Below, piece after piece: positions 1 through 40,160 of a DNA stretch of 40,160 bases. Every line of letters starts with the position of its first letter. Within the stretch, counting starts at the first letter, position 1. Both the position numbers and the translations under genes were made by a program. This DNA is from Desulfovibrio sp. OttesenSCG-928-A18 (GTDB lineage: Bacteria > Desulfobacterota > Desulfovibrionia > Desulfovibrionales > Desulfovibrionaceae), in contig JAJDJN010000003.1 in the NCBI GenBank assembly GCA_030267245.1, forward strand, positions 1 to 40,160. The letters run 5' to 3'. The notes under the pieces are model-generated. The model did no database searches and was not told where the DNA came from. It was given only the letters and a program-made list of their open reading frames with translations.

Positions 1-205
1 GCATGGTTGGCCCGCAAGTGTCGCTCACTAATACCAAGAGGCAAGAAAATTAAGAGAGAAAAAGGAAGGGAGGCCATTTTGATCAAATCGTTCAGCCCAC
101 CGGGGTTTATTTGTGGCGGATTTGCCATAATTGGCGGGTTGAAAGCCATGCGCCTGCGGCGCAGCCAATGAGAGGGAAGAATGATTCGAGTTCTTGCGCG
201 GTATC

Positions 206-240
206 TTGACTTTGTCAGAAACTAGTATATATTTCTGACA
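206..240 (+). promoter_or_regulatory. Promoter and probable operator of the AbiE-like operon
   Basis: A -35-like TTGACT (206-211) and a TATATT -10 (228-233) are separated by 16 bp. A perfect 9-bp inverted repeat, TGTCAGAAA (213-221) and TTTCTGACA (232-240) with a 10-bp spacer, covers the spacer and the -10. It ends 13 bp before the first start codon. AbiEi antitoxins are known to autorepress by binding inverted repeats in their own promoter, so this is the natural candidate operator. The repeat is seen directly; its regulatory role is inferred. The preceding bases 1-205 hold only a short GC hairpin (149-163) and no convincing gene. Confidence 0.65.
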
Positions 241-253
241 TAAGAGGTGTAAC

Positions 254-850
254 ATGACTTCGCTTGCCCAACATATACTGACCAAAGCCAACCAGTTACC
301 CGAAGGCGGAGTATTTTCGCCCAAAGAATTTTTGCACTTGGGGAGTCGGGACGCTGTTGATCAAACATTTACACGTCTGCTGAAGGAAAATAAGTTGCTG
401 CGCGTAGGGAGAGGACTGTATACGCTTCCCTTACAAGGGCGCTTCGGTTCTCGTCCGCCATCGCCGGAGCGGCTGCTTGCGGCCCTGACGGAAAAAACCG
501 GCGAAACTGTGGTGTCACATGGCGCGGCGGCTGCAAACCGCCTTGGCCTGACTACGCAAGTACCTGTTCGTGAGATTTTTTTGACTTCAGGCCGGAGTCG
601 CACTTTACGGCTAGGCTCTCGCGTTCTGGAAATCAAACATGCACCGCATTGGCAGTTGCTACTTGGAGAAAGTTCCGGGGGAGCATTGCTTCGGGCCTTG
701 GCTTGGCTTGGGCCGGAACAGGCAGAAGAAGTTATGCCGCAAGTACATGAAATGATCCCCGCCCAAGAATGGGAAGCGGTAGCCGCTGTACGCTCTGAGT
801 TGCCATCCTGGTTGGCCAAAACTGTGAGCCGAGTAGAACAACATGCTTGA
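254..850 (+). CDS. AbiEi-like antitoxin (DUF6088-type winged-helix protein)
   Basis: This 198-aa protein has an N-terminal winged-helix region of about 65 residues: HILTKANQLPEGGVFSPKEF, then a recognition-helix-like stretch and the wing RVGRGLYTLP. The rest resembles the C-terminal part of DUF6088/AbiEi proteins (VVSHGAAAANRLGL, then EIFLTSGRSRTLRLG). In type IV toxin-antitoxin systems such proteins neutralise AbiEii without forming a stable complex and repress the operon. The ATG follows AAGAGG at a good distance, just after an inverted-repeat operator candidate. The stop overlaps the next gene by 8 bp, which indicates tight coupling. The family assignment comes from sequence pattern and neighbour; the antitoxin role is inferred. 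Confidence 0.8.
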   Translation: MTSLAQHILTKANQLPEGGVFSPKEFLHLGSRDAVDQTFTRLLKENKLLRVGRGLYTLPLQGRFGSRPPSPERLLAALTEKTGETVVSHGAAAANRLGLTTQVPVREIFLTSGRSRTLRLGSRVLEIKHAPHWQLLLGESSGGALLRALAWLGPEQAEEVMPQVHEMIPAQEWEAVAAVRSELPSWLAKTVSRVEQHA

Positions 851-1883
851 AACGTATTTCTCTCTCTCCATGGCAGATCAGGCCGAGCTTTTGGATACTG
901 CATCATCTCACTCCGGTCGCCCGGCCCATCTTCTTGAAAAAGACGTATGGGTTGTATGGACATTGTCCTGCCTTTTTTCTTCCGCCTTGGCGGATAGACT
1001 CACCTTCAAGGGGGGCACGTCACTTTCCAAGGCTTACAATGTCATTGACCGTTTTTCAGAAGATATTGACCTTACATGTGATATTCGTCGCCTACTGCCC
1101 GACATGGCCACGGAGCCGGAAGGTATTCCGCCTACTTCTAGCCAAGCCGCAAAATGGACGAAAGCTGTACGTTCCCGTTTGCCTCAATGGATTGAAGACA
1201 GCGTTATTCCAGTTATTCAGACGGCTTTGGCCGATAGCGACATGGTGGCCGCTCTCGATATAACCGGCAAAGATAGTGACAGTATTCTTGTAAAATATCC
1301 GCCGTTACGACAAGGAACAGGGTATGTCGCTCCGCATATCCGGTTGGAATTCGGAGCAAGGTCTACCGGAGAACCCTGCGAGGTTTTGCCGGTCGTTTGC
1401 GATCTTGCGCCGCTGATGCCTGAAATTATGTTTCCCGAGGCGCGGCCACGGGTCATGAAGATGGAGCGCACTTTTTGGGAAAAGGCTACCGCCATCCATG
1501 TTTTTTGCCGACAGGCCAAGATGCGCGGCAACCGTTTTGCCAGGCACTGGCACGATCTTTTGCGTCTGGCTGCAACCGAACGTATCCAGACCTCACTTGC
1601 GGATAAATCTTGGTTGGAACAAGTTGTTCGGCATAAAACAATGTTTTTTCAGGAAAAAGATCAATCCGGAGTACCCATTGACTACCAGGAATGCTTGACT
1701 GGACATTTATGCCTTGTGCCTGATGGGGTAGCGTGTGAAACTCTACGCGAAGACTATAACAGCATGATTCAGGATGGCATTTTACTGGCGCAGGCTCTAG
1801 AGTTTGACGTTGTTCTGGAGCAATGTACCCGCCTACAGACAATGATTAATTCTGACAACACCAATAGTGAGATTTTGCCGTGA
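843..1883 (+). CDS. AbiEii/AbiGii-family nucleotidyltransferase toxin
   Basis: This 346-aa protein has the hallmark motifs of the AbiEii group of DNA polymerase beta-like nucleotidyltransferases. KGGTS (residues 56-60) is the GS-type motif, and SEDIDL (E73, D74, D76) supplies the metal-binding acidic residues. MERTFWEKATAIH further on matches the conserved Lys/helical motif. AbiEii toxins of known function transfer nucleotides to tRNA or other targets and cause growth arrest or abortive infection. All catalytic motifs look intact. The start ATG lies inside the end of the antitoxin gene, and the stop overlaps the next start as GTGA. Two partners are normal for AbiE; the third co-transcribed gene here is not. 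Confidence 0.87.
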   Translation: MLETYFSLSMADQAELLDTASSHSGRPAHLLEKDVWVVWTLSCLFSSALADRLTFKGGTSLSKAYNVIDRFSEDIDLTCDIRRLLPDMATEPEGIPPTSSQAAKWTKAVRSRLPQWIEDSVIPVIQTALADSDMVAALDITGKDSDSILVKYPPLRQGTGYVAPHIRLEFGARSTGEPCEVLPVVCDLAPLMPEIMFPEARPRVMKMERTFWEKATAIHVFCRQAKMRGNRFARHWHDLLRLAATERIQTSLADKSWLEQVVRHKTMFFQEKDQSGVPIDYQECLTGHLCLVPDGVACETLREDYNSMIQDGILLAQALEFDVVLEQCTRLQTMINSDNTNSEILP

Positions 1884-3976
1884 GCTTGACTACAAACTTA
1901 GCAGGTAGATTGCGGAACACTCCCCTCCCAAGAACACATGCGCTGTTTCCGTTGTTTGAAGCGGTCGTAAACTCTATTCATGCGTGTGAAGATGGCACTG
2001 GAAAGTCTATTGAAGGTAGCTCAATAGCTGTCCATATTTTACGCGACTCCAAAGAGGCTTTTCAAGCCAACCTGCTTAATGATGAACCTCGAAAAACAGG
2101 GGTAGAGGCTTTGCCCGAAATAAAGGGCTTCAGAATTGTAGACAACGGAGTTGGCTTTAATGATGAAAATATGGAATCATTCAAGACTCTTGACAGCGAT
2201 TACAAAGAAGAAAAAGGCTGCCGGGGAGTAGGCAGGCTCCTATGGCTTAAAGCCTTTAAAACAGTTGAAGTATTGAGTCGCTATACAGAATATGATGGCA
2301 ACATACGGCAACGAAATTTTTCTTTTAGCAAAGAGGGGGTCATGCCTCCCTCCCCAGAGGGAAAATCAACTACGTCAGTCAATACACAAACAACGGTTAC
2401 TATGTCAGATTTTTACCCTGCATATAGAAAGTATGCGCCAAAAACAATTCATAAAATTTCCGAACTATTGCTTGAACATTGTCTTTGGTACTTTATCCGT
2501 GAAGGCGGAAGACCGCATATAAGGCTTATTGATGGTGATGAGAGCGTTGAGCTGGACGCTTTGTTTGATAGCTATACGCTTGGTAATGTTGAGTATGACA
2601 ATGCAGATATTGGTAGCTATAGATTTGAATTGACATATATAAAGGCTCGAAATCCTAGTTTAAGTAATCATGAGATTTGTTATTGCGCTGCAAGTCGCCT
2701 TGTGAAAAAGGTTAATATAACAAATAAAATTCCTGGATTATATAAACGCATCACAGATAGTCATGGCGCATTCGCTTATATGTGTTTTGTTACATCATCC
2801 TTTTTAGATGAACGTGTTCGTTCTGAACGAACAGGGTTTGATATAGAAGATAGTAGACAGGAGAATGAACATAGCCAATCTTCATTATTCAATACTGATG
2901 ACGGTGCTCTCGACGATGATGTGGTATTTGACGACATCGACAAAGTTGTTTTGGAGAAAATTTCCGAAAGAATTGGAGATACGCTTGAAGCAAGTCAGCA
3001 AACAGGGAGACAACGGGTAGAGCAGTTTGTTGATAATAATGCACCAAAATATAAATCGATAATGCGTCACTATCCGAATCTGTCTGTGGACCCAGATACA
3101 ACAGACAGGGAATTAGACATCCTATTGTATAAAAGACTTTCCGATCTTGAAGTAAAAGTAATATCAAAAGGACACGAACTGTCTATTCCTAAAGAAGGTG
3201 AGCCTTTTGAAGATTATAGCAAAAGATTACATGACTACCTCTCTATGGTCAGCGATATAAAAATGGCAGACCTAGCCAACTATGTATCTCATAGAAAAGT
3301 GGTATTAGATTTTTTTGAAGAGGTTATCCAACAGCATAGGGATGGAAAATATTCACAAGAGAATATTGTTCACAGGCTTATAATGCCAATGCAGGTTGAG
3401 TCGGATGAAATTAAACTTGAGAGTGCAAATCTATGGCTTATTGATGAGCGTCTAGCGTTTCATAATTATTTAGCATCCGACAAGACTTTAAAGTCGATGC
3501 CCATAACAGATTCTGAAGAAACTGTCAGGCCAGATATAGTTTCTCTCGGTGTGTACGACAATCCATTGTTAGTCAATAATGGCAAACAGCTTCCTTTGGC
3601 TAGTATCACCGTTGTCGAAATAAAACGACCTATGCGCAATGATTTTTCTGAAGGCGAGGCTGATAACCCCATCGAGCAAGCTTTGGCATATGTGAAAAAA
3701 ATCCGTGCAGGTGAAACAAAAACAAAAGATGGGCGGATAATTCCCCAGTCTGAATCTATCCCTGCTTTCTGCTATATTCTTGCAGACTTGACTCCTACCA
3801 TGGAAACTCGTGCGCAAAACGCAGGGTTGACGGTTACAAGCGATCATATGGGATATTTTGGTTATAACCCTGCTCGCAATGCCTATATTGAAGTTATTGG
3901 CTTCGACAGATTAATCACTGCGGCCAAGGAAAGAAACAAAGCATTTTTTGATAGGCTTGGACTGCCTTCAAATTAA
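1880..3976 (+). CDS. GHKL ATPase with PD-(D/E)XK-like C-terminal domain, AbiE-linked
   Basis: This 698-aa protein starts at a GTG overlapping the AbiEii stop (GTGA), so it is probably translationally coupled. The N-terminus shows a GHKL (Hsp90/MutL/histidine-kinase) ATP-binding fold: the N-box with E27 and N31 (FEAVVNSIHAC), the G1 box D88-N89-G90 (IVDNGVGFND), and a glycine-rich GCRGVGRLLWLKAF near residues 113-126. No phosphoacceptor His box is evident, so it is not a typical sensor kinase. The C-terminal 150 residues contain D552, then VVEIKRP (E580, K582), the D-x(n)-E-x-K spacing of PD-(D/E)XK nucleases. The ATP-binding motifs are clear and the nuclease call is tentative. Codon use is AT-richer than in the two genes upstream, especially from 2400 to 3500. 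A defence role is inferred from the neighbours. Confidence 0.75.
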   Translation: MSLTTNLAGRLRNTPLPRTHALFPLFEAVVNSIHACEDGTGKSIEGSSIAVHILRDSKEAFQANLLNDEPRKTGVEALPEIKGFRIVDNGVGFNDENMESFKTLDSDYKEEKGCRGVGRLLWLKAFKTVEVLSRYTEYDGNIRQRNFSFSKEGVMPPSPEGKSTTSVNTQTTVTMSDFYPAYRKYAPKTIHKISELLLEHCLWYFIREGGRPHIRLIDGDESVELDALFDSYTLGNVEYDNADIGSYRFELTYIKARNPSLSNHEICYCAASRLVKKVNITNKIPGLYKRITDSHGAFAYMCFVTSSFLDERVRSERTGFDIEDSRQENEHSQSSLFNTDDGALDDDVVFDDIDKVVLEKISERIGDTLEASQQTGRQRVEQFVDNNAPKYKSIMRHYPNLSVDPDTTDRELDILLYKRLSDLEVKVISKGHELSIPKEGEPFEDYSKRLHDYLSMVSDIKMADLANYVSHRKVVLDFFEEVIQQHRDGKYSQENIVHRLIMPMQVESDEIKLESANLWLIDERLAFHNYLASDKTLKSMPITDSEETVRPDIVSLGVYDNPLLVNNGKQLPLASITVVEIKRPMRNDFSEGEADNPIEQALAYVKKIRAGETKTKDGRIIPQSESIPAFCYILADLTPTMETRAQNAGLTVTSDHMGYFGYNPARNAYIEVIGFDRLITAAKERNKAFFDRLGLPSN

Positions 3977-4033
3977 CTAGACGGTCTGCCCATCCAAAGG
4001 GTTATGCCATAAGCGTGACATTTGATTTTTACT

Positions 4034-4063
4034 AAAGGGCATCTATACGTATAGCACGCCCTT
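4034..4063. terminator. Hairpin downstream of the ATPase gene
   Basis: AAGGGC (4035-4040) pairs with GCCCTT (4058-4063) around an internal perfect palindrome, CTATACGTATAG (4043-4054). It lies about 60 bp after the ATPase stop, where a terminator would be expected, but no run of T follows on either strand. It may therefore be a Rho-independent terminator of weak type or a protein-binding palindrome. Confidence 0.4.
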
Positions 4064-4211
4064 ATGTGTCAAACGTATCATGATTGTATTACAAGATTAT
4101 CTCTTTCATGTGCATCTTGTGTCGCACTCATGAATTGTCGCATGCTATCATAATAAAAATACAAAATAACGCATACTGCTATATGAATGTGTGTCTTAAT
4201 TTGCATTCATA

Positions 4212-4220
4212 TGCTATAAT
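4212..4220 (+). promoter_or_regulatory. Extended -10 promoter for the mobilisation operon
   Basis: The sequence TGCTATAAT is a perfect extended -10 (TG at 4212-4213, TATAAT at 4215-4220). It lies just upstream of oriT and 128 bp before the first gene of the transglycosylase-traJ-traI operon. No good -35 is visible, which is usual for extended -10 promoters. Transcripts would run through the oriT inverted repeat, so relaxosome proteins bound there could repress it, as in RP4. That last point is inference. Confidence 0.55.
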
Positions 4221-4232
4221 TTTGCTGGCTTT

Positions 4233-4323
4233 CGAGGACAGGACAAGCGAGGTAGGCCCACCTGATTGGTGTTCCTACTCACGTCCTGCCCATGCGGGGC
4301 TGACTTATTCGCTTCGCTCAACG
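4233..4323. other. oriT: Origin of transfer (oriT) of RP4/IncP type
   Basis: The region aligns with my memory of the RP4 oriT read on the traJ-sense strand. Shared blocks occur in the same order: GTAGGCCCACC (4252-4262), GGTGTTCCT (4268-4276), TTATTCGC (4305-4312) and CTCAACG (4317-4323). The first two blocks form the arms of the inverted repeat next to nic. On the - strand the sequence adjacent to the repeat is TTGTCCTG followed by TCC, matching the IncP nic core (TATCCTG then C). Nicking is therefore predicted on the - strand between 4239 and 4238, with 5'-first transfer toward position 1. A matching traJ-traI pair lies immediately downstream. The exact nick is inferred by analogy. Confidence 0.85.
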
Positions 4324-4347
4324 TAAATTCCAAGAGGTTTTGACTCC

Positions 4348-4926
4348 ATGAAAAGAAAGATTGCCCTGGCCCTGGCTTTACTCTTGTTTTCTGTTCCCAA
4401 CTTCGCCGAAGCGGAGGAACCGCCGCCAGCTCTGGTCAAAGCCATAGCCCGGCAGGAATCCGGGCTGAATCCCTTGGCCATCAATATCGCCGGGAAGTCA
4501 TACTATCCAGGCACACGAGAAGAGGCGGAACGGTTGATCCGGGAAGCCCTGGCAGCCGGGAAGTCATTTGATGTCGGCAAGATGCAGATAAACAGCTGGT
4601 GGATGAAGCGTTTTACTATTGATCCCATTTCCTTGCTCGATCCGGACGTGAACGAGGCCTGGGGCAAACACATATTGGCCGAAGAAATCACCCGACACGG
4701 CCTGAACTGGCAGGCTGTAGGAAAGTACCATTCACCTGATCCGGAGCGCGGCAGGCGGTACGCCTGGCTCGTTTATCGTCATTACGCAGGCCAAAGCGCC
4801 TCCCACAAGGAGGCTCCTCGTGCCCAGCAAAAAACAAGTCATCAAAATATATCTGACACCGGAGGAGTTTGGAGAAATCCGAGCATCAGCCGACCGGGCC
4901 GGATTATCACTCTCGACCTTCAGTAA
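4348..4926 (+). CDS. VirB1/TrbN-like lytic transglycosylase (conjugation-associated)
   Basis: This 192-aa protein has a Sec signal peptide (MKRKIALALALLLFSVPNF, cleavage after AEA). It is followed by an SLT-type domain: the catalytic-Glu motif IARQESGLNPLA, then DVGKMQINSWW and the conserved AVGKYHSPDP. Such enzymes open the peptidoglycan to let a type IV secretion channel assemble. The ATG follows AAGAGG at a slightly long spacing. The end is odd: the last 35 residues run through the start of traJ for 107 bp in another frame and are not SLT-like, so the native stop may have been lost. It is the first gene of the mobilisation operon. Confidence 0.82.
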   Translation: MKRKIALALALLLFSVPNFAEAEEPPPALVKAIARQESGLNPLAINIAGKSYYPGTREEAERLIREALAAGKSFDVGKMQINSWWMKRFTIDPISLLDPDVNEAWGKHILAEEITRHGLNWQAVGKYHSPDPERGRRYAWLVYRHYAGQSASHKEAPRAQQKTSHQNISDTGGVWRNPSISRPGRIITLDLQ

Positions 4927-5137
4927 GCTCGTTTGTCTTGGCTTTGTCGTGCCCAGCCTGGAGCATCAGGAAGCCCGCCTGGAACTTCGCCGCCTCAAAG
5001 GCGATCTTGGCCGCTTGGGCGGCCTGGTCAAACAGGCGCTGGCCAACGGAGCTGACCGGCAGACCGTTCACCGGCTCCTGCATGAACTGGATGCCCGGCA
5101 GCGTGAAGTGCAGGCAGCTGTGGGACGGATACGATAA
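4820..5137 (+). CDS. traJ: TraJ-like relaxosome accessory protein
   Basis: This 105-aa protein starts at a GTG behind an excellent AAGGAGG. It resembles RP4 TraJ along its length: an N-terminal segment (KQVIKIYLTPEEFGEIRASA), the helix AGLSLSTFSKLV, the signature KGDLGRLGGLVKQAL, and a C-terminal helical segment. TraJ of RP4 binds the arm of the inverted repeat next to nic and recruits TraI to oriT. A matching repeat lies about 540 bp upstream, and the next gene is the cognate relaxase, overlapping as TAATG. In RP4 oriT directly precedes traJ, whereas here the transglycosylase gene has been inserted between them. Confidence 0.9.
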   Translation: MPSKKQVIKIYLTPEEFGEIRASADRAGLSLSTFSKLVCLGFVVPSLEHQEARLELRRLKGDLGRLGGLVKQALANGADRQTVHRLLHELDARQREVQAAVGRIR

Positions 5138-6174
5138 TGATCAGCAAGCGCGTATTCATAAAAGCGAACAATGACAATTACACCCGCCTTGCCGCCTACA
5201 TAGCCGAAGTTGGGCCTGCCGGTGAAAAGTGCCTTGCGAACTGGTGCGAGGGGATGCTCGGCGGTGAGGATTACGCGGAGGGTATTGCCGAGGCCCAGGA
5301 TGTACAGACTCGGAATACCCGTGCAGCCAGCAAGACCTATCACCTGGTTGTCAGCTTCAGACCGGAGGACGAGGCGAAGCTGACGCCGGAGCTTTTCAAG
5401 GCCATTGAGGCGCGGTTCGCTTCCGCTCTCGGATACGCCGACCATCAGCGACATTGCGGCGTTCACAAAAATACGGCCAACCTGCACATGCACGTCGCCT
5501 ACAACATGATCCATCCCGAAAAATATACCTGTCACAAGGAGTTTCGCGATTTCTGGGTACGCGACAAGGTATGCCGGGCCATTGAGCGCGATTTCGGCTT
5601 GACGGTGGATAATGGCATTGAACTGAATTCTTCCGCCCAGGATTTGAACCACCAGCGTGACAACGAAAAAGCGCGGCTTGTGGAGGCCCACACCGGCCAG
5701 CAGTCCTTTGATTCCTACGCCAAGGAACACCGGGAAGAGAGACTGCGTTCTCTGGAGGCAGCTACATCCTGGCAGGATCTGCACACGACTCTGGCCGAAC
5801 ACGGCATGGAGATAAAACCCCACGGTAACGGCCTGGCCATCAAAGACCGGCACAGCAGAAAGGCGGCTCACGCCATCAAGGCCAGCGCCCTGGATAGAAG
5901 CCTCTCTATGAAGAAACTGGAGGCGCGATTCGGCGCATATCAGGCTCCGCAAAGCATGGAACAGATCCAGGAGCGGAATCGTTACAGCACCGCGCCGCTG
6001 CATCGCTCTCCGGAGCGCGGCCAACTCTTTGCCGAGTACCAAACCGGAATTGAGGCTCGCAAGACGACCCTACAAACCGTCAAGGAACAGGAAGAGGCCG
6101 CCCTTGCCGCCACCAGGGCAGACCACGGCAAAAGGCGCACCGAGCTCGCCACGGAAGAAAAACAGCCCGGTTGA
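5137..6174 (+). CDS. traI: TraI relaxase (MOBP, IncP-type), 3'-truncated
   Basis: This 345-aa ORF aligns with the N-terminal catalytic part of RP4 TraI. The nicking tyrosine is Y21 in RLAAYIAE, and the metal-binding histidines lie in HKNTANLHMHVAYN, followed by IHP. The relaxase nicks oriT and leads the strand into the recipient. RP4 TraI is over 700 residues; here genuine similarity should stop near 6107 (after the KEQEEAALAA region), where the sequence joins a foreign - strand hydrolase gene. The final 20 or so residues are read from that gene's antisense and are chance sequence. The nicking domain looks whole, so nicking in trans or in cis is still conceivable. The start overlaps the traJ stop (TAATG). 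Confidence 0.87.
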   Translation: MISKRVFIKANNDNYTRLAAYIAEVGPAGEKCLANWCEGMLGGEDYAEGIAEAQDVQTRNTRAASKTYHLVVSFRPEDEAKLTPELFKAIEARFASALGYADHQRHCGVHKNTANLHMHVAYNMIHPEKYTCHKEFRDFWVRDKVCRAIERDFGLTVDNGIELNSSAQDLNHQRDNEKARLVEAHTGQQSFDSYAKEHREERLRSLEAATSWQDLHTTLAEHGMEIKPHGNGLAIKDRHSRKAAHAIKASALDRSLSMKKLEARFGAYQAPQSMEQIQERNRYSTAPLHRSPERGQLFAEYQTGIEARKTTLQTVKEQEEAALAATRADHGKRRTELATEEKQPG

Positions 6175-6558
6175 TGCTTTTGTCGGATCGGATCGCTTTT
6201 GCTGCTCCGAATAGAAATCATAAAAGATTGTTTTTCCTGCGGCGGCATCGTCAACCATATGATTGAGCCCGGCCAGAACCGTGTCTACATCCACAGAGCC
6301 ATGATAGGGCAACAGCGAATGAATACGGCTTATAGGCAGGCTCAGGTTGGAAACGTCACCATCTCGCGTCAGCAGATGTTGGCCGAATCCCTTGAACGCC
6401 GGATGCTCCATGAGTATCTGAATGGTGTCACCGGCTTTTATATGGGGATATTTATTCATGTCCTCCGCTGCCCGCGCCGAGTTCATTGAGAGCTGGAGCG
6501 CCAGTATGGCTGCCAGCAAGAAGGCAATCCGCCAGGAAAACAAACACGATCTCAGCAT
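6070..6558 (-). pseudogene. Alpha/beta hydrolase, N-terminal fragment
   Basis: This 162-aa reading frame begins with a signal peptide (IAFLLAAILALQLSMNSARA, cleaved before AED). It reaches STGLFFFRGELGAPFAVVCP then GGG, which is the first strand and oxyanion region of exported esterase/lipase-type alpha/beta hydrolases. Family members continue for about 200 more residues with a nucleophilic Ser and catalytic His. Here the gene stops being hydrolase-like at about 6108 and the last 13 residues come from antisense traI. No catalytic residues remain, so it is almost certainly non-functional. It is the last gene of the leftward cargo cluster. Confidence 0.7.
6100..6116. other. Recombination junction between the relaxase and cargo-island genes
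   Basis: At about 6107 the + strand stops coding for plausible relaxase sequence. At the same point the - strand hydrolase-like gene ends its recognisable reading (APFAVVCPGGG) and runs into antisense relaxase. Two convergent genes are thus broken at one place. No transposon end, inverted repeat or target duplication is apparent there, which suggests illegitimate or micro-homology recombination at the GCCGCC-rich sequence. The position is estimated from where each protein stops looking like its family. Confidence 0.6.
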
Positions 6559-6573
6559 TGCGCTTTCCCTTTC

Positions 6574-7713
6574 CTAGTCGTTTGTTGCAGAGTTTTCCTT
6601 CCACCACTGCGAGAATCGGTGTTCCTCCGCATCGAGCGGAACCGGCTCACCGATTTTGGGAGTGAGCAAGGGAATCGGGCTGTGCTCCATTGTCCGCGTA
6701 AGCCGGATAAAAGGATCGTCCCAGGAATGCCGGGCAATGGAGAATTTGCCCGCATGGGCGGGGAGGAGCGATCCGGCCTGGAGGTCTGCCGTGGCCTGCA
6801 CAGCGTCTTCCGGCATCATGTGAACATAACGCCAGCCTTCATTGTATTGGCCGCTGTCCAGCACGGCCAGGTCGAACCCGCCGAAAGTTTCACCAGCGGC
6901 ACGAAAATGGGAGCCATATCCGCTATCGCCGCTGATATAAATTTTGCGTTCCTGGCTGATCAGGGCGTAAGCGGCCCACAAAGTTTTGTTGCGGGTCAAC
7001 GTTCGGCCAGAGTAGTGCCGCGCAGGCAGCGCGTGTATGGCCAGCCCGCTGTCGAGTTGAAGGACTTCATTCCAATCCATTTCAACAACGGAGCTTTCTG
7101 GGAAGCCCCAGCGTTCAAAATGGGCTCCAACTCCAAGGGGGCATATGGTTTTCGCTATTTTGCTTTTGAGCGCCATAACGGTTGGATAATCAAGGTGATC
7201 CCAATGGTCATGGGTGATCAGAAGGATGTCTATGTCGGGCATATCTGCGGTCGTGTATATATTCGTACCCGGAAACGCTTTATTCGCAAACGGGATAGGA
7301 GCCGCGTTGTCGCTGAATACCGGGTCAATCAGGATTCTGCGCCCGGCTATCTGCATGTAAAACGAAGAGTGCCCCAGCCAGATGACCGTATCGTCATTTC
7401 TATCCAGCCCAGCTAGGTCGGTTTTGACCGTGGGAATGGGGACTTCCGGCCTGGGACGGTCTTTTTCGGCTGTCAGGGAATTGAGCAACCGCCGCACAAC
7501 CCCTTTCTTCTCGATAGTCATGGTCGGGATTGGCTCCAGGTTGCGGAATTCGCCATCGCGGTAGTTTGGTGAGGCTTCAATTTTTTGGAGCCTCACTCCT
7601 TCCGGGAACGCTCCGAATTTTGCCGTGTGCATGTAGCCATAACCACCGCTGAAAAGGACAGCCGCAAGCAGTACAAGCCCGGTAAGCATTTTGAGAAACC
7701 GCCTTTTTATCAT
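6574..7713 (-). CDS. MBL-fold metallohydrolase (RomA/UlaG-like), membrane-anchored or exported
   Basis: This 379-aa protein starts with a hydrophobic signal or anchor (MLTGLVLLAAVLFSGGYGYM). The metallo-beta-lactamase core includes THDHWDHLD (the HxHxDH zinc motif), a following GVGAHFERWG, YISGDSGYGSHF (metal Asp) and LLPAHAGKFSIARH (late His). The region PNYRDGEFRN near the start is typical of the RomA group, whose relatives include phospholipase D-type and lactonase-type hydrolases. The substrate cannot be told. The ATG has AAGGAAAC upstream. It lies 15 bp upstream of the hydrolase fragment and probably belongs to the same leftward operon. Confidence 0.85.
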   Translation of the reverse strand: MIKRRFLKMLTGLVLLAAVLFSGGYGYMHTAKFGAFPEGVRLQKIEASPNYRDGEFRNLEPIPTMTIEKKGVVRRLLNSLTAEKDRPRPEVPIPTVKTDLAGLDRNDDTVIWLGHSSFYMQIAGRRILIDPVFSDNAAPIPFANKAFPGTNIYTTADMPDIDILLITHDHWDHLDYPTVMALKSKIAKTICPLGVGAHFERWGFPESSVVEMDWNEVLQLDSGLAIHALPARHYSGRTLTRNKTLWAAYALISQERKIYISGDSGYGSHFRAAGETFGGFDLAVLDSGQYNEGWRYVHMMPEDAVQATADLQAGSLLPAHAGKFSIARHSWDDPFIRLTRTMEHSPIPLLTPKIGEPVPLDAEEHRFSQWWKENSATND

Positions 7714-7745
7714 GCTGTTTCCTTACTGATTATTCTGAAAGCGGC

Positions 7746-8390
7746 TCATGAGCCGGGATGCCGGATGCCGTGAAAGTTGGTCAAAATCTGTTCCTCTTTT
7801 TCAGGGAGCGGCACTCCGGCGGCAATCCCGGCCTCCTTGCAGCGCAGGAACCAGGCCATATTGCGCCCAAGGTTCCGCATGATTTGCAAGCCTTCAAAAT
7901 CCTGCCGCACGTCTTCCGGGGTGAAACCATGCACCATGTTCCAGTAGGAAGATGAGATTATGGGCATCTGGCAGATGGTGAAATACTTGTTCAGTTGGTC
8001 GAATGTGGCGCTAGTTCCGGCCCGACGAGCGGAAACGACTGCCGCAGCGGGTTTCAGATGAAACATGCTCCTTTCCGGGCAGAAAAAAGCCCTGTCCATA
8101 AATGAGGTGATGCTTCCAGTTGCCGAAGAGAAGTACACGGGGGAGCCGAACACAAAACCGTCAGTTTCCCGCGCCAGTTCCACAAAGTCATTCACGATGT
8201 CGTTGATGGCACACCGGCCTGGCTTCTGTTGGCATTTGAAGCAGGCAATACAGCCGGAAATGGGCTTTTTTCCCAACTGGAATATTTGCGTTTCTATCCC
8301 TTCCCTGTTCAAGGTTTCCGCTACTTCGCTCAAAGCGGTAAACGTACAGCCTTGAGCGTTCGGACTGCCATTAACCAGTAATACTTTCAT
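7746..8390 (-). CDS. NAD(P)H-dependent FMN reductase / flavodoxin-fold protein
   Basis: This 214-aa cytoplasmic protein has the FMN-phosphate loop NGSPNAQGCTFTAL directly after the first strand (MKVLLV). A cysteine cluster follows (GCIACFKCQQ, then GRCAIND), characteristic of the iron-sulfur flavoprotein-like branch of the NADPH-dependent FMN reductase family. GSPVYFSSATGSITSFMDRA is the second flavin-contact loop. It probably uses a flavin to reduce quinones, nitro compounds or a protein partner. RBS GAGGAG is placed 6 bp from the ATG. It resembles the gene at 14284-14823 in the same island. Confidence 0.85.
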   Translation of the reverse strand: MKVLLVNGSPNAQGCTFTALSEVAETLNREGIETQIFQLGKKPISGCIACFKCQQKPGRCAINDIVNDFVELARETDGFVFGSPVYFSSATGSITSFMDRAFFCPERSMFHLKPAAAVVSARRAGTSATFDQLNKYFTICQMPIISSSYWNMVHGFTPEDVRQDFEGLQIMRNLGRNMAWFLRCKEAGIAAGVPLPEKEEQILTNFHGIRHPGS

Positions 8391-8403
8391 CGTATTCTCC
8401 TCA

Positions 8404-9564
8404 TTATTGGGGGGCTATCCATGTGACCGACCCGGATCTGCCGGGCCGGTCTCGAAAAGAGCATTGAGCTATCCTGGCATAACGCAAGATTACTTCAGAT
8501 TGTCGCGGAAAAATTTCCAGCTTGTCAAAGGGAATCAGGTCGATTTTGTCGTAGAGGTCAAAATGTCCGGCATTTGGAACAATTACGAGTTCTTTAGGTT
8601 CTGCCGCCCGGTTGTGGGCGTCTTCCGTAAACGGACGCGAATGGGCCTTTTCCCCCATGATGAAAAGCATCGGGCGCGGGGAAATTGTCTCGATGTCATT
8701 GAACGGATAAAAATTCATGAATTTCGCATTAGTAACTTTGTCAGAACGGGTATTTATTTCAAAGGGTTCCCCCGTGGGAATAAATTCACCCCTGCCATGA
8801 TAAAAAGCATGTGAGTGTTTACGGGTGGCTGGTGAATTTTCATCAACTTTGAAAGGAGCACCGCCGACGAAAACTTGCTCGCCGCCCAGGAAGTCCGAAT
8901 ACCGCTGGTCGGCGGCGTCGGCGATGGTTTTCCTGCGTTGTTCCAGGCTTATCGAACCGCGTATGCCGCTACGGCGCATCTCACCGATGTTGTACATGCT
9001 CACAGTTGCGACGGCCTTCATGCGCGGGTCAATCTTGGCCGCGCTGATAACAAAACTGCCGCTCCCGCAAATACCGATGATGCCGATTTTTTCACGATCC
9101 ACAAAATCGCGCGTTCCAAGGAAGTCTACAGCCGCATTGAAGGTTTCAGCATAGATGTCCGGATTGATGCCGTGACGTGGTATGCCGCCGCTTTCACCCC
9201 AGAACTGTTGATCGACAGCGAGGGTTACAAAGCCACGGGCTGCAAGCTCGGCCCCGTACACACTTGAGCCCTGTTCCTTGACCGCGCCCATGGGGTGGCC
9301 GATGACAATAGCAGCCGCTTTGCCCTTGAGCTCTTTGGGTACGAACAGATTGCCCACAACCTCCATGCCGTATTGGTTGCTGAAGCTGGCACGGTAAATC
9401 CGGACATTTTCACCAACCGTGAACGTCTTGAAATCACGGGTGGTAATTTCATCCATTGTTGGCGCGGGCTTTTTGATGGTTTCGGCACTTGCCGGGTGGG
9501 TTGCCACAAGGGCGATACCACAGCACAACAGAGAGCATAAAACTAGCTTCGTGAACCTTTTCAT
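8404..9564 (-). CDS. Exported dienelactone-hydrolase-like alpha/beta hydrolase, C-terminal frameshift
   Basis: This 386-aa protein has a signal peptide ending ATHPASA. The core shows VIGHPMGAVKEQ, the nucleophile elbow GICGSGSF with Cys in place of Ser (as in dienelactone hydrolases) and the catalytic His in NAGHFDLYD. The C-terminus is odd. After FDKL the frame reads 27 unfamiliar residues to 8404, while the neighbouring frame reads KFFRDNLK then a stop at 8490-8492, which is what relatives end with. A single indel in a run of A and T at about 8511-8520 explains this. The catalytic residues precede it, so activity may survive. It is paralogous to the gene at 10747-11814. Confidence 0.85.
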   Translation of the reverse strand: MKRFTKLVLCSLLCCGIALVATHPASAETIKKPAPTMDEITTRDFKTFTVGENVRIYRASFSNQYGMEVVGNLFVPKELKGKAAAIVIGHPMGAVKEQGSSVYGAELAARGFVTLAVDQQFWGESGGIPRHGINPDIYAETFNAAVDFLGTRDFVDREKIGIIGICGSGSFVISAAKIDPRMKAVATVSMYNIGEMRRSGIRGSISLEQRRKTIADAADQRYSDFLGGEQVFVGGAPFKVDENSPATRKHSHAFYHGRGEFIPTGEPFEINTRSDKVTNAKFMNFYPFNDIETISPRPMLFIMGEKAHSRPFTEDAHNRAAEPKELVIVPNAGHFDLYDKIDLIPFDKLEIFPRQSEVILRYARIAQCSFRDRPGRSGSVTWIAPQ

Positions 9565-9588
9565 CTCTCTCTCCTTTTTTGCATGTTG

Positions 9589-10665
9589 CTAATCCAGCTT
9601 CTTTTCCCTGAACCATGCGGAGAGGTGGTCCGCGATTTCCACATTGTTCAGGTCGGAGAACGGAAAGTGAGTGTTGCCCTTGATTCCGACTTCCGGCAGA
9701 TGTACCACGGTCACATCACCACCGTGTTTGTTCACCGTTGCGGCCCATTGTCTGGCCATTTGCAGGCAGGCCCGCCAGTAATCCTGGGCGGGAATGTCGG
9801 CGGGTTGGCTCGGAATGAAATCGCCGTAGTAGATGATGATCGGAATTTGAGTCAGCTTTTTGAATTCAGCCACCGGGACGGCGTTCGCGCTCAGGGTGGC
9901 GAACTTGTTTTCAATCGGCGCGGGCACTTCGCCTTCCGGGAAGGTAAAATTGCTGCCGGGTTCATAAGCTACAATAGCCCGCACCTTCGGGCTTTTCATG
10001 CCCGTGTACCAGCCGGAGCCTCCACCCTGTGAGTGGGTGACCAGAATGCCGTTGCCTATCTTTTCGTAAAGCGCCGCGAGCGCATCGGAAATCACTCCGG
10101 CGTCAAAGGGGCCGGTATTTGGCGTCATTTGCCGAAAATACTGATTCAGAGTTTCCTTGTCCTTGGGGAACTGGACACCGGAGAAGAAGTCCGGCCACAC
10201 GCCCACGCGGAACTGCGTAAACCACATCTGCTCGTCCGGGGTCGGGGTGATGGTCTGTTCCACGGTGCTGCGTCCGGCGTCACCGCGCCGGGGCTGATCA
10301 ACCAGGTAGGTTCTGAAACCACGACGCAGGAAAATGTTCTGGAAGCCTTCACGTCCATCCGGAGTGCTTTCCCAGGTTTTGGAGAACTGCCCCGCACCGT
10401 GCAGGAATACCAGCGGATACTTGCGGGCGTTCACCGGCTTCTGGTAAAAAACATAAGCATGGTCGCCGTGATAGGTCTGCCCGGCGGGGTTGGCGGGCTG
10501 GCGCGGATTAAAGGCTCCGGGGTTTTGGGTAACAGTGCCGCCTACGGCGAAGCTGCCTTGCTCCTGGATCATCAAGGCCGTGTTTTGTGTCTTTTCGGCA
10601 GCTTGCCCTCCCGAAGGAACGAGCAATATCAAAAGTAGTATCAAGAAAAATCTATTCATATTCAT
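9589..10665 (-). CDS. Exported alpha/beta hydrolase (esterase-like)
   Basis: This 358-aa protein has a signal peptide (FFLILLLILLVPSGGQAAE). The oxyanion strand YPLVFLHGAGQFSKTWESTP is followed by YLVDQPRRGDAGRS and the nucleophile elbow VTHSQGGGSG, with the catalytic His probably in KGNTHFPFSDL near the end. The protein is strongly similar to the product of 24632-25804 (shared ESTPDGREG, DQPRRG and KGNTH segments), so the island carries two members of one subfamily. The substrate is unknown; acyl esters or lactones are typical. The ATG has GGAGATAACAG upstream. Confidence 0.85.
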   Translation of the reverse strand: MNMNRFFLILLLILLVPSGGQAAEKTQNTALMIQEQGSFAVGGTVTQNPGAFNPRQPANPAGQTYHGDHAYVFYQKPVNARKYPLVFLHGAGQFSKTWESTPDGREGFQNIFLRRGFRTYLVDQPRRGDAGRSTVEQTITPTPDEQMWFTQFRVGVWPDFFSGVQFPKDKETLNQYFRQMTPNTGPFDAGVISDALAALYEKIGNGILVTHSQGGGSGWYTGMKSPKVRAIVAYEPGSNFTFPEGEVPAPIENKFATLSANAVPVAEFKKLTQIPIIIYYGDFIPSQPADIPAQDYWRACLQMARQWAATVNKHGGDVTVVHLPEVGIKGNTHFPFSDLNNVEIADHLSAWFREKKLD

Positions 10666-10746
10666 CTGTTATCTCCAAAGAAATCCATCTTCACAGTGGA
10701 GTCGTGCCTGGGCGACGCCTAAAAGACGCCGCCCGGGGAATTTAAG

Positions 10747-11814
10747 CTACAGAGTCCTGCCGTAGAAATCCTTGAGCTTGGATACAGCCTGATCAACATA
10801 CTCCGGGACAAAATAGGTCTGGATATGTGTTGCGCCGGGAATCTTGAAAAGCTCCTTGTCCTTTGTTCCTGTTGCCTTCTGGAGAGCTTCTTCCGACATA
10901 TAGAGAGAATCAGCTTTTTCACCTGCCATCAGCAGCAGAGGGACATTAATCAGTTCGATGTTGTCCATAGCGTCCCAACGCATCAAATCCATGAGGCTGC
11001 TGGTCGTGTAACGGAAGGTGGAATTGGGATGCCGGTGCGTCTTCCCGTAGTACATCATGCCTTCGCGGTAGAGATCGGTGGGAATTTTGCTGATACTTTC
11101 GTCCGTCAGGGCATCAAAATCGACATTGCCGGAATAGACGACTTCCCCGGCGAGTTCTTTAACGCGTGCATCCGAGGCTTCTTTCAGGCGGGTCTGGATA
11201 GAATCCAGTTGGGTGTTCATGTAGCCGTTTCTTCTCACCTGGCCGGAATTGAACATGCTCAAGGTCGCAACAGCTTTGAATCGTTTGTCGGACTTGACGG
11301 CGTTCAACGTATACCCGCCGCCGCCACAAATACCGAGTGCGCCAAGTCTGTCGGCATCCACACCGGGATAGGCACTGATAAAGTCGGCCATACCCTGGAT
11401 GTCTAGCGTGCGGAAGTAGGGTTTATCGACGTTTCTGGGGGTACCTTCACTGGCTCCCTGATAGGAGGCGTCAGCCGTTATGGTTATATAACCCAGCTCC
11501 GCCAGACGTTGAGCATACAGACCGGCCACCTGTTCTTTGACGCCGCCATTGGGGTGAGCCACCACCACAGCGGGATATTTCTTGCTGGCGTCATACTCGG
11601 CAGGCGTGTAGACATTGGCCGCAATTTTGAGGCCGTTCAGCGTATAGGTCACGGGATGTATGTTGACCTTGCCTTTGACGTTTTCCATGATCGCTCCTCT
11701 ATAAACAAGACCAAATTGATTGTTTGTTGCCGCATGAGCTACACCCGCGAAAGCGAATCCCGATGCCGTAGCCACCATAGCCACCAATGCAAGCGCCGCT
11801 AATTTGATATTCAT
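10747..11814 (-). CDS. Exported dienelactone-hydrolase-like alpha/beta hydrolase
   Basis: This 355-aa protein has a signal peptide cleaved near GVAHA. The motifs VVVAHPNGGVKEQ, GASEGTPRNVD, the nucleophile elbow GICGGGGYT (Cys at the nucleophile position) and the late His in PGATHIQTYF place it with the product of 8404-9564. That homologue is frameshifted at its end; this copy ends normally (LKDFYGRTL). It probably hydrolyses a small ester or lactone in the periplasm. RBS AGGAG lies 5 bp before the ATG. It is part of the leftward gene series with short gaps. Confidence 0.85.
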   Translation of the reverse strand: MNIKLAALALVAMVATASGFAFAGVAHAATNNQFGLVYRGAIMENVKGKVNIHPVTYTLNGLKIAANVYTPAEYDASKKYPAVVVAHPNGGVKEQVAGLYAQRLAELGYITITADASYQGASEGTPRNVDKPYFRTLDIQGMADFISAYPGVDADRLGALGICGGGGYTLNAVKSDKRFKAVATLSMFNSGQVRRNGYMNTQLDSIQTRLKEASDARVKELAGEVVYSGNVDFDALTDESISKIPTDLYREGMMYYGKTHRHPNSTFRYTTSSLMDLMRWDAMDNIELINVPLLLMAGEKADSLYMSEEALQKATGTKDKELFKIPGATHIQTYFVPEYVDQAVSKLKDFYGRTL

Positions 11815-11843
11815 ATCTACTCCTGTGCTGTTATTGTTACGAT

Positions 11844-13448
11844 TTACTTTTTCTGGGCGTCCACAGCCTGCTGCAAGACCATCAGGGCGTTGTCGCCACG
11901 CTCACGGCCAAGGTAGGAACCCATGACCGTGAACAGGTCTTTCATCTGGTTTTCCGAAAAGCCCTGCGTCATTGCCAGGCCCGTATGGGAGCGGAACTGT
12001 GCGTTGGCTCCGGGGAGATTGAAAAGGACGCCCACGGTGGCAATTTCACGGCTGCGGTAATCCAGAACGTCACGAATGAAGATGTCCGCGAACAGGTGTC
12101 CCTTTAGGAAGACTTCTATAGTAGGAGCAAAGGTTTCATAACGGGGCCGCTGCGCCGGAAGTTTCAGCGAACCGGCGGGGCCGGGCTGGAACGAGGGATC
12201 GCGCAATTTGGCAAGGGTATCGTGACCGTATTCGTATTTGTTCTTGTCCGTAGTGACCGTTCTGGCTTCGGGGCCGACAACGTCTTTGATGCCCTGCTTC
12301 TCGCGTTCGTCCATGACGGCGATGAACGTATTGATGCCGTTCAGGGCGCGGGGAAACCCGGCGTAAGCATAGGTATGAATGAGGACTTCCTTGACTTCGT
12401 TGACAGTCAGTCCGGCCTCAAGAGCTTCCACCAACACGCCTTTCAGGCGGTCAGCATCCCCGTTGGCGGTAAAGGCGGAAATAAGAGCTATTTTCTGGTA
12501 TCGGACGGGCATTATGTTGGGATTCACAGCGCCATACTCCTTGTCTGTAACATTAGCGCCCCAGGTCACGGCTTTGCCCTGTACCCGCTCGGAAAGGGCA
12601 AGATGCGTCATAGCGGTTTCCGGTGCCGCGCCGTGCCAATGCACCACGTCAGCGGGCGTCCAGGCGATGTCGCCCTGCCGGATTTCATGCAGCGGGCCAC
12701 CCTGTCGCTGCACATAGCCACGCCCGGAGGTAACAATCAGAGTCTGCCCCATCGGATGGCTGTGCCAGTCGGTACGGGAGCACGGTTCAAAGGTGACGTA
12801 AGCGCCGTAGGTATCGGATTCCTTGGTGGCGCTGAAAAGCGAATCCACCCGTGCTTCACCTGTGAAGTTCTTGGGGTTGGCTTTGCCTGAGGCGAGGCTG
12901 CCGGAACGGTTGATGGCAAGGTGCCTGGACTGCTTGCCCCCGAAATTACCTGGGGCCGCAGTCGCGTATTGAGCATCGGTCACCTTTTCGCGCCAGTTCA
13001 CGCTCTTGCCGTCAATGGCCGTGGCCACGACCATCGCGGACATGCCTGTATTCGGAGCTGCGCCGAACCAGTGCCGAACCTTGGGCGGGAAGGTCACGAC
13101 ATCACCAGCGCTGGCGATCTCGATGGGGCCGTTTTCTTCCTGGAAATAGCCTCGCCCGGAAGTGATGATGACGGACTGTCCACCGGGGTTATCGTGCCAG
13201 GCCGTGCGTGCGCTAGGCTCAAAAGTGAGCGTTTCCCCGGCAAGCCGGGCGGGAGCTTCCGTTTTCCATTGTTCGTCAACACGCACGGAGCCTGTATAGT
13301 TTTGAGCGGAACCCTGTATGGAAGGCTGTTCCCCTCTGCGCCAGACGGTTATCTGCCCGTCTGATTCGGCGGCGTGCGCCAGCCCGGCCAGCACCGCCAT
13401 AAGTAGCAACAAGGCCAGGGGCATACTTTTGGATAACGTGTAGTGCAT
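11844..13448 (-). CDS. Exported cupin-cupin-carboxymuconolactone decarboxylase fusion
   Basis: This 534-aa protein has a signal peptide (cleaved after GLAHA), two cupin domains (about 35-160 and 175-305) and a two-repeat CMD/AhpD-fold region (about 315-530). The second cupin has a complete metal site (DWHSHPMGQ, then VVHWHGAAP). The first has WHDNPGGQ and RHWFGAAP, with key His residues replaced, so it is probably degenerate. The CMD part resembles the stand-alone product of 18657-19385 (ALEAGLTVNEVKEVLI) and lacks an AhpD CxxC pair. The cupins resemble the product of 21061-21570. The fused and separate forms thus coexist. The reaction is unknown. Confidence 0.85.
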   Translation of the reverse strand: MHYTLSKSMPLALLLLMAVLAGLAHAAESDGQITVWRRGEQPSIQGSAQNYTGSVRVDEQWKTEAPARLAGETLTFEPSARTAWHDNPGGQSVIITSGRGYFQEENGPIEIASAGDVVTFPPKVRHWFGAAPNTGMSAMVVATAIDGKSVNWREKVTDAQYATAAPGNFGGKQSRHLAINRSGSLASGKANPKNFTGEARVDSLFSATKESDTYGAYVTFEPCSRTDWHSHPMGQTLIVTSGRGYVQRQGGPLHEIRQGDIAWTPADVVHWHGAAPETAMTHLALSERVQGKAVTWGANVTDKEYGAVNPNIMPVRYQKIALISAFTANGDADRLKGVLVEALEAGLTVNEVKEVLIHTYAYAGFPRALNGINTFIAVMDEREKQGIKDVVGPEARTVTTDKNKYEYGHDTLAKLRDPSFQPGPAGSLKLPAQRPRYETFAPTIEVFLKGHLFADIFIRDVLDYRSREIATVGVLFNLPGANAQFRSHTGLAMTQGFSENQMKDLFTVMGSYLGRERGDNALMVLQQAVDAQKK

Positions 13449-13493
13449 GAAATCTCCTTACGGTCGGATTGTTTTTGTTGCTGCAAACAGAAT

Positions 13494-14057
13494 TTAGTAG
13501 CCCAGCTTGGTGAGCCATTCCGCCGTAGGCTTTTGCGCTCCGGTGTCTGGGTTATTGCGGATTACATTTCTATGAATGGCCAGACTTTCCCGCATTTTCG
13601 CGTTGGGCTGAAGTTCCTGGATAACTTTCTCGGTTCCGGACATGCGGCTCCCGCCATGCGTGACAAAGGGGATGATTGTTTTGCCGGAAAGGTCGTAGGA
13701 CTCCAGGAAGGTGAAAAGAGCCTGCGGCAGCGTGTACCACCAGATGGGGTAGCCGAGAAAAATGACATCATAGGAATCCATGTTCTCCACGGTTCCTTTA
13801 AGCGCGGGCCTGGCATTGGTGTCCCGCTCTTTCTCCGCGACATCCAGCGTTTCCCGGTGTTTCGTGGGGTAGGCTTGCACTGTCTCAATCCTGAAAAGGT
13901 CGCCCCCGGTTCCTTTTTGAATTTCCAAGGCTACCTTTTCCGTTGTCTGGGTATGGGAGAAGTAGGCAATCAGAATCTTTTTTTCCTGTGCCTGGGCCGG
14001 AGAAGCCGCAAATACTGAAAGGGAAAGCCCGGCCAGCAAAAGGAGTAATTTGCTCAT
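13494..14057 (-). CDS. Exported flavodoxin
   Basis: This protein has a Sec signal peptide (MSKLLLLLAGLSLSVFAASP, then AQA) followed by a flavodoxin fold. YFSHTQTTEKVA is the FMN-phosphate loop, FLGYPIWWYTLP the isoalloxazine-stacking loop, and FVTHGGSRMSG the third loop. I chose the ATG at 14057 because AGGA lies 6 bp upstream; an ATG at 14063 is too close to it and the frame further upstream is not protein-like. An exported flavodoxin is unusual because FMN must be loaded before or after export. A candidate operator for the two-component system lies at 14149-14184. It is related to the product of 23110-23709. Confidence 0.85.
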   Translation of the reverse strand: MSKLLLLLAGLSLSVFAASPAQAQEKKILIAYFSHTQTTEKVALEIQKGTGGDLFRIETVQAYPTKHRETLDVAEKERDTNARPALKGTVENMDSYDVIFLGYPIWWYTLPQALFTFLESYDLSGKTIIPFVTHGGSRMSGTEKVIQELQPNAKMRESLAIHRNVIRNNPDTGAQKPTAEWLTKLGY

Positions 14058-14148
14058 TGTCATTCCTGTGATCGGTGTTGAGGTTTTGTCATTGAATCGT
14101 GAACGGAGAATACCGGGGCAACCTTTCGAGCGTTTGACCGGAGGCCAA

Positions 14149-14184
14149 CAAAGACTCGCAAAGTCTGACGAAATGTGACGAAAT
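14149..14184 (-). promoter_or_regulatory. Conserved operator block A upstream of the flavodoxin
   Basis: A 36-bp block contains two CAAAG units 10 bp apart and then two direct repeats of TGACGAAAT (14166-14174 and 14176-14184), also spaced by 10 bp. Ten-base-pair spaced direct repeats are typical for OmpR/PhoB-family regulators. The block is matched without gaps at 14921-14956 and partly at 17313-17334. It lies 92-127 bp before the flavodoxin start. Binding by the regulator encoded at 16464-17255 is inferred. Confidence 0.65.
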
Positions 14185-14201
14185 TGCCCAAGTCCGCTGC
14201 A

Positions 14202-14241
14202 AAAGAACACGGCAAGCCTTTTTGAGCTTGCCGTGTTCTTT
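14202..14241 (-). terminator. Strong hairpin terminator after the FMN reductase gene
   Basis: A perfect 16-bp stem (14202-14217 with 14226-14241; AAAGAACACGGCAAGC and its complement) closes an 8-nt loop. It lies 43 bp downstream of the - strand gene ending at 14284 and is followed on that strand by a short T run (TTCTTTTGC). It should insulate that gene from the flavodoxin transcript. Confidence 0.75.
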
Positions 14242-14283
14242 GATGCTGACCAGCTATGTGTGAAATTGGCTTGGGGGCTTGAT

Positions 14284-14823
14284 TCAGGAGTTCCGGCCCA
14301 TCAGATACGCTTCTTCCATTTCGGGCTTTGTTGTAATCTCGCCTTTTTCATAAACGCCCGCGCCGTAAATGATCCCTTTGAGAGTTGCGTCCGGAAGGCA
14401 TTCGATAAAGCCGCGCAGGCCATCCACCGTGCGTTCCATGGTGTGTTTTTCTTCGGCAGCGGTCACGATGAAGTAGAAATATTTGCCGCTGATTTTATTC
14501 ATATAGTAGCGGGGCAAAGTCCTGTCGATCAGCGTTTTTAGTTGCCCTGTCATTGAGTAGTAATAAACCGGGGTTGCCAGTACGATTACATCCGCGCTGG
14601 CCATTTTTTCCAAAATGGGAGCGACATCATCTTTTTGCACACAGACGCCGCCCTTTTTACAGCCATAACACGCCATGCAGAAGCCGATCTTCTGCCCCTG
14701 GAGGTAAATTTTATCCGTGGCATACCCGGCTTCGAGCGCACCTTTGGCAAACTCATCACAAAGAAGGTCGGAGTTGCCGCCCTTGCGTGGGCTGCTGGAA
14801 ATAATCAAGGTTGTCTTTTGCAT
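14284..14823 (-). CDS. NADPH-dependent FMN reductase / iron-sulfur flavoprotein-like
   Basis: This 179-aa cytoplasmic protein begins TTLIISSSPRKGGNSDLLCD, the flavin-phosphate loop of the FMN reductase family. Cysteines follow in FCMACYGCKKGGVCVQKDD, the iron-sulfur flavoprotein-like pattern, and then LATPVYYYSMTGQLKTLIDR. It is likely to be an FMN-dependent oxidoreductase. GAGGAG lies 8 bp before the ATG. Its own candidate operator lies at 14921-14956 and a strong terminator at 14202-14241, so it seems to be a monocistronic unit controlled by the adjacent two-component system. Confidence 0.87.
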   Translation of the reverse strand: MQKTTLIISSSPRKGGNSDLLCDEFAKGALEAGYATDKIYLQGQKIGFCMACYGCKKGGVCVQKDDVAPILEKMASADVIVLATPVYYYSMTGQLKTLIDRTLPRYYMNKISGKYFYFIVTAAEEKHTMERTVDGLRGFIECLPDATLKGIIYGAGVYEKGEITTKPEMEEAYLMGRNS

Positions 14824-14920
14824 TGCGTGATCTCCTCAATTTGTTCTTGGCGTTCAATAGACAAGCAATTTTTCTTATAAAGTAACGAAGTAGTCTTTCC
14901 TGTGTGTGACCGGAGCCCAT

Positions 14921-14956
14921 CAAATACTGGCAAAGCCTGACGTAATGTTACGAGAG
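14921..14956 (-). promoter_or_regulatory. Conserved operator block B upstream of the FMN reductase
   Basis: This 36-bp block aligns without gaps to the one at 14149-14184, with most positions identical. It includes the core CAAAGCCTGACG and TAATG, and keeps the 10-bp periodicity (TGACGTAATG, TTACGAGAG). It lies 98-133 bp before the reductase start, the same distance as block A from its gene. A shared OmpR-type regulator is inferred. Confidence 0.65.
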
Positions 14957-14968
14957 AAGGGCAGAACG

Positions 14969-15005
14969 AAGGCAGCCCGGCATCGAAAGATTGCCGGGCT
15001 GCCTT
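14969..15005 (-). terminator. Hairpin terminator after the sensor kinase
   Basis: A 14-bp stem (14969-14982 with 14992-15005; AAGGCAGCCCGGCA and its complement) closes a short loop. It lies 26 bp downstream of the histidine kinase stop on the - strand. The T run after it is weak (TTCGTTC). Confidence 0.65.
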
Positions 15006-15030
15006 TTGGGGGGAGAGAGCGTTACAGTAT

Positions 15031-16467
15031 TTATGAACGCTCAAGGAGAGGGAGGGTAATTTTCACCTGCAAACCGCCTTCCGGCCTGTTGGTAAGACTC
15101 AAGGAGCCGTTATTAAGGAGGATCATGTTGCGGGCAATGGAAAGCCCCAGCCCGGAGCCGCCGGATTCACGGTTGCGTGAGGTTTCCACCCGTAGATAAG
15201 GCTCAAATATTCGTTCCAGATACTCTTCCGGGATACCTGGGCCATTGTCGCAGATATGAACGATCACTTCGCCGCTGGAGGTAGTAATGCAAACCTCCGC
15301 GCTCCCCGCATAGGTCACGGCGTTGCGAAGAATGTTGTCCACGCAACGTTTCAGACTAAGCGGTTTTGCCATGACAGCCAATGCACTCCCACTGTTTTCA
15401 GGAAGATCGCGCAGGCTGACGCTGTGTCCCATATCGGAAAAATCGTCCACGCAACTCTGCATGAAAGCTACAATATCAAGGGGGGCAGACTTCTCCGAGT
15501 CTTTCAGGCTGCCTGACAGTTCAAGGCTTTGCTCGGCAATGCTGCGCACTTCTTTGATGCCCTGGGTCAACTTGTCGCGCAATTCCTCTGGCTCCACTTC
15601 TTCAATCCGCAGTTGGACGCGGGTGAGCGGGGTTCGGATGTCATGGGCCATCGCCGCAAGCATTCTGTTTCTTTCAGCCAGGTTATCCTGAATTCTGGTT
15701 TGCATGCGGTTGAAAGACTGTGCGGCTTCCCGTATTTCCCTGCATCCGTTTTCTGACAGGGGAGAAGCCACTTCCGGCTGTTTGCCGATACGGTCAGCGG
15801 CTTGCGTCATCTGCTGGAAAGGATGTATGAGCCTTCGCAATAAAAACAGGACAATGACCGCGAACACAACAAATTCAATGAGCAAAACTACCCGCTGCAT
15901 CCAGATCAGCCTGACAACACTCAAATATAGGGGCTGGGTAACATTGAGCCACGTCGTATCATCAAGTTGTACACCCATCTGCAAAAGCGGGTTGCCCAGC
16001 GTTACGGCGGATATGAAATGCCCCCAGGAGTCTTCGTGAATTGCATCGCCGTGGTTGAACACCCTGGCATGAATTTCCGGCAGCGGAGAAATACCATTCG
16101 CCGTCAGGACTTCCCTAAGCGTGGAAATCGCCTGGGCGGACTGTTCGGCTTGACGCGGTCTGCCTTCAGGCCAATCAGGCGCTTCCTGCATAAGATGCAA
16201 GGCCAGGGAGCTTTCCGTCGACCGGCTGAAACCCACGATATGCTCAACGGCATCAAGTCGTTGCGTTTGTTCCATGCCGCTGAGGAGCATGTAGAAAGAA
16301 GCGATGTTGGTGGCGCGTTCTTTTTCAATGGTCCCGAGGAAATGAATCTGGATAAGGCACACAATAGCGATATTAGCCGCAAAGAGCAGCCCGACGCTCG
16401 TTACCAGCGTCAGGCTGAATTGCCCGCTCAAAGAGTCCGGGAGGAATCGGCGCAGCCATGCTGTCAT
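15031..16467 (-). CDS. Sensor histidine kinase with HAMP domain
   Basis: This 478-aa inner-membrane kinase has TM1 at about 18-42, a periplasmic sensor region of about 140 residues with no recognised fold, and TM2 at about 192-210. A HAMP region follows, then the H-box AAMAHDIRTPLTRV (H275), the N-box NILRNAVTYA, the G1 box DNGPGIPEEYLERIFEPYLR and the G2 box GGSGLGLSIA. Its start overlaps the response-regulator stop (ATGA). It resembles EnvZ/BaeS-type kinases in layout. The ligand is unknown; the island's exported enzymes suggest a periplasmic or envelope signal, which is inference. Confidence 0.92.
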   Translation of the reverse strand: MTAWLRRFLPDSLSGQFSLTLVTSVGLLFAANIAIVCLIQIHFLGTIEKERATNIASFYMLLSGMEQTQRLDAVEHIVGFSRSTESSLALHLMQEAPDWPEGRPRQAEQSAQAISTLREVLTANGISPLPEIHARVFNHGDAIHEDSWGHFISAVTLGNPLLQMGVQLDDTTWLNVTQPLYLSVVRLIWMQRVVLLIEFVVFAVIVLFLLRRLIHPFQQMTQAADRIGKQPEVASPLSENGCREIREAAQSFNRMQTRIQDNLAERNRMLAAMAHDIRTPLTRVQLRIEEVEPEELRDKLTQGIKEVRSIAEQSLELSGSLKDSEKSAPLDIVAFMQSCVDDFSDMGHSVSLRDLPENSGSALAVMAKPLSLKRCVDNILRNAVTYAGSAEVCITTSSGEVIVHICDNGPGIPEEYLERIFEPYLRVETSRNRESGGSGLGLSIARNMILLNNGSLSLTNRPEGGLQVKITLPLLERS

Positions 16468-17255
16468 ATGTCTTCCGCTCTTTCGTGGTAGACCGGCATC
16501 GCCAACATATAGCCGTCACCACGCATGGTCAGGATTATTTCCGGGTTCCTGGCGTTGTCACGCAATTTTGCCCGCAAACGGCTGATTTGGGCGTCGAGGC
16601 TGCGATCATAAATATCGGGACTGCGAAAAGCGATATGTTCCACAAGCTGATCACGGGTAAGCACCTGTTGCGGGTGTTCGGTAAAAAAGGTCAGCAGCCG
16701 ATATTCAGCCGCGCTGAGTGGAACAACCAAGCCGCTGGGATCAATAAGGTGGCGTGCAGCCAGATTGAGTTTCCATTCCCCAAAACGGAGGAGCGTCAAC
16801 GCATGGGGGGCACTGGGCTCTTCTCTTTCAGGGGGCATGCTGCCGGTTTCCAGGCCGGATTTTGCTTCATGCCCTTCGGAGCGCCGTAAAATAGCCTTGA
16901 TACGGGCAACCAGTTCACGGGTTTCAAACGGTTTCGGCAGGTAATCGTCGCCGCCCAGTTCAAGCCCCACAATTCTGTCGGCGGTTTCATTCAGGGCGCT
17001 GAGAAACAAAACAGGGATTCCCTTGTACGGGGAATTTGACGAGCGCACATCGCGACACAGTGACAATCCATCCTCACCGCGAAGCATAATATCCAGAATG
17101 ACCAGAGAGTATGCGCCGGAGTCCAGTTCTTCAGCCATGCGCTTGCCACAGTCAACGGCAACAGCGTCAAACCCATAGGTTTTCAGCCGTTTTACAAGCA
17201 GATCGCGTATTTCCAGATCGTCATCCACGATCAATATTTTCTGCGTGTCACTCAT
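16464..17255 (-). CDS. OmpR-family response regulator
   Basis: This 263-aa regulator has a receiver domain (acidic pocket in IVDDDLEI, phosphoacceptor D55 in VILDIMLRG, K108 in YLPKPF). A winged-helix effector domain follows (LNLAARHLID, then SAAEYRLLTFF, RDQLVEHIAFR and SLDAQISRLRAKL). I take the ATG at 17255 (MSDTQK), which has AAAGGG about 9 bp upstream; a longer frame would need a TTG at 17282. It is co-translated with the kinase. Three similar sequence blocks (14149, 14921, 17313) lie upstream of two flavin-protein genes and of this operon, so I infer it activates both and itself. Confidence 0.92.
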   Translation of the reverse strand: MSDTQKILIVDDDLEIRDLLVKRLKTYGFDAVAVDCGKRMAEELDSGAYSLVILDIMLRGEDGLSLCRDVRSSNSPYKGIPVLFLSALNETADRIVGLELGGDDYLPKPFETRELVARIKAILRRSEGHEAKSGLETGSMPPEREEPSAPHALTLLRFGEWKLNLAARHLIDPSGLVVPLSAAEYRLLTFFTEHPQQVLTRDQLVEHIAFRSPDIYDRSLDAQISRLRAKLRDNARNPEIILTMRGDGYMLAMPVYHERAEDI

Positions 17256-17312
17256 ACTTTTTACCCTTTCCCATGAGAGCAATTAGCATGTTCGTGTTGG
17301 GGAGGCCAGTAA

Positions 17313-17334
17313 CAAAGTCTGACGGCTGTAAGAG
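17313..17334 (-). promoter_or_regulatory. Operator core C upstream of the response regulator
   Basis: CAAAGTCTGACG (17313-17324) is identical to the core of the block at 14149-14184, and GCTGTAAGAG follows with weaker similarity. TCTGAC and GTCAGA (17339-17344) also form an inverted pair around it. It lies 58-79 bp before the regulator start, suggesting autoregulation. Confidence 0.5.
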
Positions 17335-17387
17335 TTTGTCAGATAGACGGTTGGAAGAAGACGAACGGACTTACGGCTACACTTTTG

Positions 17388-17438
17388 TTCAGAACGCAGA
17401 TACCCCCCCATTTGAGCGGAGGGCATCTGCGTTCTGAA
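17388..17438. repeat. Long perfect inverted repeat between two - strand genes
   Basis: TTCAGAACGCAGAT (17388-17401) is a perfect 14-bp inverse of 17425-17438, and partial C/G pairing extends inward (CCC with GGG). It lies about 80 bp downstream of the metallophosphoesterase stop and upstream of the regulator operon. There is no good T run on either strand. It may be a terminator working with Rho or a structural element. Confidence 0.5.
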
Positions 17439-17516
17439 AGCTCCTATCGGATTTTTGTCTATAGTGTGATCAATTCTTATTGCATGTTGGCTATTCCGGT
17501 CTAAAGTTAATGCCCG

Positions 17517-18608
17517 TTACTCCGGAAGTAATGTGATATGCTGAATTTCGCTGAACGTTCCCAGCCGCATCCAGGGGCCGAAGGTACCTGCTCCCTGTGA
17601 AACCAGCAGAGTCATGCCTCCGACCTGATAGCGCCCCTTGTACATGGGAAAGCGTATATTGGTCAGTATGGTACCGGGAAAGACTTGCCCTCCATGCGTA
17701 TGCCCAGACAGCATCACGTCGATATTCCCTTGCGAAACATACTGCATTCCCACCGGGCTATGGTGGACAAGGACACTCGGCTTGCCGGGGTCGCGGCTGA
17801 TTTTGGGCAGTTCTTCCTCTATGGTCAGATCGTTCACCATATGACTGTCAAACGTCACCCGGTCGGCGTTCATGTATTCCATGCCGATGAGCTGAATGCC
17901 GTGCGTTTCCACCATTTCGGATCGCAAAATGCGTATGCCCGCATCGGCGATCAGCTCTAGAGCTTTCGGGGTGTCCAGATAGAATTCGTGGTTGCCGGTG
18001 GTGAAATACTGCTCGGCAACCACGTTTTTCAGTGGCGCAAATATCTCCTGGTGCAGAGCGATATTACTGTCAACCATATCGCCGTTAAAAAGAACAATGT
18101 CCGGTTTATGTTGTTCGATCGCGGCGACAACTGTTTTGAGATAACCTTCGCTCCGTTGCGCACCCAGATGCAGATCCGGGATGTGGAATATGCTGACAGG
18201 CGCGAGCAGGCCTTTGACCCTGATATCATGGTACGTCACCGTAAACGACTGGGCCTGGAAAAAGCCGAAGCCGATAAAGCCCAGGCAGGCCAGGATACCG
18301 ATCAGGGCGACTCTCTTGCCTGAAAACCGCTTCAGAACAGGGCTCAAAACATGAGTGGCAATCAGATACAGGAACAAATACACCTGGAATATGAAGGCCA
18401 GCCCCAGCACGTTATAGAGAAAGGCCGAGGCGGGATTGTCCAAAGTGTACATACCCGTTACCAGAATTCCGTAAAATCCGGCGACCAGTAAAAAGGCAAC
18501 AAGTTGCCAAGGCCAGGCCCGTTTAAGACCAAGCAGTCGTTTGAGTCTGAAAGGGACGTACCAGGCGGAAAATGCCAATGCCAGCAGGCTGATGATAGTT
18601 AAGACCAT
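17517..18608 (-). CDS. Membrane metallophosphoesterase (YkuE/YaeI-like)
   Basis: This 363-aa protein has three or four N-terminal transmembrane helices (about 1-130) and then a calcineurin-like phosphoesterase domain. All metal motifs are present: HIPDLHLGA, FNGDMVDS, TGNHEFY, VLVHHSP and SGHTHGGQ. Family members act on phospholipid or lipid-A-type phosphates at the membrane; the substrate here is unknown. It is the last gene of a leftward group that ends before the inverted repeat at 17388. The start has a distant GGAG only. Confidence 0.88.
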   Translation of the reverse strand: MVLTIISLLALAFSAWYVPFRLKRLLGLKRAWPWQLVAFLLVAGFYGILVTGMYTLDNPASAFLYNVLGLAFIFQVYLFLYLIATHVLSPVLKRFSGKRVALIGILACLGFIGFGFFQAQSFTVTYHDIRVKGLLAPVSIFHIPDLHLGAQRSEGYLKTVVAAIEQHKPDIVLFNGDMVDSNIALHQEIFAPLKNVVAEQYFTTGNHEFYLDTPKALELIADAGIRILRSEMVETHGIQLIGMEYMNADRVTFDSHMVNDLTIEEELPKISRDPGKPSVLVHHSPVGMQYVSQGNIDVMLSGHTHGGQVFPGTILTNIRFPMYKGRYQVGGMTLLVSQGAGTFGPWMRLGTFSEIQHITLLPE

Positions 18609-18656
18609 AGGGTATTCAGTCTCCGATCAAAGAGTTTTTCACCTGGATGTGGCGTA

Positions 18657-19385
18657 CTACCGGCGGGCAGCCAGGACTTTTTCGAGCACGGAGGCGGCGA
18701 TCTGTCCTTCCTGCTTGCCTACTTTGTTTTCGATCACTGTGACAAAATGCTTCATCTGCCCTTCCGTAAGCCCTACATTCATGGACGCTCCAAGGTGGAA
18801 TTGGAGTTGACCGGCAGTTCCGGACATGGCGGCAAGAGCGGAAATGGTTGCAAGTTCACGGGTCTGAAAGTCCAGAACATCGCGGGCGAAAATATCCGCG
18901 AACAGGTGTTCCTTCAAAAACGTATCAATGGCGGGCGTAAAAACCTGATAGCCGCTGGTGGGCGGAATGGCAGCTTGTCCGGCAAGCTGTGCTCGCGTTT
19001 TCGCGCCGTATTCGTCTTTATTGATGTCTGCCGGAATGGGGCTGGCTTCCCTGCCAACCGTATCTTTGATGCCTTTAGCCTGCCGTTCGTCCATAACGGC
19101 CATAAAGGTATGGATGCCGTTCAGACTGCGTGGGAAACCTGTATAGGCGTAAAGCTGGATAAGCACTTCCTTGATTTCGTTGACGGTCAGCCCAGCTTCC
19201 AGTGCTTCCACAAGGGCGGGTTTCAGTTTGTCCAGGTCGCCGTTGGCCGTATAGGCAGAAATGGCGACGATACTCTGCTGTCTGGCATTCAGTTCGTTGT
19301 GCATGGTTTGCGCTCCCGCAATATGTGATAGACATAAAATGGAAATGAAAGCCGCCGACGCTATTATTGATATGTTTATGCGCAT
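18657..19385 (-). CDS. Exported carboxymuconolactone-decarboxylase-family protein (two CMD repeats)
   Basis: This 242-aa protein has a signal peptide (cleaved after IAGA) and two AhpD-like repeats. The first holds AISAYTANGDLDKLKPALVE, then ALEAGLTVNEIKEVLIQLYA; the second holds RELATISALAAMSG. No CxxC redox pair is present, so alkylhydroperoxidase activity of the AhpD kind is unlikely. It closely resembles the C-terminal half of the cupin-CMD fusion at 11844-13448. RBS GGAGAG lies 8 bp before the ATG. Function is unknown; such proteins often sit beside hydrolases, flavodoxins and AraC regulators. Confidence 0.85.
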   Translation of the reverse strand: MRINISIIASAAFISILCLSHIAGAQTMHNELNARQQSIVAISAYTANGDLDKLKPALVEALEAGLTVNEIKEVLIQLYAYTGFPRSLNGIHTFMAVMDERQAKGIKDTVGREASPIPADINKDEYGAKTRAQLAGQAAIPPTSGYQVFTPAIDTFLKEHLFADIFARDVLDFQTRELATISALAAMSGTAGQLQFHLGASMNVGLTEGQMKHFVTVIENKVGKQEGQIAASVLEKVLAARR

Positions 19386-19420
19386 GATCTTCTCTCCAAC
19401 GCTTAAAAGCGGTCATTTAC

Positions 19421-19849
19421 TTACTTGTTCAAAAGTTCAAATGTGACATCCACATCGCCCGTCCGGGAGAACAGTTCGACTCCGGAATCAATGCGCCCGA
19501 TTTTTTGAAGATTGCTGATGACCTCGCCGTTTTGCTTATAAAAAATGACGAGGCTATGACGCGGCGTCCAATAGCCGATGTCGCCGACTTCATACCCGCT
19601 GCGGCTTGCTTCCTCCGCAGGCAGAGCTTCCGGGAAGTGGTAGCACATCTCTCTTGCGTACAAATCTTCCATGGGAACGGTCAGTGGAAAACGGCGGATC
19701 AGACTCCGGGTTGTGGCGTTGTCCAAAAAGGTCGCCGTAAGCGTCTCTTTGCCAACGGTAATTTTTACCTTGATGCCCGGCTCCGCAGCAGTGGCAGTTC
19801 CCGTTAGAGCTGTGACCAGCATGAGGCCGAGGAGTGCTGCTTTGATCAT
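19421..19849 (-). CDS. Exported cyclophilin-like-fold protein
   Basis: The protein has about 142 residues with a signal peptide (MIKAALLGLMLVTALTGTAT, then AAE). The segments KITVGKETLTATFLDNATTR and YEVGDIGYWTPRHSLVIFY are typical of the cyclophilin-like family found in oxidoreductase clusters. I use the ATG at 19849, which has AAGGGGAA upstream; a frame reaching 19963 would overlap the transporter gene and begin with non-protein-like sequence. The ATG overlaps the transporter stop as ATGA, so the two are translationally coupled. Confidence 0.8.
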   Translation of the reverse strand: MIKAALLGLMLVTALTGTATAAEPGIKVKITVGKETLTATFLDNATTRSLIRRFPLTVPMEDLYAREMCYHFPEALPAEEASRSGYEVGDIGYWTPRHSLVIFYKQNGEVISNLQKIGRIDSGVELFSRTGDVDVTFELLNK

Positions 19850-21012
19850 AGTATTCCCCTTGTTGTTTGCCGGTTTTTCCAAAGATGAATGCCAAAGGCC
19901 GCAAGACTGACCACAACTCCTGTCATGGAGAGGGCCGTCCACCCGTGGCTGCTGTAGAGCCACGGCCCAAATGCCGAGCCCAGCGCACCGCCACTGAACA
20001 TGCAGGAGATATACAGCGCGTTAAGCCTGCTTCGTGCTTCCGCCCGCATGGATATAACCGTTTGTTGCGTAACGACGCTCGCGCCATGGGTGCCGGAATC
20101 CAACAGAAGCATCGCAACAGCGAATAGAGCCGCGTGAAAACCGAAAACCGGCGTAAGCAAAAAAGCTGTGCATGACAGCACAACCGCAACGGAGGCGGTA
20201 ATAAAGCCGAGGCCGCGATCCGTCAGTCTCCCGGCCATGATTGCGCATACCGGTGCGACAAGGCTGGCCATGGAAAACAGTGTGATGTCCTGCTGCGTGT
20301 AGCCCAATTCACTTTTCAAAAATGTCGGGGCAGCGGCCCAGAACATTCCGAATCCGAAAAACACCAGGGCCATGAACAACAAGCGGGAACGCAGTTCCGG
20401 CATATCCCGCAGCAGCAGCGGCATGGAGCGCAGTATGCCGATATACCCTGCGCTGGTGGATGAAGGATGTTTCGCCGGAAGGAAGCGGACAAAAATCAGT
20501 CCGACCGCCGCCATAAGCACGGCAAAGATCTGAAAATACGCTCGCCAGGAAAACATTCCGGCAACCATACTGGAAAGGGGCCGTGAAACGGCTATCCCAA
20601 GCACCGCTCCAGCGGCCAGGACGCCGAAAGTTCGTCCTCTGACTGCATCCTCGGCCAACCCTGTGCCGTATGGAATGAGCACCTGCACTACCGATGTGCA
20701 GAGTCCCAGGCCGAACATGGAGGCCAGAAATACGCTTTGTCCGTTTACGAGACCTGCCGCCAGCAGCACCAGAGCATCCCCGAAAAGCAGCACTGCCATG
20801 AGGCGTTTGTTCTCCAGCATGTCGCCCATGGGCGTGATAAAAAGAACGCCGCAGCAGTACCCGGCTTGCGCAAGCGTCACGATAAGCCCGCTGGCTGCCT
20901 GCTCAAGCCCGATATCCTGCGCTATTTCCGCCAGTAGCGGCTGCGTGGAGTACAGGTTCGTGAGGATCAGCCCGCAGGAGAGCGCAAGAAAAAGAGTCAA
21001 TCGGGATGACAT
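19846..21012 (-). CDS. MFS transporter
   Basis: This 388-aa polytopic protein has about 12 hydrophobic segments and the major-facilitator loop sequence ITPMGDMLENKRLM between TM2 and TM3. PYGTGLAEDAVRGRTFGVLA is the central loop. It resembles DHA1/AraJ-like drug or metabolite efflux carriers. It probably exports or imports the small molecule that the island acts on, but the substrate cannot be read from sequence. It is coupled to the cyclophilin-like gene by an ATGA overlap. Confidence 0.88.
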   Translation of the reverse strand: MSSRLTLFLALSCGLILTNLYSTQPLLAEIAQDIGLEQAASGLIVTLAQAGYCCGVLFITPMGDMLENKRLMAVLLFGDALVLLAAGLVNGQSVFLASMFGLGLCTSVVQVLIPYGTGLAEDAVRGRTFGVLAAGAVLGIAVSRPLSSMVAGMFSWRAYFQIFAVLMAAVGLIFVRFLPAKHPSSTSAGYIGILRSMPLLLRDMPELRSRLLFMALVFFGFGMFWAAAPTFLKSELGYTQQDITLFSMASLVAPVCAIMAGRLTDRGLGFITASVAVVLSCTAFLLTPVFGFHAALFAVAMLLLDSGTHGASVVTQQTVISMRAEARSRLNALYISCMFSGGALGSAFGPWLYSSHGWTALSMTGVVVSLAAFGIHLWKNRQTTRGIL

Positions 21013-21060
21013 GGCCTACAGAATCCCCTTATTCGGTATGGGTTTACGCTGCTCCAACAG

Positions 21061-21570
21061 TTATTTGCCGCCTTTGTACTGTTCATCCGTTACCGGTTCC
21101 ATCCAGTCCACATTCTTCCCATCGGGCAAAGCTCCGGTAAGAGCGATATGCGTCATGGACGAGGTGGGCAACGCTCCATGCCAGTGTTTGATATCCTTTG
21201 GACACCAAAGCGCATCCCCGGCTTTGAATTCTTCAATTTTTCCGTCTGCCGTGCCGGTAAGCCCCACGCCCTCCGTTACAATCAAATGCTGCCCCGTGGG
21301 GTGCGTATGCCAGTGAGATCGGGCTCCCGCTTCAAAGGTCACATAGGCCGCGCCGAAAGGAGCGTCCGGATGTTTGGGGCCGAACAGAGGGCGTATGGTG
21401 ACGTTGCCGGTAAACCATTCAGCCGGGCCTTTCATGGATGGTTGCGAACCAGCCCGGATAATTTCTTGCGACTGCTTTGTGTCTTTTACGTCTTGAGCGG
21501 CCATGGCTTCTCCTCCAAAAATGATTGATCCGACTACCAGAGCCGTAATTGTGAATAAAAACTGCCGCAT
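21061..21570 (-). CDS. Exported single-domain cupin
   Basis: This 169-aa protein has a signal peptide (cleaved near EAMA). One cupin barrel carries a complete metal-binding set: HWHTHPTGQHLIV with its downstream Glu region, and KHWHGALP. It is clearly related to each cupin half of the fusion at 11844-13448 (shared VTDEQY/VTDAQY tail and SxTHIAL pattern). RBS AAGGAG lies 5 bp from the ATG. Enzymatic role is unknown; similar proteins occur beside CMD proteins, alpha/beta hydrolases and flavodoxins. Confidence 0.85.
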   Translation of the reverse strand: MRQFLFTITALVVGSIIFGGEAMAAQDVKDTKQSQEIIRAGSQPSMKGPAEWFTGNVTIRPLFGPKHPDAPFGAAYVTFEAGARSHWHTHPTGQHLIVTEGVGLTGTADGKIEEFKAGDALWCPKDIKHWHGALPTSSMTHIALTGALPDGKNVDWMEPVTDEQYKGGK

Positions 21571-21606
21571 ACTTACTCCTTATGAGAATAATACATTTTG
21601 ATACGT

Positions 21607-22368
21607 TCAGATAATCGTATAGCCGCCGTCCACAGCCAGCGACTGACCGATAACAAAAGTGGAAAGTGGACTGCACAGCCATAAAACCGTGTCAGCGATT
21701 TCACCGGCTGCTCCTAATCTGCCAATGGGCTGGGCTTTTACGGCATCTTCCTTTACTAGGTTTCCCGATGCGAACATGGCTTCGACCATCGGTGTCTCAA
21801 TAGTTCCGGGGCAGACCGCATTGATGCGGATGCCCTTTACGCCGTACTCCAGGGCCGCGCTTTTGGTCAGCCCGAGAACGCCGTGCTTGGCCGCGTGGTA
21901 GGCGGCGCGGCCCGGCAGCCCGACAAGGCCTCCCAGAGAAGAGCAGTTGACGATGCACCCGCTTCCCTGCTTACGCATCTGGAGCAGTTCATACTTCATG
22001 CAGAGCCATACCGCCCTGAGATTGACGGCCATTACCCTGTCCCATTCCTCCGCCTCCAGGTCAGCGGTATCCGTGACAGGGCTTTGTATCCCGGCGTTGT
22101 TATAGGCAGCGTCCAGCCGCCCGTAGGTATCAACGGCTTTCTCCACCATTTCCCTGACCTGCCGCTCGTCCGCCACGTCACAGCGGAAACCGTGAGCTTT
22201 CAGGCCGTTTCTGGTGAACTTGTCCGCCTCTTCTCTGACCAATGCTTCATTGACGTCTGTCATCACAACTGCGGCTCCGGCCTCTGCAAATTTTTTGGCG
22301 GTTTCGAGTCCCATGCCCGAAGCTGCGCCCGTCACCAGCGCCACTTGTCCTTCAAAAGATATGTTCAT
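21607..22368 (-). CDS. Short-chain dehydrogenase/reductase (SDR)
   Basis: This 253-aa classical SDR has the cofactor loop TGAASGMGLETAKKFAE, the NNAG motif (AYNNAGIQSP), the catalytic Ser in NCSSLGGL and Tyr/Lys in YHAAKHG, and a PGTIETPMVE loop. An Asp after the second strand (TDVNEA) favours NAD(H). It oxidises or reduces a small alcohol or ketone in the cytoplasm. RBS AAGGAG lies 6 bp before the ATG. It overlaps the end of the DUF4405 gene upstream by 17 bp, indicating one operon. Confidence 0.92.
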   Translation of the reverse strand: MNISFEGQVALVTGAASGMGLETAKKFAEAGAAVVMTDVNEALVREEADKFTRNGLKAHGFRCDVADERQVREMVEKAVDTYGRLDAAYNNAGIQSPVTDTADLEAEEWDRVMAVNLRAVWLCMKYELLQMRKQGSGCIVNCSSLGGLVGLPGRAAYHAAKHGVLGLTKSAALEYGVKGIRINAVCPGTIETPMVEAMFASGNLVKEDAVKAQPIGRLGAAGEIADTVLWLCSPLSTFVIGQSLAVDGGYTII

Positions 22369-23113
22369 GCTCTTCTCCTTGCTGTAATGGGCTGGACACT
22401 GACTCTTTACCGGTAGTCAGCGACTGTCTCCTTGATAATTGTTGTAAAATTTTCAGGGCATAATGGGCGACAAAAGCATACATTCCCATAATTGCCAGAT
22501 TACAGGCGTAAAAGAATACGAGCGGCCAGTCCGGGTTCCAGAAATCGAATGAAAACCCCAGGAACAGCTTTGAGGCCATGTCGCGTTCATAGGATGCCCA
22601 CATGCCAAGCCCGGCAATGACTATGGCGAGAACCCGAAGCGGGAGCGCGGCGGATTTGCGTGTACCATTCCCGCCGAACGCTTTTCTGGCGGCAACCATG
22701 ATTATGTCCCAATGCAGCCCGGCATGGATACCAACGAGTATCAGACCCCAATATGCGGCAAGGCTGTGAATCTGCCTGACGCCATCGCCATCAATGAACC
22801 GGGAAAAGCCAAAAATATGGCGGGAATTCAGAACGCCGCATACGCATAACGCTGCCATTACCGCCACGAGGGCAAGGTTGGTGATGGTGCCGACGGCTCG
22901 GCGGGCGCTGTACGTTCCCGCAAAGAGGTTTTTGTACCATCCCCAATTCCAGATGGTATGCAGGGCGAGCAGGACGCAGAACAGGACACCGATCCACTCG
23001 TGCGCTTCGCGCCCTGTTGCGCGGAAGCCCAGTGAGGAAACGAGCAACAAAACCATTGCGCCGTCTATGGTGAATCGTGCTGCCAACCGGGGCGTCCTGA
23101 GCAGGCGTCTCAT
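22352..23113 (-). CDS. DUF4405 membrane protein (cytochrome b-like)
   Basis: This 253-aa protein has five or six transmembrane segments and conserved histidines in helices (HEWIGVLFCVLLALHTIWNW, QIHSLAAYWGLILVGIHAGL). These patterns are those of DUF4405 proteins, thought to resemble haem-b-binding cytochrome b561-type subunits. It could pass electrons across the inner membrane to the exported flavodoxin encoded immediately upstream (ATGA overlap at 23110-23113). That pairing is inference. Confidence 0.8.
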   Translation of the reverse strand: MRRLLRTPRLAARFTIDGAMVLLLVSSLGFRATGREAHEWIGVLFCVLLALHTIWNWGWYKNLFAGTYSARRAVGTITNLALVAVMAALCVCGVLNSRHIFGFSRFIDGDGVRQIHSLAAYWGLILVGIHAGLHWDIIMVAARKAFGGNGTRKSAALPLRVLAIVIAGLGMWASYERDMASKLFLGFSFDFWNPDWPLVFFYACNLAIMGMYAFVAHYALKILQQLSRRQSLTTGKESVSSPLQQGEEHEHIF

Positions 23114-23709
23114 GCGCCCAGCCCGTTTTTCTGGAACCAGTTGTCGATGTCGCGCGACAACGAACTTCCGCCGCTATAGTGAACCGAGAGGCCTTCCGTG
23201 ATTTTCGCTCCAGGGGCGAGCTTGGCGATATCCGTGACACTCTGGCCGAGGCGTCCGCCGCCATGGCTGCAAAACGGCGCGATAATTTTCCCGGAAAAAT
23301 CGTATGACTCCAACAAGGTCGCTATGGGCATGGGTATGGTGGCCCACCAGTTGGGGTAGCCCAGATAGACCACGTCATATTGGCTGATATCCGCTATTTT
23401 CGTTTTCAGCTCTGGTCTGGCCTCCTGCCGCTGATCCCGCTGGGCTTCGTCAAGGCAGGTGTTATAATTGGTGGAGTAAGGCTTTACGAGTTCAAGTTCG
23501 ATCAGGTCGCCGCCGACTTTTTTATGAATCTCTGTGGCAACGCCTCTGGTGTTTCCCGACCATGAATAGAAGATGACCAAGGCTTTTTTTCCTCCTGCTT
23601 CTGCCGCTATGGCGTTTTGGGGAAAGGCTCCGCCTATAAGAAGCGAGCCGGTGACAGCCGCTCCGGCTGCGAGTATTGTAAAAACAAAATTGCGACGATT
23701 CATTTTCAT
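23110..23709 (-). CDS. Tat- or Sec-exported flavodoxin
   Basis: This 199-aa protein has an N-terminus with twin arginines (MNRRNFVFTILAAGAAVTGS) and an AIAA cleavage region, suggesting Tat export. The flavodoxin core shows FYSWSGNTRGVA (FMN-phosphate loop), YLGYPNWWATIPMP and FCSHGGGRLGQS. Tat transport would allow export with FMN already bound. It overlaps the DUF4405 membrane protein gene, a possible electron donor. RBS GGAG lies 7 bp before the first ATG (23709); a second ATG at 23703 is also possible. It is related to the flavodoxin at 13494-14057. Confidence 0.86.
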   Translation of the reverse strand: MKMNRRNFVFTILAAGAAVTGSLLIGGAFPQNAIAAEAGGKKALVIFYSWSGNTRGVATEIHKKVGGDLIELELVKPYSTNYNTCLDEAQRDQRQEARPELKTKIADISQYDVVYLGYPNWWATIPMPIATLLESYDFSGKIIAPFCSHGGGRLGQSVTDIAKLAPGAKITEGLSVHYSGGSSLSRDIDNWFQKNGLGA

Positions 23710-23739
23710 AGTGTTACTCCGTATGGATGTGGCGCACGG

Positions 23740-24618
23740 CTATTCCGCGTTACGGGCAAGCCGGAACCCTATGTTGAATGCTTTATTGAACGGCGAAAAC
23801 GCGGCCCTGTACGCGGAGCGGAGATGCTTGGCAAAATCATTCCAGCCGCCCCCACGGTTGACGCGAAAGGTTCCTTCCCCCGGCCCTGCCGGATTGGTCT
23901 GCGCTTCTGTGGGATAGGAGCCGTAATAATCCCATACCCATTCGCCGACATTGCCGTGCATGTCATAAAGCCCGAACTTGTTAGGCGAAAAACTGCCAAC
24001 GGCAACGGTGGTTTCTCTGTACCGCCCCGGCTTGGTGTCCAGTTTTCCCTGTGAGAAATAATTGCCCTCGATCATATAGGGATAGTGCCCGTAGTAATTT
24101 GCCTCTTCGGGGCTTATGGAGTTTTCGGTATTGAACGGCGTGGTCGTTCCCGCACGGGCTGCATACTCCCACTCCGCCTCGGTCGGCAGCCGGTATCCGT
24201 TTGCGCTCCGCTCCCATGCGACAGTCATTGCCTCGCCGGAACCGCTGACTGTGTATGCGGGCGTCAACCCGTCTTTGTTGCTGAGTGCGTTGCAATACAG
24301 CACCGCTTCAAACCAGGTGACGTTTTCCACCGGCAGGTTGGAACCTTTGAACATTCCCGGCTCGCTTCCCATCAGGTCTTTGTACTGTTCCTGCGTGACT
24401 TCATACCTGCCGATATAAAAATCCCGGAGCGTGACCTGATGCTGCGTTTCATCCTTTTTGCGCCACGATTCATCAGCAGGACTGCCCATAGTGAAGGTGC
24501 CGCCCTTTATGAGTACGATCTCCGTCTTGCTGGTGCGCACAAGTTCCGCCGCCTGGCAAAGTGCTGGAACAAAAAATACAGCCGCCGCTATGATGGTTGG
24601 TATGAGTATGGTTTTCAT
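23740..24618 (-). CDS. Exported SUMF1/formylglycine-enzyme-like domain protein
   Basis: This 292-aa protein has a signal peptide (cleaved after LCQA) and one SUMF1-type domain. It contains IKGGTFTMGSP, RYEVTQEQYKDLMG, NVTWFEAVLYCNALS, RLPTEAEWEYAARAG, DMHGNVGEWVWD and NRGGGWND through GFRLARN. The catalytic cysteines of true formylglycine-generating enzymes are not present where expected (GGGWNDFAKH instead of a Cys-bearing segment). It is probably a structural or ligand-binding homologue rather than a sulfatase activator. No sulfatase gene is nearby. RBS GGAG lies 7 bp before the ATG. Confidence 0.86.
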   Translation of the reverse strand: MKTILIPTIIAAAVFFVPALCQAAELVRTSKTEIVLIKGGTFTMGSPADESWRKKDETQHQVTLRDFYIGRYEVTQEQYKDLMGSEPGMFKGSNLPVENVTWFEAVLYCNALSNKDGLTPAYTVSGSGEAMTVAWERSANGYRLPTEAEWEYAARAGTTTPFNTENSISPEEANYYGHYPYMIEGNYFSQGKLDTKPGRYRETTVAVGSFSPNKFGLYDMHGNVGEWVWDYYGSYPTEAQTNPAGPGEGTFRVNRGGGWNDFAKHLRSAYRAAFSPFNKAFNIGFRLARNAE

Positions 24619-24631
24619 GGACTTCTCCAGA

Positions 24632-25804
24632 TTACTTTTCCAACGGTATGGTCAGTTCCATGGATTTTTGCTGCGGCCCCTGATGCGGAGCGTCCCTATC
24701 GTCCAAATTTTTTTCTTTCAGCCATGCTTCCAACTGATCCGCCACCTGTAGGTTGTTCAGGTCGGCGAACGGGATATGCGTGTTGCCCTTCATGCCGAGG
24801 TCAGGAAGGAAGATCACCTGGGCATCGCCGCCGTGACGGTTCACCGCTTCCACGAATTGACGGGCTCTGAGACTGGATGAGCGCCAGACTTCCGAATTGA
24901 AGACATCGCTGGGAGCTGTGGCGATGTTATCGCCGAAAACAATCAGAATGGGCATCCGGGTCAGTTTTTTAAACTCTTTCAAGGGAATCCTGGGCGGGTC
25001 CATGGTTTCCACATGAAGTTCGCCCCGTGGAATGTCTTCAAAATTTTCTCCTTCAGGAAAAACATAGTGTCCGGGCTCATAAGCAACGATCCCTTTCACG
25101 AGTTCCGGCTGAACCATGGCGGTAGCCCAACCATACTTGCCGCTGTTGGAGTGGGTGACAAGCACCGCAGGTCCGGTCTTCCGGAACAGTTCTCCCACGG
25201 TCTGCCCCATGGCGCGGACGTATTCCGGCGTTCTGGGCTCTTCACCGGTATCCGGCGTCTGCTGGCGGAAAAACTGGTCAATGGTGTACCCGTCCATGGG
25301 CATCTGGACGTTGGGGAAAACGGTCGGACCTTTGGGCGGAATCCAAAGGCCGAAGCGAAAGGCGTCCCATGCCTGACTTTCCAGCATGGTTGTGGGGGAA
25401 GTATTTATAGCGGGCGGGGCTTGGGTGCGCCCAGCCCGGCCACGCCTGGGCTGATCGATAATATATACCGGCCAGTCACGCCGGGTGAGGATGGCTTGGT
25501 ATCCCTCGCGCCCGTCTGGAGTGGATTCATATGTTTTGCCGGACTGGCCGATGCCGTGCCACATCACCAGCGGATAATTCCGTGAATTTTGCGGAATGTA
25601 GTATTGGGCGTAGCCGTGATCGCCGTGGAAGGTCACGCCATTGTCGGCCTTGGTGACATTTCCACCGAAAAAGAGACTCCCCATGGTTTTTAGGATTATG
25701 GGCTTTTGCTCAGCCTGCTGTGCGGCAAAGGCGACAGCCGCCCCCGTAAACACCATCCATAGCGCCAGGGGGAAACTCCAGGTCAAAAGCATTTTTCTCT
25801 TCAT
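24632..25804 (-). CDS. Exported alpha/beta hydrolase (esterase-like)
   Basis: This 390-aa protein has a signal peptide (cleaved near AVAFA). The core shows YPLVMWHGIGQSGKTYESTP, YIIDQPRRGRAGRT, the nucleophile elbow VTHSNSGKYG and a late His in KGNTHIPFADL. It is the paralogue of the product of 9589-10665. It is the first gene of the leftward transcript, opposite the DUF362-like gene, with a 294-bp divergent regulatory region between them. RBS GGAG lies 6 bp before the ATG. Confidence 0.86.
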   Translation of the reverse strand: MKRKMLLTWSFPLALWMVFTGAAVAFAAQQAEQKPIILKTMGSLFFGGNVTKADNGVTFHGDHGYAQYYIPQNSRNYPLVMWHGIGQSGKTYESTPDGREGYQAILTRRDWPVYIIDQPRRGRAGRTQAPPAINTSPTTMLESQAWDAFRFGLWIPPKGPTVFPNVQMPMDGYTIDQFFRQQTPDTGEEPRTPEYVRAMGQTVGELFRKTGPAVLVTHSNSGKYGWATAMVQPELVKGIVAYEPGHYVFPEGENFEDIPRGELHVETMDPPRIPLKEFKKLTRMPILIVFGDNIATAPSDVFNSEVWRSSSLRARQFVEAVNRHGGDAQVIFLPDLGMKGNTHIPFADLNNLQVADQLEAWLKEKNLDDRDAPHQGPQQKSMELTIPLEK

Positions 25805-25884
25805 GACACATCTCCAGGTTTGTTCATCTTGCGTGTTTTATAGCGGTCTAATCGTGCCGGGAGAAAGCCACATTCCTCTATTCT

Positions 25885-25972
25885 TCCTGCCTGATTCTCT
25901 ACGGATGGGGATTTTGCATATTGTGGCCTTCGCACAGGCCGTTTTGCGGAATGCCAGGAGAATCAGGCAGGA
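25885..25972. promoter_or_regulatory. Perfect 15-bp inverted repeat in the divergent promoter region
   Basis: TCCTGCCTGATTCTC (25885-25899) recurs as its exact reverse complement at 25958-25972, leaving a 58-bp centre that contains a small GGCC/GGCC hairpin (25925-25940). It sits between the start of the leftward hydrolase gene (25804) and the rightward DUF362-like gene (26099). It therefore probably holds two operator half-sites controlling both directions. AraC-type regulators lie downstream at 27091 and 27879. Which protein binds is inferred. Confidence 0.6.
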
Positions 25973-26098
25973 TTTAGAGAGAATCGTATCTTTATGCGGC
26001 TACGCCTTGCCGTTACACAATATGACAAGAAGCAGGAGTCGCGTCCGACCGGAAAAAATCCCAGGCGGCACGGAAAAGCTCATAGTATGGAGGTGGGT

Positions 26099-27079
26099 AT
26101 GACCATTTCACGGCGGAAATTTTTGCAAGGAAGCGCTCTGACGTTAGGCGCTGTGGCTTTGGCGAATACAGCGGGGAGCCTTGAAACCGCTTTCGGCGCT
26201 TCTCAGGGCGATGCTGGAAGGAAGGCAAAGGTGTATTTTACAAAAGATCTTAGCGTGGAAGGTTTGCGCAAGGTCTATACACAGGTACGCCAGAACATGA
26301 CCGGAAAAATAGCCGTAAAACTGCATACAGGAGAGCCGAACGGGCCGTACATTATTCCACAGGCGTGGGTTAAAGCGTTCATGCCGGAAGTGCCGGGTGG
26401 CACTATCGTTGAGTGTAATGTGCTGTATTCAAGTCCGAGGCAAACCACCGAAGGGCACAGGAAAACCTTGGAAACAAATGGCTGGACCTTCAGCCCCGTG
26501 GATATCATGGACGCGGACGGCGACGTGAACCTGCCTGTTGTCGGCGGTAAATGGTTCAATGAAGTGGCGTTCGGCAAGAATATCCTGAACTACGACTCCA
26601 TGCTGGTGCTCACGCATTTCAAAGGGCATACCATGGGCGGCTTCGGCGGTTCGCTGAAAAATATTGCCATCGGTTGCGCTTCCGGGCGAAGGGGAAAAGA
26701 GCAACTTCACCGCGAAGGTTCGCAGGTATGGTCAGGCGGGCCTAATTTTATGGAACGTATGGTCGAGGGCGGCAAGGCCGTTACCGATCATTTCGGCCCG
26801 CGCATCGCCTATATCAACGTGCTCAGAAGCATGTCCGTAGACTGCGATTGCGTCGGAACAAGCGCCGCGCCACCCACCGCTCCCGACATTGGCATCCTGG
26901 CTTCCACCGACATTCTTGCCATTGATCAGGCCTCTGTGGATATGGTCTATGCGCTGCCGGACGCGCAAAAGCGCGATATGGTGGAGCGGATCGAAAGCCG
27001 TAGCGGCCTGCGTCAGTTGACCTACATGAAGGAACTCGCCATGGGCGCCAATGCGTATGAAATAGTGCCTGTATCATAG
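26099..27079 (+). CDS. Tat-exported DUF362-domain-like protein
   Basis: This 326-aa protein begins MTISRRKFLQGSALTLGAVA, a textbook Tat signal. The body resembles DUF362 proteins: KIAVKLHTGEPNGPYIIP, LNYDSMLVLTHFKGHTMGGF, then GSLKNIAIGCASGRRGK and DIGILASTDILAIDQASVDM. Several DUF362 proteins bind iron-sulfur clusters through an added ferredoxin segment; here only a DCDC pair is seen. Function is unknown, but Tat export fits a cofactor-loaded periplasmic protein. The start at 26099 has GGAGG 5 bp upstream; an upstream extension to 25994 is not supported. It is divergent from the main cluster. Confidence 0.83.
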   Translation: MTISRRKFLQGSALTLGAVALANTAGSLETAFGASQGDAGRKAKVYFTKDLSVEGLRKVYTQVRQNMTGKIAVKLHTGEPNGPYIIPQAWVKAFMPEVPGGTIVECNVLYSSPRQTTEGHRKTLETNGWTFSPVDIMDADGDVNLPVVGGKWFNEVAFGKNILNYDSMLVLTHFKGHTMGGFGGSLKNIAIGCASGRRGKEQLHREGSQVWSGGPNFMERMVEGGKAVTDHFGPRIAYINVLRSMSVDCDCVGTSAAPPTAPDIGILASTDILAIDQASVDMVYALPDAQKRDMVERIESRSGLRQLTYMKELAMGANAYEIVPVS

Positions 27080-27090
27080 AAACCGAAGGC

Positions 27091-27684
27091 GTGGAGCAGA
27101 CAGCCATGTTGCGCGGGTATATCGCACAAAGTCGCGCAATGCTGCGGGACACTCTGTTGGAGCTTTTGCCGAACGAGGGGAGCTATCCAACCCGCATACC
27201 AGGGTTCGCGCTCCACAGATTCGATCATGCCGCTCCCCCCAGGCCCATGACCTATACTCCCATGCTGGTAGTGGTTGTGCAGGGCAAAAAATGGGTAAAA
27301 ATCGGGACGGAGGAGTTCATTTACGGGGACCACACCTGTTTCGTGGCCGGGGTCAATGCGCCGGTGTTTTGCTGCGTGCAAGAAGCCTCCCCGGAGAAAC
27401 CGTACCTCGCTCTGACAATAGATCTGGACAGCTTTTTATTTTCCAAATTTCTGATGCTGGAACGATCCTGTCCGGTGTTTGGCCCGAAGTCTGGCCCGGT
27501 GTTTGGCCCGGAGTCCGGCAGACGCTTCCTGTCGGGCGCTCAAGTTAAAGAGATCAGCGACGAATTACTGGATGCCTGCTTGCGGTTGTTACGACTCCAG
27601 GCCAAGCCCGCACAGATTCCTTTTCTTGCTCCGCTGTTCCGCCAGGAGATACATTACCGGCTGCTGCTTGGCGGGGCAGTCTAA
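27091..27684 (+). CDS. AraC N-terminal domain protein lacking the DNA-binding domain
   Basis: The 192- to 197-residue product matches the ligand-binding N-terminal domain of the AraC_N group, and residue for residue resembles the first 190 residues of the neighbour at 27879-28817 (VVVQGKKWVKIGTEEFIYGD, CFVAGVNAPVF, QEIHYRLL). It stops just after the N-domain, and no helix-turn-helix can be found in any frame before 27840. An 8-residue tandem duplication (PVFGPKSG, PVFGPESG) is present at 27472-27519. It may be a decayed regulator or a ligand-binding or dominant-negative partner. The start is GTG 27091 or ATG 27106. It is 11 bp after the DUF362-like gene. Confidence 0.75.
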   Translation: MEQTAMLRGYIAQSRAMLRDTLLELLPNEGSYPTRIPGFALHRFDHAAPPRPMTYTPMLVVVVQGKKWVKIGTEEFIYGDHTCFVAGVNAPVFCCVQEASPEKPYLALTIDLDSFLFSKFLMLERSCPVFGPKSGPVFGPESGRRFLSGAQVKEISDELLDACLRLLRLQAKPAQIPFLAPLFRQEIHYRLLLGGAV

Positions 27685-27707
27685 TCCTGTGTATGGCAAG
27701 TAAAACA

Positions 27708-27736
27708 AGGCATCAAAAAATGTGTTTTTGATGCCT
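27708..27736 (+). terminator. Hairpin after the truncated AraC gene
   Basis: A perfect 12-bp stem (AGGCATCAAAAA at 27708-27719 with 27725-27736) closes a 5-nt loop. The right arm begins with a T run (27725-27729), but no T run follows the stem. It lies 24 bp after the stop of the truncated AraC gene. Confidence 0.55.
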
Positions 27737-27878
27737 GATATGGCTATGTGCCAGGCAATACTGCCAAGTTTTTAAATTTTGTATTCCTGCCTTATCCTCC
27801 ACCAGGTAGAGATTTATCGCTTCTTATGGTAGCGTGACTGCTCCGTAGCCTGAGATGGTTGTAAGCCGGGAGTTACCT

Positions 27879-28817
27879 ATGGCAGAAAATTATCGCGTCG
27901 ATTTTGAGAAAAGCCGTGCGGCGCTCAAGGAAGTTTTGCTCCAGCGTCTGCCGGAAACCGGCGATTACCCCACATCCGTCAATGGCCTTGTGCTACACCG
28001 GTATGATAGCGGAGACGCGCCGAAGCCGCGTTTCTACGACCCGGTGATTATTGTGGTTGTGCAGGGGAAAAAGCGGGTTCGCATCGGTGCGGAAGATATT
28101 CCTTACGGCGAGCACAGCTGTTTTGTCGCCGGGGTAAACATGCCGGTGTCAAGCTGCGTTCTGGAGGCGAGTGAAGATGTGCCGTACCTTTCCATGTCGT
28201 TGAATCTGGATAAAGGTATCATCGCCAACCTGGCGGCGAAAGTTCCGCCTTCCACGGAATACGGCGCTCATCTTTCAACCGGTGCGACCGTGCAGGAAGT
28301 TGGCCCGGAATTGCTCGACGCCTTTTTACGTTTATTGGAATTGGCAGACAAATCTGAGCAAGCGCCAATATTGAGCGATCTGGTGTATCAGGAAATTCAT
28401 TACAGGCTGCTGACAAGCCCGTTCGGCAACCAGTTGCGGACGCTCAACACGCTTGGCTCACAGGGCAACCAAATTGCTCAGGCGATCACCTGGTTGCAGG
28501 AAAATTACGACAAACCCCTGCATGTGGAAGAGCTCGCCGCCCGCCTGAATATGGCCCCATCGACATTCCACAAGCATTTCAAAGAAATTACAACCATAAG
28601 CCCGCTTCAGTTCCAGAAACGACTTCGGCTGACAGAAGCGCAACGCCTGATGCTGTCTGCCGATTATGACGTCACGCAGGCAGCCTTTGCCGTTGGGTAT
28701 GAAAGCTCAACGCAGTTCAACCGTGAATACAAACGGCTGTTCGGCGAATCGCCACGCAAGGATGTCATGAAAATGAAAGGCATCACGGGCGACCAACAAA
28801 GCGTGGCGATGGCATAA
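27879..28817 (+). CDS. AraC-family transcriptional regulator (AraC_N type)
   Basis: This regulator of about 312 aa has an N-terminal AraC_N cupin-like domain (VVVQGKKRVRIGAEDIPYGE, CFVAGVNMPVS, YQEIHYRLLTSPFG). The two C-terminal helix-turn-helix motifs are LHVEELAARLNMAPSTFHKH and VTQAAFAVGYESSTQFNREY followed by KRLFGESPRKD. I start at the ATG 27879, 6 bp after GGGAG. AraC_N regulators commonly control neighbouring oxidoreductase genes in response to small molecules, so this is the likely regulator of the divergent island promoter at 25885-25972 (inference). It is the last gene of the rightward cargo transcript. Confidence 0.92.
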   Translation: MAENYRVDFEKSRAALKEVLLQRLPETGDYPTSVNGLVLHRYDSGDAPKPRFYDPVIIVVVQGKKRVRIGAEDIPYGEHSCFVAGVNMPVSSCVLEASEDVPYLSMSLNLDKGIIANLAAKVPPSTEYGAHLSTGATVQEVGPELLDAFLRLLELADKSEQAPILSDLVYQEIHYRLLTSPFGNQLRTLNTLGSQGNQIAQAITWLQENYDKPLHVEELAARLNMAPSTFHKHFKEITTISPLQFQKRLRLTEAQRLMLSADYDVTQAAFAVGYESSTQFNREYKRLFGESPRKDVMKMKGITGDQQSVAMA

Positions 28818-28821
28818 AATG

Positions 28822-28856
28822 AGGCGCGGCCATGTGACCGCGCCTTCTCTATTTTT
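28822..28856 (+). terminator. Intrinsic terminator after the AraC regulator
   Basis: An 8-bp GC stem, AGGCGCGG (28822-28829) with CCGCGCCT (28838-28845), closes an 8-nt loop and is followed by CTCTATTTTT. It lies immediately after the regulator stop and ends the rightward cargo transcript against the convergent topoisomerase gene. Confidence 0.85.
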
Positions 28857-28857
28857 A

Positions 28858-30654
28858 TCATTTTTTCCCAGTACACTCCGGCCAGCCGGTGCAGCCCCAA
28901 AAATCATAGCCGCCCTTGCCGTCCTTGCCGGGCTTTTTCACCCGGCGCACCATAGGCTTTCCGCACTTTTCGCAGATTTTCCCCGTGGCCTTGGCAAAGG
29001 CCTGGAGTTCCTGCTCCAACCGGGCATGGGCTTCACTGATCACGGTGCAGTAATCTGCCTTGCCTGCGGCGATGTCATCCAGCGCCTGTTCCATCGTCCG
29101 GGTGAATTCGTATTCCACAAAACTGAAATTGCCGCGCAGCCCATCCACCACCATGACACCCAGCGGCGTGGGAACCAGAAAGCGCTTTTCCGTTTTGACG
29201 TAGCCCCGGTTCATGATGGTATCCAAGATGGCCGCGTAGGTGGACGGACGGCCAATGCCGCGTTTTTCCAGTTCGCGGATAAGACTGGCTTCTGTGAACC
29301 GAGCGGCGGGTTTCGTCTTTTTCGTCAGCACCGTGCCGGACAGGGCTGTGGGGCTGGTGCCCGGCTTCATGGCCGGAGCCGGGTTTTCCGGCTCCACAGA
29401 GTTGCCGGAATCTTCAATCGCCGCATCTTCCGCTGTCAGAACTTTCCAGCCCTGCGAAAGCAGCGTCCGGCCCTTGGCTTCAAAAAGCGCCTGTTTGCCG
29501 TCCATGTTGGCGGCGAGCTGTAGCACCCGCACCGCGTACACGGCATCTTCCAATTGGCTGGCCAGGGAGCGCAGCCGGATCAGCCGGTACAGGGCTTTTT
29601 CATCGGCGGTTTCCCCGGCGTCCTCTACCTCTATATGGGTGGGCCGAATGGCTTCATGCGCTTCCTGTGCCCCTTCCTTCGACTTCCAGGAGCGCGGGGT
29701 TTCCACCAGCGGCCAGTTCTGACCTTCACAAAAGGCGCGGATCGCATCCACTGCCTCTTGCGAGAGATTGGGGGAATCCGTACGCATATAGGTGATATGC
29801 CCGCTCTCATAGAGTTTTTGCGCCAGTTGCATGGTCTGTTTGGGCGTGAATTTCAGAGCGTTGGAGGCTGCCTGTTGCAAGCTGGATGTGGTGAAGGGAG
29901 CCGGAGGCGCGGAGCGGCTTTCCGTTTCCTTGCAATCAATGACTTCCAGGGAGCGGAGCGCCGCCGCCTTTTCGGCCAGGGTTTTATCAAGCAAGTATTC
30001 CTGGCCGTCTTCAAGCCAGGGCTTAACCTGCCAGGCGGCTTTCCAACCGTCCGTGATGTTGTCCACATTTTCAAAGGTCAGTTCCGCACCGTAGTGGGTT
30101 GTGCTGCGAAAATCCTGTATTTCCCGTTCGCGCTCCACAACCAAACGCACAGCCGGGCTCTGCACCCGGCCAGCGGAGAGTTTTTCACCGGCAACATTGG
30201 AGAGCGGCCCACTGACCATATAGCCGCAGAAGCGATCCAGCACCCTCCGACCTTCCTGCGCGGCAACCAGGGCCATGTCGATGGAACGCGGCGCATCGAG
30301 CGCAGCCTTGATGGCTTTTTCAGTAATTTCCGCATAGGTAACGCGCTTGGCGTCCTTGAGCTTCAGGGCATCTTGCAGGTGCCAGGCGATTGCCTCACCC
30401 TCACGATCCGGGTCTGTAGCGAGGTAGACGGCTTCGGCATTTTTGACGAGCCCGGCCAGGCGGGAGAGCACATCTTTTCCCCTATCCGTGGGAATGTATT
30501 GCGGTTTGAAATCCGGCGCGGCCACGCCCATTTCCTTGACGGGCAAATCGCGCACATGGCCGACCGAGGCGGCAATCTTCCAGTCGGAGCCCAGGAACTC
30601 CTGCACTTTTTTCACTTTGCCGGGGGATTCGAGAATAAGCAGTTTCGCGCACAT
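28858..30654 (-). CDS. Type IA DNA topoisomerase, element-encoded
   Basis: This 598-aa enzyme has an N-terminal Toprim domain (LLILESPGKVKK with the catalytic Glu, then TDPDREGEAIAWH). The four-lobed core carries the strand-breaking tyrosine Y289 in HITYMRTDSPNLS, and VQSPAVRLVVERERE and GIGRPSTYA are conserved blocks. One C-terminal zinc ribbon follows (CEKCGKP, then CTGWPEC). It relaxes negative supercoils. It is shorter than chromosomal TopA (one zinc finger only), as expected for plasmid or ICE topoisomerases such as RP4 TraE. It is the last gene of the - strand transfer block, behind the two methylase-like genes. RBS AAGGAAAAG precedes the ATG. Confidence 0.93.
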   Translation of the reverse strand: MCAKLLILESPGKVKKVQEFLGSDWKIAASVGHVRDLPVKEMGVAAPDFKPQYIPTDRGKDVLSRLAGLVKNAEAVYLATDPDREGEAIAWHLQDALKLKDAKRVTYAEITEKAIKAALDAPRSIDMALVAAQEGRRVLDRFCGYMVSGPLSNVAGEKLSAGRVQSPAVRLVVEREREIQDFRSTTHYGAELTFENVDNITDGWKAAWQVKPWLEDGQEYLLDKTLAEKAAALRSLEVIDCKETESRSAPPAPFTTSSLQQAASNALKFTPKQTMQLAQKLYESGHITYMRTDSPNLSQEAVDAIRAFCEGQNWPLVETPRSWKSKEGAQEAHEAIRPTHIEVEDAGETADEKALYRLIRLRSLASQLEDAVYAVRVLQLAANMDGKQALFEAKGRTLLSQGWKVLTAEDAAIEDSGNSVEPENPAPAMKPGTSPTALSGTVLTKKTKPAARFTEASLIRELEKRGIGRPSTYAAILDTIMNRGYVKTEKRFLVPTPLGVMVVDGLRGNFSFVEYEFTRTMEQALDDIAAGKADYCTVISEAHARLEQELQAFAKATGKICEKCGKPMVRRVKKPGKDGKGGYDFWGCTGWPECTGKK

Positions 30655-30670
30655 GACTTTTCCTTAAAAA

Positions 30671-30710
30671 GGCCGTCATGCGGCGCTGGGTTGGGGCGCG
30701 AGGCCCGCAG
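30671..30710 (-). repeat. 40-bp intergenic direct repeat, copy 1
   Basis: The 40 bp between the topoisomerase start and the methylase-like gene recur at 31190-31229 with two differences. On the - strand the repeat contains GGGCCTCGCGCCC, a small hairpin, and lies 16 bp before the topoisomerase start. It marks the tandem duplication of the methylase-like gene together with its 3' spacer. A leader or attenuator role is possible. Confidence 0.8.
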
Positions 30711-30732
30711 AAGGAACCGGAAGAGGAAAATT

Positions 30733-31170
30733 TTATCCGAATACAACAATGGCGCTGGGGAACGGCGCGGCATGTTCCGCACCTTCAAAGCGAACCCTCC
30801 CGCGCAGGAAATGAATATCACCATAGGGAATGACAAGGTCATGCCACCATGTGGTATCAGTCCGGGCCGGAAGAAGGCATACTACGCGCTCCGCATGGCC
30901 TTTATGCACTTCCCCCACTGCCTTGGCGATCCAGCGGCCTATTTCCCGGCCATACGGTGGGTTCATCCAGCAGGTGCCATCCCATTTTTGCCAAAGGCCA
31001 TTGATGGCGGGCGTGAAGAAGGAGCTGCACTTGGAGTTTTCCGATGTGGCACAAACATCCAGAGTAAAGGGGCCATGTGAAATATCCCAGGCGCGGAACA
31101 GTTCCCAAGGCGTTGCCCAATCCATTTTTTTGCTGGAGAAATGCACATTACCAAACGACTTTTCCGACAT
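30733..31170 (-). CDS. DNA N-6-adenine methyltransferase-like protein (phage Dam type)
   Basis: This 145-aa protein has the compact phage-type Dam fold. The N-terminal WATPWELFRAWD binds the substrate region, FTLDVCATSENSKC is the SAM-binding strand, and CWMNPPYGREIGRW holds the catalytic NPPY (N70-Y73). RVVCLLPARTDTTWWHD and IHFLRGRVRFEGAE follow. It probably methylates adenine in element DNA, for example to escape restriction. It is paralogous to the next gene upstream (31247-31666), which has lost the NPPY motif. The spacing between them carries the 40-bp repeat. Confidence 0.87.
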   Translation of the reverse strand: MSEKSFGNVHFSSKKMDWATPWELFRAWDISHGPFTLDVCATSENSKCSSFFTPAINGLWQKWDGTCWMNPPYGREIGRWIAKAVGEVHKGHAERVVCLLPARTDTTWWHDLVIPYGDIHFLRGRVRFEGAEHAAPFPSAIVVFG

Positions 31171-31189
31171 GACGATTCCTTATTGTGGA

Positions 31190-31229
31190 GGCCGTCATGC
31201 GGCGCTGGGCTGGGGCACGAGGCCCGCAG
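31190..31229 (-). repeat. 40-bp intergenic direct repeat, copy 2
   Basis: This is the second copy of the repeat at 30671-30710, with 38 of 40 positions the same. It lies between the two methylase-like genes, 20 bp before the start of the one at 30733-31170. Its presence in both spacers shows that a unit of about 520 bp (gene plus spacer) was duplicated. Confidence 0.8.
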
Positions 31230-31246
31230 AGGTGTTGAGGGGACAG

Positions 31247-31666
31247 TCAGTCGAAGATAACAATGGCACTGGGGAGAGGCGTCACATACTCTATCCCTTC
31301 AAGCATCACCAAGCCACGCAGGAAGTGTATTTCCCCATAAGGAATTACGAGATCATGCCACCATGCCGTATCAATTCGTGCAGGGAGAAGGCTTACAACA
31401 CGATCTGCACGCCCATCGTGCAACTCGCCCATCGCTTTGGCGATCCAGGGGCCAATGCTGGCATCATACATTGGATTCAGCCAGCAAGTGCCAAACCACG
31501 GCTCTGCAAGGCTTTCAGCCCAGGTAATGTAGTTTTCGCACTTGGCACTCTCCGGTGTGGCACATACATCCATATCGAAATTTCCATGTGTCATATCCCA
31601 AGCGCGGAACACTTCCCACGGAGTAGTCCAAGCTACGGATTCGCTTGACAGTCTTACATCTTTCAT
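31247..31666 (-). CDS. Divergent Dam-like paralogue with altered catalytic motif
   Basis: This 139-aa protein aligns end to end with the product of 30733-31170 (WTTPWEVFRAWDMTHGNFD, DVCATPESAKC, SLLPARIDTAWWHDLVIPYG). The catalytic NPPY has become NPMY (N64, P65, M66, Y67), and the flanking residues are also changed (DASIGPW for GREIGRW). In the gamma class of N6-adenine methylases the second Pro of (D/N)PPY supports catalysis, so this copy is probably inactive or altered in specificity. The frame is intact and overlaps the preceding zincin gene as ATGA, so it is still under selection for expression. It could act as a DNA-binding partner or regulator. Confidence 0.83.
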   Translation of the reverse strand: MKDVRLSSESVAWTTPWEVFRAWDMTHGNFDMDVCATPESAKCENYITWAESLAEPWFGTCWLNPMYDASIGPWIAKAMGELHDGRADRVVSLLPARIDTAWWHDLVIPYGEIHFLRGLVMLEGIEYVTPLPSAIVIFD

Positions 31667-33417
31667 AAGGATAGCTCCCTTGTTTTGCCCTGCTGACGGG
31701 CTTTTTCTTGTTGTATATCTTGCCGTAGAACCAGGCCGACCTGATTCTGTACTTCTTTCAGGCCGCGTAGCTCTTTATCCACTGTCATCACCGGAACAAG
31801 GAGAGTGCCGTCCACATCCTCACGCACTCCAAAAGCCGGAACGCCCTTGGCCTGTAAGTAGGGATTATCGTCAGCTGCCCAATCATGGGCGATCCATTCC
31901 GTATGGGCCTCACGCGCCGTTTTTTGCTGCTGTTCCAGAACCAACCGCTGCCGTTCTTCTCGTTTTCTGGCGATCTCAGCGCGTTGGGCTTCTATCTGCT
32001 CTTTTGTCAGAGTATGGCCTGTGGCAACCCAAGTTGTTTTTTCGCCAGCACTAAAATTCTGCATCCAACCAGCAGGACGCTCATCGAGAAAGCCGCAGTA
32101 TGCGCCGTCAAGTTCTCCGCCATTTCTGCCAATGAGCGGTACTCGATGTATTTGCCCATCCATGATCGGTGATTTGCCGCGCAGATCCAGCCCGGCCTGT
32201 TCCAGGGCTTGCGCGAATTCTTCCTGCGGCGGCAAGGTGCGCACCGGTTCCGGCGTTTTGGTCTTTTCCGGCAGCCAGGCGGAGAGCTGGTTCAAGTCCG
32301 TGCCTTCCGGCGCGTACCAGAGCTTGTTTTCCTTGTCCCACTTCGCTCCCAGCTTTTTGGCCTGTTCCTTCTCTTTATACGGAACGGCCAGGAAGGTTTT
32401 TTCCTTGGCCGGGTCTGCCGGAACTCCCATAGCGGCAATATCCTCCTTACGCTCCAGCACCTTTTCCGGCTCCGGCGCTTTCACGGTCTGTTCCTGGCCA
32501 AGCTCTTTTTGTTTTTCCATACCCAAAACGTATTCCTTGATCTGTTCCGCATCCCGGCAGGCACGGACGATTTCATAGGGATCTTCCTCCAGCACCTTGA
32601 CCCAGGACTGCACATAAGCCGCATGTTGTTCCGGATTGTGCGATATGCCGATGTCCTGGCCGAGCATCCAGGACGCGATCTCCGCCCGGAGCTCTTCCCG
32701 TGCATACTTCTCCGAGCCAAAAGGGCCGAACTCCCGTTCCATGCGGCTGCCATGCCCTGTCCAGTGCCCCAACTCGTGCAGGGCCGTGCCGTAATACAAG
32801 CCGGGCTCTTCAAAGTTTTCACGCGGCGGCAGATGGATGGAATCCGTCATGGGCCGGTAAAAAGCCCGGTTACTCTGGTCGTGCTTGATGGTCGCGCCGG
32901 AGGCGGAGAGGATGTTTTCCGCCTTTTCTATGGGTTCCCACTCAAAAGATTGGCCCGTAAGCTCCAGCGGCGGCATGCCGTCAATCTGCTCCGCGTTGAA
33001 AACATGGGCCAGACGCATGAGCGGTTTATCCAGTTCCACTGTTTCCTTTTGCGGCTTGCCGTCTTCTCCGAGAACGGGCTTTCCGTCTTCACCCAGGCGA
33101 TCCTGATCTTTGGTGAACTGGAAATAGACCACAGGCGTGGCCTTGCTGCCGGGCAGGATGCGCAAGCCGTTGTCGTTGGCCTGGCGCAGGGTCATCCAGC
33201 GCGGATCGTCGTATCCGGAAAGCGCCAGATGCACCCGGTTCATGCCCCGGTACACCGTGCCGGAAGCCGGGTTGTGCGGCGCGGAAACAGCGTCACCCGG
33301 ATGCCAGGGCCGCTGCCAGGGAGCGGTGCCCGCCTTCAGGTGGCCAATGATCTTTTCCGCGAACTCTTCATGGAAGGGGCGGCGTTTGGCTTTTTCGGGC
33401 TTTTTATCGTCCTTCAT
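31663..33417 (-). CDS. ArdC/TraC-like protein with zincin metallopeptidase domain
   Basis: This protein of about 584 aa begins with an ArdC-type ssDNA-binding N-terminus (FHEEFAEKIIGHLKAGTAPW, then RGMNRVHL). A zincin domain follows with HELGHW (H214, E215, H218) and a distal Glu in the EELRAEIASW helix. A DUF5710-like module (VPYKEKEQAKKLGAKWDKEN) and a C-terminal NPYLQAKGVPAFGVREDVDG segment come next; the latter opens the primase/Toprim region of TraC-type proteins. It ends soon after, with no Toprim domain, so it looks truncated compared with RP4 TraC. ArdC proteins protect incoming DNA. The start at 33417 has GGAGG 6 bp upstream. LGEDGKP occurs twice in tandem. Confidence 0.82.
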   Translation of the reverse strand: MKDDKKPEKAKRRPFHEEFAEKIIGHLKAGTAPWQRPWHPGDAVSAPHNPASGTVYRGMNRVHLALSGYDDPRWMTLRQANDNGLRILPGSKATPVVYFQFTKDQDRLGEDGKPVLGEDGKPQKETVELDKPLMRLAHVFNAEQIDGMPPLELTGQSFEWEPIEKAENILSASGATIKHDQSNRAFYRPMTDSIHLPPRENFEEPGLYYGTALHELGHWTGHGSRMEREFGPFGSEKYAREELRAEIASWMLGQDIGISHNPEQHAAYVQSWVKVLEEDPYEIVRACRDAEQIKEYVLGMEKQKELGQEQTVKAPEPEKVLERKEDIAAMGVPADPAKEKTFLAVPYKEKEQAKKLGAKWDKENKLWYAPEGTDLNQLSAWLPEKTKTPEPVRTLPPQEEFAQALEQAGLDLRGKSPIMDGQIHRVPLIGRNGGELDGAYCGFLDERPAGWMQNFSAGEKTTWVATGHTLTKEQIEAQRAEIARKREERQRLVLEQQQKTAREAHTEWIAHDWAADDNPYLQAKGVPAFGVREDVDGTLLVPVMTVDKELRGLKEVQNQVGLVLRQDIQQEKARQQGKTRELSL

Positions 33418-33610
33418 AGACCGCCTCCCCCTGGCCGTTGATGGTGAGCAGCGCGTCTTCAATCAAGTCGGCCAGTATAATGGAGTCTTCGCTGAACGCG
33501 CCCATGTAGTCGGCCACGTCCGGATCGAGCGGAACGTACAGCGCCGGATCAGCGGCAATCTGTTCCGCTGCCGACCGTGCGGCGGCGGCAAGGTATTCTT
33601 TGTGTTTCAT
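33404..33610 (-). CDS. Small conserved-looking protein of the transfer block
   Basis: This product of about 68 aa starts MKHKEYLAAAARSAAEQIAA and ends in an acidic helical stretch (FSEDSIILADLIEDALLTIN). I do not recognise a family. It is likely real: GGAG lies 8 bp before the ATG at 33610, an alternative ATG at 33616 overlaps the traF stop, and its own end overlaps the zincin gene start by 14 bp. The composition (acidic, helical, no membrane segment) would suit a small DNA-mimic or adaptor, but that is only a suggestion. Confidence 0.65.
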   Translation of the reverse strand: MKHKEYLAAAARSAAEQIAADPALYVPLDPDVADYMGAFSEDSIILADLIEDALLTINGQGEAVYEGR

Positions 33611-33612
33611 GA

Positions 33613-34122
33613 TCATTCTCCTTTGGGGTTGAACAAAAAAAGAGGCTCGACCCGCTGGAGGCTATCCAAGGGAACGAGCCCGAAATACCGGCTGTCGAAA
33701 CTGCCTTCATGATCGGCCAGCACCAGCGCCATGCCGGAGGGAATGACGCCGGACGCGAGGACGGAAGGCATGGGTCGCCCCTGACTGTCCATGGAGCGGA
33801 CGGCCAAGGAATCAGCCTCTATGTAGTCGCCGGGCAGACCTGCCAGGCGTTTGAGTAGCGGACGCAAGCCATTGGGGCAGGAACCGGCCTGAAGATAGCC
33901 ACGTTCTTTCGCCAAATCGGCAAACTCGCCTTGTAGGCAGAAGCTGACGAAATCTCCCTTGGTCACATCCTGACCAGGGGCGATCCTGTAGACTCCCTTG
34001 GGCAAGGACGGTGTGGGATTGAAACGCAGACCGGAGCCATGCGCCAGAATACCGGCCAGCAGCAGCCACAGAACGGCAAAGAGCCAGCATCGCACCCGGC
34101 TATTCCATAAAATAGCGTTCAC
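33613..34122 (-). CDS. traF: TraF conjugative signal peptidase-like protease
   Basis: This 169-aa protein has one N-terminal membrane segment (WLFAVLWLLLAGILAHGSG). The S26 peptidase motifs of the TraF family follow: FNPTPSLPKGVY with catalytic Ser39 and KRLAGLPGD with Lys91. In RP4 TraF processes and cyclises the TrbC pilin. No pilin or mating-pair gene is in this window, so its partner must be elsewhere or lost. The start overlaps the traG stop region by 23 bp. Order and overlap (traG then traF) match RP4. Confidence 0.9.
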   Translation of the reverse strand: MNAILWNSRVRCWLFAVLWLLLAGILAHGSGLRFNPTPSLPKGVYRIAPGQDVTKGDFVSFCLQGEFADLAKERGYLQAGSCPNGLRPLLKRLAGLPGDYIEADSLAVRSMDSQGRPMPSVLASGVIPSGMALVLADHEGSFDSRYFGLVPLDSLQRVEPLFLFNPKGE

Positions 34123-35056
34123 TGGAGTTCTCCTGTGTGGGCGCAGGCGCGGCGTCCGCAGTTTTTGGGGCGGCGGAAGAGGACGGCCTGGCCGAGTACC
34201 AGGACGCCGGGCGCGGCTGATACAGTGAATCGCTGATGCCGCTGGGATAAACGGCGTTCAGGCCGGGCACCGGAATTTTGGCGCGGGCCGAGAAGACGGG
34301 ATCGAAGAAATAGAGAATCTGCCGACCGTAGATGGGCGATTGCCCGGCTGTGAAAACCAGCATGTCGCCCGGCTTGAGCACGCGCCCCTGGCTGTCCTTT
34401 TCCGGGCCGGGCAACCTCATGCACTCGTCAGGCGTGAGCAGGGGCCGGGCCGTTTCCGTCACGTTGACCGAGGCGTTTTTCATGTGCCCGGTACGTGAAC
34501 CGGAAAGGGACACTTTTTCTTCCACGACAGTGGTTTTCCCCGTCATGTCGGAAAGCGTCTTGGCCGTTTCAATTGTGTTCGGCGCGTAGGCAATCCGCAC
34601 ATGGCAGTTGGCCATGAGCGCGTTATCCTTGCCGTACACCGCATTAAGCTGAGTAATGTCCTGAACGATAATGTAAACTTTGCCGCCGTAGCCCGCGATG
34701 TAGGCCAAGGCTTTTTCCATAATCGGGAGCTTGCCCAAGCTGGTGAACTCGTCCAGCAGCAGTAAAAGCCTGTGCTTGTAACCCGCCTTGCTGGAACCGT
34801 CCGCAAACTCCATTTTGGAGCAGATCCGGCGCACGATCATATCCACCATGAGCCGGAGCAAAGGCCGCATACGGTCAATGTCAGCCGGGGAAATCACCAG
34901 ATAGAGATTCACCGGCTTTTCGTGGTTCATCAGGTCATGGATGCGGAAATCACAATGCGCGGTATTCAGCGCCACCACCGGATCGCGGTATAGCGCCAGA
35001 TTGGTCAAGGCTGTGGAAACGACCCCGGAGGCCTCATTTTCCGCCTTGTTCGTCAA
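34100..35056 (-). pseudogene. traG: TraG/VirD4 coupling protein, C-terminal half
   Basis: About 318 residues match the C-terminal half of RP4 TraG: NKAENEASGVVSTALTNLAL, LYLVISPADIDRMRP, the Walker B LLLLLDEFTSLGKLP, and VQDITQLNAVYGKDNALMAN. A proline-rich tail follows. TraG proteins are normally about 630 residues with two membrane helices and a Walker A motif at the front; both are missing. Homology begins abruptly at about 35056 (a TTG codon), and the frame only extends to a stop at 35081-35083. The protein could not pump DNA alone. The break mirrors that in traI. Confidence 0.82.
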
Positions 35057-35141
35057 GCTTTTATATCTAGCTGAAAAATATTAGAAAAATAAAAGCAGAG
35101 AGGTTTTGTACCAGCAATCATACCAGCAGCTTTTGAGGGCG

Positions 35142-35354
35142 CTATGAGACTTGCCGGGACAACTTTGGTCTTTCTATGGTAGGCTTTTGCGCAGTTTGCT
35201 TTTTCTGAAGGCGCGAATATGCACTTCCTGCCCTGTCCGCCGGGGTAAAGAAACTTCTCTGCGGCTTTCGACCACTCAACGCATCAAGAAGAGCGCCAAC
35301 ATTTCTGCGGGCGCTCTGTTGAATATTATTTGCAGAGACGTTCAGCCGCCACAA
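35142..35354 (-). CDS. Small hypothetical protein
   Basis: This product of about 70 aa is basic and rich in Gln/Arg/Ser (VSANNIQQSARRNVGALLDA, then LSGRKPQRSFF). It starts at a TTG behind AAGGTGG. It overlaps the preceding small ORF by 29 bp. I do not recognise the family. Chained overlap with two other small ORFs is the main support; it might equally be a chance frame. Confidence 0.35.
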   Translation of the reverse strand: MWRLNVSANNIQQSARRNVGALLDALSGRKPQRSFFTPADRAGSAYSRLQKKQTAQKPTIERPKLSRQVS

Positions 35355-35529
35355 GGACGGCGACCACCTTTTCCAATGACAGCGCGGCGGCGGAGAGAAG
35401 TTTCAATTCTGGCGTCACATCCCCTTTGTTTGCATGTATTCTGCTTTCGCAAAGCTCAAAAGCCAGTGCAACTGTTCTTATCGCCTGTTCTTCAAACTCC
35501 GCCGAACAAACAGTGGTTTGTTTTCTCAT
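35326..35529 (-). CDS. Small helical hypothetical protein
   Basis: This product of about 67 aa, MRKQTTVCSAEFEEQAIRTV then a helical tail (ELKLLSAAALSLEKVVAVLV), looks protein-like with amphipathic helices. The ATG at 35529 has GGAG 5 bp upstream and overlaps the stop of the ORF above as ATGA, which argues for a genuine operon. A longer frame to 35589 is possible but lacks an RBS. No family is recognised. Confidence 0.55.
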   Translation of the reverse strand: MRKQTTVCSAEFEEQAIRTVALAFELCESRIHANKGDVTPELKLLSAAALSLEKVVAVLVAAERLCK

Positions 35530-35750
35530 AATAACTCCGCTGGTAAAGGCAGCCGCAAGCGGTGAACATGCTCCCAGAACAAAAGCCACGCCTCCTCATA
35601 AAGTGGCCTGTAACACGCCGCAAGAGAGGAACAGCCAATCTGTTCCTCAAAATTGAGCAACGCACAATGGCATCTCAGACATGCACCAGCGGCATGCAAT
35701 GTTGAACGCCTTGCTGTGCGCAGCAGCTTGGACGGTATTTTGCTACACAA
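35526..35750 (-). CDS. Small cysteine-rich hypothetical protein
   Basis: This ORF of up to 74 codons contains ACLRCHCALLNFEEQIGCSS and then YEEAWLLFWEHVHRLRLPLP. The four Cys (CxxCxC plus one) could bind metal. Its stop overlaps the next start as ATGA. The start is uncertain: only TTG codons are available (35750 or one nearer the CLRCHC motif). It may be a remnant of a longer gene. I do not recognise it. Confidence 0.4.
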   Translation of the reverse strand: MCSKIPSKLLRTARRSTLHAAGACLRCHCALLNFEEQIGCSSLAACYRPLYEEAWLLFWEHVHRLRLPLPAELL

Positions 35751-35787
35751 TCAGTTACGTTTAGGGTTCTAGGGGGTGTTCCGCTAT

Positions 35788-36696
35788 CTATGCTAACGGT
35801 TTGAGGGGAATGAAAATTTCTGAAAGTAGTTCTTCCGGGGGCGTATTTGTCGGGTCATTATAATAGGCTTCAAATCCTACGCTGTCTCCCGGCTCCCTGC
35901 CGCTTTGTGGCAGCCATTCGCCAAATAGTGAGCGGTAAGCCGGATGCAGCAGGCTGTACGGGCCTTTGATCAGCACGCAGGCGTATTCACCGCCGTTGCC
36001 TATATGTTTGGTAAGCAGTTCGGTAGTTTGTAACAGCTTGGCGAGCGCGGGCGTGTTCTCATCAACGCCTTCGGGGAGAGTAATGCAGACATCCATGCGG
36101 CACTTTTCAACAGGAGTCGAGTCGGGGTCGTCATAAGAAACAGCGTATGCCGGGGAGTTTTGTGCAATAAGGCCCGCAGGCCCCAACAGGCCACACAAGC
36201 GCCCCCAAGCGGGACCGCAAGCATCATAAGGGCCGGTGTGGCGTAATGCGGCAACCAAAACCGGCTTGCATACTTTCACTTTCACATCCACTGGAAAAAC
36301 CTCCGGGTTAGTATGGTAAAAAGGGTATTGCGCAACATCCGCCTTCATCGAGAACGCATGGGAACCGCCATTTTTGCGATATTGCGATGGAGAGACGCCA
36401 AAAGCGGAACGAAAAGCGCGAGTAAAGGCTTCCGGGCTTTCATAGCCAGCATCCAAGGCAATAGCGGTAATGGAGTTCCGCGAGTAAGACACATCTTGCG
36501 CTGCCTTTTGCAACGCCAACCTGCGAATGTAAGCCGCCACACTTTCGCCAACCAGACTTTTGAATATCCGGTGAAAATGGAAGGGGGAAAAGTGAGCGAT
36601 GGCCGCCAATTCATCAAGTGTTTGCAAAGCGTCAAGGTGCTTTTCAATGTGCAGTAATACCCGCTGTATTCTTCTTGAGTATGTGTTGTTGCTCAT
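35788..36696 (-). CDS. AraC-type regulator with GyrI-like effector domain
   Basis: This 302-aa protein has an N-terminal pair of helix-turn-helix motifs (LDELAAIAHFSPFHFHRIFK and AIALDAGYESPEAFTRAFRS) followed by FGVSPSQYRK. A GyrI-like/SOUL effector-binding domain occupies about 135-302 (VKVCKPVLVAALRHTGPYDA, YACVLIKGPYSLL, GDSVGFEAYYND, EIFIPLKP). Such regulators (MarA/Rob/SbmC-like) sense drug-like small molecules and control efflux or stress genes. The transcript diverges from the HEAT-like gene across a 245-bp gap. The target is unknown. Confidence 0.92.
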   Translation of the reverse strand: MSNNTYSRRIQRVLLHIEKHLDALQTLDELAAIAHFSPFHFHRIFKSLVGESVAAYIRRLALQKAAQDVSYSRNSITAIALDAGYESPEAFTRAFRSAFGVSPSQYRKNGGSHAFSMKADVAQYPFYHTNPEVFPVDVKVKVCKPVLVAALRHTGPYDACGPAWGRLCGLLGPAGLIAQNSPAYAVSYDDPDSTPVEKCRMDVCITLPEGVDENTPALAKLLQTTELLTKHIGNGGEYACVLIKGPYSLLHPAYRSLFGEWLPQSGREPGDSVGFEAYYNDPTNTPPEELLSEIFIPLKPLA

Positions 36697-36941
36697 GTTT
36701 CCCTTTTACAGCTTGTCGTTTGAAGTTTCCTGACTTTTTTTGCTAAATTTGAACGATGGCGTTCAGGTTTGTGGCGTACCGTGTATGAACTGACAAGTGA
36801 TGATACCGGCACAGCCAGTACAGCGCTTGAACATTTGCCGCACGCAACCTGTCGATACCATTCTGGCTTGACCCGACAAGAAATGTTGCTTACGGCATCT
36901 TTCGGGAAAATGGCAATTGCTTACAAGGTTATAGGGGCTAA

Positions 36942-37466
36942 ATGAACAATCATCCGCTAATATCGTCACTCCATGGTGGCAAGCGTTGGTCAACGGATCG
37001 GGCGCAGTTGGTTGCGGAGACGGTTCTGCACGATCCCGGTCTGTTTGAGGTTTTGTTCAACGGACTGACGATTGACGAACCACTGGCCCGCATGCGTGCC
37101 GCTTATGCCGTTTCCAAAGTGGCGTCCGAACGCCCGGATTTGTTGCAGCCATATAAGGAACAATTCCTTGACCGCCTGCTCGATCCGGACAACAGCCACC
37201 TTGCTCGTGCTTGCATGCTTCAGGCGTTGCGTACCTTGACTCTCGACAAAGAAGGTATCGAGTTGCTGGTTGATACACTCAAAGATTTCTTGTTCAGTGA
37301 AAGCAGTATTGTGAAGACCTTTTCCCTCCAATTATTGGCTGATTTTGCCGCTGAAGACGAAGGCCTGCGCAACGATGTGCTGCCGCTGCTTTGGGCTGCC
37401 AGAGAAAGGGGTACTCCAGCCATGCGCGCCAGGGCGAGGAAGCTGCTCAAACGATATCATTTGTGA
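36942..37466 (+). CDS. HEAT-repeat-like protein
   Basis: This 174-aa, all-helical protein has repeating units such as PLARMRAAYAVSKVASERPD, LARACMLQALRTLTLDKEG and IVKTFSLQLLADFAAEDEGL. The spacing of about 40 residues is that of HEAT/Armadillo repeats. Such proteins are scaffolds or DNA/RNA-binding (AlkD-like) modules; no enzyme motif is seen. AGGGG lies 5 bp before the ATG. It is followed 93 bp later by a P-loop kinase gene on the same strand, possibly in one operon. Confidence 0.72.
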   Translation: MNNHPLISSLHGGKRWSTDRAQLVAETVLHDPGLFEVLFNGLTIDEPLARMRAAYAVSKVASERPDLLQPYKEQFLDRLLDPDNSHLARACMLQALRTLTLDKEGIELLVDTLKDFLFSESSIVKTFSLQLLADFAAEDEGLRNDVLPLLWAARERGTPAMRARARKLLKRYHL

Positions 37467-37559
37467 TTGTGCCGTATATCGATTCCACTCTGAGGTCGTT
37501 GGTTACCATATCCGGCGATCTGTTTTCAGATGATGCCTATCAAATAAAAAGGGGTGTCC

Positions 37560-38069
37560 ATGCTCATAATTTTTAGCGGCTTACCCGGCACAGGAAAAAC
37601 CGCCATTGCGTCCATTGCAGCTCGTGAACTTGGTGCGGTATACCTGCGCATTGACAGCCTGGAGATGGGCATCATTCGTTCCGGGCTCGTGGCTGATCAA
37701 TGGAATCTCGGCCCTGCCGGATACTGCGCGGCCTATGCCGTGGCCCTGGACAATCTCAAGAACGGTATGACAGTGGTCGCGGATTCGGTGAATCCCCTAA
37801 AAATTACGCGAGACGCTTGGCGAGATGTGGCTATCCAGGCGGCCGCGCCGTACCTGGAAATCGAGGTGGTCTGTTCAGACGAAGCGGAACACAAAAGACG
37901 CGTTGAATCCCGAAAAAGTGATGTGGAGGGCCTTTGCCTGCCAAACTGGCAGCAAGTTATGGACAGGGAATACGAGCCGTGGAACCGGGAACGGTTGGTG
38001 TTGGATACAGCTGGACTCTCCGTAACCGAGTCGGCGCGCAGCGTTGTGGCAGCACGCCCGCCAGCATGA
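37560..38069 (+). CDS. AAA/P-loop kinase (zeta-toxin/gluconate-kinase-like)
   Basis: This protein of about 169 aa starts with LIIFSGLPGTGKTAIASIAA, a perfect Walker A. It then has VYLRIDSLEMGIIR, GMTVVADSVNPLKITRDAWR and EVVCSDEAEHKRRVESRKSD, the pattern of small-molecule kinases with an arginine-rich lid. DVEGLCLPNWQQVMDREYEP occurs in uncharacterised AAA_33 family members. It probably phosphorylates a small metabolite or antibiotic; the target is unknown. The start ATG 37560 has AAGGGG 5 bp upstream. The stop overlaps a 41-codon ORF as ATGA. Confidence 0.85.
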   Translation: MLIIFSGLPGTGKTAIASIAARELGAVYLRIDSLEMGIIRSGLVADQWNLGPAGYCAAYAVALDNLKNGMTVVADSVNPLKITRDAWRDVAIQAAAPYLEIEVVCSDEAEHKRRVESRKSDVEGLCLPNWQQVMDREYEPWNRERLVLDTAGLSVTESARSVVAARPPA

Positions 38070-38191
38070 TACTCTCCAAAGGTCCAAATAGTCAGAACAT
38101 ATTTTTCTCCACTACCGCGAAAGACTTTGTTTACGCCCTGGCAAACTCGGTTCTCGCAGTTGGTGTTTCTGCTCTGGCTGTGTCTGTGTAA
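38066..38191 (+). CDS. Possible small hydrophobic peptide coupled to the kinase
   Basis: This ORF of 41 codons starts MILSKGPNSQNIFFSTTAKD and ends with a hydrophobic segment (YALANSVLAVGVSALAVSV). Its ATG overlaps the kinase stop (ATGA), allowing re-initiation. There is no separate RBS and I recognise no family, so it may be chance. The remaining gap to 38350 shows nothing gene-like. Confidence 0.22.
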   Translation: MILSKGPNSQNIFFSTTAKDFVYALANSVLAVGVSALAVSV

Positions 38192-38350
38192 AGCCCCTTC
38201 ATCAGTGCAGACCTAAATCAGACACTTCCGCATGCTTGAGGACAAGTTCCTCTGGGGTCAAACACCCTCATTGTGTGGGCACTCACTTGAACCGAATATC
38301 GCAAGATGTTCTGGGGCAACGGGGAGTGCGTTGTTTCATTTATTTTTGGA

Positions 38351-39865
38351 TTATTCCACAGCGTCTTCCTCTCCACTGGAAGAATTAATAAGACTGGAGT
38401 GCTCATCCCAATGATGCGAAGAACTTAGGCACTCTAAAATTTTGTCTGGTACTTGCCCGGCGGTCATCTGCTCAACATCCTTCACGTCCTGAAAGTTAGT
38501 TCTTCGCAACATCAATTCCCAAAGCATTTTGACCCGCTCAGGATCGTACGTTGTATAACCAATAGGTATTCTGGCGTCCCTTAGGCCATATGCAGGAGCG
38601 ATTCGGGCATGATACTGCACCATAGCCCAGCAAGGGGAACCTGGAACAATTAGGATCTCCATTTCATCTAGAGGGGGTGCATTTTGAAATGATAAAAGGT
38701 TATCTGCGATTCCACCATATCGTTGACGGCATTCATGTGCTTCTTGTTTAGAACTTGCTTTGGGAAAAACCAATGACAGTGAACTCTGCTTTTTAGTAAG
38801 TAATTCAGCCACCTGCTCGTAGAAGGCTCTCGAGTACGCGCTTGCACCCCAATATGATGCCGAAGAGGGAAGCCACAGTATGGGCTGAATGCTTGGCGTT
38901 CTGCTCAGCCAATTGATAAAGCCTCCTTTATTCTGTGGCAAATATATAGAGCCAATGATTCCAGTTGTTTTTGGCGAACCATAGCCTGTTCTCCGTTTGT
39001 CACGTTCCCGGAGGTATTTTTCAATGTCAAAAGTGCCTCCAGCGCCTTCAAAATTTAGTAAGACATTATCCTGGACTCTGAGACAAAAATCTTGCACGGA
39101 AAGAGAGTCATTTTGGGTGGTTTGATTATTGAATATGGTGTTGATGTATCTAAGAATTCCGCTATTCACGACAAGATCCAGGTTGTCACCTGAAAAACCG
39201 GACAAAGAAGAAGATATTTTTAAATGTCCATCGGATTGCCATTCTGAGTGGATATCCACAGACACTGGGAAAGAAACTAGCTTCTCATAAAAGCAGCTGT
39301 TAATTCTATAGAGCCGCGTTTTGGATTTTTTAATATTTTCTATGGTCGTGCAGAGCTTGAATCTGTTAAAGTCTTCTTGAAATATAGATTCTGCACTGAA
39401 CTCATTGTATAATGTCTCTTCAGAAACTAATTCATAAAATCCAGCCAGACTTGGATTTGATGCACGAGGTTGGATATGCTCTGAAGCTAAATCAATATAA
39501 AATGATGCTGTATATCTTTCAATGCCTTCCAGTTGTATTGTTCCGTCACTTTGTTTTAATTCGTTAAGTCCACTTGTTACCTCAATATCACCATTTTCAT
39601 TCAAAAATGCCAGATTTGTGCTGATAATTTGTTGCAGGAGTTCTTCTCTTTCATTGTCATTAATGCCAAGAAAAGACTGCAATTCATACGGACTTATTCT
39701 ATTTAATGTATCAAGTAGCTGGATTGATATCTCTAAAAAAGCTGGAAGAGGATTTCTTGCAGTAACATCAAAGTCAGCAGTATATTTTTTTGCCGGTATC
39801 AAAAAAGAATAGCTTGCAATCAGTCGCTTTTTAACTTGCTTAATAGCGTTTGCTGACTCAGACAT
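38351..39865 (-). CDS. Unrecognised 504-aa protein paired with an SF1 helicase
   Basis: I do not recognise this protein. Residues 1-110 look helical and may include a winged-helix (ISPYELQSFLGINDNEREEL, then LLQQIISTNLAFLNENGDIE). The middle is mixed (KLVSFPVSVDIHSEWQSDGH, LNFEGAGGTFDIEKYLRERD). The C-terminal third reads like an alpha/beta domain (IIGSIYLPQNKGGFINWLSR, then EILIVPGSPCWAMVQYHARI). No HKD, Walker or nuclease motif is evident. It starts 3 bp after the helicase stop, so the two are one operon. Its AT-rich codon use differs from the transfer and cargo genes. A defence role is a guess based on the helicase partner. Confidence 0.75.
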   Translation of the reverse strand: MSESANAIKQVKKRLIASYSFLIPAKKYTADFDVTARNPLPAFLEISIQLLDTLNRISPYELQSFLGINDNEREELLQQIISTNLAFLNENGDIEVTSGLNELKQSDGTIQLEGIERYTASFYIDLASEHIQPRASNPSLAGFYELVSEETLYNEFSAESIFQEDFNRFKLCTTIENIKKSKTRLYRINSCFYEKLVSFPVSVDIHSEWQSDGHLKISSSLSGFSGDNLDLVVNSGILRYINTIFNNQTTQNDSLSVQDFCLRVQDNVLLNFEGAGGTFDIEKYLRERDKRRTGYGSPKTTGIIGSIYLPQNKGGFINWLSRTPSIQPILWLPSSASYWGASAYSRAFYEQVAELLTKKQSSLSLVFPKASSKQEAHECRQRYGGIADNLLSFQNAPPLDEMEILIVPGSPCWAMVQYHARIAPAYGLRDARIPIGYTTYDPERVKMLWELMLRRTNFQDVKDVEQMTAGQVPDKILECLSSSHHWDEHSSLINSSSGEEDAVE

Positions 39866-39868
39866 GAT

Positions 39869-40160
39869 TTACTCACTTTTGGGATTGGAAAGAGGAATAA
39901 CTTGATACTCTCCGCTGGCAACCAAAGACTTCTCCTTGATAAACCTAAAGACTCTCCCCAATGGGCTATTCTGAGACGACCACATCTGCGATGCACCCAC
40001 AATAACCAAATGGTTTTTCGCTCTGGAAAGAGCAACATTTATCCGCGCCTGATCATTCATAAATCCAGCTTTTTGCGCCATATTGTGCCGCACCAGACTG
40101 AGAATAATAATTCTGTTTTCGCCGCCTTGGTAGCTATCAATCGTGTCTACTTTTACCATC
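39869..40160 (-). CDS. Upf1-like SF1 helicase, C-terminal end (cut by window edge)
   Basis: The visible 97 codons carry SF1 helicase motif V (TIDSYQGGENRIIILSLVR) and motif VI (GFMNDQARINVALSRAKNHL, then VIVG), the Upf1/AAA_12 pattern. The gene continues beyond 40160, so N-terminal domains are unknown. Such helicases occur in several anti-phage systems with varied partners (nucleases, PLD proteins). It lies 3 bp upstream of the unrecognised 504-aa gene. Confidence 0.88.
   Translation of the reverse strand, partial: MVKVDTIDSYQGGENRIIILSLVRHNMAQKAGFMNDQARINVALSRAKNHLVIVGASQMWSSQNSPLGRVFRFIKEKSLVASGEYQVIPLSNPKSE

Follow-up and report, generated by a model that had tools for sequence, protein, structure and literature searches.

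Whether a fragment of a Upf1-like helicase gene and a large partner gene at the end of a contig from Desulfovibrio sp. OttesenSCG-928-A18 (JAJDJN010000003.1) form a new two-gene defence system, as a sequence-only reading had proposed, is the question raised by this locus; the window referred to throughout is the whole stretch of 40,160 nucleotides that was analysed. The locus is a fresh example of an already named system and no new defence system: sequence comparison indicates that the pair is very probably the mkoA–mkoB operon of Mokosh type I and forms part of the cargo of an integrative mobilizable-type element (∼14.6 kb) that has inserted into traG, a degree of confidence that covers identity and context and excludes the mechanism inferred below. 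The features concerned are as follows, with C13 denoting a second contig of the same genome.

34100 to 35034, minus strand: 3′ part of the interrupted traG, encoding the VirD4-type coupling protein of the host conjugative element (T4SS-DNA_transf, E 5e-66; TraG-D_C, E 1e-30)
35035 to 35051, minus strand: 17-bp direct repeat GAACAAGGCGGAAAATG, putative attachment-site core, at the traG-3′ boundary (other copy at C13:9343-9359)
35788 to 36696, minus strand: AraC/GyrI-like regulator (GyrI-like, E 1e-33; HTH_18, E 1e-23)
36942 to 37466, plus strand: HEAT-repeat-like gene (weak HEAT matches; not Mokosh)
37554 to 38069, plus strand: P-loop kinase-like gene (AAA_33, E 2.9e-9; not Mokosh)
38351 to 39865, minus strand: mkoB of the probable Mokosh type I pair, partner protein of 504 aa
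39869 to 40160 (ORF fragment 39869-40159), minus strand: final 96 codons of mkoA (3′ end), with the AAA_12 part of the SF1 helicase motifs
C13:7939-9264: tyrosine integrase (Phage_integrase, E 1e-19)

The description of the pair given by the sequence-only reading holds: two minus-strand genes occupy positions 38351-40160, separated by 3 bp (39866-39868), and both are AT-richer than their surroundings, with GC contents of 0.404 (504-aa gene) and 0.436 (helicase fragment) vs 0.535 in window positions 1-35034. The helicase is likewise of the SF1 Upf1-like type, the 96-aa fragment matching at E 3.6e-21 the AAA_12 domain that forms their C-terminal core. This fragment is open at position 40160, where the contig ends, and mkoA is therefore cut in the window by an assembly edge.

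Identity is carried by PADLOC models, through which, together with secondary descriptions, Mokosh is defined here. The 504-aa protein matches the MkoB model PDLC03923 (E 9.2e-52; residues 13-457 on model positions 7-438 of 454), and the helicase fragment matches the MkoA model PDLC03921 at its very end (E 3.3e-39; model positions 1511-1601 of 1607). The partner had been called unrecognised because neither Pfam nor NCBIfam gives it a significant name, and as far as Pfam domains go that description stands; the MkoB match overturns the remainder, placing the partner in a known defence family and thereby removing the novelty claimed for the pair. A system distinct from all named ones could draw on this same lack of a significant Pfam or NCBIfam name, and on a predicted structure of the partner too low in confidence for assignment, but the Mokosh models match both proteins strongly and over nearly their whole length, gene order and adjacency fit Mokosh, and distant homologues match the same models, leaving this proposal with next to no probability. 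Four features expected of type I are present (a Upf1-like, COG1112-type SF1 helicase, a Ser/Thr-kinase-like domain, a NERD domain and an adjacent MkoB), and type II, a single fused gene with a C-terminal phospholipase-D (PLD) nuclease, does not describe a locus of two genes in which MkoA stops after the helicase.

What survives of the original proposal is a helicase-based defence locus with conserved pairing. An uncut homologous pair is found in Desulfovibrio sp. ZJ369 (MkoA of 1627 aa and MkoB of 492 aa, 3 bp apart), the two MkoB proteins being 59% identical. Among ∼295 sampled genomes of the class, three encode MkoA (cut-off E<1e-80), and these three are also the ones with a full-length MkoB; the two genes are neighbours in every case, adjacency in the source genome being counted across the contig split. 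MkoB relatives are encoded in 32 records from plasmids and in a single record of a Pseudomonas phage, and none was found in the viral contigs scanned; at all six loci opened, a large gene annotated with an AAA domain or as a nuclease lies directly upstream. Paired homologues are found on plasmids of Pseudomonas, Vibrio, Pantoea and Acinetobacter and in the Pseudomonas phage record, and the PADLOC models match every plasmid protein tested (5/5 MkoB, 2/2 MkoA), which, together with the matches of the pair itself, refutes a new two-gene system.

The remainder of mkoA was located by a model search of the genome on contig C13 (C13:25-4470, minus strand), where it covers MkoA model positions 1-1473 (E 2.7e-291) within an ORF of 1490 codons without stops (C13:1-4470, minus strand) that ends at the contig edge. 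Aligned with the ZJ369 protein, the C13 piece spans residues 11-1499 at 60% identity and the window fragment residues 1532-1623 at 70% identity, so that the helicase gene is recovered save for ∼29 codons left unassembled between the two contigs. A decayed or assembly-chimeric remnant, in which the organism itself would have a truncated helicase gene and lack a functional system, might be read from an in-window helicase ORF of just 96 aa stopping at a contig edge, in a genome bin that is 66% complete and spread over 318 contigs; the 1490 codons on C13 are nevertheless open, share the orientation of the window fragment and are collinear with ZJ369, and the traG halves and matching 17-bp repeats on both contigs are an independent sign of adjacency, making a remnant highly improbable. 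An intact mkoA is accordingly what we infer from two collinear halves, rather than see directly.

These repeats also delimit the carrier. The 5′ half of traG lies on C13 (10054 to 9343) and the 3′ half in the window (35051 to 34100), with GAACAAGGCGGAAAATG at both edges, and a script joining the flanks at one copy of the repeat yielded a single open TraG frame across the junction. The element between the repeats comprises window positions 35035-40160 and C13:1-9359 (L009), in the order integrase, NikA-like protein (E 4e-13), MobA/VirD2-type relaxase (Relaxase, E 3e-29), mkoA, mkoB, P-loop kinase, HEAT-like gene and AraC/GyrI-type regulator. With its own integrase, a relaxase, direct-repeat boundaries and, judged from the ORFs seen inside ∼14.6 kb, no mating-pair (T4SS) genes of its own, the carrier is, on its gene content, an integrative mobilizable-type element; the traG that it occupies belongs to a conjugative element, and the genome is of Desulfovibrionaceae type. 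The uninterrupted site is present in relatives (G026:C112 and G202:C1) and in a second traG of the same genome, on its own contig C112. A congener (G143:C39; L033 3599-10789) carries a 7.2-kb insert at the same traG site, with the same 17-bp repeats and a 79%-identical integrase; its cargo differs, consisting of an inverse autotransporter (surface protein) and a deaminase-like protein, and its insertion is independent of the Mokosh-bearing one. Within the Mokosh-bearing element, the HEAT-like and AAA_33 genes (36942-38069) are duplicated on another contig of the same genome (C38; L002 442-1565), the copies sharing 89% and 91% amino acid identity, respectively.

The sequence-only reading had also placed the pair at the opposite end of an element bearing an AbiE operon. 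The operon itself is confirmed at 254-1883, but the placement at its far end is rejected: at position 40160 the contig itself stops, and the pair lies in a separate nested insertion that starts at 35035. Beside AbiE, a 698-aa gene (1880-3976, plus strand) overlaps the end of AbiEii (843-1883) by 4 bp; it has no Pfam or PADLOC match, motifs resembling those of GHKL ATPases (DNGVGF) and PD-(D/E)XK enzymes (VVEIKRP) were seen by eye, and the AbiE locus may thus include it as a third gene.

MkoA, at ∼1.6 thousand aa, combines in order a NERD domain (PD-(D/E)XK-like; PF08378, E 2.3e-15), a kinase-like domain, a second kinase domain with the motif HGDLKPDN, and a Upf1-like SF1 helicase, with matches to Pkinase (E 3.3e-10), AAA_11 (E 3e-32) and AAA_12; a NERD domain has been reported for Mokosh type I (PMC10952713). 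Across eight MkoA homologues, the second kinase domain keeps its HGDL[KH]P and the helicase its Walker A (GPPGTGKTT), DEA and Q[YF]RM motifs (the last being QYRM here), and (E/D)xDL...ExK is conserved in all those that carry a NERD domain. The first kinase-like region retains HRD without an obvious DFG. A plasmid of Pantoea piersonii (L020 2990-7942) has a stand-alone NERD gene directly upstream of a NERD-less MkoA, a natural split of this architecture.

The role of MkoB is less readily assigned. Residues ∼39-98 follow a helix-helix-helix-strand-strand pattern and bear a weak resemblance to a winged helix-turn-helix, with weak matches of this type (HemN_C, E 0.009; CheF, E 0.04) from relatives or the profile; a PDB profile search with MkoB returned weak matches only, and the AlphaFold2 model, built from a two-row alignment, was left out of fold searches on account of its pLDDT of 36. 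Mokosh type I has been described with a separate PLD-family nuclease gene (PMC11672841), and on that description MkoB could be the effector nuclease, its PLD fold hidden from sequence comparison, with MkoA as sensor and helicase. The type II MkoC proteins of relatives, which end in a canonical HxKxxxxD..GSxN motif, would favour such an assignment, as would the alternation of helices and strands over residues 300-455 of the low-confidence model, a pattern that a PLD-like fold would also give. Against it, the HxKxxxxD motif is absent from 8/8 aligned MkoB proteins, hhalign gave probabilities below 1% for MkoB against both PLD and MkoC C-terminal profiles, and Pfam finds no PLD match in MkoB, so that a nuclease role for MkoB appears unlikely. 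Homologues recognised by the PADLOC model for MkoB lack the motif as well, so its absence does not set this locus apart from the family; it does leave a discrepancy with the Mokosh literature, in that the partner shows no visible PLD catalytic motif and MkoA has a conserved NERD nuclease motif. Rather better placed, though still tentative, is the reading in which MkoB of this subgroup would be a non-PLD subunit (a winged-helix adaptor or sensor) and the NERD domain of MkoA the type I effector, types I and II then using different nucleases on a related helicase.

Degradation of viral transcripts by Mokosh is stated in one source (PMC11291487); in a review from 2026 the mechanism is still given as unknown (PMC12926258). 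For the present subgroup, a scheme can be proposed in which the MkoA helicase would engage phage nucleic acid (RNA or DNA), activation would be gated by ATP hydrolysis and the kinase part of MkoA, and cutting would be performed by the NERD domain, the likelier cutter here because MkoB shows no catalytic motif; MkoB may then act as a substrate-binding or regulatory adaptor, possibly through its winged helix, rather than as a nuclease. Taken jointly, these steps are a conjecture somewhat short of an even chance.

The analysis closes off a mistaken lead to a new defence system. It also supplies another Mokosh type I example, one that has a close homologue in uncut form and whose mobile context is independent. 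Its remaining interest lies in the discrepancy between MkoB and the described PLD nuclease, and in a traG-targeting mobilizable carrier whose cargo varies by insertion, with defence genes in one case and a surface protein and deaminase-like protein in the other.

Set beside known systems, the locus shares with Mokosh type I (PDLC03921 and PDLC03923) both proteins, their order, their near-zero spacing and the NERD, kinase and SF1 helicase architecture of MkoA; there is no real gene difference, mkoA here being divided between two contigs, although no PLD motif of the kind reported for Mokosh can be made out in MkoB proteins of this subgroup. Mokosh type II (mkoC, PDLC03924) has a related SF1 helicase module, its model also matching the window fragment (E 2.8e-13), but is a single gene with a canonical C-terminal PLD motif and no separate MkoB. 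The carrier compares with known integrative mobilizable elements of the traG site, such as Tn6104 and IME_Sco1050_traG, which likewise lie inside the VirD4 coupling-protein gene of a conjugative element and have their own integrase and relaxase; those tabulated in a review (PMC5704250) use serine integrases and reside in Tn5252-type ICEs of Firmicutes, in contrast to the tyrosine integrase and Desulfovibrionaceae-type genome found here. PglW of BREX type 2/Pgl, finally, matches MkoA residues 15-487 over its own residues 17-494 (E 5e-31), a likeness of the NERD and kinase-like N-terminal architecture that stops short of the Upf1-like helicase half and suggests that a NERD and kinase module is common to Mokosh and BREX type 2/Pgl.
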